Of a stretch of DNA of 35,360 nucleotides, positions 1 to 35,360 are shown in pieces (within the stretch, counting starts at the first letter, position 1; the number at the start of each line of letters is the position of its first letter). The DNA lies in IMG/VR virus record IMGVR_UViG_3300005435_000016, positions 1 through 35,360 of that record; one strand, written 5' to 3'. A program made the translations under genes and the position numbers. This DNA is from a virus. Under the pieces are notes generated by a model. It saw nothing but the letters and a program-made list of their open reading frames with translations. It was not told the origin of the DNA and did no database searches.

Positions 1-67
1 ACGGCTACGGCGCCTATCCCTATCCCCTGGTGACGCGATGATCTACCCAAAGGGAAACGGCTACGGC
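1..67. repeat. Terminal direct repeat, left copy
   Basis: Bases 1-67 are identical to 35294-35360 at the other end. The segment covers the tail of one Gly-X repeat gene, the GTGACGCGATGA junction and the first codons of the next unit. It is best explained as the overlap of a circular contig, or as a contig that broke on both sides within the same tandem gene array. If circular, the non-redundant length is 35293 bases. Confidence 0.85.
3..41 (+). CDS. 3' end of a Gly-X repeat protein gene (partial, cut by window edge)
   Basis: In-frame codons read GYGAYPYPLVTR and then TGA. This is the same C-terminus as the unit at 35077-35334, and it overlaps the ATG of the next unit at 38 by 4 nt. If the contig is circular this is simply the end of the 35077 unit; otherwise it is the end of a further copy. 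Confidence 0.75.
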   Translation, partial: GYGAYPYPLVTR

Positions 68-259
68 AACGGCTACGGCGACGGCTACGGCTACGGCGAC
101 GGCTACGGCAACGGCGACGGCGACGGCAACGGCTACGGCTACGGCTACGGCTACGGCAACGGCTACGGCTACGGCTACGGCTACGGCGACGGCTACGGCT
201 ACGGCGACGGCAACGGCAACGGCTACGGCGCCTATCCCTATCCCCTGGTGACGCGATGA
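38..259 (+). CDS. Gly-X repeat small protein, unit B (73 aa)
   Basis: The protein starts MIYPKG, continues as 29 X-Gly dipeptides and ends AYPYPLVTR. X is Tyr 16, Asn 7, Asp 6; every X codon is TAC, AAC or GAC, and the Gly codons within the repeat are GGC. Alternating Gly puts every X side chain on the same face of an extended strand, as in silk-like (GX)n sequences, so a self-assembling beta structure is a fair inference. No signal peptide or membrane segment is seen. The start overlaps the previous stop as ATGA and lacks a good Shine-Dalgarno, so translation is probably coupled. Function is unknown. The conserved head and tail, shared with three other units, argue that this is a real gene and not a microsatellite shadow. 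Confidence 0.75.
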   Translation: MIYPKGNGYGNGYGDGYGYGDGYGNGDGDGNGYGYGYGYGNGYGYGYGYGDGYGYGDGNGNGYGAYPYPLVTR

Positions 260-671
260 TCTACCCAAAGGGAAACGGCTACGGCAACGGCTACGGAGAC
301 GGATACGGATACGGAAACGGAGACGGAGACGGATACGGAGACGGATACGGAAACGGATACGGATACGGATACGGAAACGGAAACGGAAACGGATACGGAT
401 ACGGAAACGGATACGGATACGGAGACGGATACGGAGACGGATACGGAAACGGATACGGAAACGGAAACGGAGACGGTCGTTATCCCTACCACCTGGTGAC
501 GCGATGAAATACCCCAACGGAAACGGAGACGGATACGGATACGGATACGGATACGGAAACGGAAACGGAGACGGATACGGATACGGAAACGGAGACGGAG
601 ACGGATACGGATACGGAAACGGAGACGGAAACGGATACGGAGACGGATACGGAGACGGAGACGGATACGGT
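53..671 (+). repeat. Hexanucleotide repeat array (DACGGC / DACGGA)n in three tandem gene units
   Basis: Three blocks (53-229, 271-477, 519-671) consist of a 6-bp unit in which only one position varies freely: T, A or G, never C. Block one has GGC glycines, block three GGA, and block two starts GGC and switches to GGA. A fourth block is at 35092-35304. The 6-bp period keeps the reading frame at any copy number, so length change by slippage would not break the genes. The same strand read in reverse gives Ala-Val or Ser-Val repeats in which the variable base is a silent valine wobble. Confidence 0.9.
256..507 (+). CDS. Gly-X repeat small protein, unit C (83 aa), mosaic codon type
   Basis: MIYPKG head, 34 X-Gly dipeptides (Tyr 16, Asn 11, Asp 7) and tail RYPYHLVTR. 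The first 41 bases match units A and B, including GGC glycine codons; from about base 297 the glycines become GGA, as in unit D, and the tail is D-like. It therefore looks like a recombinant between two array subtypes. ATGA overlaps join it to the units on either side. No recognised family; function unknown. Confidence 0.75.
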   Translation: MIYPKGNGYGNGYGDGYGYGNGDGDGYGDGYGNGYGYGYGNGNGNGYGYGNGYGYGDGYGDGYGNGYGNGNGDGRYPYHLVTR

Positions 672-710
672 CGTTATCCCTACCATCTGGTGACGCGAGA
701 AAATTTATGA
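504..710 (+). CDS. Gly-X repeat small protein, unit D, last in array (68 aa)
   Basis: The variant head is MKYPNG, followed by 25 X-Gly dipeptides (Tyr 11, Asn 6, Asp 8, all GGA-type) and the tail RYPYHLVTRENL. Unlike the other units it does not stop directly after VTR: the reading frame runs on for ENL before a TGA that overlaps the recT ATG (ATGA at 707-710). This extension may be the remnant of the gene end that preceded recT before the array formed (inference). Function unknown; recT translation is probably coupled to it. Confidence 0.75.
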   Translation: MKYPNGNGDGYGYGYGYGNGNGDGYGYGNGDGDGYGYGNGDGNGYGDGYGDGDGYGRYPYHLVTRENL

Positions 711-1693
711 GCAACGAAATCGCCCCCTATCAAGATGCCATTAAGAACTCGCGTGATCGGTTCATGAAGGTCGCCGCGTCATCGGTGAACTATGACCGTG
801 AGTCCATCTTCGCTATGCAGGCGTTGATGAAGAATGATTACTCCATGAAGACGGCGAATCAGAACCCCCAATCCGTCATTCTGGCGATGATCAACGTAGC
901 CTCTACAGGGCTGACGCTAAATCCTGCCAATGGGTATGCCTACCTCGTCCCCCGGGACGGCGCTATCGTTCTGGACATCAGTTACAAGGGACTGATCAAG
1001 ATAGGTACGGACTGCGGCGCCATCGTCTGGTCAAGAGCTGACATCGTGTACGCCGAAGACACCTTCAAGTATCACGGCCCCGCCCGTATTCCTGATCATG
1101 ATGCCGACCCTTTCAAGAAGGATCGAGGCGAGATAGTAGGAGCCTATTGCATAGCCAAGACGAAGGATGGAGACATTCTGACCGAGACGATGCCAGTTTC
1201 CGAGCTGGAAAAGATCCGAGGTAAGTCAACCGCTTTCGTGAAGGGTCAGCCAGGAAGAAAGGGGCCATGGGAGGAATGGTTTGAGCAGATGGCGAAGAAG
1301 GCTGTCATCAAGCGTGCCAGCAAGACATGGCCGTACACTGATGATCGTCTTGCCCAGGCTATCGAAGTGGCCAACGTCTCCGAAGGAGGATATGATTTCG
1401 AAGGACGTCCAGATCAAATCAGCATTGAGGATACGCGGAAGAAGCTTTGCGACGAAGCCTACGAGCAGTACGGTCCTTCCGTCGATATCATCAAGGAAAA
1501 GATTAAAGCATGGGTCGATCAAGGTGAAGATGATGATTCGGATGAACTTTATACCGTCGCCGAGACATGGTCGGGAATTCCTTCCGCCGCGCAAATGGAT
1601 TTGTGGCTAGCTCCCACCAAAGGGGGCGTGTTTACCACGTTTGAGCGCGACACGATCAAGTCAAAGCTACCTAAGTTGGTACCATCTGCATGA
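707..1693 (+). CDS. recT: RecT-family single-strand annealing protein
   Basis: A 328-aa protein with hallmarks of RecT annealases: STGLTLNPANGYAYLVPR near residues 66-83, a following YKGLIKIG segment, and a C-terminal EEWFEQMAKKAVIKRASK helix near residues 189-206. RecT binds single-stranded DNA and promotes annealing and strand invasion in phage recombination. The usual partner 5'-3' exonuclease (RecE or lambda-exo type) is not found beside it or elsewhere in the window. The ATG overlaps the stop of the last Gly-X repeat gene by 4 nt, so its expression is tied to translation through the array. Length is slightly above the Rac RecT (269 aa) because of an acidic C-terminal extension. Confidence 0.93.
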   Translation: MSNEIAPYQDAIKNSRDRFMKVAASSVNYDRESIFAMQALMKNDYSMKTANQNPQSVILAMINVASTGLTLNPANGYAYLVPRDGAIVLDISYKGLIKIGTDCGAIVWSRADIVYAEDTFKYHGPARIPDHDADPFKKDRGEIVGAYCIAKTKDGDILTETMPVSELEKIRGKSTAFVKGQPGRKGPWEEWFEQMAKKAVIKRASKTWPYTDDRLAQAIEVANVSEGGYDFEGRPDQISIEDTRKKLCDEAYEQYGPSVDIIKEKIKAWVDQGEDDDSDELYTVAETWSGIPSAAQMDLWLAPTKGGVFTTFERDTIKSKLPKLVPSA

Positions 1694-1854
1694 AAACCTC
1701 CACCAGCTACCAAAAGGGTCACGTATGCCTGCATGATCTGGCAGCAGCGGGAAGGAAGTCGCGAAAGGTGAGTCCCTGGGGTTATGTACCCTATAACGCT
1801 AACGCACTGAAAACGATACGGCTTGAGAGGATCAAGCAGGCGGCAAATAAGTGA
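1690..1854 (+). CDS. Small basic protein, 54 aa, unknown
   Basis: ORF between recT and ninB with ATGA overlap to recT and GTGA overlap to ninB, which strongly supports translation. The product is basic (MKTSTSYQKGHV... ending ERIKQAANK), with no recognised motif, membrane span or cysteine pair. Its position suggests a recombination accessory or simply a small operon gene. Confidence 0.7.
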   Translation: MKTSTSYQKGHVCLHDLAAAGRKSRKVSPWGYVPYNANALKTIRLERIKQAANK

Positions 1855-2267
1855 GCGTTCAGACCTTCCGATTACCTAAGACTGACCGCGAACGCATCGC
1901 CGACAACCTGCGTGCGTTCGTGATGACCGCGTTACCGGGGAAAGAGTTGCGCGTGGAGGTGTCGGAGTATCGGAAGCGGCGTAGCGATGAACAAAATCGT
2001 TACCTGTGGGGTAGCGTGTATCCGTCGATCATCGCGGCCGGTGGCGAACAGTTGCGAGGCTGGACGGCCGAGGATATCCACGAATACCTGCTTGGCGAAA
2101 TATACGGCTGGGAAACGCTGGAGGGATTCGGCCGTAAGCGTCTGCGCCCACTCCGCCGTAGCTCGAAGATGTCTACGGTCGAGTTTGCTGGGTACGTCGC
2201 GCAAATTCAGCAGCGCATGGCCATCCTAGGCATCTATGTCGCCGACCCGATGGAGATGGTCGCATGA
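1851..2267 (+). CDS. ninB: NinB-like recombination protein
   Basis: A 138-aa protein with the NinB signature KRRSDEQNRYLWGSVYP at about residues 42-58, followed by the HEYLLGEIYGW region. NinB (lambda Orf family) binds ssDNA and SSB and acts in RecFOR-independent recombination. The start is GTG, overlapping the previous stop as GTGA. It sits with RecT, a common pairing in phage recombination modules. Family assignment is by motif recognition only. Confidence 0.85.
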   Translation: MSVQTFRLPKTDRERIADNLRAFVMTALPGKELRVEVSEYRKRRSDEQNRYLWGSVYPSIIAAGGEQLRGWTAEDIHEYLLGEIYGWETLEGFGRKRLRPLRRSSKMSTVEFAGYVAQIQQRMAILGIYVADPMEMVA

Positions 2268-2434
2268 ACCCACGCACTCAGCCGACGCCAGAAAAGAATT
2301 GCGAGCATTGCGGAAAGATATTCGTGCGCGGACATGTGGGGAAAAAACACATGCTTGAGCCGTACAAGAAGTTCATGGCGCGCCGGTTTTGTTCAAAGAC
2401 GTGCGCTGTCGATGGCTGCACGCGCATGGCATGA
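2264..2434 (+). CDS. Small zinc-finger-like protein, 56 aa
   Basis: ATGA overlap with ninB. The protein contains CEHCGK (about residues 13-18) and FCSKTCAVDGC (about residues 42-52), i.e. CxxC followed by CxxxC and a further Cys, with many Lys/Arg between. This is typical of a short treble-clef or zinc-ribbon protein. Function unknown; nucleic-acid binding is plausible given the recombination neighbours. Confidence 0.7.
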   Translation: MNPRTQPTPEKNCEHCGKIFVRGHVGKKHMLEPYKKFMARRFCSKTCAVDGCTRMA

Positions 2435-2443
2435 GCTAGCCGT

Positions 2444-2725
2444 ATGACTACCGCCGCAGATAAGCGCTGGTTCGCCGCCGTCGCCAGCTTGGAAACGTGC
2501 AGCCTATGCGGTAAGTGGGGCGTACAGGTAGCGCATCGCAATGAAGGTCGTGGCATGAGTCAGAAGTCGGCATCACACATGACCTCAGCACTTTGCCCTG
2601 ATTGTCACCACGAAATAGATAACGGTAAGCATCTGTCCCAAGATGAACGCCGATCACAGATGGATCGCGCCATAGTCATCACGCACGACCGGCTTATCAG
2701 GGCTGGGAAACTTCGTCTAACTTAA
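2444..2725 (+). CDS. YbcO-like (DUF1364) small nuclease
   Basis: A 93-aa protein with CSLCG, then VAHRNEGRGM, then CPDCHHEIDNG. The order CxxC, AH, CxxCHxxID is that of the DUF1364/YbcO family of phage HNH-like nucleases found next to ninB-type genes in lambdoid phages. The cysteines would bind zinc and the histidines would sit in the beta-beta-alpha metal site. It starts 9 nt after the previous stop. A role in processing recombination intermediates is inferred from the family and context. Confidence 0.75.
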   Translation: MTTAADKRWFAAVASLETCSLCGKWGVQVAHRNEGRGMSQKSASHMTSALCPDCHHEIDNGKHLSQDERRSQMDRAIVITHDRLIRAGKLRLT

Positions 2726-2797
2726 AGTCCGCTGGGGAGTGGAACGCCTAGCATGCTGGCGAAAAATTCATGCAACCACCACGAAGAGGATTGAGGG

Positions 2798-3013
2798 ATG
2801 AATAAGAGAGAATATGCAAAGCGTGCTGCGCATGCGCATACTAACCTCAACACATGGGGCGCAGTGATTTCCATCCTTGAGGGGGCTATGCTCTACGGAA
2901 ACAGCAATCAGCATAACGCAGCCGTCAAAGTCATCAAGATAGCAAAGGCCGAACAACAGAAATTTCTTCGCGCATTCGATACTGCGATGAATCAAGTGGA
3001 TTCACAGCCATGA
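2798..3013 (+). CDS. Hypothetical protein, 71 aa
   Basis: Preceded by GAGGATTGAGGG, a good ribosome site. The protein is soluble and helical, with no motif recognised (MNKREYAKRAAHAH..., AKAEQQKFLRAFDTAM). Its stop overlaps the next ATG by 4 nt. The 72-base gap before it is the longest break in this part of the operon. Confidence 0.65.
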   Translation: MNKREYAKRAAHAHTNLNTWGAVISILEGAMLYGNSNQHNAAVKVIKIAKAEQQKFLRAFDTAMNQVDSQP

Positions 3014-3294
3014 CCAACCTCACGAAAGATTTGGCGGAGGTGGTAAAGGCTTGTGCCTATGCCGATGGACATGCGCCACTATCTGATACTGAACTTGATC
3101 TTCGTTTATTCATCCGCACCCGCCACGCCACCATCCAGCAGAACGCCGAGGCTGCGCTGCGGCTCAGGTCGTTGGAGCAGGCGATGGGAGAGTGCGATAG
3201 ACGCGAGATGTATATACGTCAAGCGTCTATCAAGTGGCTGAATGATCGATCCAATGAAATCCTGCGCGAATGGAAGGAGAAGGGCGATGAGTGA
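3010..3294 (+). CDS. Hypothetical helical protein, 94 aa
   Basis: ATGA overlap with the upstream gene. Charged, heptad-like helices from about residue 40 on (AALRLRSLEQAMGECDRRE) suggest a coiled coil. No known domain recognised. The downstream gene starts within its last codons. Confidence 0.65.
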   Translation: MTNLTKDLAEVVKACAYADGHAPLSDTELDLRLFIRTRHATIQQNAEAALRLRSLEQAMGECDRREMYIRQASIKWLNDRSNEILREWKEKGDE

Positions 3295-3556
3295 CCCATG
3301 TCGCGAGGCGTTTGAGGGATGGTCTGTGGATCAGTATCCACAGGTAGTCGGCGTCAGTAGTGGTAGCCAGATGCATATTGATCTGGCGAAAGAACGCGCT
3401 TATGAAATCTGGAAAGCAGCATGGAACACCCGCGCCAACACCGGAGACTGGAATGCTATGCGTGAGGTAATCAGAAACCTATACGCGCCTGGACATCCGA
3501 TGATGACGGCTGCGGCAGACAAACTCACCGCCGCTCTGCCAGGGAATCAGGGATGA
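3287..3556 (+). CDS. Hypothetical protein, 89 aa
   Basis: The start ATG at 3287 is chosen because GGAAGGAGAAGG precedes it; it overlaps the end of the upstream gene by 8 nt. Sequence begins MSDPCREAFEGW and includes AYEIWKAAWNTR, a pattern common in small phage early proteins. No function assigned. It is the last full plus-strand gene before the convergent lysis cassette. Confidence 0.65.
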   Translation: MSDPCREAFEGWSVDQYPQVVGVSSGSQMHIDLAKERAYEIWKAAWNTRANTGDWNAMREVIRNLYAPGHPMMTAAADKLTAALPGNQG

Positions 3557-4068
3557 TATGCCCGTTCTGCGTTGAGTACGCCCTGCAATCCAACTATTTG
3601 GGCGTCGAGCTGGCGTTCTCGGGTGTCGGCGGCGTCACCAATTCGAATAATTTGTATCGCAGTTGAAACGCGGTCGCTAAGGGCTTGGGTGGCGACTGCA
3701 TCAAGGGCGCGGGAACGGGCGGTAGCGGCGGTGATGTTGCCACTACTTGGGCACACGGAGCTGTCGCGCAGCCGGAGAGTGCCGCCAGTGACGCCAGAAG
3801 CAACGGAATCAGCCACAGCAGGGACTTTTTCATGGAGGATCGCCTGGTAGTGCGCATTGAGCGCGTTGTAGGAGTTTCGCATCATCTCGGCATGCAGGTC
3901 ATTGTCGGCTTGAGCCTTGGCCACCGCGACTTGCTGAACCACTTTCGCTGCATCCCATTTAGCCTGAACACTGGACGCGCCGGAGTGATGGCCCCATAGG
4001 AAGATTCCCATAAGAAGAAACAGGATAAGCGCTGCACCAGCAAGCTTCATGTAGATCGATGCCATCAT
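3547..4068 (-). CDS. Rz: Rz-like inner-membrane spanin
   Basis: A 173-aa protein with an N-terminal transmembrane signal anchor (about residues 8-27, LAGAALILFLLMGIFLWG) and then a long helical periplasmic region. It follows the endolysin with an ATGA overlap. i-spanins bridge to o-spanins across the periplasm to disrupt the outer membrane in the last step of lysis. The complete Rz1-like lipoprotein ORF nested in another frame supports the call. It ends convergently with the early operon. Confidence 0.85.
   Translation of the reverse strand: MMASIYMKLAGAALILFLLMGIFLWGHHSGASSVQAKWDAAKVVQQVAVAKAQADNDLHAEMMRNSYNALNAHYQAILHEKVPAVADSVASGVTGGTLRLRDSSVCPSSGNITAATARSRALDAVATQALSDRVSTAIQIIRIGDAADTRERQLDAQIVGLQGVLNAERAYHP
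3553..3666 (+). CDS. Possible truncated end-of-operon ORF (37 aa)
   Basis: An ORF coupled by ATGA to the upstream gene. It starts MICPFC, like many small zinc-binding phage proteins, but the rest is antisense to the Rz/Rz1 genes and shows no matching second Cys pair. It may be the 5' stub of a gene cut off where the early and late modules were joined, or it may be chance. Confidence 0.3.
   Translation: MICPFCVEYALQSNYLGVELAFSGVGGVTNSNNLYRS
3594..3833 (-). CDS. Rz1: Rz1-like outer-membrane spanin lipoprotein, nested in Rz
   Basis: A 79-aa protein from MKKSLLWLIPLLL, with a hydrophobic signal and the lipobox LSGC, so Cys would be lipidated after signal peptidase II cleavage. The mature part is proline-rich (PPLPPVPAPLMQSPPKP), as in Rz1. 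It lies entirely inside the Rz gene in a different frame, the classic nested layout. A start eight codons upstream (3857) is possible; neither start has a strong ribosome site. Confidence 0.85.
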   Translation of the reverse strand: MKKSLLWLIPLLLASLAALSGCATAPCAQVVATSPPLPPVPAPLMQSPPKPLATAFQLRYKLFELVTPPTPENASSTPK

Positions 4069-4601
4069 GATGTTACTCCCAATGCCTTCTGAGCCTTTTG
4101 CCAGAGGTCAAATCGATCGCTACAGCCATTGAGTCCTCCGTTGATCTTTCGCGTGATGCCGGGAAAGTCGCCCGAATCAGCCAACGCATTGAGATCTCGG
4201 GATGACCAAAACCAAGCCGCTGATCGTGCCGCAGCAGGCGACTGTTCCAAGGCTATGGGGTTGGCGATGAAATCGACGCCTAGCGCCTTGCTGACGGCTT
4301 GATAGTTGGTTCGACCGGTGATTTGGATCAATCCGCGTCCTCGGAACAGTGGCCCATCGCCCGGGTAGACATTCCCTAGATCGGTTCGGCCTTCGTATCG
4401 AAGTTGTGCCGCTGTCGGACCCCATAGTTCCACGGTGTAGTAGAGGCCTGCGGACTCATGTCCCACCTGGGCCAAGAACGCCGCCTGACGCCTCGGTGTG
4501 TCGATGCCGAACTCACCCATAGCTGCGGTGATCGGATCAATCCAGAAGGCCGCCTTCGCGACGTTGGCTCCTGTGCATGCCTGTAACTGCGAAGCGTCCA
4601 T
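4065..4601 (-). CDS. Endolysin, glycoside hydrolase family 19-like
   Basis: About 178 aa with a chitinase-19/lysozyme-type core: an FLAQVGHESAGL segment carrying the expected catalytic Glu, FRGRGLIQITGRTNY, and a C-terminal TRKINGG. These are typical of phage GH19 muramidases that cleave peptidoglycan. No signal peptide, so export depends on the holin. ATG at 4601 is chosen because it forms a TGATG junction with the small membrane ORF upstream; a GTG at 4610 in the same frame is an alternative. Confidence 0.9.
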   Translation of the reverse strand: MDASQLQACTGANVAKAAFWIDPITAAMGEFGIDTPRRQAAFLAQVGHESAGLYYTVELWGPTAAQLRYEGRTDLGNVYPGDGPLFRGRGLIQITGRTNYQAVSKALGVDFIANPIALEQSPAAARSAAWFWSSRDLNALADSGDFPGITRKINGGLNGCSDRFDLWQKAQKALGVTS

Positions 4602-4702
4602 CACTGCCACGAGTCCTTACCGCTGAACAGCCAGCGAAGTATCAGGTAGCCACCACCAATGACGACCACGACACCGCACACTACCCAGTCGAAGGCGTTC
4701 AT
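4601..4702 (-). CDS. Small single-span membrane protein, 33 aa (possible antiholin or second holin)
   Basis: A very short ORF joined by TGATG overlaps to both the holin (upstream) and the endolysin (downstream). The product MNAFDWVVCGVVVVIGGGY, then LILRWLFSGKDSWQ, is essentially one transmembrane helix with a short charged C-terminus. Position and size suit a holin partner or pinholin-like protein, but this is inference from context. Confidence 0.65.
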   Translation of the reverse strand: MNAFDWVVCGVVVVIGGGYLILRWLFSGKDSWQ

Positions 4703-4980
4703 CACGCCTGCTCCGAATTGTTTCCGGAATCCCGATCACGTAGCTTAGGCTGTGGCACACCACGAGCGATGATGGAGGCGAAGGTAAAGAGGACGGCCGC
4801 AGACACCAGCATGCCGATAATCTGTTCAGGAACCCATCGTACCGAGGCAGGATCTACCGTCTTGAACCCTTCATAGGCGGCGACTGCTGCCGAGCACGCA
4901 CCCGATACCGTGCTGAACCATACGGAAGAGAACTTCCAAAGGTTGACCAATCGGCCATCAAGTTCATCAATGAGGTTCAT
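4702..4980 (-). CDS. Putative holin, 92 aa
   Basis: Two hydrophobic segments are seen, about residues 19-40 (SSVWFSTVSGACSAAVAAYE) and about residues 54-73 (IIGMLVSAAVLFTFASIIAR), with an N-terminal acidic region and a charged C-terminus. Size, topology and position directly before the endolysin fit a class II holin that permeabilises the inner membrane at a set time. Start overlaps the upstream stop by ATGA. Confidence 0.75.
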   Translation of the reverse strand: MNLIDELDGRLVNLWKFSSVWFSTVSGACSAAVAAYEGFKTVDPASVRWVPEQIIGMLVSAAVLFTFASIIARGVPQPKLRDRDSGNNSEQA

Positions 4981-5153
4981 GTTTGATCGTCCAATTCATC
5001 AGCAATACCACGAAGCAGGGAAGCTGCTTCGGCATGCCCTAATGACCGACCATTGAACATCACCCATGGCGATGTACTTGCCGTTGCTGAGGGACTTGTG
5101 GGATGCGGACCACCGCCAATGATGACGATATCGTCAGGGCTTACTTTGCTCAT
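4977..5153 (-). CDS. Small hypothetical protein, 58 aa
   Basis: Begins MSKVSPDDIVIIGGGPHPTS and ends RGIADELDDQT. It overlaps the holin start by ATGA and the end of the upstream gene by 20 nt, fitting the tight packing of the late operon. No membrane segment and no recognised domain. The coupled position suggests a real late gene. Confidence 0.65.
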   Translation of the reverse strand: MSKVSPDDIVIIGGGPHPTSPSATASTSPWVMFNGRSLGHAEAASLLRGIADELDDQT

Positions 5154-5505
5154 GATGGATATCCTTTTGTTTCATCTGATCATCGACTTCCTTCGCCAGC
5201 TTTGGGGCCCATTGAAGAATGATCGACAGTTTGTCATTGGCGTTCTCAAGCTTGTGTTCTTGTTCCGCCGATGATACGACTTGCTTGGTCTGCTCTTCGC
5301 GCCAGTTCCAGGTCATCGTTACCACGATGGCGCAACATATCGTGGAAATCCAGACGGCTATCCACATCGCAGGGTTTCCGGCACTGACAGAGATCGTGGA
5401 ATTTCCCACAACCCGGCTTTCCGTCTTCGTTATGCCATCGAGAACCTTCTCGAACCGACCGATAGCACTAGCGAAACGGGCTATGTCTTCTGCGTCGAGG
5501 TCCAT
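5134..5505 (-). CDS. Hypothetical membrane protein with coiled coil, 123 aa
   Basis: The start is preceded by AAGGA at good spacing. One transmembrane segment lies near residues 45-64 (AMWIAVWISTICCAIVVTMT), then a charged helical stretch. A single-span protein between tail genes and holin may take part in lysis timing or superinfection exclusion; function is not evident. Confidence 0.65.
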   Translation of the reverse strand: MDLDAEDIARFASAIGRFEKVLDGITKTESRVVGNSTISVSAGNPAMWIAVWISTICCAIVVTMTWNWREEQTKQVVSSAEQEHKLENANDKLSIILQWAPKLAKEVDDQMKQKDIHHEQSKP

Positions 5506-5507
5506 AA

Positions 5508-5753
5508 TCAGTCCTTCCGAGTGGGAATTCCAAGCTTTCCGGCAATTTCGTATAGAACGCGACTGAACTGCTTTACATCATCCTTCAACTCAGCGATGTC
5601 GTCTTTCTTGAGGTACATTTCCGAGACATGCAATTTGAATGCTGCAAGCTCCGAACGTGAACGGATGACCATGGCAATCGTCCAAGCCACGAAGCCAGCG
5701 ACACCTACACCGGCCAGGCCTATGACGAAAGTGGTAAAAGTGTCAGGGCTCAT
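5508..5753 (-). CDS. Hypothetical membrane protein, 81 aa
   Basis: Start chosen at MSPDTFTTFVIG because it makes a 4-nt ATGA overlap with the upstream gene; an ATG 30 nt earlier would overlap by 34 nt. One transmembrane helix (about residues 8-28) is followed by a coiled-coil region with KKDDIAELKDDVKQFSRVL. The layout resembles the next gene at 5134-5505, and the two may act together. Confidence 0.65.
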   Translation of the reverse strand: MSPDTFTTFVIGLAGVGVAGFVAWTIAMVIRSRSELAAFKLHVSEMYLKKDDIAELKDDVKQFSRVLYEIAGKLGIPTRKD

Positions 5754-6175
5754 GAGGTCGATCCAGGTTGATGAATAGTCCATCCGAAGGTTGATGGCTG
5801 AGGTAGTTGCGAAATGACCTGAGTGGAGGTAGGAAACGTGGACGGCGGATTGGCACTCGCCGACTGTTGCCACTGGAAACAGGCTTGCCAGACGGCATCG
5901 CGCCAGGCAATTGCCGCGGTGGCATCGGCCGCCCACTGCGTAATGGCGCTGTCTTTGTAGGATATGCACGAGGCGATGGAATCGTAACCATTTTGGCTAG
6001 CGGTCGTGTCCATCCACGTTTGTACGTCCTGCATGAGCATCGCAGCTGCGTCCGCCATCGTCGGTGCCGGCACATCGATAGATGACACTTCGCCAGCCAA
6101 TAGATCAGCTTCATAGGCTATCGCGCGCCAGCTCGTGCGCCCATTAGGGAGGATCGATACGGCGTACATGATCAT
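5750..6175 (-). CDS. Putative tail fibre assembly or accessory protein, 141 aa
   Basis: Directly follows the tail fibre gene with an ATGA overlap, the usual place of a fibre chaperone. The middle contains repeated Ala-rich helices and a WAADATAAIAWRDAVWQACF stretch, similar in character to tail fibre assembly proteins. The C-terminus is Pro/Ser/Thr-rich. Assignment rests on context more than on a clear motif. Confidence 0.5.
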   Translation of the reverse strand: MIMYAVSILPNGRTSWRAIAYEADLLAGEVSSIDVPAPTMADAAAMLMQDVQTWMDTTASQNGYDSIASCISYKDSAITQWAADATAAIAWRDAVWQACFQWQQSASANPPSTFPTSTQVISQLPQPSTFGWTIHQPGSTS

Positions 6176-7893
6176 CGCTCATAGAGATAACCGGATACTC
6201 GTATAAAACAAGCTCCGGTGGGAGTTGCACCAAATATATAGTTCAGGTTTTGAGAAGTTCCCGTAGGGAAATCCATGACTTCAGTGCTTCCGTAAAAGCA
6301 AAAACCGAGGTAACTCGTAGTCGTAGCTGATCCCAATTGAGCATTTGAAAAATATACTATTTGCGCGCCTACCGTGTCCGAATTAAGTATAAGAAGTGAG
6401 GTTGTTTTTGACGTTATGGGAGATACTCCTGACACAGAAACAACCGTCGCCGTCGTAGCTCTTCCAGCATTAAGAACGATAAACGGTGAAGCGTTGATAT
6501 TGCTGTCGTATTTGATTGCATCTCCGGAATGCTGAAAGTTATAGATATTCCCACTGGCATCCGTGAGAACGCTACCCAAGTATCGCCGCGACGTGTCTCC
6601 TGTCTTGGACCGTGCCGTTCCGCTATACGATGCTGCGGGCGCCGTCGTCACCAATTCGATCGCAGGTGTACCGGAATTCAAGTAACCGTATAAATGGTAG
6701 AACGTCGAAGCCGTAAGACTCATACTTGACAGCGTCAATAGGGATGGAAACGAAATGACTGCACTAGAGCCTTGGATGTAACAAGTTCCGCTCGTGGCAC
6801 TGATCGAGGTGGCGCTATTCCATACCATCTTCAGGCCGTCGATGTAGCCGGCTGGTGTGATCGTGGCTAGCGCGTCGGTGATGCCGTAGCCGGCGAGTGT
6901 CGTCGGCTTGCTGGCGAGTTGAGCAAAGGTATAGTCATTCGCTGCGGCGACAACCGCTCCAGTACGTCCGAATACCGAAGTGACTGGAAAGGCAATCGCC
7001 GATGATCCTGCCAGCGTCAACTGACCCTGCGCATTGACCGTGAAAGTCGCGACATGCGTAGTGTCGCCATAAGATGCTGCTGTAACGGCGGTATTGGCGA
7101 TGGCGAATGTTCGATTCGCCGAGAGGTCGCCACCCCCTGTAAGTCCCATACCTGCTGTCAGCGTGATCGACTTGTCGGCTTTCGTGCCTAACGTGGTCAG
7201 GTTCGCACTGATTTGCGACTGAAGCTTTCCTAGGGCGGAAAGAACCGTATCCGTTGCCGTGATGACGGCATTGGTGGCCGTGGAAAGTCCAGTCAGAACC
7301 GTTGCCAGAACTCGCGCTGCAGTGAAGTAGAGATTGGTCGATCCCTCGGTCAGATTGTCCGTTGTGGCGGCACTCGTCCCTGTTTTTCTCCCCCAGGCAT
7401 CAAACGCGGTCTTCTGCAGCGTCCCGCCACCTATATCCGTGACCGTAGCAAGGTCAAACGTCGGAAGACCCGTAGAAGCGTCCGGATTAACGATGGTGAT
7501 TCGAGATGAGCTAGCAGTCGTCAGTGTGGCGGATCGAGTTCCCGCCATGCGTCCCCATGCGTCCCGCGAGACGGCGAGAAGAGATCCCACTCCATTGTCA
7601 GACAGCATATTCAGGCTAGCGGTGATCGAGTTTCCCGCGATGTAGGTGAACGTGATCGTTGGCGAGTTCTGAAGAAGATTCGCAACGGCGTTCTGAGCGC
7701 GAAGGCTGGTGAAGTAGAGATTGTTGACACCTTCCGGAACATCGTCAGACGTGCTGATCTTTCCGGGGTAATTGACCGACTGAAGCGAGGGTTGATTCCA
7801 GAACCGATACCATTCCATCGACGCATACCCGGTGCGTAAGTCCACCACCGGACTTTGCGGCATAGGGATCGGCGTGGTAGTGACATCAACCAT
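6172..7893 (-). CDS. Tail fibre / receptor-binding protein, 573 aa
   Basis: Ser/Thr/Ala/Gly-rich protein with repeats typical of phage fibres: two related segments around DDVPEGVNNLYFTSLRAQNA and NLTEGSTNLYFTAARV, two AWGR motifs, and a TLAGYGITDA shaft motif. The C-terminal 200 residues look like a globular tip. The start ATG forms a TAATG junction with the upstream gene; a GTG at 7908 is less likely. The C-terminal tip probably sets host range. Confidence 0.8.
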   Translation of the reverse strand: MVDVTTTPIPMPQSPVVDLRTGYASMEWYRFWNQPSLQSVNYPGKISTSDDVPEGVNNLYFTSLRAQNAVANLLQNSPTITFTYIAGNSITASLNMLSDNGVGSLLAVSRDAWGRMAGTRSATLTTASSSRITIVNPDASTGLPTFDLATVTDIGGGTLQKTAFDAWGRKTGTSAATTDNLTEGSTNLYFTAARVLATVLTGLSTATNAVITATDTVLSALGKLQSQISANLTTLGTKADKSITLTAGMGLTGGGDLSANRTFAIANTAVTAASYGDTTHVATFTVNAQGQLTLAGSSAIAFPVTSVFGRTGAVVAAANDYTFAQLASKPTTLAGYGITDALATITPAGYIDGLKMVWNSATSISATSGTCYIQGSSAVISFPSLLTLSSMSLTASTFYHLYGYLNSGTPAIELVTTAPAASYSGTARSKTGDTSRRYLGSVLTDASGNIYNFQHSGDAIKYDSNINASPFIVLNAGRATTATVVSVSGVSPITSKTTSLLILNSDTVGAQIVYFSNAQLGSATTTSYLGFCFYGSTEVMDFPTGTSQNLNYIFGATPTGACFIRVSGYLYER

Positions 7894-9008
7894 TAGGGCT
7901 GTAACCACTCAAGAATGACCATGCCGGCGCCGCCGACATTGCCGGGAAGTCCCGCACCACCGCCACCACCGCCACCACCCGGAAAGCTTCCTACGGCCGT
8001 GGAAGAGGCCGAACAGAAGGTGCCTCCACCCGTACCACCCAGGCCAGTACCGCCGAGGTTGTTGCCGAAGCTTCCTACAGTGCCCGTTACGGCGAAGGAG
8101 AGGCCCGAAGCCGTGCCTCCGGTGCCGCCTACTGAGGTACCACCACTGCTGGATCCAGGACCGCCACCACCACCATTGGCGGTGACACTCAAGGCGGCGA
8201 CCGTAGTAGCCGTGGCTGCGCCTCCCGCCGAGGAACCACTACCTGCCGAACCACCCGTGCCGATGACGATAGGGATGGAAGCACCTGGCGTGACAGTTGC
8301 AACACCCTCGCAATAACCACCACCACCGCCACCACTGGCGGCAGATCCCGTGCCCGTGGAACCACCACCACCACCACCACCACCCCATACGCGTACTTTG
8401 AGCTTTGTCACCCCCGTAGGCACGGTGAAAGTACCGGACGCGGTGAAAATCTGCTGCATGGAGGCGCGGGTGATTTCCTGCCCTACGAAAGCCGTAGTGG
8501 CGATCTGCGTCGTGCTGGTTCCGGGCGCTGCAGTTGGTGCCGTTGGCGTTCCGGTTAATGCGGTATTGGCCAAGCCACCGGCAATGGTGTTTTGCACAAA
8601 CTGCGTGGTAGCCAGCGCGGTAGAGCTGTCTCCTAGCGAAGCCGTTGGACCCTTGGGAACACCCGTAAACGTCGGCGAATTGATCGGTGCGAAGGACGCA
8701 ATCATCTCCTGGTAGCCCATATTCTGGACTGTCCAGTAAGAATTGGTCGGCGGATCGGTGTCGGTCGAAGGAGACAAGGTGAAGTCATACTTCATGGTGG
8801 TATCGACAAAACACACGCACTGACCATTCGCATCGAGAATGATGGGGTTGGTGTTGGGCGTCTGCGCATCACTGGCGTAGGTTGCCTGTTTGGTCGTCGT
8901 ACCCCCCGCGTAGGTGAAGAGCTTACCCCCAGCCAAAGGCGTATTCGTCCCCGGAAGGAAGAATTGCAGCTTGGGCGAGGCGACGTTACCGAGCGGACCG
9001 ATGGCCAT
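7893..9008 (-). CDS. Tail fibre protein with polyglycine-rich tip, 371 aa
   Basis: N-terminus MAIGPLGNVASPKLQFF and GGKLFTYAGGTTTKQATYA resemble the virion-binding part of podovirus fibres. Two TALATTQFVQ/TQIATTAFV-type shaft repeats follow. From about residue 205 the protein is dominated by Gly runs (up to eight in a row) interleaved with Ser/Thr/Ala, like the Gly-rich adhesin modules of phage tail tips. Starts and stops form TAATG junctions with both neighbours. Confidence 0.8.
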   Translation of the reverse strand: MAIGPLGNVASPKLQFFLPGTNTPLAGGKLFTYAGGTTTKQATYASDAQTPNTNPIILDANGQCVCFVDTTMKYDFTLSPSTDTDPPTNSYWTVQNMGYQEMIASFAPINSPTFTGVPKGPTASLGDSSTALATTQFVQNTIAGGLANTALTGTPTAPTAAPGTSTTQIATTAFVGQEITRASMQQIFTASGTFTVPTGVTKLKVRVWGGGGGGGGSTGTGSAASGGGGGGYCEGVATVTPGASIPIVIGTGGSAGSGSSAGGAATATTVAALSVTANGGGGGPGSSSGGTSVGGTGGTASGLSFAVTGTVGSFGNNLGGTGLGGTGGGTFCSASSTAVGSFPGGGGGGGGAGLPGNVGGAGMVILEWLQP

Positions 9009-11281
9009 TATTCGTACTCCATACACTCGGCAAAGCCGAGCTTGTGCAGTTCAGGAAGCGATTTCTTCAGGTCGTCGCCGATGTCGTTACGCACCATCAT
9101 GTTGGACATGTTGATTTTCTTTACCAGACTATCGGTACGACGTTTTGCCGATTTTACGTTCTCTCCGGTGCCCACCGCGACAAGTACATAGTTCCCCGAG
9201 GTTTTGTAGATTTCCCGGTCCACGACCTTGTCGCCATCCATGTCCGGACCTTTTTCCATCATCACGCAGACGGGATGGATGCCATGCCAGTTATCTGGCA
9301 TTTCGATGGGAAGTCCCATGCATTCCGCTTCGTCGCAGTCGTCACGAGGAAACGGCGGAATAGCGACGATTTCGCCAATCGCCACGTCATACGACACCTT
9401 GAGGGTGTCTTCGCCTTCCAGAAGGTCTTTCATCCACTGTACGGGGTCACCCTCATGCAAATCTGAGGTGATCCAGTCGTAAGGCCAGCCAGGGCGACAG
9501 GTGAATTCCAGCGGGTAAATCTTGCCGGAACCCTTCTCGATGATGCAGTTGAGATCGATATCACCGATATGACCTATTTTCTTAAGATGATCGATCAGCT
9601 CCGGGGAGAAAAGATCATCGGCCATTTTTTCCTTGTCGCAGTATTGAATTACTGTACCCATTTCTCCAGTTTGACCTATAAATGAAGGCTTTCCGTTTCG
9701 GCGGGTATAGATGATGTGAGAGGACACTGTGACGCAATACACCGGACCCTTGTATGGAATCGTGTAACAAAAATCGGGATGAAGCTTCGCCATCTTCTTA
9801 TGCTTTCGGATACGTATATCGTAAGCGATGCGCTGGTTTGTACAGGTGTACTTTCCGATGGCGTGAGATTGACCCCGCCTGTCACGGATCGATATTGCCG
9901 CTGACCATCCAGCTTTCAGGCACATCTCTTGTATGTCGTCAGCCAACTTCTTGCTTACGGTAGTACAGGTGAGATTGTTCTCTCGCCGGCAACCATCACC
10001 TTTGGCGTACCCGTCGATAAAGGATGTGATGACGGATTTCGAGCCCAAGCGAATCCATTCGGGAACGTACTTTTCATGAGCCTTGCCGAGTTCCAACAGA
10101 TGACTGATACAAGGGCACTGATACACAATGAGATCACCACCTCGAAAGGCATAACGCCATCCAAGAGCATTGACAATACCTTCGAACTCGATGCGCTTAT
10201 GATCTGGCAAATTACCGAAGATGACTTCTCCCTTATGCGTGTTCCCATCGGCCACATAGATGCCGAAAAAGGCTGCTAGTGATTCATCCCCTGGCACGCC
10301 TTGCCGCCACTCCCCTCCCGCATGCATATATTTTCTTGTACGTGCCATGGATTGGTAGGCAGGCTCGAAGCGCATGTCGTATCGACCATGGCTGTCTGTA
10401 ACGTACATGTTATGACCTGGTGTGACGAGGATATCCGTAAAAGAACTCGACCAACCAATCAAACTACCATCGAACGGCTCGTTGGTAATTTTGGAGGGAC
10501 GCTCATAGCTAATTTCTCCATCGATGAGCGTACAAATTTCATCTTCCATCGTCACATCGGGCCAGAATTTCCATCCGTTCTTGGTCAATACTTCAGCGTC
10601 AGGTGTAAAGCAATTCGGTCCGTAGTTACCCGGCATCAGCTTCTTGTGCTCGAAATTCACATTCCACTTACTAGGAAGAGGTCCCTCAGGACCAAACCAG
10701 CACGACACGCCCATCTCGTAGCCGTCGATTTTCTCCTGCAACATGCACGGTCCTTTGATATTCAGACCGAGCTTGATCCATCTCTGGATGCGGCCAACCA
10801 AATCAGCAGGCGTTTTAGCCACATAGGAAAGACTCTTGTCCTCGTTATCGCCCATGGTCTTGAACACATAGGCTTGATCGGACTTTCGGGCGAAGTTCTC
10901 CGCCTCCTTGAGCGAGGCGAAGGTGTGATAGGTAGGTATTAGAAGACCCATGGATTCCAGCAACTTCATGCCTTTGCTGCGCTGGATCTCTAGGGAGGCG
11001 GATTCGAACGACGGCGCGAACACGGGATATCCGTGCTTCTTCCAGTCATCGAGTTCTTTCAGGAAATTGGCATTGGAGCTGACCCAAATAAGGCCATCTT
11101 TGGCCCATTTCATGCTTGGACGCCAGTCCTTGACCATGACGATGCCGGGGAAGCCTTCGCCATCGCGGAAGGTGTTTCCTTCCTTATCTCGGTTGTACCA
11201 ACGAACCTCATGCCCGGCTTCGACGCAGCGATAGGCGAAATCCAGTCCGCAGCGGTCGGAGTCGATCAGCAGGACGCGCAT
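9008..11281 (-). CDS. PurD-like ATP-grasp protein interrupted by an intein, 757 aa
   Basis: Residues 1-223 and 538-757 join to a 443-aa protein resembling the phosphoribosylglycinamide synthetase (PurD) branch of ATP-grasp ligases: an N-terminal RVLLIDSD nucleotide-fold start, YVFKTMGDNEDKS lysine loop, LQEKIDGYEMGVSCW, the family signature GPN+TGEMGT after splicing, and YPLEFTCRPGWP in place of the enzyme's LEFNxRxGDPE. The last change suggests a different substrate from true PurD. Residues 224-537 are an intein, listed separately. The gene sits between small virion proteins and fibre genes in the late operon, so peptide or small-molecule modification tied to the particle is possible, but the reaction is unknown. 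Confidence 0.85.
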   Translation of the reverse strand: MRVLLIDSDRCGLDFAYRCVEAGHEVRWYNRDKEGNTFRDGEGFPGIVMVKDWRPSMKWAKDGLIWVSSNANFLKELDDWKKHGYPVFAPSFESASLEIQRSKGMKLLESMGLLIPTYHTFASLKEAENFARKSDQAYVFKTMGDNEDKSLSYVAKTPADLVGRIQRWIKLGLNIKGPCMLQEKIDGYEMGVSCWFGPEGPLPSKWNVNFEHKKLMPGNYGPNCFTPDAEVLTKNGWKFWPDVTMEDEICTLIDGEISYERPSKITNEPFDGSLIGWSSSFTDILVTPGHNMYVTDSHGRYDMRFEPAYQSMARTRKYMHAGGEWRQGVPGDESLAAFFGIYVADGNTHKGEVIFGNLPDHKRIEFEGIVNALGWRYAFRGGDLIVYQCPCISHLLELGKAHEKYVPEWIRLGSKSVITSFIDGYAKGDGCRRENNLTCTTVSKKLADDIQEMCLKAGWSAAISIRDRRGQSHAIGKYTCTNQRIAYDIRIRKHKKMAKLHPDFCYTIPYKGPVYCVTVSSHIIYTRRNGKPSFIGQTGEMGTVIQYCDKEKMADDLFSPELIDHLKKIGHIGDIDLNCIIEKGSGKIYPLEFTCRPGWPYDWITSDLHEGDPVQWMKDLLEGEDTLKVSYDVAIGEIVAIPPFPRDDCDEAECMGLPIEMPDNWHGIHPVCVMMEKGPDMDGDKVVDREIYKTSGNYVLVAVGTGENVKSAKRRTDSLVKKINMSNMMVRNDIGDDLKKSLPELHKLGFAECMEYE
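9671..10612 (-). mobile_element. Intein with LAGLIDADG homing endonuclease (314 aa, in frame)
   Basis: Starts at Cys224 (block A CFTPDAEVLT), has block B DILVTPGHNMYV, two dodecapeptides LAAFFGIYVADG (335-346) and SFIDGYAKGDG (420-430) of a LAGLIDADG endonuclease, block F GPVYCVTVSSHIIY, and ends SFIGQ before extein Thr538. The terminal residue is Gln, with Gly before it, not the usual His-Asn; Gln-ending inteins are known. Excision rejoins GPN with TGEMG, the conserved ATP-grasp loop, exactly as expected of an intein at a conserved active-site motif. Confidence 0.93.
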
Positions 11282-11284
11282 CCG

Positions 11285-11440
11285 TTACTTCCTCTTCTTC
11301 ACATGGTTGGGGAGTTTCTTGATTTTCCGTCCCGTATCGGCTTTGACGAACTTCTTTCCGATACTTTTGGGGATACCTCTCACATGCCCTTCAGCGGCGG
11401 CATGCATCAAACGATTCTGTGCTTTAGACTTGGACGGCAT
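11285..11440 (-). CDS. Small basic phage protein, 51 aa
   Basis: Starts MPSKSKAQNRLMHAAAEGHV and is strongly basic to its KKRK end. The ATG at 11440 is chosen for its strong GGAGGAAGA ribosome site. Short MPSKSKAQ-type proteins are frequent among phage virion genes. The frame stays open upstream, right back to the stop codon of the preceding gene (see findings). Confidence 0.7.
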   Translation of the reverse strand: MPSKSKAQNRLMHAAAEGHVRGIPKSIGKKFVKADTGRKIKKLPNHVKKRK

Positions 11441-11578
11441 TCTTCCTCCGAGAAACGCATGTTGATGCGGTGGCTGATCTGGTTGTGTTCCCTGTTCCTG
11501 ACGATCCTCGTCATGCATCTCATCCGTGAACTTCACATCTTCTTGTGGAAATCCCTTCCCGATACGTTGTTTAAGCGG

Positions 11579-13345
11579 TTATTGCTGCGGCACTGGCGAA
11601 GGTTGTAACGAATTGGTGAATCCGGGTGCCATCAAGGCATTCGCGGGGTTGGAAAGACGCGTCTGTGCCAGATGGGCAAGGTAGTTGGATACGGGATTCT
11701 GTCGCGGCATGAAGGCTCGCTGCAAAATCGCCTGACCAGGCGCGCTGTAGACGCCATGGGCGATCGCACCCGCGCCAAGAACGGGGAGAATATGTCCCGT
11801 TGCGGCGCCGCCACCCAGGACGGAAGCATCCATCATCAAACGCCCCGCCGTACCGGAATCCGGTACCTTGCTAGGCAACACGCCTTGCGCCTTCTCCGCC
11901 AAGTCCTGCATCTCCGCCCTTCCTTGGGTAAAGGCGGCTTTATTCCGTGTCGAATCCGTCGCCCGCACGGCGGATCGAAGCTGTGCCGGCGTGAAGACAC
12001 CATCATGCGCACCGATCATGCCTGCCGCCTTATTGACGCGGACCAGTTGTCGGAACGAGTTGGTCGCAGCCTGCAACTTATTGTTGAGGTCTGGTGCGTT
12101 GTTACGCTTCAGCATGTCTTTCACATGCCCTTGTAGGTCTTTCACGGCCTGTCCTAGCTGCCGGCGACCTAGGTCATCGGATCGCATCAGTTTCGCCGCC
12201 TGTGCCCCGAGATCTGACTGAATTTCGTGCACGATCTTTCCCGGCGCCTGTCCGGACTGATCGAACTTTCGTAGTACATCGTTCTGGATATAGCTTCCCA
12301 ACTCGTCCCCTTCCTTGGCGGGGAGGTTCTTCCCGTACTTATTCCAGAGCGAACCAATATCCGTCGCCAACTTCTGATCGACTCTTCCTTTCATTTGTGA
12401 AAGGGTGGTGTCATACGCTTTCGATACCGCATCCTGAGCAATACCTAGCGCCTGACGACCTGCCACGCCTTTGGGCAAAGAAGTTCCCAATGGGGCAATA
12501 ACCCGGTTGATCGCGGCGTTATCGAAGCTTTCCAGCGCTCGTGCCTGAGCTTTTCGGATCGCTCCACCTACGATAGGAATACTGGTCAGCATGTCTTCCG
12601 TGCGTTTAGCTGCGCCACCCAACATCATGCCAGGGGTCAATTTCACGCCTTCCGCAGCCAATGCCCGAGCTTCCGGAGTGGCCAATCCGTTGACTACCTT
12701 GCCAGCGGCGGCACCCATACCCGGAAGGACAGCGCCCAAGCCTGTACCCACCAGCGTATTGGCGACATGCTCGCCCGTGGAGGCATAAGGCTGGGCATAT
12801 CCCTGTGCGCCACCTAGAGCGCCGCCTATCGCTGCCTTCGTGCCTAGGGCGGCTCCCGCACCTACGCCAGCCGCAGGCGCGATAAGAGCGGCAGGAAGGG
12901 CTTCCCCGACGTACCCCAGGACATTACCCACCCTGCCGGAAGCGGTATCCATCAAGGGTTGGTCTTTTTCACGCGCTCTGGCGACATCCTCTTGGCTTAC
13001 CTTGCCAATCAATTGGCCGATACCACGACCCGTATCTACGACTGCTTTACCTGCGCCCGCGCTAAGACGCTCATACCAGGGCATGGCATCGACCACTTTC
13101 TTTTGCTGCGCGGTCTCATAGGCCTGGCGTCCTTCAGGCGTACCCAAGGAATCCATCAATTGCTGCTGTTCCTTCGACATCTTCAGGTAACCGGGAGAAT
13201 GGCGGGACTTGGCAGGCGCCATCCACGAATCCGGTACATCACGACCGCTCGCCTTGAGCTTGGCAGCGATCTGCTCCTTCGTGGTGCCTTCAGGAATCCC
13301 TTGCAGGACCGTTCCATCCGGCAGCGTGACATCCATGGTGGCCAT
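11579..13345 (-). CDS. Putative DNA ejection protein, P22 gp16-like, 588 aa
   Basis: The N-terminus (MDVTLPDGTVLQGIPEGTT) is the short domain seen in many phage internal virion proteins. A central Gly/Ala-rich hydrophobic region (about residues 135-215) could insert in membranes. Another Gly/Ala-rich patch is near the C-terminus. Size and order (third after gp7- and gp20-like genes) match P22 gp16, which leaves the capsid to help DNA cross the envelope. Homology is by layout and character, not by a strong motif. Confidence 0.65.
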   Translation of the reverse strand: MATMDVTLPDGTVLQGIPEGTTKEQIAAKLKASGRDVPDSWMAPAKSRHSPGYLKMSKEQQQLMDSLGTPEGRQAYETAQQKKVVDAMPWYERLSAGAGKAVVDTGRGIGQLIGKVSQEDVARAREKDQPLMDTASGRVGNVLGYVGEALPAALIAPAAGVGAGAALGTKAAIGGALGGAQGYAQPYASTGEHVANTLVGTGLGAVLPGMGAAAGKVVNGLATPEARALAAEGVKLTPGMMLGGAAKRTEDMLTSIPIVGGAIRKAQARALESFDNAAINRVIAPLGTSLPKGVAGRQALGIAQDAVSKAYDTTLSQMKGRVDQKLATDIGSLWNKYGKNLPAKEGDELGSYIQNDVLRKFDQSGQAPGKIVHEIQSDLGAQAAKLMRSDDLGRRQLGQAVKDLQGHVKDMLKRNNAPDLNNKLQAATNSFRQLVRVNKAAGMIGAHDGVFTPAQLRSAVRATDSTRNKAAFTQGRAEMQDLAEKAQGVLPSKVPDSGTAGRLMMDASVLGGGAATGHILPVLGAGAIAHGVYSAPGQAILQRAFMPRQNPVSNYLAHLAQTRLSNPANALMAPGFTNSLQPSPVPQQ

Positions 13346-14700
13346 CAGAGGTCATCCCAGTGCACGGTTTTGGTGCCTTGCTTGGAATCCTTGGTTACCG
13401 CCTCCCGGAATTCGCCGCGCACGGTACCCGGAGAAGTGTTCGCGGCCTTCATTTCCTTCTGAAGCTGCTTCATCACGGCCGCGTAGGCTTCCGGACCGTC
13501 AGCCGTGGACAGCATGTCGCGTGCATGTTCCTTGTCGCTCACGGTCGGCGTTCCGGTCGGGCTCACCGCTCGAGCATAAGCATTGATGAACGACAGGTTC
13601 GCCGCACCAAAAGCCTTGACCTTGGGGTCACCCGTATTTTCGGCATAGGAAACCATCGCCTTGTTCACCGGAACGAACGAGGTTCGCGGGAACTCCTTGG
13701 AGGCTTCCAGAGCCAGGTCAGCGAACTGAGAAGCCTCGTTAACCGCCATGCCGACATTGGCCGTGCGCGTGCCAAGGGTACGTTCACCAGCCTTGATGCC
13801 ACCAAACTCGGCGATCTTCGCGGCGACATCGGCACCGCTCATGCCGGCGTCCTTCATCTGATCCACGATTTCCTTGCGTAACGCCACGATGTTCTCGGCG
13901 CCTTGACGACCACGGCCGAGATTGGTCATCACACTGGTATCACCAGCAAGATACTGCTGGGCCATGACCTTGGTGGTGTCGTCGTCCAGTTTCCCACCTG
14001 GCGCGCCTACGGCATTCGCTTCAGCGCGTGCAGAAGCTTTCTCGGCCAAACTTAGGCGAGCCTCCGAGACAGCAAACTGACGGTCACTATGCTCCATGCT
14101 AGCTTCCAAGCGCTTGTCGGCCCGCTCGTCGGATTTCTCCTTTTCCCTTAGGCCGAGTAGATCCTTGTACTTGATCGCCCCCGCACGGACGCGATCCGGA
14201 TCAAAGTTGGTCGGCATGGTGGCGATTTCCTGCGGGGAAAACATCCCCGAATCGGCCACATTCTTAAGGTTGTCGGTATAGACGGTCTGCGCCTTGATGC
14301 GTGCCTGATCGTCAGGTAGACCGGACTGGCGAGCTTGATCGTAGGCCACAATGGAGGGCTCGATCGCGTCATGGATGGCCTGGGACTTATCGTTGAACAT
14401 GCCGACATTGCGTTGCTTCGCCAAGGACTGGTCGGCGGCTATCTTGGCTTGCTGGTTCCGCAGATCCATACCCATTTGCGGTGACACCATGCTGATCTTC
14501 TTGACCGCCTCTCCGGTGGGCATACCGTTGGCGTCCAGGTTGGACGGGTCTTGGAAGATCGACAGCAAGGCATTCTGTGCCTGCTGCTGCTGACGCTGCT
14601 GAAGCATTTGCTGCTTCATCTGCATCATCTGCGTGATGGACCCCAGCGTGATCGGAGCCGGTCCTTGGGATTGCAGAGGAATGGAAGGATCGATAGGCAT
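13345..14700 (-). CDS. Putative DNA ejection protein, P22 gp20-like, 451 aa
   Basis: Mostly helical, with a Gln/Met-rich segment at residues 24-42 (QMMQMKQQMLQQRQQQQAQ) and long charged helices. Length is close to P22 gp20 (471 aa) and it lies between gp7-like and gp16-like genes. TGATG junction with the downstream gene. Assigned mainly from position and size. Confidence 0.6.
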   Translation of the reverse strand: MPIDPSIPLQSQGPAPITLGSITQMMQMKQQMLQQRQQQQAQNALLSIFQDPSNLDANGMPTGEAVKKISMVSPQMGMDLRNQQAKIAADQSLAKQRNVGMFNDKSQAIHDAIEPSIVAYDQARQSGLPDDQARIKAQTVYTDNLKNVADSGMFSPQEIATMPTNFDPDRVRAGAIKYKDLLGLREKEKSDERADKRLEASMEHSDRQFAVSEARLSLAEKASARAEANAVGAPGGKLDDDTTKVMAQQYLAGDTSVMTNLGRGRQGAENIVALRKEIVDQMKDAGMSGADVAAKIAEFGGIKAGERTLGTRTANVGMAVNEASQFADLALEASKEFPRTSFVPVNKAMVSYAENTGDPKVKAFGAANLSFINAYARAVSPTGTPTVSDKEHARDMLSTADGPEAYAAVMKQLQKEMKAANTSPGTVRGEFREAVTKDSKQGTKTVHWDDL

Positions 14701-14703
14701 AAA

Positions 14704-15411
14704 TTATCCCATGCTGATCTGGGGCGGAGCATATTGACCGGCATCCGGGATCGGCGGGATGTAGTTGCTTCCGTAGGGATTGTTCATGCCGCCCTGCATT
14801 TGCTGGTACATCGCCAGATTTCCTAGACTCCCCAAGCCTTGACTCCATGCGTTCGCCGATCCGACCTGACCCGCCGCAAGAGCATTGCCGGCGCCCATGG
14901 TGTTCTGCCCGATCTGGTTCGCGGTGTTGGCGCCGAGACCTGCGGTCATACCGGCCGAGTTGGCGCCCATCCCCGCCACGCCCATGTTCATGTTGTAGGT
15001 GTTGCCAAGCCACTGGTTGAAGTCTTGATTGGCCAACCCCTGACCATAGGAGGCGAGAGACTTCAGCGTATTCCCCGAATTCACTCCGCCCAGCGCTGAG
15101 GCATTGTTCATGATCGCCTGCGTGCCCTGACCTAGTTGCCACTGGTAGCCAGGGGATTGCTGGTACAGCGACGCTTGATTCGCGCCATTGTTGCCGAGCA
15201 GACTACCGAGGTTACCGAGGGATACCTGTCCCTGCTGCGTCCAAGGCTGTAGCCGCTGGACGTTCTGATCGTACATCGCCCTCTGCTGGGCGGAAGCAGC
15301 GGCGGCGGAGTCGGCTTGCGTCTGCGCGGCATCGCCTGCGGCGTTGGACGAGATCATGGCGCCGCCAATGGCTCCTACGGCTCCGATTGCTGCGGCCCAT
15401 CCTGCTGGCAT
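14704..15411 (-). CDS. DNA ejection protein, P22 gp7-like, 235 aa
   Basis: Start chosen at MPAGWAAAIGAVGA, preceded by GAGG. The protein has a hydrophobic Gly/Ala N-terminus, QNVQRLQPWTQQGQ, a SPGYQWQLGQGTQAIMNN stretch, GGVNSGNTLKSLASY, and a Gly/Asn/Ala-rich C-terminal half. The order of PF/PW, YQ, GG..S and low-complexity segments parallels P22 gp7, one of the three proteins ejected ahead of the DNA. Confidence 0.7.
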   Translation of the reverse strand: MPAGWAAAIGAVGAIGGAMISSNAAGDAAQTQADSAAAASAQQRAMYDQNVQRLQPWTQQGQVSLGNLGSLLGNNGANQASLYQQSPGYQWQLGQGTQAIMNNASALGGVNSGNTLKSLASYGQGLANQDFNQWLGNTYNMNMGVAGMGANSAGMTAGLGANTANQIGQNTMGAGNALAAGQVGSANAWSQGLGSLGNLAMYQQMQGGMNNPYGSNYIPPIPDAGQYAPPQISMG

Positions 15412-15416
15412 GACAC

Positions 15417-15941
15417 TTACCTCTTGCTGTTGAGTAGGCCGATCTGGCGAAGTTCGTTCATCACGGACAGATCCAGTGTCCAATGCACGGGATGAGGCTG
15501 GACCTGCATACGCACGAGCTGATGGTAACGAAGCGCATCGAAGGTTTCAGCAGGTAAAAGATAGTCCCATAGCGCCCTGGCTTTGGACTCTTCCCAAAGA
15601 TCCTCAAAGGAAAAAACTCGGCCCTTTTGATGTCGGAAAGACTCTCGCAAATGGTCGTTATTGGTCAGTCCCATCGCTCTAAGACTAGCATCACATGCCT
15701 GCGGATCGCGTTCGATGATGGCGATAGGACATCGGAACTGATCTAGCCAACCTTCCAACAAGAAGGAAAGCGTGCAGCTGATCCCAAATTTTCGTTGGTC
15801 CCTATACCAACGGTCGGGAAGCCCTTGAGCGAAGGGATCATGCATGCAGAAGGTTCGATCTGTCGTCAACCAGTTTGCGATCCAAGTCGTTCCGGATCGA
15901 GGCAGGCCGATAACGACAAAGTCTAGGATCGGCGTATGCAT
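15417..15941 (-). CDS. Sulfotransferase-like P-loop protein, 174 aa
   Basis: Residues 8-20 read FVVIGLPRSGTTW, the 5'-phosphosulfate-binding loop of the PAPS-dependent sulfotransferase family. AIIERDPQACDASLRAMG near residues 74-91 fits the 3'-phosphate-binding segment (R...S). Shorter than most cellular members, so the acceptor domain is reduced. It overlaps the 2OG oxygenase gene by 19 nt within the virion gene cluster; sulfation of a virion or host surface component is possible but untested. Confidence 0.75.
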   Translation of the reverse strand: MHTPILDFVVIGLPRSGTTWIANWLTTDRTFCMHDPFAQGLPDRWYRDQRKFGISCTLSFLLEGWLDQFRCPIAIIERDPQACDASLRAMGLTNNDHLRESFRHQKGRVFSFEDLWEESKARALWDYLLPAETFDALRYHQLVRMQVQPHPVHWTLDLSVMNELRQIGLLNSKR

Positions 15942-16480
15942 ATGATCAGGGTGATGCGTTCTTCATCGCTCTCATTGGTCACCCAGTGAACGATGTCATT
16001 GCGGAACCAAAAGAGATCACCTGGTAACGTAACAAGCTTCGTTTCCTCGAAGCAGAAGGCTTGCTTCGGGTTTCCTCGAAGTTGTATCGCGAATTTCTCG
16101 TAGTAACCGGCATGCCATCCACCATCGACATGAGGTTGCACCATGCCACCGGGCGGAATTCTGGTGATAAGAACCGCACCCAGGCGCTCTCCGCGAACGA
16201 GGGACATGACTTGGAACACCATATCCTTTACTGCAGGGAGTTTATCGGCTTCTGGATACCATTCCGAATCGTGAGGTCCATTGAACTTGGCTCGATCACC
16301 ATCGAAGTTTGACCATGGATTGTATCGTACCCATATGTCATCGACTTTCAGGTGCGGTGTGCCATAAGCCGAGGTACGAAACGGGATGACATTCCAGACT
16401 TCCGGATGCGCGTCGATCTGCGCCAACGCTTCGGACACATCGAAGCCTGATTTCACCAGATGGATAGGTAGATCATCCAT
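15923..16480 (-). CDS. 2OG-Fe(II) dioxygenase, aspartyl/asparaginyl hydroxylase-like, 185 aa
   Basis: QPHVDGGWHAGYY carries the metal-binding HxD (His117, Asp119), and FRNDIVHWVTNES carries the distal His165; an Arg follows for 2-oxoglutarate. Spacing matches the aspartyl/asparaginyl beta-hydroxylase branch of cupin-fold oxygenases. Start taken at MDDLPIHLVK; it overlaps the upstream ORF by 8 nt. Such enzymes hydroxylate protein side chains or small molecules; the substrate here is unknown. Confidence 0.8.
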   Translation of the reverse strand: MDDLPIHLVKSGFDVSEALAQIDAHPEVWNVIPFRTSAYGTPHLKVDDIWVRYNPWSNFDGDRAKFNGPHDSEWYPEADKLPAVKDMVFQVMSLVRGERLGAVLITRIPPGGMVQPHVDGGWHAGYYEKFAIQLRGNPKQAFCFEETKLVTLPGDLFWFRNDIVHWVTNESDEERITLIICIRRS

Positions 16481-16748
16481 CGCCAATACTCGCTCCAACC
16501 AAGGCAACCTGCACCGGATCGTCGCTGGATATTTCGAAGATACGGTCGAGTCCGGTGTTACGACGCGTGGACCCGATGCGGCGCCACATGACGCGCTGAG
16601 AAGTTTTTCCTGTAGCACCTTGATACGCGTAAGAGGGATTACTCCAAATGTGGCCGCCATCATCAGACCATCGAAGAACTACGCCTGCGGGTGTAGGTAT
16701 CGGCGGTGGGATGGATACCATGGGAGAGAACTTGATGATGATGGACAT
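16473..16748 (-). CDS. Detached C-terminal domain of a gp10-like tail protein, 91 aa
   Basis: LRWSDDGGHIWSNPSYAYQG, then RVMWRRIGSTRR, then RIFEISSDDPVQVALVGASI are the conserved ending of phage stabilisation / gp10-type tail proteins, where they normally follow an R..MRxDMxTG segment in one polypeptide. Here that segment ends the 17176-18405 gene and this piece is separate, with its own ATG (TGATG junction). It may be translated as a partner subunit. Confidence 0.65.
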   Translation of the reverse strand: MSIIIKFSPMVSIPPPIPTPAGVVLRWSDDGGHIWSNPSYAYQGATGKTSQRVMWRRIGSTRRNTGLDRIFEISSDDPVQVALVGASIGDG

Positions 16749-17179
16749 CAGAACGAACCCCCTTGGTAAACTCCGATAAATACAGGAGATGAATCTATGG
16801 GAGAGGCAGGGTCAGGCGTCCATCCACCTCCAAGCGCAGAGAGAACGACGGAAGCATTTGATGTGCTGACACTAGGATGTGCTGATCCGGCTACGATGGT
16901 CATCGTCGATGCTTGCATTCCGCCTGGAAAGTTGTAGTTCGGAGTTACCTGCAAAAAATATCCGTTAGTGGTGCTTCCGGAACCACTTATATAATTCAGT
17001 GCGACGTTTCCTCCACCATCGACTGTCACATTGAGAATATTTCCTACACTTGGATCACTGAACGATGGCGAGGTACCCAGCAATCCAAGAACACCTGACC
17101 ATAATGGGGTCACCGAGCTTAAATGGTTGAATACGGAGACCGTGCATGGACCTTCGATGAAAGCATTGATCCAATTCAT
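16748..17179 (-). CDS. ORF inserted between two halves of a gp10-like gene, 143 aa
   Basis: A Gly/Ser/Thr/Val-rich, beta-type sequence (MNWINAFIEGPCTVSVFNHL..., SVVLSALGGGWTPDP) without charge clusters, resembling small phage capsid or tail decoration domains. Joined by a 4-nt overlap to the upstream gp10-like gene and by TGATG to the detached C-terminal domain. No family recognised. Confidence 0.65.
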   Translation of the reverse strand: MNWINAFIEGPCTVSVFNHLSSVTPLWSGVLGLLGTSPSFSDPSVGNILNVTVDGGGNVALNYISGSGSTTNGYFLQVTPNYNFPGGMQASTMTIVAGSAHPSVSTSNASVVLSALGGGWTPDPASPIDSSPVFIGVYQGGSF

Positions 17180-18405
17180 GGCACGATCGCCGGAGGTGTA
17201 CCTGTCTGCATATCAAGTCTCATCGATCCAAAGCGAACAGGGATATTCTGAGCTTGTTTCAACGCACGCCAACGGCGCATCCAGCGTTTCGGGTTGATGC
17301 TGGTCGTGTTGGCGGGAAGATCATCGGTTCCGTAACTCAGGTCCAGCGTACTGATCTGGCCGCTTGAAGAAGAACCTACGACATGCTGCCCTTGAAAGAA
17401 GGCGTAAGCGCTCGGGTCCCAGCGGTGATAGACACCGTTGATCCATTCCCCGCGTTCGTGCCATATGCCATTGGTCTGGTCATAGCTCCACGTAGCATCC
17501 CCTGAGGGGAAAGTGATCATATAAAACCGATGACCGGCCTGCATGTAGGAGAAAGCGATAGCATCGGCCACACCCACCTGACTCTTAGCCATGTAGCTAA
17601 GAATGGCGTACTCGATAGGGTGGGTGGAGATGCGTTGTTCCTGGTATCCGGTGTTCATGAAGACACAGACACCTCCTTCCTTATCCTGGCCCAACCAGAT
17701 CACGCGGTCACCAGAAACCGACACGGAGAACGGGGCGATGCAGCCTTGCTGCAAGTAAGCCCCTTGCATGCGCTGGAAGGCGAACCCGTTGAGTCCCGCA
17801 TTGTTCCAAATCTCCGTCGAATTCTGTTTGAAGATCCAGATTTGACGGAAGAGACTGGTCATGCCAATGATCGGACTGGGCTCTGAATCGGCGGAAGAGA
17901 AATTCAGGCCATCCCAGACTGTCAGATCATTGAGATTCGACTGGTAAAACTGATCGGTTCCGAGCTTGTTGACGAGTCCAAAGCCGTCTTGGATCGTCGC
18001 CACGACGGGGTTGATAAGGTTGGTCAGCGTCCAGGAACCGGCGCTGTAGACCCATCCCTGAAACCCATCGACCACCATGAACTGCGTACCGTTGTCGATG
18101 ATGCCGACCGGACCTGTCGCTGTGTTCAAAGTGCCGATCGTCGCTACGACGCCGTTTTGATCGTAGGTATAGACCGTGTTGCCGGATACGATGATGATCT
18201 TTCGGGTCGTCGTCATGGTGCGCTTACCACGGATCGGACCCGCCCCAACAGTGCTCAAGGATCGCTGACCCGGCGTGGAATAGAAACCACCGATCTGTTT
18301 ACCTTGATGTGTCTCCATGACTTCGGGATAGAGATTCATGCACCGATCTGCTGCCAAGTTCGGCGATAATGACTGATACGTACCGCCGAAGAAGGGCGTT
18401 TCCAT
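17176..18405 (-). CDS. Tail accessory / packaged DNA stabilisation protein, P22 gp10-like, 409 aa
   Basis: METPFFGGTYQSLSPNLAAD with RCMNLYPEVME is the usual N-terminus of this family, followed by repeated beta-blade segments (VSGNTVYTYD, FQGWVYSAGSW, WIFKQNSTEIWNNAG, GDRVIWLGQDKEGGVCVF). It forms the tail hub that plugs the portal channel. It stops early, right after RFGSMRLDMQTG, where relatives continue into the WSDDGG domain; that domain is found as a separate ORF at 16473-16748. Confidence 0.8.
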   Translation of the reverse strand: METPFFGGTYQSLSPNLAADRCMNLYPEVMETHQGKQIGGFYSTPGQRSLSTVGAGPIRGKRTMTTTRKIIIVSGNTVYTYDQNGVVATIGTLNTATGPVGIIDNGTQFMVVDGFQGWVYSAGSWTLTNLINPVVATIQDGFGLVNKLGTDQFYQSNLNDLTVWDGLNFSSADSEPSPIIGMTSLFRQIWIFKQNSTEIWNNAGLNGFAFQRMQGAYLQQGCIAPFSVSVSGDRVIWLGQDKEGGVCVFMNTGYQEQRISTHPIEYAILSYMAKSQVGVADAIAFSYMQAGHRFYMITFPSGDATWSYDQTNGIWHERGEWINGVYHRWDPSAYAFFQGQHVVGSSSSGQISTLDLSYGTDDLPANTTSINPKRWMRRWRALKQAQNIPVRFGSMRLDMQTGTPPAIVP

Positions 18406-19130
18406 CAGTTATTGGCATCCCGATAGATGTTATAGGTCGGCGTGGCGCGGCTGACGATTTCCGGGTCATACACCGCCACGTTGGAGCGGATGTTGTTGCG
18501 CTTGATTGTGCCTTTCGTCAGCGAGGCGAGTTCGATGATAATCGGGTCGATATTGGCATCCTTGAAGAACGGCTTCAGCCAGATCGCGAGATTATTGTAG
18601 ATCGCTGCCTCATAACCCCGGGGAAGCGACATCACCGTCACAAGACTGGCGAAGTCGCTGATCTGCAGGTAAGCATCGAAGAACACTGTGTAGGTGATCA
18701 ACGGGACGGGGAAGATATTGATGATGCCGAGAGGAAACTGAGGGTCGTAGAACAGGGTATCGGGGATGTTCGAGGTGTTGGTACGCAGCCCAATCATGTT
18801 CCACTTGTCGCGAGGAATCACCGCGACGGGATAGTTGTTCAGGTTGGTATCTTGGATATACGCCGCACCCGGTCCCTCGATCAGACGTAAAGGACGGGTG
18901 GCGTTGATCTGTCCACCCGGACCTAAGGTGTATTGCGCTTGGCCTACCACGAGAGGAAAGGAAGTCTCCTGGATGGCATAACAGAACAACGATTCGTTCG
19001 ACCAGGAATCCAGCATCGCATTGAGGACTTGCAAGCCGCGTTCCGCATCGGCATCGGAGAGGACTTCGCCGGACGCGTAGACCCCCAAAAGCTCCATGGC
19101 GGTCTGAATCAAGCTCTGCGCGGTTGCCAT
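18405..19130 (-). CDS. Head-tail connector, P22 gp4-like tail accessory factor, 241 aa
   Basis: The N-terminal helical half (SLIQTAMELLGVYASGE, GLQVLNAMLDSWS, then FPLVVGQAQYTLGPGG) and YNNLAIWLKPFF match the pattern of tail accessory/connector proteins placed between coat and gp10 genes in P22-like phages. It would bind below the portal after packaging. TGATG junction with the gp10-like gene. Confidence 0.75.
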   Translation of the reverse strand: MATAQSLIQTAMELLGVYASGEVLSDADAERGLQVLNAMLDSWSNESLFCYAIQETSFPLVVGQAQYTLGPGGQINATRPLRLIEGPGAAYIQDTNLNNYPVAVIPRDKWNMIGLRTNTSNIPDTLFYDPQFPLGIINIFPVPLITYTVFFDAYLQISDFASLVTVMSLPRGYEAAIYNNLAIWLKPFFKDANIDPIIIELASLTKGTIKRNNIRSNVAVYDPEIVSRATPTYNIYRDANN

Positions 19131-19141
19131 ACCTTAAACCC

Positions 19142-19432
19142 TCATTCGTCCATCACAAAAAGCACATCCATCTCGCACATCGCCAGCAGCGTTTCGCCGT
19201 TGTAGGAAAACGGCTGTTGCGCGTACTTGCCGAACATGATCTTGTCGCCGACAGCGATCTGCATGGCCTCACGCGTGCCGTCATCCTTGGCCTTACCAGG
19301 TCCAATAGCTACGACCTCGCCAGAGAGCGGTTTTTCGGCCTCTTGACATACCACGACAATGCCCGATGCCCTTAACGTTTCTGAAGGGAAAGGGCGAACG
19401 ATAATGCGGTCATCCAGCGGACAAATGGCCAT
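19142..19432 (-). CDS. GroES-like co-chaperonin 1 (96 aa)
   Basis: CPLDDRIIVRPFPSET, then ASGIVVVCQEAEKPLSGEVVAIGPGK, then VGDKIMFGKYAQQPFSYNGE follow the Cpn10 fold in order (N-terminal strand, mobile loop with the I-V-V GroEL-binding triplet, dome, C-terminal strands). Like T4 gp31 it could adapt host GroEL for folding phage coat protein. The window has a second, different GroES-like gene at 25952-26209. Confidence 0.88.
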   Translation of the reverse strand: MAICPLDDRIIVRPFPSETLRASGIVVVCQEAEKPLSGEVVAIGPGKAKDDGTREAMQIAVGDKIMFGKYAQQPFSYNGETLLAMCEMDVLFVMDE

Positions 19433-19893
19433 CAGTCGGTCACCGCCATGCGATCGGTCTTCGGTTTCTTCTTGTAGCCTTTCGGCGGACCCGGCTTCTT
19501 CTTCGGGATCGCCTGCTCGACCACGACTTCCTTGGTCACCTTGTTGTATCCCATCAGACGATGCTCTTCTTCTTTCGAGTGCACCAAAACTTCATCATCG
19601 TGCGTGCGGATCCACTTCGGGTACTCGTTGAAGGCGTAATCGCCAGGAACACCAGATGAAGCCTCTTGGAACGATGCAGAGTTACCTTCACCCTGAACGA
19701 CATACCCCCGGGCCTCGTACATCTCCTGCTGGTTGGCGTCGTTCACCGTGATATGCGGGAACCGCTCCGGTCGGCCCGGATTCTCCTTCTCACCCGGCTT
19801 GGGTTTGTAGCCCAGCGGGAAAATAGTGGACAACACCGCAGGCTCATGCGACGGGTGCACCATCATCTTGGGGAATTCCTTGAAGTTACTCAT
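19432..19893 (-). CDS. Hypothetical protein with repeated FPK/YPK motifs, 153 aa
   Basis: Start taken at MSNFKEFPKMMVHPSHEP. A related segment, NEYPKWIRTHDDEVLVHSKE, appears near residues 90-109, so the protein seems to contain two copies of a short (F/Y)PK module, and the gene upstream has a third. The C-terminus is rich in Lys and Pro (KKKPGPPKGYKKKPK), suggesting nucleic-acid or capsid binding. Found between coat and tail genes. Confidence 0.65.
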   Translation of the reverse strand: MSNFKEFPKMMVHPSHEPAVLSTIFPLGYKPKPGEKENPGRPERFPHITVNDANQQEMYEARGYVVQGEGNSASFQEASSGVPGDYAFNEYPKWIRTHDDEVLVHSKEEEHRLMGYNKVTKEVVVEQAIPKKKPGPPKGYKKKPKTDRMAVTD

Positions 19894-20140
19894 GGGGATT
19901 CTGAGCCTCCTCCGAGACGACGCCAGTCTCCTTCGCCTCTTCCTCGGCATTCCACACCGTCTTTCCGCTAGCGGTCATCTTCGGGTATTCCTTCGGGTTG
20001 TAACCCTCGCCTTCCATCTTCTTTTCCAGTTCCTCGATGCGTTCCTTCAGTGCAGAAAGTTCTTCCTGAGCGTCCAAGGCGAGCTGGTGAAGTTCATCAA
20101 TTCCGGTGGCTTTCTCAAGCACTTTCCAGAGCGATTCCAT
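19886..20140 (-). CDS. Hypothetical coiled-coil protein with YPK motif, 84 aa
   Basis: Residues 1-45 form a strong coiled coil (ALDAQEELSALKERIEELEK), followed by KEYPKMTASGKTVWNAEEEA, which resembles the two (F/Y)PK modules of the downstream protein. Acidic overall. Overlaps the downstream gene by 8 nt. Possibly a minor head protein; function unknown. Confidence 0.65.
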   Translation of the reverse strand: MESLWKVLEKATGIDELHQLALDAQEELSALKERIEELEKKMEGEGYNPKEYPKMTASGKTVWNAEEEAKETGVVSEEAQNPHE

Positions 20141-20149
20141 GGCGATTCC

Positions 20150-20338
20150 TCAGTGATAGATGGGGTAAATGATAGGGTCGTGCCAGCGCTTCTCACGACC
20201 CAAGCTGATCTGCTTCTTGATTTCATCGCATACCGTCTGGGCAGATTCCTTGACCATCGCGGGAAACACGTCGATTGCCTTGTCATCCGAAAGCAGCACG
20301 CGAACATGATAAAGCTGTTCTTTCATGGCCTTCTCCAT
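20150..20338 (-). CDS. Hypothetical protein, 62 aa
   Basis: A short mixed-charge protein (MEKAMKEQLYHVRVLLSDDK...). The start lies directly after the terminator hairpin and its T-run, so its mRNA must come from readthrough or a promoter within the hairpin region. MKEQLYH at 20326 is an alternative start. Confidence 0.6.
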   Translation of the reverse strand: MEKAMKEQLYHVRVLLSDDKAIDVFPAMVKESAQTVCDEIKKQISLGREKRWHDPIIYPIYH

Positions 20339-20373
20339 AAAAAGAGGCCGTCTCCGGGGTGAGAAACGGCCTC
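20339..20373 (-). terminator. Rho-independent terminator after the coat/decoration genes
   Basis: On the minus strand GAGGCCGT pairs with ACGGCCTC (8 bp), with an inner CTC/GAG pair around ACCCCG, and is followed by TTTTT. It lies between the small head protein gene (20394) and the next late gene, where it would lower transcription of downstream tail genes relative to coat. Confidence 0.85.
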
Positions 20374-20393
20374 CGTAGATTACACCAGAAGGG

Positions 20394-20681
20394 TCAGGCT
20401 TTCAGCAGGCCGTTGCTCTTCAGGATGAAGACCAGATCGCCCACGGTGTAGGCGGTCGTACCCGTATTACCGGTGTAAGTATCCGTGCTCGTGGCAGCGG
20501 TACCACCGCCTGCGGTGAAGCCAGCGGATACGTGCGTCGGCGTGGCCTGGGCGACGCCCTGAGCGAGACCATAGAAACCGATGAGATCGGTCGTCGAAGC
20601 GCCCAACGTGGTGCCAATCGGATTCTGGTCCGACAGCTGACGCGGGCCAGCAGTGATGGTGGAGGTGGTTGCGATACCCAT
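20394..20681 (-). CDS. Putative head decoration or minor capsid protein, 95 aa
   Basis: Gly/Thr/Ala-rich small protein (ATTSTITAGPRQLSDQNPIG, then AQGVAQATPTHVSAGF, ending FILKSNGLLKA) directly after the coat gene and before a terminator, so it would be made at high level with the coat. Composition and place suit a capsid decoration protein; no firm homology recognised. Confidence 0.55.
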   Translation of the reverse strand: MGIATTSTITAGPRQLSDQNPIGTTLGASTTDLIGFYGLAQGVAQATPTHVSAGFTAGGGTAATSTDTYTGNTGTTAYTVGDLVFILKSNGLLKA

Positions 20682-20696
20682 GTCTTCGATCTCCGC

Positions 20697-21881
20697 TTAG
20701 TTGGTCAACCGGCAGCCAAGCTCCGGGTAGAACGTCGTGGTACCGTATAGAATGTCCATTCTACATGGGAAAACGTCGTTATTTATATCATAGGCGCGAA
20801 TGATTCGCATCGAAATGTTCTTGAACGTCTCACGCGCCTTGAAGTCCACGCCTTCCGGAAGTTCCAGCGGGACGGTGACGAGGCCGAAGCAGTCCTTGGT
20901 GAACGCGATGTTCTGCGCATATTGGGTCGAAGCCGCGCCCTTGACCGTGATTGCCGCCGCATTGGCCGGCGAGTTACTGACGGTCTGATAAGCGCCGCTG
21001 GTGACGATCGACGGGTAGATGGACAGCGTAGCCGCGCCAGCGCCGCTCGAGTTCGCCGTGGCGGTGACCACGAAGTTCTGCAGAGACTGAGTCGATACTT
21101 TGCTGCGCGGATTGACGGCGAAGACACCGGCAATGGTGAAGACATCGCCGACGTTGAGCAAGCCGGTAATCGAGTTACCCCAAGCCTGGGTAACCAGTGA
21201 ACTACCAGTCTGACCCGCACCATTGACGGTCGGCGTACCGGAGTAGGCACCCACGGTTTGGGTCGCCACGTTCTGGTCCATGTAGATCTCGAAGTTGGCG
21301 ATGTTCGCCAGATAGCCCTTCAGGGCCGGCTCCGAGACGGACTGGACGTAGTAACCAACCAGACCCACGGTCATCGACCAGTAAGCGGCCGGATTAAGGA
21401 CCAGACAGCGAGTGTTCTGCGGTACCGCGCCTTCGTCCATGCGCTGACCGACAGCGGCCAGGGCGGCGTAGGTGGCAGGCACGGTACCCGGCGTACCGAC
21501 TTCGTTGAACACCTGATTGGTGTTCTGCAGGACATCGTAGTCCAGCTGGTTGGCGAGCTGCTCGCCTGCCGGCATCAGGTAGCGTTCGGAGAACTCCTCG
21601 ATGGTCAGCGTCAACTCCTGCGAGCTGAACTGGAAATCGACGTGCTTCTGACTGGAAATCGTGATCGAGGTCGAAGGCTCGGCGATATCCTGGATCTGCA
21701 GGCCCGGTCCGCTCGACACCGTGAACTGGTTCGGCTTGCGAACGGTCAGGCTGGAACCGATCTTGACGAACTGGTTCTCGAACTGGCGATTGACCTTGTT
21801 GGCCGTGACCAGGTTATTGACCAGAATCGGGAGAGTCTCTTTGGTGATGAGGCTCGGGGTGAGCAGTGCATTGGACGCCAT
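20697..21881 (-). CDS. Major capsid (coat) protein, P22 gp5-like
   Basis: A 394-aa protein with features of the P22 coat family: MASNALLTPSLITKETLPIL, QFVKIGSSLTVRKPNQF, SSQELTLTIEEFSERYLMPA, and ALAAVGQRMDEGAVPQ with ...RCLVLNPAAYW. P22 gp5 is 430 aa. Residues of about 215-320 are rich in Gly/Ser/Thr and may be the inserted surface domain. Placed after scaffold, as usual. Confidence 0.9.
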   Translation of the reverse strand: MASNALLTPSLITKETLPILVNNLVTANKVNRQFENQFVKIGSSLTVRKPNQFTVSSGPGLQIQDIAEPSTSITISSQKHVDFQFSSQELTLTIEEFSERYLMPAGEQLANQLDYDVLQNTNQVFNEVGTPGTVPATYAALAAVGQRMDEGAVPQNTRCLVLNPAAYWSMTVGLVGYYVQSVSEPALKGYLANIANFEIYMDQNVATQTVGAYSGTPTVNGAGQTGSSLVTQAWGNSITGLLNVGDVFTIAGVFAVNPRSKVSTQSLQNFVVTATANSSGAGAATLSIYPSIVTSGAYQTVSNSPANAAAITVKGAASTQYAQNIAFTKDCFGLVTVPLELPEGVDFKARETFKNISMRIIRAYDINNDVFPCRMDILYGTTTFYPELGCRLTN

Positions 21882-21922
21882 GGCTTGATTCTCCGGCCAT
21901 GACGCCCTTTAGCGCATGGCTG

Positions 21923-22879
21923 TTAGTTTTTCTTCCGAGAACGCATCTCTTCCAGCCTGCGTTCCATGTAACCGGCATCTTCTTCCGGCGTGACCGATCC
22001 CGCGTTATTCCGTCCGCCGATGGGCTTTACAGGAGCCGGCGCTTTCGACACTGCCGGTTTCTCTGAGGCCAATCGTTGACCGATAGCTCCGATCTCCATC
22101 GCCGCTTGCAGGGGGCTCAGGGCCGAGATACGTGCCGCTTCCGAGGGGTTCTTACCCAGCCAGTACGCGATGTCATGGGATTGGGGACTGTTGACGATGG
22201 CGACACCGACGTGATGCGCAATCGCAATGTCCGGGTTCTCGGCGACTTCGGCATAGTCGGGGTACTTCTCGACCGCCTTTTCGCGTCCATCCACCCAGGA
22301 CTTCTGGACTTTCTGGATATGTTCGGACTGACTCGCGTTCTCTGCTGCCTGCTGCTGTTCGAGCTGATAGGCCTTGACCGCTTGCCGCCCTGACCAGGCA
22401 GAGAGGTGTTCGGTATAGGCATCCGGGTCATCGAACTGGTCACGTGTCGGACGGGGATCGTCTTTACGCGCAGCATCCTGCGAAGCTTCCGCTGAGGCTC
22501 CGGTCATACGTTCGATCACTTCAAGGGCTTTATCGAGGCGCTTGGACTGTTCAGACGCGAGACGTTCGGCTTCACCGGCTTTGCGGGTGAGTTCGTCGAT
22601 TCGTTTCTGAACGCCTTTGGTGGGCTTGGTGCCTGCCTCGGCATTCGCAGCAGGATCATCGCTGGAATGGTCTTTGTCCGAAGTTGCCGACTTTTCGGTG
22701 ATTTTCGCTTGCGCGGCGGCTGAATCGGAATCTACCTCGCCTTCACTTCCCTTTGCAACAGGTTCTTGGTGGTTATCCTCGGTAGTCGATTCGACTGGCG
22801 CCGGTTTATCGGAGGTCGCCGACAACGCGGGCTTCTTAGACTCTTCTTTCTGCATCAGCAACGCATCGGAATCAGGCAT
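21923..22879 (-). CDS. Scaffolding protein
   Basis: A 318-aa, highly charged and largely helical protein with an acidic, Ser/Glu-rich N-terminal third, a helical centre (DELTRKAGEAERLASEQSKR) and a short basic C-terminus (YMERRLEEMRSRKKN) suitable for binding coat protein. It sits between portal and coat, as P22 gp8 does. GGAG ribosome site at good spacing. Confidence 0.8.
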   Translation of the reverse strand: MPDSDALLMQKEESKKPALSATSDKPAPVESTTEDNHQEPVAKGSEGEVDSDSAAAQAKITEKSATSDKDHSSDDPAANAEAGTKPTKGVQKRIDELTRKAGEAERLASEQSKRLDKALEVIERMTGASAEASQDAARKDDPRPTRDQFDDPDAYTEHLSAWSGRQAVKAYQLEQQQAAENASQSEHIQKVQKSWVDGREKAVEKYPDYAEVAENPDIAIAHHVGVAIVNSPQSHDIAYWLGKNPSEAARISALSPLQAAMEIGAIGQRLASEKPAVSKAPAPVKPIGGRNNAGSVTPEEDAGYMERRLEEMRSRKKN

Positions 22880-22938
22880 GGGTGTGCTCCACGATAATGG
22901 CCATGAGGCCGCCCGGTGATCCGCGCCGGTACGGTTTG

Positions 22939-25161
22939 TTACTGAATCGGTGGTTGTTCAGGTGTAGCGGGTGGCGCTGGGCTGTTTCCTTGATCTTGCG
23001 GCTGTTCGGGCTTGAGAAGCTGCATCAACTGCAAGGCCTGACCAGCCACGTTGTTGCTGTGATCGATATTCGCCTTAGCATCGGCGGCAACCATCTTCTG
23101 CACCACGGCGAGAATCTTGGCCTCGAAGTCTTTGTCGTTCTTGTCGGCGAGAATCATGCGATCGGCGGTCTGATCCTGTAGCAACTTGACCATCTGTTGT
23201 TTTTCCATGGTCATCTGGCGAATCTGCATCATCATCGACTGAAGTTGGGCCTGAACCTGCGGATCCACACCGTCCATATCCGGTGCCAGCAACCCAGGTG
23301 GCAGTGTCTTGGCTAGGCGCACGGCGAACTGCTCCGCTTCCGGCCAGTCCTGATTCTTGGCGATGAGGTCGGCGACCACCTTGCCTGTCTCCGGCATGGC
23401 AGCAACAAACTTCATCATCTGATCCGCTGCTTCAATACGCTTGGTGGCGTAGCTCGGACCCACCGTGACTGTCACACCATACTTGCCTATGTTCGGGTTG
23501 AAGATGGGAAGAGCTTTACCCTGTGCGTTCTTGCCCTGGCTCAACGCCTTGGGTGCCGTGGGATCGATCCGGACCGCTTGGTCCTTACCGTCCTCTCGCA
23601 AGATATTGAGGACACGCGGCGTGTCTAGCACCCGTGGGATCATTTTGATGATGATGCGACCCGTGTACTTGAGAGAACGACCTAGGTTATCGAGGTAGTG
23701 ATAGGAGCCAATATCACCGGATCGACGAATCTCCCGAATGGCCTTACCCGACTCGTCATGCACGCGCTCGGCAAGCGTCGCATCGAATCGAATACCTGTT
23801 ACTGCCATCATGTCCTGAGCGGCGCCTTGAATGGCCTGTAGCACGGCAGCAGGAGGCGCCATCATGGCCTGACGCTGCGGCGGAGGGGCGGGCTTACCAC
23901 CCACATTGGTCGCCTTGTAGAGCAAGTAAGGATAGGCCTTGGTGTTAGCCTGCTTCCACTGTGCCTCGTGACCCTCGACCTGACCCTCTTCCATGATGAA
24001 TGGGGCTTTGGGTTGCAGTGCAACAACCTCGGCCTCCGTGGTCTTCCAGTAGTTGTACATCCTTTGCGGGTCTTTCGCGTCACGCACGATGCCGGAATAC
24101 GTCACCTTACCCTGCTCATCGATCTCATCGCCAATCACACGCACGATCGGGATCAGGCCATCAGTCGGCACATCGGTGCGATCAAGGATCTCAAACGCCG
24201 TCATCTTGTACCAACGCGTCGTCTGCTTCTCTGACTTGCGTTCTTCCAGAATGGTGATCTTGCCACTGGCGATATGGCCCTTCACCTCGTCGGAAAGCTC
24301 GTCTTTCCAGCCGGTATGACCGTTGTCCAGATGCACCAGATCGGCCATTTCGTGATCAATCTCGTAGTATTCGGCAACTCGAACGCTGTCCTTGGTCACC
24401 CACTCCTTGTAGGTATCGCCCGGACCGCTGGGATTCCACGAGATGAGCTGAGCATCGGGGTACTTCTGCTTGTACTCCTCGTTCGGAATCATCTCGGTGA
24501 TAAAACCGAACTGCGCATCGGAACACTCCGGCTCCATCGCGTCCGGATCGGTGTATACCGTGAAGGGATTGCGGATACGACGGATGACGATGTTCTGGTT
24601 GAAGCTGTTTTCGGACTCGTACTCCGTCATCACCCGCCAGTAGCCGTAACCGTTGGCGACCGCGTTCCAGAAGGCCGTATCGTAGGCAATATCAGCCGAC
24701 GAATCGCGCTCAATAGCGCGAATCAGGCCCGAATACATCTTCGCCGCTTTGATGTCGGACTGATCCCCTACGGGAGCGATGTTGATCGACGGTCGATTCT
24801 CCCGCTGCTCGTTGGTGACCTGGTGCACGAAGGTCTTGAGCTTGTTGAAGGTCAGGCAGGGGCGCTTGTCAGTGTTGCGCTGTGCCGCCACATCGGCGGG
24901 CCACTGATCACCGTTCAGGAACTTGATGTCTTCCAGCGCTTTCTTTCGGTTGTCGCTCTCCGCGCTTATACAGCGGTCGAAGCGTTTCCTCGCCCGTAAG
25001 AGAATCTTCTGATCCGGGTCATCCTCAGTAGCGTGCTTGTCGTCGTTCTTGGCGCCACGGCCCCCACCTTTCTTTACCGGAGGAAGCTTGTTCATCGCGT
25101 TGTCCACGCGTGGCATCTTGATTTTTCCGTCATCCTTGGGCTGGTTGGGGTCTTGAGCCAT
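22939..25161 (-). CDS. Portal protein, P22 gp1-like
   Basis: A 740-aa protein, close to P22 gp1 (725 aa). It includes LLRARKRFDRCISAESDNRK, DIKFLNGDQWP, KRPCLTFNKLKTFVHQVTNE and SINIAPVGDQSD, the typical start of this portal family, and ends with a long Gln-rich helical barrel (QAQLQSMMMQIRQMTMEKQQ). Start at ATG 25161 with GAGG upstream. Forms the dodecameric DNA channel. Confidence 0.93.
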   Translation of the reverse strand: MAQDPNQPKDDGKIKMPRVDNAMNKLPPVKKGGGRGAKNDDKHATEDDPDQKILLRARKRFDRCISAESDNRKKALEDIKFLNGDQWPADVAAQRNTDKRPCLTFNKLKTFVHQVTNEQRENRPSINIAPVGDQSDIKAAKMYSGLIRAIERDSSADIAYDTAFWNAVANGYGYWRVMTEYESENSFNQNIVIRRIRNPFTVYTDPDAMEPECSDAQFGFITEMIPNEEYKQKYPDAQLISWNPSGPGDTYKEWVTKDSVRVAEYYEIDHEMADLVHLDNGHTGWKDELSDEVKGHIASGKITILEERKSEKQTTRWYKMTAFEILDRTDVPTDGLIPIVRVIGDEIDEQGKVTYSGIVRDAKDPQRMYNYWKTTEAEVVALQPKAPFIMEEGQVEGHEAQWKQANTKAYPYLLYKATNVGGKPAPPPQRQAMMAPPAAVLQAIQGAAQDMMAVTGIRFDATLAERVHDESGKAIREIRRSGDIGSYHYLDNLGRSLKYTGRIIIKMIPRVLDTPRVLNILREDGKDQAVRIDPTAPKALSQGKNAQGKALPIFNPNIGKYGVTVTVGPSYATKRIEAADQMMKFVAAMPETGKVVADLIAKNQDWPEAEQFAVRLAKTLPPGLLAPDMDGVDPQVQAQLQSMMMQIRQMTMEKQQMVKLLQDQTADRMILADKNDKDFEAKILAVVQKMVAADAKANIDHSNNVAGQALQLMQLLKPEQPQDQGNSPAPPATPEQPPIQ

Positions 25162-25163
25162 GG

Positions 25164-25394
25164 TCAATCCTCGTTAATGCGGCTCATGGCCAGCTCAAGA
25201 AGCATTCCAGCCTGTCTGTGACGATCAGGACAACCAGGACCAACCTGTGAATACTTTCCGTTTCGAAGCTCAATTATCCCGATAAAAGAAAGGACTTCCC
25301 CCGTCTTAGCACGCTCAACAAGCTTCTCCAACGCGTCTATCGTTGATCCTATGTACCTATCTTCAACAGCAGTTATCGAAGCAATGCGTTCCAT
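25164..25394 (-). CDS. Hypothetical protein, 76 aa
   Basis: MERIASITAVEDRYIGSTID, then a short soluble sequence ending LLELAMSRINED. TAATG junction with the upstream gene and 2 nt from the portal start. No motif recognised. The G..SFIGIIELRNGKYSQV segment looks like a small beta-hairpin domain. Confidence 0.65.
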   Translation of the reverse strand: MERIASITAVEDRYIGSTIDALEKLVERAKTGEVLSFIGIIELRNGKYSQVGPGCPDRHRQAGMLLELAMSRINED

Positions 25395-25732
25395 TACACA
25401 GCCATCAGGGTCGTGACTTGGGCGCCCGTACCAGTAATCACTGTGACGTTGGCGGCGAAGTATTGGTAGGTGGAGTTGTCGATGACGGAGCCGGTCTGAG
25501 GTGAAGCACCTGAGGCCAGGGTGATCGCTGTGCCGAGGTTGATCCAGTGGACACCATCATTGGAACCTACGGGCTGAACCGTCGCAGCCACGTTGCCGCT
25601 GGTCGTAGTAGCGACTACCTGAAACGTCTGTGTCGGGGGATTGACCGCGCCGCCCACCATCTGATTCTGCATCGGTACCGTCTGACCTTGCCCGGTGACC
25701 GTCTGATTCGAATTGAGTACGTACACCGTCAT
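25394..25732 (-). CDS. Putative minor structural protein, 112 aa
   Basis: Thr/Val/Gly/Gln-rich beta-type sequence (VATTTSGNVAATVQPVGSND, WINLGTAITL, then STYQYFAANVTVITGTGAQV) typical of immunoglobulin-like or fibre-like phage decoration domains. No charged clusters, no signal peptide. Lies between terminase and portal; virion surface role is inferred. Confidence 0.55.
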   Translation of the reverse strand: MTVYVLNSNQTVTGQGQTVPMQNQMVGGAVNPPTQTFQVVATTTSGNVAATVQPVGSNDGVHWINLGTAITLASGASPQTGSVIDNSTYQYFAANVTVITGTGAQVTTLMAV

Positions 25733-25733
25733 G

Positions 25734-25955
25734 TCATTTCACCTCGCCAGGATCTTGCCCGGACTCGATCGCTTCATGGAATCGCTCGGCCCAGTGCTGG
25801 CGCGCCTCGCGTAACGTACTGCCTTTCCCGTCCAGCGGGACAATCGCAAAATACTCCCCGCCGCGATCATTGAACACCGTAAATCTTACGGATTCGGTGC
25901 CTAACGTCGGCGACCAGAAGTGATATTCGTGGAGACGAATGTTGACTTCAGTCAT
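25734..25955 (-). CDS. Hypothetical protein, 73 aa
   Basis: MTEVNIRLHEYHFWSPTLGT, then a REARQHWAERFHEAIESGQD helix. Joined to the GroES-like gene by an ATGA overlap. Composition is that of a small soluble alpha/beta protein; family not recognised. Confidence 0.65.
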   Translation of the reverse strand: MTEVNIRLHEYHFWSPTLGTESVRFTVFNDRGGEYFAIVPLDGKGSTLREARQHWAERFHEAIESGQDPGEVK

Positions 25956-26209
25956 GTGATGACAGCAATCACGTCGTCTTCCGTCATGACCAGCAAGGTA
26001 TCTCCATCGACCTTGACCTCCGTGCCTGCCGTGGTCTTGAACAGGACGCGATCACCCGGGCCAAGCGACACATCGTGACCAATGGCCATGACGGTACCTT
26101 CAGGCTTCTTCTCGAGCATATTCATCCCCAGGATGATACCAGTCGGAGACACGGATGGCGTCTCGGTACGCTTTACGACGAGACGGTTGTACAGGGGTCG
26201 TAGCTTCAC
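25952..26209 (-). CDS. GroES-like co-chaperonin 2 (85 aa)
   Basis: LRPLYNRLVVKRTETPS, then TGIILGMNMLEKKPEGTVMA, then SLGPGDRVLFKTTAGTEVKV and TLLVMTEDDVIAVI give the full Cpn10 order, with the mobile-loop triplet I-I-L. It starts at GTG in a TAGTG junction. It is clearly distinct from the 19142-19432 copy, so the two could form different caps or act on different clients. Confidence 0.9.
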   Translation of the reverse strand: MKLRPLYNRLVVKRTETPSVSPTGIILGMNMLEKKPEGTVMAIGHDVSLGPGDRVLFKTTAGTEVKVDGDTLLVMTEDDVIAVIT

Positions 26210-26391
26210 TATGCAACCTCTTCAGGTAAGGCCTTGAGAATGGTGTCTTTGTAGGTCTTCAGCTCACGGACTAGCGTTTGATCCGGAGCATAGGCCTTGG
26301 AGAAGGCCAGCCAGCACTTGCCGTTACGGTTAGACAGAACGATGCCTTGGGACCAGGCCAGCATCATTGCCTTGAATGCTTGTTCATGCAT
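26209..26391 (-). CDS. Hypothetical protein, 60 aa
   Basis: MHEQAFKAMMLAWSQGIVLS followed by a basic, helical end (TYKDTILKALPEEVA). TAGTG junction with GroES-like 2 and a 9-nt gap after terminase. No domain recognised. Confidence 0.6.
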   Translation of the reverse strand: MHEQAFKAMMLAWSQGIVLSNRNGKCWLAFSKAYAPDQTLVRELKTYKDTILKALPEEVA

Positions 26392-26400
26392 GACATTCTC

Positions 26401-27675
26401 CTAGGAAGCCATCCAGCTGGAAACACCACTACCGTGCCCAGTTCCCACTTTAACCTTGGGCTTGGTGTGACCTGAATCATACCCCATAGCGAGGCAGGCG
26501 AAGGCTTTCGCACCATGGCTGCTGGCGTCATGAACAGGTGACCGAGTAGAGCTTCCATCGGCATGCTGGCCATACTTGTAGCGTGCCAATCGGTTACGAA
26601 GCTCGAGTGTACCCTGCTCATCGAATACGCACTTCCCGAACAAGTTTCGAACCGCCGTGTGCTGGGTGTCGTCATCCGTTGCCGGCACGATATGCACGTC
26701 CTTGGTCATCATCAGCTCCTTGAGCGTCTCTTCAGGGCTAGTACCGGAGATGATGTTGTGATTGGCGCCATCGTGAGGCAGATAATGGTGCCCATAGACG
26801 AATGGCATAGATCGAAGGATAACCACGTAATCCGCTACCGTCTTATGCCGGTCCTCGATATAAGCCAGGATGCGGTACTCGTAGCCGATCTGCTGGAACA
26901 GGACGATAGCCATTTGATCCCCCCAGCCAAGATCCCATGCCGTATGGACAGGCTTGGTACGTTCATAGGGTACACGTAGCACACCGCCACGCTGGATCAG
27001 TTCGCGCATCTCGCGGGCATAGACAGCGCCTTCCAAGGCTATACGGCACTTCCCGCCCCATATGGTCAGGTAGCCATCGGGGTCACGTTCCTCGCAATCC
27101 ACGCGCTCCGCCTCAAGCTCAGGCGTGAACCAGGGGTTATCCCGGAAGCTGACCTCGCGAACAATGCTAGCTGTCGGAGGCTTGACGACGAAGCGCTGAT
27201 AGGTCTCATCCGTTTCAAGCTCAGGGTTGAAGCTGACCCATATCTCCGATCCGGGCTTGCGGATGGTGGGCGTCAGAATGTCCCATGATCGCTTGGTGAC
27301 GTTCTGAGCCTCTTCGACCCAGCATCGATCGGCACCTTCGAAGCTCTTCAGGTTACTAGGATTGACCCGCAATCCACTGAACACGAACTTGGAGGCGTTC
27401 TTGCCGTTGATGCAGGTGTTCTGCACCTCATAGAACGATTCCATGCCGTTGGCCTTGATGCGGTCACACAGCAACTGGTGAACCGACTCGGCTATGGAGT
27501 TTTGGAACTCACGGGCGCACAGGATTCGAAGCGGTGACTGCATGCCCTGAACTAGCAAGGCGTCAGCGTAAGCCCACGACTTAGCAGCGCCTCGGCCGCC
27601 ATATGCCACCTTGTAGCGGCACGGCTCATACAGGAACCCGAGCTTCTCAGGAACCTGTATGTTCAGGTTTGACAT
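26401..27675 (-). CDS. terL: Terminase large subunit, PBSX type (Terminase_3)
   Basis: A 424-aa protein. The ATPase Walker A is YGGRGAAKSW (residues 25-34), with the Walker B/catalytic VEEA at 121-124. The C-terminal nuclease has acidic ligands in AWDLGWGDQ (Asp249), LPHDG (Asp303) and VHDASSHGAKAF (Asp384). It drives DNA packaging and cuts the concatemer. Overlaps the terS-like gene by 29 nt. Confidence 0.95.
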   Translation of the reverse strand: MSNLNIQVPEKLGFLYEPCRYKVAYGGRGAAKSWAYADALLVQGMQSPLRILCAREFQNSIAESVHQLLCDRIKANGMESFYEVQNTCINGKNASKFVFSGLRVNPSNLKSFEGADRCWVEEAQNVTKRSWDILTPTIRKPGSEIWVSFNPELETDETYQRFVVKPPTASIVREVSFRDNPWFTPELEAERVDCEERDPDGYLTIWGGKCRIALEGAVYAREMRELIQRGGVLRVPYERTKPVHTAWDLGWGDQMAIVLFQQIGYEYRILAYIEDRHKTVADYVVILRSMPFVYGHHYLPHDGANHNIISGTSPEETLKELMMTKDVHIVPATDDDTQHTAVRNLFGKCVFDEQGTLELRNRLARYKYGQHADGSSTRSPVHDASSHGAKAFACLAMGYDSGHTKPKVKVGTGHGSGVSSWMAS

Positions 27676-27913
27676 GGGTGATTGTCATGCTCATCGGTAT
27701 ATCAGCGCCATCGGGTCCGGAATGCTCAACGGACATCAGATCGGGCACGGACTTCTTGAGAAGAATCTCGGCAGCACGAACCTGCGTAGCGGTTAGCTCA
27801 AGCTTACCCATCGCATGTCCATCCAATCGGTTAATCAACTGACTGGCTTGGATTTTAGCCCTGATCTCGTCCGTTCTACGGATAAGGGGCTGATTGGGCT
27901 TCTCACGAGCCAT
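27647..27913 (-). CDS. terS: Terminase small subunit-like, 88 aa
   Basis: Start at MAREKPNQPLIRRTDEIR. LTATQVRAAEILLKKSVPDL and a C-terminal Ser/Pro tail are typical of small terminase subunits in this type of phage; the usual N-terminal HTH is not obvious. Its overlap with terL supports the call. It should recognise the packaging site. Confidence 0.7.
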   Translation of the reverse strand: MAREKPNQPLIRRTDEIRAKIQASQLINRLDGHAMGKLELTATQVRAAEILLKKSVPDLMSVEHSGPDGADIPMSMTITHVKPEHTGS

Positions 27914-27972
27914 GACAGACACTCTTGGGCAGGTTCATGTACCACGCTCCCTATGTTCCACGTGAATCCAAA

Positions 27973-28152
27973 TTACTTGGAACGATGACCCGTCGGACGA
28001 TCCAGCGTCTTCTCGTTGTGCGGAGCGCTGGACATGATGGGATGCTTGGCCTTGGTACCGGGACGGCTACCACCACCCACTGCGGTGCCCTGAGGAGCCG
28101 AGGACTTGTGACTGTAGCCCTTCTTGGCAGACTTCTTCATGGAGTAGGACAT
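27973..28152 (-). CDS. Small basic protein, 59 aa
   Basis: Begins MSYSMKKSAKKGYSHKSS and ends LDRPTGHRSK; it is Lys/Ser/Gly-rich with almost no acidic residues, predicted disordered. Codon composition fits its neighbours. A small basic, DNA-binding or capsid-lining protein is possible. Function unknown. Confidence 0.6.
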   Translation of the reverse strand: MSYSMKKSAKKGYSHKSSAPQGTAVGGGSRPGTKAKHPIMSSAPHNEKTLDRPTGHRSK

Positions 28153-28218
28153 GGCGAGCAGACCTCAGGTACGTGATGAATGGGTGGGATTGCATTGCAA
28201 CACGGCTTCATAGGGATT

Positions 28219-28455
28219 TCAACAGACAATCTTACCGTCTTGGGTGATCTTGTGGCCACCAGGTAAGGCGAAGACGTAAAGGTTGCCTTTCGTCTCGGGA
28301 AACGGGATGCCCTGCCAGTTTCGCTTATGTGGTATCAGGGCTACGGGAGCTTGGATGACCCACGAAATACCAAACACACCCGCGATCTTGAGATGTTGGA
28401 TAGGACCAGCATCGGTCTCGGTGTAGCCAAAGGCGGTACGGGACTTTTCCGACAT
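28219..28455 (-). CDS. Hypothetical protein, 78 aa
   Basis: ATG at 28455 is preceded by CCGGAGACGC. Includes VFGISWVIQAPVALIPHKRN and ends LPGGHKITQDGKIVC; mainly beta. It is the first gene after the RusA-distal terminator and so may head the packaging part of the late transcript. No family recognised. Confidence 0.6.
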   Translation of the reverse strand: MSEKSRTAFGYTETDAGPIQHLKIAGVFGISWVIQAPVALIPHKRNWQGIPFPETKGNLYVFALPGGHKITQDGKIVC

Positions 28456-28471
28456 GTCAGCGTCTCCGGAC

Positions 28472-28506
28472 AAAGAAAAGCCGGCGAGTCTCACGACGGG
28501 CCGGCT
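28472..28506 (-). terminator. Rho-independent terminator downstream of RusA
   Basis: On the minus strand AGCCGGC pairs with GCCGGCT (7 bp, 14-nt loop), followed by TTTTCTTTG. It separates the RusA/HTH transcript from the terminase-head genes. It may be an antitermination target in late gene control. Confidence 0.75.
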
Positions 28507-28620
28507 CAGTGCAGGGCATCCAGGGGGTGAATGGTAACTGCATCGCTAAGCTCCGGAGAAAGGGCATTCCGCGGATCAGATACGCAACGGAGGGAACGTT
28601 GCGTACTGGGAATGATTCTT
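28507..28620. repeat. Intergenic hairpin: 9-bp inverted repeat
   Basis: TACGCAACG at 28581-28589 and CGTTGCGTA at 28597-28605 are exact reverse complements with a 7-nt loop, 15 nt beyond the RusA stop. There is no T-run on either strand, so it is not a classic terminator. It could protect mRNA 3' ends or bind a regulator. The rest of the segment holds no convincing gene. Confidence 0.6.
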
Positions 28621-29016
28621 TCACTGAACTTTCTTCCCGTCAAGACTTTCTTTTGGTCCTGCCGTAATGCGAATCCGAACCTCGCCACCTTTTCGAACTT
28701 CATCTTTCACCCAAGGATGGGGAACGAAACGACGGTCATCGGTGCCAAGGGCGTCAGCGATACCATCTAGCCACGGCTTGAGAGAACTCAAGAGTCCATC
28801 AGCGTCACGGTGACGTTTGTCTGTCGGGTAGCCGTCAATCCAGACGTGAAGCCTTCCTTCAGAAAACGACGCCATCTCCGTAGCCGACCAAGCCTCTCGG
28901 GCGAGTACCCATCCCTGCTTGCGGGCGATCTTTGAGGCCTTGGCACGCTTCGACCAGTGCAACCGGCTATTCGGGTGAAGGTCACGACTCGGCCAGGGAA
29001 GAATCAGCTCTTTCAT
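28621..29016 (-). CDS. rusA: RusA-like Holliday junction resolvase
   Basis: A 131-aa protein (MKELILPWPSRDLHPNSRLH) with the metal-binding acids of RusA: DADGLLSSLKPWLDGIADAL (Asp71, Asp73) and GTDDRRF (Asp93/94). RusA cuts Holliday junctions and branched DNA, which must be resolved before packaging. Start ATG forms an ATGA overlap with the preceding gene. Confidence 0.9.
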   Translation of the reverse strand: MKELILPWPSRDLHPNSRLHWSKRAKASKIARKQGWVLAREAWSATEMASFSEGRLHVWIDGYPTDKRHRDADGLLSSLKPWLDGIADALGTDDRRFVPHPWVKDEVRKGGEVRIRITAGPKESLDGKKVQ

Positions 29017-29237
29017 GACTTCACCTTGTGATTGGGTGCGAACCGAGTCGGTGCATACTTGGCCGACTTCAATGCAGCCTCGTGATAGTTCCGCTTCAAC
29101 GCTTCCTGACGCAACCAGAGGCGGCATTCCGTCTGTTCTGGTTCGGGAAGCTTGTCGATATGTGGTCCCCACAGGCGCCAGTTGGGCTCGTCGGCCATGA
29201 TCTGCAAAGCGTGCGTGATGTGCGTGTAAACTGGCAT
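29013..29237 (-). CDS. Hypothetical protein, 74 aa
   Basis: MPVYTHITHALQIMADEPNW, then LPEPEQTECRLWLRQEALKR. Start at 29237 makes a TGATG junction with the HTH gene; its stop overlaps RusA by ATGA. Helical and slightly basic. No family recognised; resembles small phage replication-region proteins. Confidence 0.65.
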   Translation of the reverse strand: MPVYTHITHALQIMADEPNWRLWGPHIDKLPEPEQTECRLWLRQEALKRNYHEAALKSAKYAPTRFAPNHKVKS

Positions 29238-29440
29238 CAGCGTTGGAACCCGCAAGCTTTGCGTGATTCATCGTAGCGCATGGTGCGGCTGTACAGAAGT
29301 CTCGCATAACGTTCCAGGATAGTTCTTGCCCTGGGTGCCGAGATCCCGAACCGTTCGCCGCATTCGACCAGAGAGTGACTCTCTCGGTAGAGACGAAGTT
29401 CTTCCATTTTCATGGCGTTCCAGCGGGTCGAGGATTTCAC
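29237..29440 (-). CDS. Small helix-turn-helix protein, 67 aa
   Basis: RLYRESHSLVECGERFGIS followed by APRARTILERYARLLY reads as a helix-turn-helix of the RpoD region 4 / MarR-like type. Start is GTG at 29440, forming GTGA with the stop of the membrane ORF and preceded by GGAG. Likely a regulator of late or middle transcription (inference). Confidence 0.6.
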   Translation of the reverse strand: MKSSTRWNAMKMEELRLYRESHSLVECGERFGISAPRARTILERYARLLYSRTMRYDESRKACGFQR

Positions 29441-29541
29441 TTCCTCATACTCCAATTGCCTAGGATGTTGTCCAAAATGACCAAGGTAATAACGATCAAC
29501 CACCAGATGGCCCAGAAGTGATCACGGATGATTTCGGTCAT
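29437..29541 (-). CDS. Small single-span membrane protein, 34 aa
   Basis: MTEIIRDHFWAIWWLIVITL, then VILDNILGNWSMRK: one Trp/Ile-rich transmembrane helix flanked by a charged N-terminus and a basic C-terminus. It has ATGA and GTGA overlaps with the genes before and after. The layout between two DNA-binding protein genes is unusual; no function known. Confidence 0.65.
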   Translation of the reverse strand: MTEIIRDHFWAIWWLIVITLVILDNILGNWSMRK

Positions 29542-29786
29542 GACATCAGCTCCTTGGCCATAGACTCGCCCTTCTCGGTCAATGTGTAGATCATCCAAGG
29601 ACGCCCGTAGGCTCGCATGGAGAGATTCTCTCGCCTTACCTCACCACTCATAGCCATGGACTCTAAGTGACGACGTATGCCCTGCAATGGAAGGCACAGA
29701 CAGTTGGCGATAGATAGTGAACTCATGGGTGCAAGAAGTAACGCGGTAAGAATTCGGGACTCAGCAGGTTGAGGATTCGAAGTCAT
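29538..29786 (-). CDS. Winged-helix DNA-binding protein, 82 aa
   Basis: SRILTALLLAPMSSLSIANC, LQGIRRHLESMAMSGEVRRE and YTLTEKGESMAKEL form the helix-helix-recognition helix-wing order of small ArsR/MarR-like winged-helix proteins. First gene of the long minus-strand operon, next to a 391-base regulatory gap. It may be a transcription regulator of the late genes. Confidence 0.7.
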   Translation of the reverse strand: MTSNPQPAESRILTALLLAPMSSLSIANCLCLPLQGIRRHLESMAMSGEVRRENLSMRAYGRPWMIYTLTEKGESMAKELMS

Positions 29787-30027
29787 CTCACTCTCTCAGT
29801 TACCAGGGATCTAAAGCTCTTGATCTTGATGAAGCCCTTGTGGTGAAGCCGGAGCAAAAGCGCCCTCTTAGCTCCCAGAAAGAGAGATAGTGGTGCCTTC
29901 GGTTAAGCCCTTGCGGAGCCTCGCCGTCGCATTGCGTAGCCAGGGTCTTTTAACGTACCCCTGGTCATTTCCCCTCGAATGTAGGCCGCGAACAAGGCCC
30001 TACAGACAGTCGAGATCACACCGACCT

Positions 30028-30050
30028 TGATACGAGCCGTTGGCGTATCA
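30028..30050. repeat. 7-bp inverted repeat TGATACG...CGTATCA
   Basis: Exact arms with a 9-nt centre (AGCCGTTGG). Placed 13 nt before the paired palindromes, it may be an operator half-site pair or an RNA hairpin at the start of a plus-strand transcript. Confidence 0.5.
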
Positions 30051-30063
30051 TCTAGGGCTTGCT

Positions 30064-30081
30064 TTGCACTCATTTGGTGCG
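30064..30081. promoter_or_regulatory. Operator-like palindrome 1
   Basis: TTGCACTCATTTGGTGCG: GCAC and GTGC half-sites around a central A/T region. Its sequence matches site 2 at 13 of 18 positions, with the outer half-sites conserved. Spacing between the sites is 29 bp. The likely binders are the HTH protein at 30671-30877 or the winged-helix protein at 29538-29786 (inference). Confidence 0.55.
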
Positions 30082-30092
30082 TTAGGATGGTG

Positions 30093-30110
30093 TTGCACCG
30101 AAATGGTGCA
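30093..30110. promoter_or_regulatory. Operator-like palindrome 2
   Basis: TTGCACCGAAATGGTGCA: TGCACC and GGTGCA are exact reverse complements around a 5-nt centre. It is the more perfect of the two sites and is the probable high-affinity operator. Confidence 0.6.
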
Positions 30111-30139
30111 GAAACATCCAGCTACTTGTCCTAGCTGAC

Positions 30140-30177
30140 ACGCCGGAGTCCTTGCGAGACTGCCGGCGTTTTTCTTT
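30140..30177 (+). terminator. Rho-independent terminator, plus strand
   Basis: ACGCCGG pairs with CCGGCGT, with an inner AGTC/GACT pair (one bulged G) and a run TTTTTCTTT after it. Strong on the plus strand only; on the minus strand no T-run follows. It would end a rightward transcript starting in the gap before it. Confidence 0.85.
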
Positions 30178-30573
30178 CTACTCTCCGTGAAATTCGTGGT
30201 CAATAGTTTCATTTGAAACTAAATTCTCTATAGTCGTCACGAGCGCGCCCGCAATACCTGATCTACGCAGTGCCTCCACATTGCTTTCTCCGTAGGCAAT
30301 GAGCACCATCGGACCACCGCTGTTGCCCTTTGCTCGTATGCCATCAGGTCGATGGAAATGCGGTCGCTTGGCCATGAATAGCAGCGCGTCGGCGTGTGGC
30401 CAGACCCAACGCGTGAACATGTCGGTCTCGGTACGCGCGAATACCAGCGCGATGCCATCACCATGGTCGGCGAGCCGGCGCAGCCATGCGGCGGTATGTG
30501 CGCCATAGGGCGGATTCAGCCAGACGCGGCCATGCCATGAAGCATTGAGGCCGTTGCCGGGCGGAGCGATCAT
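30178..30573 (-). CDS. Phage DNA N6-adenine methyltransferase, N-terminally short (131 aa)
   Basis: GRVWLNPPYGAHTAAWLRR carries the catalytic NPPY of phage Dam-type methyltransferases; IALVFARTETDMFTRWVWPH and KRPHFHRPDG and GNSGGPMVLIAYG follow in family order. The usual N-terminal SAM-binding segment is missing. The ATG at 30573 makes ATGA with the upstream ORF; the frame continues open 11 codons further (TTG at 30606), and those codons (QPWRTAAE) look like family sequence, so the gene may be truncated and inactive. Confidence 0.7.
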   Translation of the reverse strand: MIAPPGNGLNASWHGRVWLNPPYGAHTAAWLRRLADHGDGIALVFARTETDMFTRWVWPHADALLFMAKRPHFHRPDGIRAKGNSGGPMVLIAYGESNVEALRRSGIAGALVTTIENLVSNETIDHEFHGE

Positions 30574-30671
30574 TTCCGCCGCAGTTCGCCACGGCTGACG
30601 GAACAAAGGCGAGCATTACCATGCTCGCTCTTTACAGGGTTCAGTCCACACCTCTGACATAGACGAGTCAT
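30570..30671 (-). CDS. Small Cys-rich ORF, 33 aa, possible zinc-ribbon fragment
   Basis: MTRLCQRCGLNPVKSEHGNA, then RLCSVSRGELRRK: a CxxC followed by one Cys, where complete zinc ribbons of this kind carry a second pair. TAATG junction with the HTH gene and ATGA with the methyltransferase start. It may be the remains of a longer zinc-finger gene joined to a shortened methyltransferase by deletion. Confidence 0.5.
   Translation of the reverse strand: MTRLCQRCGLNPVKSEHGNARLCSVSRGELRRK
30609..30628. repeat. 8-bp hairpin GCGAGCAT/ATGCTCGC
   Basis: Exact inverted repeat with a 4-nt loop (TACC), lying within the small Cys-rich ORF just ahead of the methyltransferase start. There is no T-run. It may slow translation or mark a recombination or deletion junction. 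Confidence 0.55.
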
Positions 30672-30877
30672 TACACCACCCGAACCTTTGATTTGGCACT
30701 AATATTACAGTGCTTGGTAGCCAACTCAACGATACGGAGCCCGAGCGCATAGTTAGGCTCGCTTCCTCGGGCTATGTTACTGATAGTGCCTTGAGTGCAC
30801 CCTATCGCATCGGCGATAGCGTCCTGCGTCCATTTCTTCGAAATGAGTGCCTTGATGGCGTCTTGTGGGCTAAGCAT
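30671..30877 (-). CDS. Cro/CI-type helix-turn-helix regulator, 68 aa
   Basis: KWTQDAIADAIGCTQGTISN at residues 15-34 is a clear lambda-repressor-like HTH. Small size and no second domain make it more like Cro than a CI repressor. It is divergent from the early operon, whose promoter lies about 70 bases away. It likely represses that promoter or the methyltransferase transcript. No full-length repressor was found. Confidence 0.8.
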   Translation of the reverse strand: MLSPQDAIKALISKKWTQDAIADAIGCTQGTISNIARGSEPNYALGLRIVELATKHCNISAKSKVRVV

Positions 30878-30940
30878 GTTTGCATCCGGTGTTGGCTTGA
30901 TGGCATTGGAGCATATCGAAAAATAAATATCAAGTGCCTA

Positions 30941-30969
30941 TTGACAAGCGATTTCTATGGTGCTCTGAT
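30941..30969 (+). promoter_or_regulatory. Early promoter (TTGACA, 17 bp, TCTGAT)
   Basis: A consensus -35 TTGACA at 30941-30946 and a weaker -10 TCTGAT at 30964-30969 with 17-bp spacing. It lies 37 bases before the first plus-strand early gene and upstream of the divergent HTH gene, an expected place for the main early promoter. Confidence 0.6.
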
Positions 30970-31005
30970 AGCCACATCAACCACGCAACGACACCGGGGA
31001 ACGAA

Positions 31006-31137
31006 ATGATCCGCTACCACTACTTCAATTCGCAGATCGAGGCAGACGAGTTTCTCGATGACCTTCGCGCCAATGGCGGACTTGGCTACGCGCTCGGCCG
31101 TATCTGCGAGGAGTACGAAGTTGGGGAGATTGTATGA
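31006..31137 (+). CDS. Hypothetical early protein, 43 aa
   Basis: First gene of the rightward operon: MIRYHYFNSQIEADEFLDDL, then GYALGRICEEYEVGEIV. GGGGAACG ahead of the ATG can act as ribosome site. The next gene overlaps it by 4 nt. Acidic, no known family. Confidence 0.65.
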   Translation: MIRYHYFNSQIEADEFLDDLRANGGLGYALGRICEEYEVGEIV

Positions 31138-31394
31138 ACGCTCCGGTGGATGTTCTGGCAGCCATGGAAGCCGCGCAAGCTTATGTGGACGATGCCGCCA
31201 GCTTTCCCGAGCAGTTCAAACCAGGAGTGGTGAAGCTCCACCAAAAGCAGTTGCTTGATGCCCGCTCCGCCATGGCTGAGTTGATCAAGTCCTGCAAGGC
31301 TGCGGAGCCTTTGTGGACAGCGTGGGACGGCGAACATGCTGCGAAGATAGCTCGCGCCAAAGCCGCCCTAGCCAACGTCGGAGCCAAGTCATGA
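31134..31394 (+). CDS. Hypothetical early protein, 86 aa
   Basis: Helical and Ala-rich: MEAAQAYVDDAASFPEQFKP, LHQKQLLDARSAMAELIKSC. It ends AKAALANVGAKS, nearly the same ending as the 31391-31975 protein (AALANIGAKS), with the same ATGA junction. The matching DNA is part of a duplicated block (see repeat). Confidence 0.65.
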   Translation: MNAPVDVLAAMEAAQAYVDDAASFPEQFKPGVVKLHQKQLLDARSAMAELIKSCKAAEPLWTAWDGEHAAKIARAKAALANVGAKS

Positions 31395-31450
31395 CCCCCA
31401 TCGAGCAGTACGAAGTCCAACAGCGCGCGTTCGAGGAAGAGCGCTATGCG
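31362..31450 (+). repeat. Imperfect direct repeat across a gene junction, copy 1
   Basis: About 90 bp covering the end of one gene (AALANVGAKS), the ATGA overlap, and the start of the next (MTPIEQYEVQQRAFEEERYA). It matches 31943-32031, which has the same order AALANIGAKS, ATGA, MKPIEQYEAQQRAFEAERF. Duplication of a junction suggests the operon grew by tandem copying. Confidence 0.8.
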
Positions 31451-31975
31451 CGCTTGGCGAAGTGGTACGAAGATCATCCGGATTTTCAGCCGCAGGCGGT
31501 GATTCAGCCGCGTCCGTTCTGGGCAAATCCGAATGTAACTTTACTGATCGCCTGCGCCACGGATAAATGGCAGCGCATGACCGAACGCGCCAAGGCATCT
31601 GACGTGGAATTCACCCATAAGCTCGCCAAGATCGGCCAAAGCAATCCCGACCGCGCTGCATCTCTGTGCGATATGCAGCGTCAACAGGCACGCGATGGTT
31701 ACATCCTCGCTGTGGTGGGCTGGAACATCTATGGCTTCTGCGTGCGCGACACGCTCAACGATGGCAGGGGCGTCCTGTGGTCTGGTCGCAGTGACGACGG
31801 GACTGCTGAAGGGGCATTGCGGTTTGCAGCCGAGTGGCAGGCACGCGATCCAGCGAAGCGTGAGGTAGTGATGTCTACCTACTTCCCCGACGACGTCAAG
31901 ATGAGAAACGGAACGCTCAGGAATCTTCGTTCGGAGATTGACGCCGCCCTCGCCAACATCGGAGCCAAGTCATGA
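31391..31975 (+). CDS. Hypothetical early protein, 194 aa
   Basis: Start MTPIEQYEVQQRAFEEERYA is shared with the next gene. The central part includes LIACATDKWQRMTERAKA and RDGYILAVVGWNIYGFCVRD. It ends LANIGAKS like the gene before. Both ends are therefore made of duplicated sequence around a unique core. No family recognised. Confidence 0.65.
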   Translation: MTPIEQYEVQQRAFEEERYARLAKWYEDHPDFQPQAVIQPRPFWANPNVTLLIACATDKWQRMTERAKASDVEFTHKLAKIGQSNPDRAASLCDMQRQQARDGYILAVVGWNIYGFCVRDTLNDGRGVLWSGRSDDGTAEGALRFAAEWQARDPAKREVVMSTYFPDDVKMRNGTLRNLRSEIDAALANIGAKS

Positions 31976-32031
31976 AACCTATCGAACAGTACGAAGCCCA
32001 GCAGCGCGCTTTTGAGGCAGAACGCTTCGAG
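31943..32031 (+). repeat. Imperfect direct repeat across a gene junction, copy 2
   Basis: Second copy of the block at 31362-31450, again centred on an ATGA junction. Differences are scattered single bases, many at third codon positions, suggesting an old duplication under protein-level constraint. Confidence 0.8.
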
Positions 32032-32181
32032 CGCAACCTTCGCGAGACGCATCTGTGCTACGAAGAAGATGACGTGGACCCGGAGCCCGTGAGTTGGTGG
32101 ATGATCGCCGGATCTCTGTTGCTTTCGTTTATCGCTGGCGTGATCGGCGGACTAGTGGTGGCTTGGAGTACGTCGCCATGA
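31972..32181 (+). CDS. Small membrane protein with duplicated head, 69 aa
   Basis: MKPIEQYEAQQRAFEAERFE matches the N-terminus of the preceding protein; from residue 43 a transmembrane helix follows (WMIAGSLLLSFIAGVIGGLV). A soluble head shared with another protein and attached to a membrane anchor suggests that the two interact or that this copy tethers a function to the membrane. ATGA overlaps on both sides. Confidence 0.65.
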   Translation: MKPIEQYEAQQRAFEAERFERNLRETHLCYEEDDVDPEPVSWWMIAGSLLLSFIAGVIGGLVVAWSTSP

Positions 32182-32504
32182 ACGACCAAGACATTGCAAA
32201 TGACCGGGCTGTAGAAGCCGAAATCACGCGCTTAGTAGATGCCGAGGTATTCGATGAACGTGGCCAGGATAGCGAGTTCACGAAGATCGCATTGCGCATC
32301 ATGAATCAGCGATGGAATGACGTGATGTCATGGGCCGAGGCGTTCGTTGACGTTCCTTACGCGTCGCAGTGGAGCGATGTCGAGTTCCTCACGTTGATCC
32401 GTGATGGCGATGATGCCGAACTTGGTCGCATGATCCGGCAGCGGACGCTTGCCGAATTCGCATCCGATGTATTCAACGCGGCCGAAACGGAGTGGAGATC
32501 ATGA
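32178..32504 (+). CDS. Hypothetical early protein, 108 aa
   Basis: Start MNDQDIANDRAVEAEITRLV; very acidic and helical, with VEFLTLIRDGDDAELGRMIR. Overlaps both neighbours by ATGA. No domain recognised. High acidity is reminiscent of DNA-mimic proteins, but that is weak evidence. Confidence 0.65.
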   Translation: MNDQDIANDRAVEAEITRLVDAEVFDERGQDSEFTKIALRIMNQRWNDVMSWAEAFVDVPYASQWSDVEFLTLIRDGDDAELGRMIRQRTLAEFASDVFNAAETEWRS

Positions 32505-32680
32505 GCGGCCTCTACATGGATTATCCCGAATGGACACCGGAAGAACGCGTCGCCGTCGCTTTGGTCGAGTCCTTGCGTCTGAAGCGTAGTGAGGAAGAAC
32601 AGGCAAGAGCGCTGCGCTATTTCCAGAAGCATGCCGCGAAGGCCAATCAGGAGAGCAAGGATGAACGCACAGACCACTGA
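32501..32680 (+). CDS. Hypothetical early protein, 59 aa
   Basis: MSGLYMDYPEWTPEERVAVA followed by a charged helix (RLKRSEEEQARALRYFQKHA). ATGA coupled with the previous gene. No family recognised. Confidence 0.6.
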   Translation: MSGLYMDYPEWTPEERVAVALVESLRLKRSEEEQARALRYFQKHAAKANQESKDERTDH

Positions 32681-32852
32681 ACGACGCGACTTCAAAGTGT
32701 GGGGCGAACTGTCGTCTCCGGTCGATCCGTCCGAGACACTTCTGTGCATGCGCGCTCAGTCGGCACTTTCAGGAGCCGAGCTGGGCCAAGTCCACGATCT
32801 CACCGTAGAGCAAGCGAAGACCGTTCTCGCCTGGTACAACCCGAAATACTAA
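32661..32852 (+). CDS. Hypothetical early protein, 63 aa
   Basis: MNAQTTERRDFKVWGELSSP, then AQSALSGAELGQVHDLTVEQ. Overlaps the preceding gene by 20 nt; ribosome site GGAGAGCAAGG. Small soluble protein with no known motif. Confidence 0.6.
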   Translation: MNAQTTERRDFKVWGELSSPVDPSETLLCMRAQSALSGAELGQVHDLTVEQAKTVLAWYNPKY

Positions 32853-32870
32853 AACCATACGATCTTCAGC

Positions 32871-32897
32871 CTTAACCACTTCATGGAGGTGGTTAAG
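32871..32897 (+). promoter_or_regulatory. Long leader hairpin before the 32938 gene
   Basis: CTTAACCACTTC and GAGGTGGTTAAG pair over 12 positions (one G-T) around a 3-nt ATG loop. A second short hairpin, GACGG/CCGTC, follows at 32897-32911. The surrounding 85-bp gap is striking because the genes around it otherwise overlap. No T-run follows, so this is more likely an mRNA control or processing element than a terminator. Confidence 0.6.
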
Positions 32898-32937
32898 ACG
32901 GGCGATCCGTCCCGGCAATAACAAAAAGGCAAGCATC

Positions 32938-33213
32938 ATGACAACCAAAATTCTCGCAGTGTCCGGTGGATTCTACTTTTTCGGTACCGAAGTTCCGGCA
33001 CCGGAGGGCTACGTCGCACTCAAGAACGGCGCCATGTTCGGCGGTTTCTCGGGAGGTAAGGGACTCCCTGGTGTATCGCGTGGGGACAAGGAAGCCAAAG
33101 TCACGCTGGATTGTTTCGACCCCAAGGAAGAGCTGGTCTTCCCAATCACGGCGGTCTTCGCAATCCTTCCCAGCATCGACCTGCATACCTTCAAGGGGAC
33201 GACTTTCCGCTGA
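32938..33213 (+). CDS. Hypothetical Gly/Phe-rich early protein, 91 aa
   Basis: MTTKILAVSGGFYFFGTEVP, then KNGAMFGGFSGGKGLPGVSR: mainly beta with Gly-rich loops. Gene has its own leader with hairpins and lies immediately before the MoxR-VWA-array genes. Could be an accessory of that system, but nothing in the sequence proves it. Confidence 0.6.
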   Translation: MTTKILAVSGGFYFFGTEVPAPEGYVALKNGAMFGGFSGGKGLPGVSRGDKEAKVTLDCFDPKEELVFPITAVFAILPSIDLHTFKGTTFR

Positions 33214-33245
33214 TCTATCTATCCAACATACCAAGGAAAGTATCC

Positions 33246-34025
33246 ATGAAGTACATCCCGCAAGTTCCTGTTTTGCACGTTGGTCCGCCTGGATCAGGGA
33301 AAACAGCGAGTGTTCTAGCCAGCTTTGACCATGCGGAAGTGGTACTTACTTCGTCCATGGTGGAAGAAGACGTGGCCGGCCTGCCGTATCGAGAAGGCGT
33401 GCATGACTTACGGACGATTCCTGGTCTTTTTCGCCGTCTTCATGCGGCGGCTGACGAAGGCAAGACGACCTGTCTCTTTTTGGACGAGTTGGACAAGGCT
33501 CGCCGCTCTGTCGCCGACACCCTTCTGACGCTTATCGTATCGCGTCGCGTGGGTGACGCTTCACTTCCTTCGTCTACATGCATCATTGGCGCCGCCAACC
33601 CGCCGGAATGGGGTGGTGGGGATGGCGTAAGCGACGCCATGATCTCCCGATTTTCTGTCGTGGACTTCGTTCCTGACGTATCCGCTTGGGTGGCATGGGC
33701 TGGTCTTCGGTACACAAAACAGGAATGTCACCAAGTGATTCAAGCAGTGGCTTGTGGGGAATTGCCACTTATCGCTCGCACAGGCGAGGATTTCTCACGT
33801 CGCATCACGTCGCCTCGAACACTGGCCATGGCGCTCGACTTGGTCGAAGCGTTTCCGACTGACATTCCTCAAGCACTAATACAAGGTCTTGTGACGGCAG
33901 CAACTGCAAGCCAAATCATGCATTTGGTGACGACGACGCCTAACGAGGTGATGAAGACGTCAACCCAGTCCGCACGCCGCGCATGGAATGTTACTGGTAG
34001 GTCTCCTTTGAGGATTGAAGGGTGA
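33246..34025 (+). CDS. MoxR-type AAA+ ATPase, 259 aa
   Basis: Walker A GPPGSGKT (residues 13-20), Walker B CLFLDELD (76-83), sensor-1 GAANPPEW (115-122) and SDAMISRF with its Arg finger (129-136). The pattern and size fit the MoxR branch, whose members work with VWA-domain partners as chaperones or activators. AAGGA precedes the ATG. It overlaps the VWA gene by GTGA, the standard MoxR-VWA operon arrangement, here in a phage early operon. Confidence 0.88.
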   Translation: MKYIPQVPVLHVGPPGSGKTASVLASFDHAEVVLTSSMVEEDVAGLPYREGVHDLRTIPGLFRRLHAAADEGKTTCLFLDELDKARRSVADTLLTLIVSRRVGDASLPSSTCIIGAANPPEWGGGDGVSDAMISRFSVVDFVPDVSAWVAWAGLRYTKQECHQVIQAVACGELPLIARTGEDFSRRITSPRTLAMALDLVEAFPTDIPQALIQGLVTAATASQIMHLVTTTPNEVMKTSTQSARRAWNVTGRSPLRIEG

Positions 34026-35080
34026 TTTTCGTCGCCGCCCCCATCGTTCGCCAACCATTGGAGATAGTTGGCGCTCCCGGTAAAACCGATTTCGTCCGCA
34101 TATTCATCGCCGACGAACTCAATGACCGCGAATACCGAACCACACTTCGCCATGAGCAGGCGCATGTATGGTCGCGTCACGATTGCCGGAGACCTTCACC
34201 AGTGGACGTGAAGGTATGGTCTATTGCCTGTGAGATGGAAATAGCCCGAACCATTTATGATGCCATTGATATTGATACCATCACTGCACCACGTTCACGG
34301 TTGTCGGGTGGCTATCTGCCAGGAAGCATATCAGCACTTCCTGATGACCTGACGTTAGCTGAAGAGATCTATACATGGCTAATGGAGCATCCAGAGGAAC
34401 ATAGCGAATATGTATCCTGCACATGTTGCACGAATCCAGCATCTGAAGATGCATCCGATAATATCGAATCGCCTTCCAAGATTGTAGAAGGGACTCGCGA
34501 ATGCTTGGATGAAGTAGAGGCCAAAGCTGTTGCAAAAAATCAACTCACGCGGTCCATTGAAGATATAGCACGCCGCCCACCCTCTCTTACCGAAGCGATA
34601 GATGCTGCGCTTCGCGTCCGCGTAGAACGTGAACGTAGTTACCGTAGACCGTCGCGGCGCCATGAAAAAAATGATTTGCTTCCAGCAGGCCATATTTCAA
34701 CGCCGCGTCCTCCTCTTGTAGAAATTTTCGTAGACCGTAGTGGATCTTTCAGCGCTGAGAAAACTGCCGAAGCAGAACAGGCTTTGTCTGCGTTGTTAAG
34801 CCGATATAGAGCCACTATTAGGCAAGACGTATGGTTTTTTGGAAACGGACGACTTTCGTCTGCTGATATTCCTGGTGGAGGAAACACGCCCTATGATCTT
34901 GTAGCTAACCACATCCATTCCAGCCTGCCTCGCGTAGCTATTGTTGTCACCGACGACGATTCGGTAGATGGTTTGACTATTCCCAGCATGCCTAAGAATG
35001 TTTCCATTCTGTGCATTCCTATTGGCTGTTCTCGTACTAATCTGGCTGTCGCCTTAGGTGGCGTGGATGTGACGCGATGA
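34022..35080 (+). CDS. Metallopeptidase-VWA protein (DUF2201-like), 352 aa
   Basis: The N-terminal domain has TLRHEQAHVW with an HExxH zinc site (residues 44-48), and WSIACEMEIA with a further acidic ligand candidate. The middle is charged. The C-terminal VWA-like domain has VEIFVDRSGSFS (MIDAS DxSxS, 238-242), GGGNTPYD (285-292) and IVVTDDDSVDG. This two-domain pattern with a MoxR partner fits the DUF2201 group. Start is GTG. Its last codons, VTR plus TGA, share GTGACGCGATGA with every array junction, and it overlaps the first repeat gene by 4 nt. Confidence 0.82.
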   Translation: MIFVAAPIVRQPLEIVGAPGKTDFVRIFIADELNDREYRTTLRHEQAHVWSRHDCRRPSPVDVKVWSIACEMEIARTIYDAIDIDTITAPRSRLSGGYLPGSISALPDDLTLAEEIYTWLMEHPEEHSEYVSCTCCTNPASEDASDNIESPSKIVEGTRECLDEVEAKAVAKNQLTRSIEDIARRPPSLTEAIDAALRVRVERERSYRRPSRRHEKNDLLPAGHISTPRPPLVEIFVDRSGSFSAEKTAEAEQALSALLSRYRATIRQDVWFFGNGRLSSADIPGGGNTPYDLVANHIHSSLPRVAIVVTDDDSVDGLTIPSMPKNVSILCIPIGCSRTNLAVALGGVDVTR

Positions 35081-35334
35081 TCTACCCAAAGGGAAACGGC
35101 TACGGCAACGGCTACGGCAACGGCGACGGCTACGGCGACGGCTACGGCTACGGCTACGGCGACGGCGACGGCAACGGCAACGGCGACGGCGACGGCTACG
35201 GCTACGGCAACGGCTACGGCGACGGCTACGGCTACGGCGACGGCTACGGCAACGGCTACGGCGACGGCTACGGCTACGGCGACGGCTACGGCAACGGCTA
35301 CGGCGCCTATCCCTATCCCCTGGTGACGCGATGA
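35077..35334 (+). CDS. Gly-X repeat small protein, unit A, first in array (85 aa)
   Basis: MIYPKG head, 35 X-Gly dipeptides (Tyr 17, Asp 10, Asn 8, all GGC-type) and AYPYPLVTR tail. ATGA overlap with the metallopeptidase-VWA gene and with the next unit. Internal 42-bp duplication lengthens it relative to the other units. No known family; silk-like alternation of Gly and X is the only structural hint. Confidence 0.75.
   Translation: MIYPKGNGYGNGYGNGDGYGDGYGYGYGDGDGNGNGDGDGYGYGNGYGDGYGYGDGYGNGYGDGYGYGDGYGNGYGAYPYPLVTR
35209..35304 (+). repeat. 42-bp higher-order repeat inside unit A (2.3 copies)
   Basis: The X string N-Y-D-Y-Y-D-Y is encoded twice in exact tandem (35209-35250, 35251-35292), followed by N-Y. 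Exact identity between copies points to a recent duplication by slippage or unequal crossover. Confidence 0.85.
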
Positions 35335-35360
35335 TCTACCCAAAGGGAAACGGCTACGGC
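35294..35360. repeat. Terminal direct repeat, right copy
   Basis: Identical to bases 1-67. See the left copy. The window stops inside the repeat, 12 codons into a unit-type head. Confidence 0.85.
35331..35360 (+). CDS. 5' end of next Gly-X repeat gene (partial, cut by window edge)
   Basis: MIYPKGNGYG in frame, overlapping the previous stop by ATGA. If circular it is the start of unit B at 38; if not, it is a fifth unit. Confidence 0.7.
   Translation, partial: MIYPKGNGYG

What the first reader, a model, noticed from the sequence alone, without database searches (positions are those of the whole stretch)
1..710. Tandem family of coupled Gly-X repeat genes between a metallopeptidase-VWA gene and recT
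Seen: at least four small genes (35077, 38, 256, 504) with a conserved head (YP-K/N-G), a variable (X-G)n core and a conserved tail (YPY-x-LVTR), each joined by a 4-nt ATGA overlap to the next, to the gene before and to recT after. No known family comes to mind. Inference: a variable-length, self-assembling or binding protein set made together with a MoxR/VWA pair. Because the core period is 6 bp, lengths can change without breaking coupled recT translation. This is my main candidate for an undescribed system.
Basis: partly seen in the sequence, partly recalled or inferred. Interest (0 to 1): 0.95.

Follow-up and report, generated by a model that had tools for sequence, protein, structure and literature searches.

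The report
Phage Sm-like protein's hypervariable glycine partner
Many bacterial viruses carry a small gene, built of rapidly changing glycine-tyrosine/asparagine/aspartate repeats, next to a gene predicted to fold like the Sm proteins of RNA-protein particles; this looks like an undescribed two-gene viral system.

Summary
In detail: intact (Gly-X)n genes at 35077-35334, 38-259, 256-507 and 504-710, ATGA-coupled to each other, to the VWA gene and to recT; a further unit is cut by the contig ends. They belong to a large, apparently undescribed phage class. The general companion is neither recT nor MoxR/VWA but DUF6948, a small protein predicted to have an Sm/LSm fold. Of 80 loci fetched with DUF6948 proteins, 76 carry a (GX)n core just downstream; one phage fuses the two. 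The window's distant relative is gene 32938-33210; both models match Sm/LSm structures. Arrays are hypervariable: phages with identical flanks differ by whole hexamers and in codon X, with frame kept in the alleles examined, while third bases inside an array are nearly uniform, the reverse of nine control Gly-X runs. The VTR tail coincides with a GGTGA ribosome-binding site for the next gene. Best reading: a translation-coupled, disordered Tyr/Gly-rich partner of a phage Sm-like protein in which composition, not order, matters; a ribonucleoprotein condensate is inferred, untested. How X varies while synonymous neighbours stay fixed is unexplained; a simple slippage-plus-selection model failed.

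The parts
32938..33213 (+). Sm-like, DUF6948-related companion protein (91 aa)
   Evidence: Relatives found in 9 viral loci, all of this phage group; hhalign to DUF6948-type profile Prob 87.7, E 3.4e-6, 57 columns; AF2 pLDDT 74.1, pTM 0.60; VIA Z 8.8, rmsd 1.9, 59 aligned to SpLsm4. Pfam PF22253 itself does not match; local DUF6948 HMM only E 0.063.
33246..34025 (+). MoxR-type AAA+ ATPase
   Evidence: AAA_5 9.8e-8, phrog_1297 9.8e-24
34022..35080 (+). DUF2201-type putative metallopeptidase/VWA-like protein
   Evidence: PF13203 5.4e-6; PF09967 only 0.058, below cut-off; phrog_1314 8.9e-15
35077..35334 (+). (Gly-X)n unit, 85 aa
   Evidence: overlaps VWA stop by ATGA
35331..35360 (+). start of a further (Gly-X)n unit, cut by contig end
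   Evidence: sequence: MIYPKGNGYG
1..41 (+). end of a (Gly-X)n unit cut by contig start (GAYPYPLVTR, stop)
   Evidence: sequence
38..259 (+). (Gly-X)n unit, 73 aa
256..507 (+). (Gly-X)n unit, 83 aa
504..710 (+). (Gly-X)n unit, 68 aa
   Evidence: overlaps recT start by ATGA
29..33 (+). GGTGA, Shine-Dalgarno-like, 4 nt before the ATG at 38; same arrangement at 247-251, 495-499 and 35322-35326
   Evidence: sequence; GGTGACGCGATGA in the tails of 15 of 21 closed units of the group
707..1693 (+). RecT family single-strand annealing protein, downstream neighbour
   Evidence: PF03837 6.8e-32, phrog_148 6.1e-62

Best explanation
The units are low-complexity protein partners of a phage Sm-like protein. 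SHOWN by sequence: (1) intact ORFs, each starting at the stop of the gene before, with a GGTGA site written into the last codons of most units, so the set is arranged to be made in order after the Sm-like, MoxR and VWA genes; (2) across unrelated phages the protein pattern G-[Y/N/D/S] is kept while the DNA hexamer differs; (3) the usual companion is a DUF6948-type protein with a predicted Sm/LSm fold, and one phage fuses both; (4) in close relatives arrays change by whole hexamers and at X while flanks stay identical, frame kept in the alleles compared. INFERRED: the units are translated; the Sm-like protein forms a ring or oligomer that binds nucleic acid (probably RNA), and the separate Gly/Tyr-rich chain acts as its sticky, disordered tail, concentrating the complex into a ribonucleoprotein assembly or condensate during infection. 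Tandem copies raise the valency. Because only composition (about 40-47% Tyr at X, most of the rest Asn, Asp or Ser) matters, order and length are free to drift.
For: From the GX side: DUF6948-type gene within 1.5 kb upstream in 73 of 88 locus-strands with at least 450 nt upstream (11 duplicate loci dropped first; HMM seeds picked by eye from these same neighbours, so partly circular). From the DUF6948 side: (GX)n downstream, within 160 nt, in 76 of 80 loci; 3 of 4 misses have 36 nt or less downstream. Twelve of the 80 are the same or near-identical DNA as loci of the GX scan; without them 65 of 68. Named phages: all 21 records fetched, of 134 hit (11 Barba, 8 Pectobacterium/Dickeya, PhiPLPE, ct8d5349), have a (GX)n ORF beside it, irregular in ct8d5349. 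Natural fusion in L018 (1 of 188 DUF6948-type ORFs); phrog_18306 (242 positions) matches the window's units at 57-146 and DUF6948-type proteins at 153-240, as if it held both (profile not seen). Fold: DUF6948 model pLDDT 89.9; Foldseek top 3by7, E 3e-3, prob 1.00; VIA Z 8.9, rmsd 2.1, 68 aligned; window gene Z 8.8, rmsd 1.9, 59 aligned. X composition Y .414, N .255, D .235, S .066 in 63 arrays. Neighbours include replication/recombination genes.
Against: No translation, binding, RNA or condensate data. The window gene falls outside Pfam's DUF6948 model, matches no PHROG at E<=0.01, and its link rests on a 57-column profile match and a model of moderate confidence; in the window two genes lie between it and the units. 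L131 has the Sm-like, MoxR and VWA genes but no array in the 2 kb that follow; L245 has DUF6948 without one; L053, L056, L093 and L104 have arrays without a detected DUF6948. Order-free drift alone does not explain why adjacent X residues are so random or why letters share third bases. A shared fold shows no function; the Foldseek E-values are modest.
Confidence: 0.45

Rival explanations
1. A hypervariable recognition or decoy protein under an arms race: the X sequence is what matters, and fast change at X lets the phage escape or block a host factor (a defence sensor, protease or receptor). The Sm-like protein presents it.
For: Ymer and Amona share a 900-nt flank with 0 mismatches but have quite different arrays; 11 fetched Barba phages carry 8 alleles with flanks identical or nearly so; changes are non-synonymous, X1 heterozygosity .577 against .056 at the Gly third base; slippage plus composition selection did not reproduce this.
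Against: The same few residues recur in unrelated phages; Barba alleles differ although all list one host strain; no host target seen; the order of X is close to random in most arrays.
Confidence: 0.2
2. A tolerated, slippage-prone hexamer array with little function; tandem copies arise by recombination and persist because frame and coupling are kept.
For: Hexamer gains and losses are directly seen; long repeated blocks in some arrays, LRS p<=0.05 in 25 of 117; a few DUF6948 or VWA loci do without an array.
Against: 76 of 80 DUF6948 loci keep one; Ala, Val, Leu, Arg, Lys and Glu are each about 0.1-0.2% at X (arrays were accepted only if at least 60% of X was Y/N/D/S/H/F); X1 is never uniform in 63 arrays.
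Confidence: 0.12
3. A nucleotide-level element (RNA sponge, coupling spacer, recombination site beside recT); the peptide is incidental.
For: Uniform hexamers inside an array; GGTGACGCGATGA conserved also at third positions in 15 of 21 closed units; GGA-rich cores in two window units resemble a CsrA-type motif (recalled).
Against: Between phages the hexamer differs (commonest Gly3,X3: C,C 41; C,T 13; G,C 5; T,C 2; T,T 1; A,T 1 of 63) while G-[YNDS] stays; the window uses GGC in some units and GGA in others; no Rfam match in the window at gathering score; recT not a constant neighbour.
Confidence: 0.06
4. Substrate or cofactor of the MoxR/VWA pair.
For: Order Sm-like - MoxR - VWA - (GX)n in 8 of 9 viral contigs besides the window that hold the first three genes, L122 and L179 being near-identical.
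Against: Most (GX)n genes found sit next to DUF6948; phrog_1297 matches 4 of 76 downstream and phrog_1314 5 of 86 upstream neighbours, one neighbour per side being scanned.
Confidence: 0.1

Closest known systems
Sm/LSm proteins with glycine-rich or Asn-rich low-complexity tails (SmD1, SmD3, LSm4; recalled)
   Same: Predicted Sm fold beside a Gly-rich, probably disordered chain; one natural fusion (L018)
   Different: Phage-encoded; the chain is usually a separate gene, often in tandem; acidic/aromatic (D, Y, N, S), almost no Arg; hypervariable
PDB 3by7, protein structurally similar to Sm/LSm from an uncultured organism (cyanophage origin recalled, paper not seen)
   Same: Best structural match of the DUF6948 model
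   Different: Sequence identity 16-21%; no (GX)n partner known to me
Pfam DUF6948 (PF22253)
   Same: 27 of 86 upstream neighbours match at E<=0.01
   Different: The Pfam model misses the window gene and the Barba1A record; the held library has no paper with the name
phrog_18306 (unknown function)
   Same: Matches both the units and DUF6948-type proteins at different positions
   Different: Unit matches are weak (E 3.5e-4 to 2.7e-3) and may be low complexity; the window's Sm-like gene does not match
Diversity-generating retroelements
   Same: Targeted-looking variation of a phage protein
   Different: No reverse transcriptase match in 4 of 4 records searched; middle A of the X codon mostly kept
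Simple-sequence contingency loci and coding microsatellites (recalled)
   Same: Slippage of short tandem repeats
   Different: 6-bp unit keeps frame, so length and content change rather than the gene switching off; synonymous sites almost fixed
EBNA1 Gly-Ala repeat and silk-like Gly-X proteins (recalled)
   Same: Dipeptide Gly-X repeats, variable length
   Different: No relation tested; X is polar or aromatic, host and context differ

Membership tests
Sm/LSm fold (gene 32938-33210) | five-stranded Sm barrel | tested here: met
   Predicted only: model pLDDT 74.1; VIA Z 8.8, rmsd 1.9, 59 aligned to 4emh (SpLsm4); the 50 rows are spliceosome, snRNP, SmAP or LSm entries by title, chains not checked one by one
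Sm/LSm fold (gene 32938-33210) | Sm1/Sm2 sequence motifs | not tested
   No motif comparison was made
Sm/LSm fold (gene 32938-33210) | ring oligomer that binds RNA | not testable with these tools
   needs biochemistry
Pfam DUF6948 (gene 32938-33210) | match to PF22253 over its curated cut-off | tested here: not met
   No Pfam match at E<=1; 0 in G000. Profile-profile Prob 87.7, E 3.4e-6 to 56 DUF6948-type sequences: related, not filed as a member
(GX)n partner of DUF6948 | directly downstream of a DUF6948 gene | tested here: inconclusive
   Met in 76 of 80 loci of other phages; in the window MoxR and VWA lie between and the Sm-like gene is divergent
MoxR/VWA system | adjacent MoxR AAA+ and VWA genes | tested here: met
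   AAA_5 9.8e-8; DUF2201_N 5.4e-6; VWA-like DUF2201 0.058, below cut-off
Diversity-generating retroelement | reverse transcriptase in the genome | tested here: not met
   PF00078: 0 of 4 records (window, Barba1A, Ymer, PhiPLPE); control rang in 3 of 14 genomes. The window contig may be incomplete
Diversity-generating retroelement | adenine-specific substitution | tested here: not met
   X2 heterozygosity .123 against X1 .577; AAC codons mostly keep the second A. Judged from array content, not from a template comparison
Translationally coupled gene set | start/stop overlap with a ribosome-binding site in the previous gene | tested here: met
   ATGA at 19 of 21 unit ends; GGTGACGCGATGA in 15 of 21 tails; coupling itself not measured
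Phase-separating low-complexity domain | aromatic stickers among Gly/Asn/Ser/Asp spacers | tested here: met
   Composition only
Phase-separating low-complexity domain | demixing or assembly | not testable with these tools
   needs purified protein or microscopy
TrAA12 (PF22807) | full-length domain match | tested here: not met
   Over cut-off in 2 of 4 units but only about 50 of 463 positions, 384-434

The most novel reading that the evidence does not exclude
Phages carry a writing process that re-draws the first base (in Ser-containing arrays also the second) of codon X in each hexamer of a repeat while holding the other bases fixed, so that a Sm-like ribonucleoprotein gets a disordered partner whose sequence differs from phage to phage within a single population: a non-retroelement system of targeted protein diversification.
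Probability: 0.12. Interest if true: 0.95.

Novelty: categorically new. Interest (0 to 1): 0.83.

Why it matters
It joins an uncharacterised phage family (398 relatives of one DUF6948 subgroup in IMG/VR) to the Sm/LSm world and to a separately encoded low-complexity partner, suggesting that phages may build ribonucleoprotein assemblies with the logic of eukaryotic Sm/LSm bodies. The arrays are a natural experiment in low-complexity evolution: composition kept, order scrambled, little synonymous change. Rheinheimera phage Barba18A and its Baltic Sea host strain BAL341, with published transcriptomics (PMC9305737), make both questions directly testable.

Tried and rejected
Diversity-generating retroelement: no reverse transcriptase match and the wrong base pattern. 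CsrA/GGA sponge or other nucleotide element: hexamer differs between units and phages; no Rfam match at gathering score. TrAA12: over its Pfam cut-off in 2 of 4 units, taken as low complexity because about 50 of 463 positions match; keratin-type matches were below cut-off. recT as functional partner: the window's RecT matches, among 17 group loci searched, only an 86-aa stretch upstream of the Sm-like gene in L175/L135 (one phage); several loci end inside the array, and other annealing proteins were not sought there. Simple slippage model: simulations with hexamer duplication/loss, point mutation and selection on composition (8 settings, 12 runs each) gave, with selection, Gly-third heterozygosity 0.30-0.41 and lag-1 excess 0.29-0.36, against 0.056 and -0.015 observed; without selection X1 heterozygosity was 0-0.29. 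Recombination between arrays was not modelled. Control weakness: only 9 Gly-X runs in long ORFs. A recheck counted 12 second-scan loci that repeat DNA of the first scan, and a PHROG scan of six more proteins gave one match, L018 to phrog_18306.

Led nowhere: text searches for repeat strings; tblastn of the VWA protein and of one fused domain in INPHARED; PF22253 in 369 genomes of the class, 0 found, which says little because the model also misses Barba1A. No supplementary files were opened (none allowed), so the expression time of the two Barba genes in PMC9305737 was not seen.

Full report
CHECK. The four units, heads, tails and ATGA joints are as described. The array runs from 35077 over the contig ends to 710; one unit at least is cut. 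The contig is an IMG/VR virus record classed linear; its ends share 11 nt of repeat letters, so it probably broke inside the array (inference); a relative, contig 3300046660_000086, also has units at both its ends (L123, L127, L178). Portal, coat, head-closure and DNA-ejection matches resemble a P22-like podovirus (comparison recalled).

RELATIVES OF THE SAME TYPE. Head, tail and VWA searches gave phages with the same M[KIN]YP-(GX)n-YPYx[LM]VTR units in tandem, and of 8 stretches in bacterial genome contigs the Luteibacter and Dyella ones carry them. With a pattern that requires the head and a Gly-X core I counted 24 units in the window and 9 loci; 21 have a stop, 19 of these end in ATGA. A frame-broken unit could escape such a pattern; what I did see besides is a 34-aa ORF with head but no core in L125/Luteibacter and units with altered tails in L175/L135 and L127. 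The last 13 nt of the unit, GGTGACGCGATGA, are kept at third positions too in 15 of 21 closed units, and GGTGACGCG or a near copy also ends the gene before some arrays; GGTGA lies 4 nt before the next ATG. So part of the 'conserved tail' is a ribosome-binding site (inference). In another type the arginine-rich tail coincides with AGGAG-like sites in several of 16 loci.

THE WIDER CLASS. With the other searches, 155 ORFs in 123 loci have such cores, with many different heads and tails. Of 88 locus-strands with at least 450 nt upstream, 73 have a DUF6948-type gene within 1.5 kb upstream, mostly 2-60 nt away (11 duplicate loci removed first; profile seeds chosen by eye from these same neighbours). 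The other 15: six are of the window's group (L122, L125, L126, L129, L130, L135), L005, L033 and L099 have it downstream, L058 interleaves, L018 is the fusion, and L053, L056, L093 and L104 show none. Pfam's own model finds 27 of 86 upstream ORFs, each the longest ending within 500 nt. The reverse test starts from DUF6948: 433 stretches, 398 relatives, best 80 kept; 76 of 80 have a (GX)n core within 160 nt downstream. Misses: L196, L216 and L257 with 36, 1 and 1 nt downstream, and L245, a true absence in 2500 nt. For L187 and L204 the script reported another frame; the proper G-[YND] frame is open too. Twelve of the 80 repeat DNA of the first scan; without them 65 of 68. In INPHARED, tblastn found 119 and 15 records; I fetched 21 and all carry the (GX)n ORF. 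In Iodobacter PhiPLPE it is not among the annotated genes; in ct8d5349 it is irregular. In L018 DUF6948 and 43 GX pairs form one ORF. phrog_18306 matches units at 57-146 and DUF6948-type proteins at 153-240 of 242 positions, which suggests proteins holding both.

THE WINDOW'S COMPANION. Gene 32938-33210 has relatives in 9 loci, all of this phage group; the order Sm-like, MoxR, VWA, (GX)n holds in 8 of these 9 contigs. L131 has the first three and then another gene 26 nt on. The gene is not a PF22253 member by Pfam, scores only E 0.063 with my DUF6948 HMM, but aligns profile to profile (Prob 87.7, E 3.4e-6).

FOLD. The DUF6948 model (pLDDT 89.9) matches 3by7 and Sm/LSm proteins (Z 8.9, rmsd 2.1, 68 aligned; most of 50 rows are Sm/LSm-bearing entries, designed TIP60 particles being the plain exceptions). 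The window gene's model (pLDDT 74.1) gives Z 8.8, rmsd 1.9, 59 aligned to SpLsm4, and the 50 rows are spliceosome, snRNP, SmAP or LSm entries by title. Foldseek E-values are modest (3e-3); the tool warns that Z under 8 can be a common arrangement, and fold does not prove function.

VARIATION. Among 11 Barba records, 9 have identical flanks (300 nt up, 500 nt down), yet their cores form six alleles: against Barba1A one X1 change, three single-hexamer gains and one shift of an N; 31A and 19A (1 and 3 mismatches in those flanks) have wholly different cores with mixed third bases. The same X1 allele occurs among MK719 and MT497 accessions, which argues against assembly error. Of 115 Barba records, 112 are >=99% identical over this stretch and 3 are 90-95%. 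Ymer and Amona: 0 mismatches in 900 nt of flank, arrays quite different, while Ymer and Abuela have the same array. L122/L128: one mismatch in 5726 nt, at X1. L059/L096: cores of 43 and 97 aa with near-identical flanks, where short-read collapse cannot be excluded. Some other close pairs have the same array (L035/L237). Swaps by recombination are possible.

WITHIN ARRAYS. In 63 arrays reached through DUF6948 (14 of 80 loci had no stretch of 15 hexamers; three repeats of one array dropped) mean heterozygosity is Gly3 .056, X1 .577, X2 .123, X3 .068, and X1 exceeds Gly3 in 63 of 63; Gly3 is wholly uniform in 43, X3 in 23, both in 16. In 9 control Gly-[DNESTA] runs of long ORFs Gly3 is .497 and X1 .196, and X1 exceeds Gly3 in 1 of 9. 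In 60 of 63 arrays Y, N and D codons share one commonest third-base pair, and the adjacent-identity excess is -0.015. Some arrays show block duplication (LRS p<=0.05 in 25 of 117, lag-2 excess in 23). The simulation of slippage plus composition selection fails on both counts. So X is effectively re-drawn much faster than synonymous sites, by strong selection, frequent recombination or a targeted process; I cannot tell which.

MECHANISM. I commit to: coupled low-complexity partner of a Sm-like protein acting in a nucleoprotein assembly (0.45). Neighbour families include clamp loader, DnaB, primase, NinG, SSB, Erf, RecE and other annealing proteins, but also terminase and many HNH endonucleases (first 25 families shown, one gene can match several, many neighbours unmatched). 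PMC9305737 (term passages and section 7 read) reports that Barba18A's first expression cluster is mainly replication and nucleotide genes; where the two genes fall was not visible.

LITERATURE. Terms GYGDGYG and similar, glycine-rich plus hexanucleotide plus tandem repeat, low-complexity plus phage, DUF6948, Sm-like plus cyanophage, and phage-encoded plus Sm-like gave no description of this pair in titles and abstracts listed. In PMC6715854 (term searches only, one reference-list passage shown) and PMC11445585 (six passages and section 20) I saw no mention of the gene. Most subscription journals are not held.

Noticed in passing
L013, L039, L061, L098, L114, L117: (GX)n cores fused behind an unnamed N-terminal domain of about 70 aa with a shared [AS]G[AS]C.xGV-type motif (by eye); the two copies given to Pfam (L013, L117) matched nothing above cut-off.
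   Followed up: partly
L012, L042, L051, L056, L070: (GX)n fused before an unnamed C-terminal domain with an LTGSCxxGR-type motif (cut off by the contig end in L056); relatives in two Riemerella phages are annotated 'ribonuclease inhibitor'.
   Followed up: partly
L056 and L033: DUF7666-type heads (Pfam match 9.4e-31 for L056; L033 by eye) before (GX)n.
   Followed up: no
W01 (Barba1A) and the window: Pfam's PF22253 model misses the Barba1A record and the window's Sm-like gene, although wider profiles link them; the family is broader than its model.
   Followed up: partly
34022-35080: phrog_1314, described as 'HNH endonuclease', matches a protein that Pfam calls a DUF2201 metallopeptidase-type domain; the PHROG label may be wrong.
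   Followed up: no
L131:2525-2551: A natural site without the array: Sm-like, MoxR and VWA genes are followed directly by another gene.
   Followed up: no
L177 / L130 (contig 3300014658_000004): (GX)n units at two places, upstream of the Sm-like gene and downstream of VWA.
   Followed up: no
L005, L058, L068, L076, L086, L110, L113: Other phages also carry two to four (GX)n genes near each other with a shared head, so tandem multiplication is not special to the window's group.
   Followed up: no
20-714 and 34891-35358, - strand: The reverse strand of the arrays is also open over long stretches, ORFs of 66-165 aa; expected from the hexamer, not a sign of genes.
   Followed up: no

Follow-up and report, generated by a model that had tools for sequence, protein, structure and literature searches.

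Phage 2OG oxygenases and sulfotransferases have been reported as auxiliary metabolic genes, the class to which they are usually assigned, and the function of the phage sulfotransferases has been called unclear (PMC10580990). The OM43 phages of that report encode members of the same two superfamilies, but as separate genes, and the available text of the report describes no paired cassette, no ejection slot, and no exchange of partners. A search of the open-licence literature likewise found no description of a hydroxylase-sulfotransferase pair or of a partner swap. In this study, we describe a hydroxylase that is tied to podovirus ejection genes across many lineages and whose sulfotransferase-like neighbor is swapped for two unrelated small proteins, so that the purpose of such genes becomes testable.

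The window analyzed here is a whole IMG/VR virus record of 35,360 bp, for which no DNA-level relatives were found among phage records. It is a podovirus contig with a late operon on the minus strand, in the order terminase, portal, scaffold, major head protein, GroES-like protein, adaptor, head-closure protein (Hc3), hydroxylase (HYD), sulfotransferase-like protein (ST), three ejection proteins (ej1 to ej3), an ATP-grasp gene with an insert, and tail fibers. An earlier, sequence-only reading had placed HYD and ST among tail genes; this is roughly right, since the pair sits between the head-closure pieces and the three ejection-protein genes, and the 19-nt coding overlap that it reported is correct to the base. 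The relevant features are as follows.

16473..18405 region, minus strand: head-closure gene Hc3 in separate pieces, 17176-18405 and 16473-16748 (phrog_578 matches; alignment to the Hc3 of prophage L180)
16748-17179, minus strand: 143-aa ORF between the Hc3 pieces (alignment to the single 489-aa Hc3 of L180)
15923..16480, minus strand: HYD, predicted 2OG-Fe(II) dioxygenase of the Asp_Arg_Hydrox type, 185 aa (PF05118, conserved residues, AF2 model, fold)
15923..15941, minus strand: 19-nt overlap between HYD (end) and ST (start) (read from the sequence)
15417..15941, minus strand: ST, minimal PAPS-sulfotransferase-like protein, 174 aa (PF13469, phrog_10855, conservation, AF2 model, fold)
14704..15411, minus strand: ej1, DNA-ejection protein (phrog_598, "DNA ejection," E = 2.9e-38)
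13345..14700, minus strand: ej2, gene in the second ejection-protein position (syntenic homologue in prophage L180, 296 bits; no PHROG match found)
11579..13345, minus strand: ej3, third ejection protein (phrog_26400, DNA ejection protein, E = 2.2e-26)

HYD starts with an ATG at 16480, where it shares 8 nt with the end of an Hc3 piece, and stops with a TAG at 15925-15923; the ATG of ej1, at 15411, lies 5 nt past the ST stop codon.

HYD matched the Pfam family Asp_Arg_Hydrox (PF05118) with an E value of 2.2e-6 and a score of 28.1 bits (cut-off, 22.6). Alignment of 51 homologues showed that H117, D119, H165, and R175 are invariant; the first three are the predicted metal ligands, and R175 is the predicted 2OG-binding Arg. 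When the AF2 model of HYD (mean pLDDT, 96.3) was used in a fold search, the best PDB match was L-proline cis-4-hydroxylase (4p7w; TMq, 0.69), followed by a nucleoside-antibiotic beta-hydroxylase and proline 3-hydroxylase, with AspH lower. HYD has the modeled double-stranded beta-helix, the HxD...H motif, and the 2OG-binding basic residue of 2OG-Fe(II) dioxygenases, and from its sequence and model, it looks like a complete enzyme of this class. Both the fold and the motif are shared with the AspH family (PF05118) and with L-proline cis-4-hydroxylase, and the Arg follows the distal His by 10 residues in HYD (H165/R175) as it does in human AspH (H725/R735). Compared with PF05118 enzymes, HYD is a small single-domain phage protein; it also has the Asp of the full metal-binding triad, which human AspH presumably lacks. 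The fold alone does not separate a free amino acid from a protein as the substrate of HYD, since free-amino-acid hydroxylases share it (4p7w). HYD was not identified as the lipid A hydroxylase LpxO, scoring 17.7 bits against NF033391, for which the equivalog cut-off is >500 bits.

The evidence for ST comes from several sources. Its match to the Pfam family Sulfotransfer_3 (PF13469; E = 5.1e-6) is just over the cut-off and covers the P-loop region only, and phrog_10855 matches nearly its whole length (E = 1.4e-31). The 5'-loop GLPRSGTTW occupies residues 12 to 20 (PRSGTTW, 14 to 20) and fits the 5'-phosphosulfate-binding pattern P-[KR]-S-G-T-[TS] of PAPS-dependent sulfotransferases. Among 95 ST homologues, P14, R15, W20, H34, and R78 show no variation, only D and E occur at position 35, S86 is found in 92 (97%), and R138 is found in 99%; the pattern used to find these homologues demanded only the PRSxTxW loop, so that H34, D/E35, R78, S86, and R138 lie outside it. 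The motifs named in the sequence-only reading, GLPRSGTTW in ST and HxD...H in HYD, are both present and, in the 95 and 51 homologues, are conserved well beyond chance. PAPS sulfotransferases have the same spacing of eight in their 3'-phosphate site as R78 and S86 of ST, which align with the R...S of SULT1A3 in an overall match that is weak. The AF2 model of ST (pLDDT, 91.4) gave TPST-1 (5wrj, the best), Teg14, DHEA-ST, and TPST-2 as its top Foldseek matches (E = 4.5e-4; TMq, 0.61). TPST-1 is the best match, but ST has only 174 aa and the TMt is 0.41; solved sulfotransferases have ~240 to 290 resolved residues, and the TM-score is 0.61 by query and ~0.4 by target.

ST combines the 5'-loop, the Arg and Ser eight residues apart, and the fold of the PAPS-dependent sulfotransferases (PF13469/PF00685), among which TPST is the nearest by fold; like them, it has a conserved acidic residue following the first helix (D/E35). 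Based on sequence and model, ST looks catalytically complete. The order of residues along the chain suggests that H34 and D35 may form the catalytic pair, with D35 in the position of the TPST glutamate. Host APS kinase was present in all three of the ST-prophage genomes searched (L182, L184, and L198) and in both of the other genomes, and a supply of PAPS should be available to ST. Because APS kinase occurs in all five host genomes, with and without ST, host sulfur metabolism does not explain which phages have ST.

ST is a clear member (30 to 36% identity) of the phrog_10855 family ("hydrolase") of Pamexvirus, Abidjanvirus, and Nipunavirus; in the members searched, HYD is absent and ST lies away from the ejection genes. 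Relatives in PaMx28, AAT-1, and NP1 carry the annotation "nucleotide triphosphate hydrolase," and kinases occur lower in the fold list of ST, as would be expected if ST were a P-loop kinase or NTPase, for example, one serving DNA-base hypermodification. The thymidine hypermodification genes reported for the Mesyanzhinovviridae phage Lydia (PMC11946847) are a further point for a kinase. However, the loop has no Walker-A Lys, the Arg and Ser of the 3'-phosphate site are conserved, and the first 24 fold matches are all sulfotransferases; we have rejected an NTPase or kinase identity for ST, which we consider very improbable. Since GLPRSGTTW lacks the Walker-A Lys, this family is not well described by the names "NTP hydrolase" and "hydrolase" that it has in the databases.

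Scans of viral contigs recovered 273 relatives of ST and 511 of HYD, and the 80 best of each were retrieved for analysis. The non-redundant loci comprised 100 with HYD, 101 with ST, and 40 with both. At these 40 loci, the two genes are always on one strand and are adjacent in nearly all, in either order; pairs outside the window mostly overlap by 1 to 20 nt. Three prophage-bearing or bacterial-assembly records add further pairs, with HYD preceding ST in Lysobacter gilvus (L182) and ST preceding HYD in L184 and L198, for a total of ~43 loci. No HYD-ST fusion protein was found among 112 ST and 116 HYD ORFs.

ST is one of three alternative neighbors of HYD. The gene beside HYD is ST at 43 loci, a small four-histidine cupin at 46 (plus 1 that also scores for GNAT), according to a cupin profile that included at least one wrong-frame ORF (from L176), and a 68-aa protein, c5, at 22; the remaining HYD loci have GNAT alone (2 loci) or none of these genes nearby (6 loci). 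No locus has two of ST, cupin, and c5 together beside HYD. A combination of HYD with cupin also occurs in Variovorax prophage DNA. In a thinned set of 73 HYDs with <75% identity, the partner is cupin in 27, ST in 26, c5 in 16, GNAT in 2, and none in 2, and no doubles were observed, versus ~17 expected if the partners were independent. Parsimony gave 20 changes of partner kind on the HYD tree, a quick tree with many weakly supported forks; if only its starred branches are counted, far fewer changes are required. The partner can differ even between close HYDs: those of L139 (cupin) and L181 (c5) are 75% identical. Prophage L180, whose structural proteins, including the capsid protein, are among the closest found to those of the window, has c5 where the window has ST. 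Whole-record searches of 50 phages and contigs detected ST in 27, cupin (counted with the clean alignment A9) in 14, and c5 in 6; exactly one of the three was present in 47 records, a figure that is conditional on the records having been picked for carrying these genes, and two were present in none. The other three records are L018 and two GNAT-bearing genomes. In the window, ST is the only one of the three. The c5 members scanned had no Pfam, PHROG, or NCBIfam match; the core of the family reads FDMYFAS..SMQ.HPGAGTKEH.

The sequence-only reading had proposed a two-step pathway in which HYD would hydroxylate a residue of a virion protein or a host glycan and ST would sulfate that hydroxyl. One part of this proposal holds up well, in that both enzymes look catalytically complete and form a recurrent same-strand cassette (40 non-redundant loci). 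Adjacent and usually overlapping genes in both orders at ~43 loci are what a relay on one target might produce, and the best fold match of ST is a protein sulfotransferase, while those of HYD include proline and Asp/Asn hydroxylases. An obligate relay, however, is not supported by the distribution of the genes. ST occurs without HYD at 61 of 101 loci, and HYD was not found in the whole records of 20 ST-only phages and contigs; most HYD loci lack ST, and HYD is found more often with cupin or c5, neither of which is a sulfotransferase, than with ST. We therefore regard a relay on one target as quite unlikely. The link to the particle that was drawn in the same reading comes from gene position only. 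Because cupin or c5 can take the place of ST, ST probably acts beside HYD and not as an obligate second step on a hydroxyl made by HYD.

Allele replacement at one locus may explain part of the exclusivity of the partners. In the extreme case, one recombination slot by ej1 would take one cassette at a time, and ST, cupin, and c5 would share no function; the position of the partner, upstream or downstream, follows the HYD clade while its kind varies, which is in keeping with such a slot. It does not readily account for the contig whose sole partner, c5, is separated from HYD by ~8 kb, for the presence of a partner at nearly every HYD, or for the recurrence of the ST/cupin swap at another locus, after a gene that we call gene X, in siphoviruses. 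On balance, an explanation by the slot alone seems unlikely.

All three partners are also found away from HYD. In the absence of HYD, ST immediately precedes ej1 in L057, L095, and L097, as does c5 in L223 and cupin in Vibrio phages, where several of the metal-binding histidines have been lost. HYD was not found in the complete records of seven cupin-only phages and contigs, and the possibility that a divergent HYD is hidden upstream of cupin or ST in Vibrio, Xanthomonas, and Pseudomonas phages was rejected, since HMM scores were at the level of noise and the whole records were negative. An unrelated siphovirus group shows the ST/cupin swap without HYD: in PaMx28 and AAT-1, the gene after gene X (PaMx28_69) is ST, in Elanor and Mallos it is cupin, and VBv52 has gene X and cupin in the same neighborhood. 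In a comparison of L205, L209, and L208 with L014 and L015, the flanking replication genes are similar in the Pamexvirus genomes with ST and the Xanthomonas phages with cupin. In siphoviruses, ST can also lie at a distance from structural genes, next to either replication genes or an endolysin. At least 15 contigs (L062-L092) have an ORF that by eye resembles an M15-type-peptidase endolysin directly before ST, and in a Stenotrophomonas phage (L207), the endolysin directly follows ST; this is a second recurrent context for ST. The c5 family extends to a gokushovirus (L200; KM589511.1), where an unannotated homologue at 1634-1876 is flanked by VP1 and the VP2 pilot gene, whose annotated start it overlaps, and to positions beside head genes in L225 and L231.

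These settings raise the question of whether ST, cupin, and c5 are moron-like, host-directed genes, that is, interchangeable host-conditioning or counter-defense factors that occupy late-operon slots and are not connected with the particle, with HYD as a separate moron. Their occurrence in unrelated viruses and places, including the Pamexvirus replication region, Nipunavirus, the VP2 side of the gokushovirus genome, and the head genes of L225 and L231, favors this explanation. However, morons would not usually be present exactly once in each genome, as a partner is in 47 of 50 records, HYD is rarely found away from the ejection slot, and no match was found in the PADLOC defense library, which covers defense and not counter-defense proteins; an NCBIfam scan gave no useful match. 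We find this explanation doubtful, although we regard it, and likewise the explanation by the slot alone, as a serious rival.

An alternative, which we put forward tentatively and to which we give somewhat less than an even chance, is that ST, cupin, and c5 are functionally equivalent although unrelated in sequence, and that they meet one infection requirement, once per genome, in the HYD podoviruses; ST and cupin would do so in siphoviruses as well, and c5 is also present in the single-stranded DNA gokushovirus. If so, either ST stands in for a function that does not involve sulfur, or all three proteins act on the same host or virion target. The readings considered here overlap, and the weights that we attach to them are not meant to sum to one.

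HYD itself is closely associated with the ejection genes. An ej1-family gene lies beside HYD at 92 of the 103 loci that have full flanks, and the usual order in relatives is Hc3, the partner and HYD, ej1, ej2, and ej3. In phage T7, the gp13 slot holds a GNAT-like gene between the tail genes and gp14. In T7 and the window alike, the gene that immediately precedes the first ejection gene is small and enzyme-like; the analogy is one of position only, gp13 having no homology to ST or HYD. In two relatives, PfAn1 and DC33, GNAT is found beside HYD, and in PfAn1, it directly precedes the ejection gene. Because HYD is tied to the ejection genes, it most likely acts on an ejection or tail protein or on something needed when that protein is made. 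A search for a target residue in ej1 found no invariant Asp, Asn, or Tyr; only two prolines are highly conserved, and these may be structural.

Based on the sequences and models, we propose two independent enzymes, HYD and ST, both probably active, that would be coexpressed in the podovirus late operon from the slot before the DNA-ejection proteins. HYD would use Fe(II), 2-oxoglutarate, and O2 to hydroxylate a protein of the ejection or tail apparatus, or one needed by it, and ST would sulfate an acceptor present at the same late stage of infection, with host PAPS as the donor, possibly doing the job that cupin or c5 does in other phages. The reading we prefer, as the simplest one to fit the observations, is that the two are enzymes of a swappable preejection slot that most likely condition either the ejection apparatus or a target at some stage of infection, and we judge that it has about an even chance of being correct. 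The occurrence of ST beside replication genes or an endolysin in siphoviruses does not fit a role confined to ejection. If the target of these enzymes is a virion protein, the phage particle would be subject to posttranslational hydroxylation, sulfation, or both, modifications of which we know of no example.

The late operon of the window has other features of interest. Hc3, a single 489-aa ORF in L180, is represented in the window by ORFs of 409 and 91 aa with an unrelated 143-aa ORF between them, with overlaps of a few nucleotides throughout; L119 has a split similar to that of the window. A gene for a GroES-like co-chaperonin (19142-19432, minus strand; phrog_3188, E = 1.4e-22) lies in the late operon between the head and adaptor genes and is conserved in the closest relatives of the window. 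Finally, the region at 9008-11281 (minus strand) encodes a 757-aa ATP-grasp-like protein, with weak GARS_A and GARS_C matches, that is broken by an intein-like insert of 313 aa (residues ~224-536, beginning at Cys224) containing a LAGLIDADG domain; its counterpart in L180 is an uninterrupted 444-aa form that is 80 to 87% identical.
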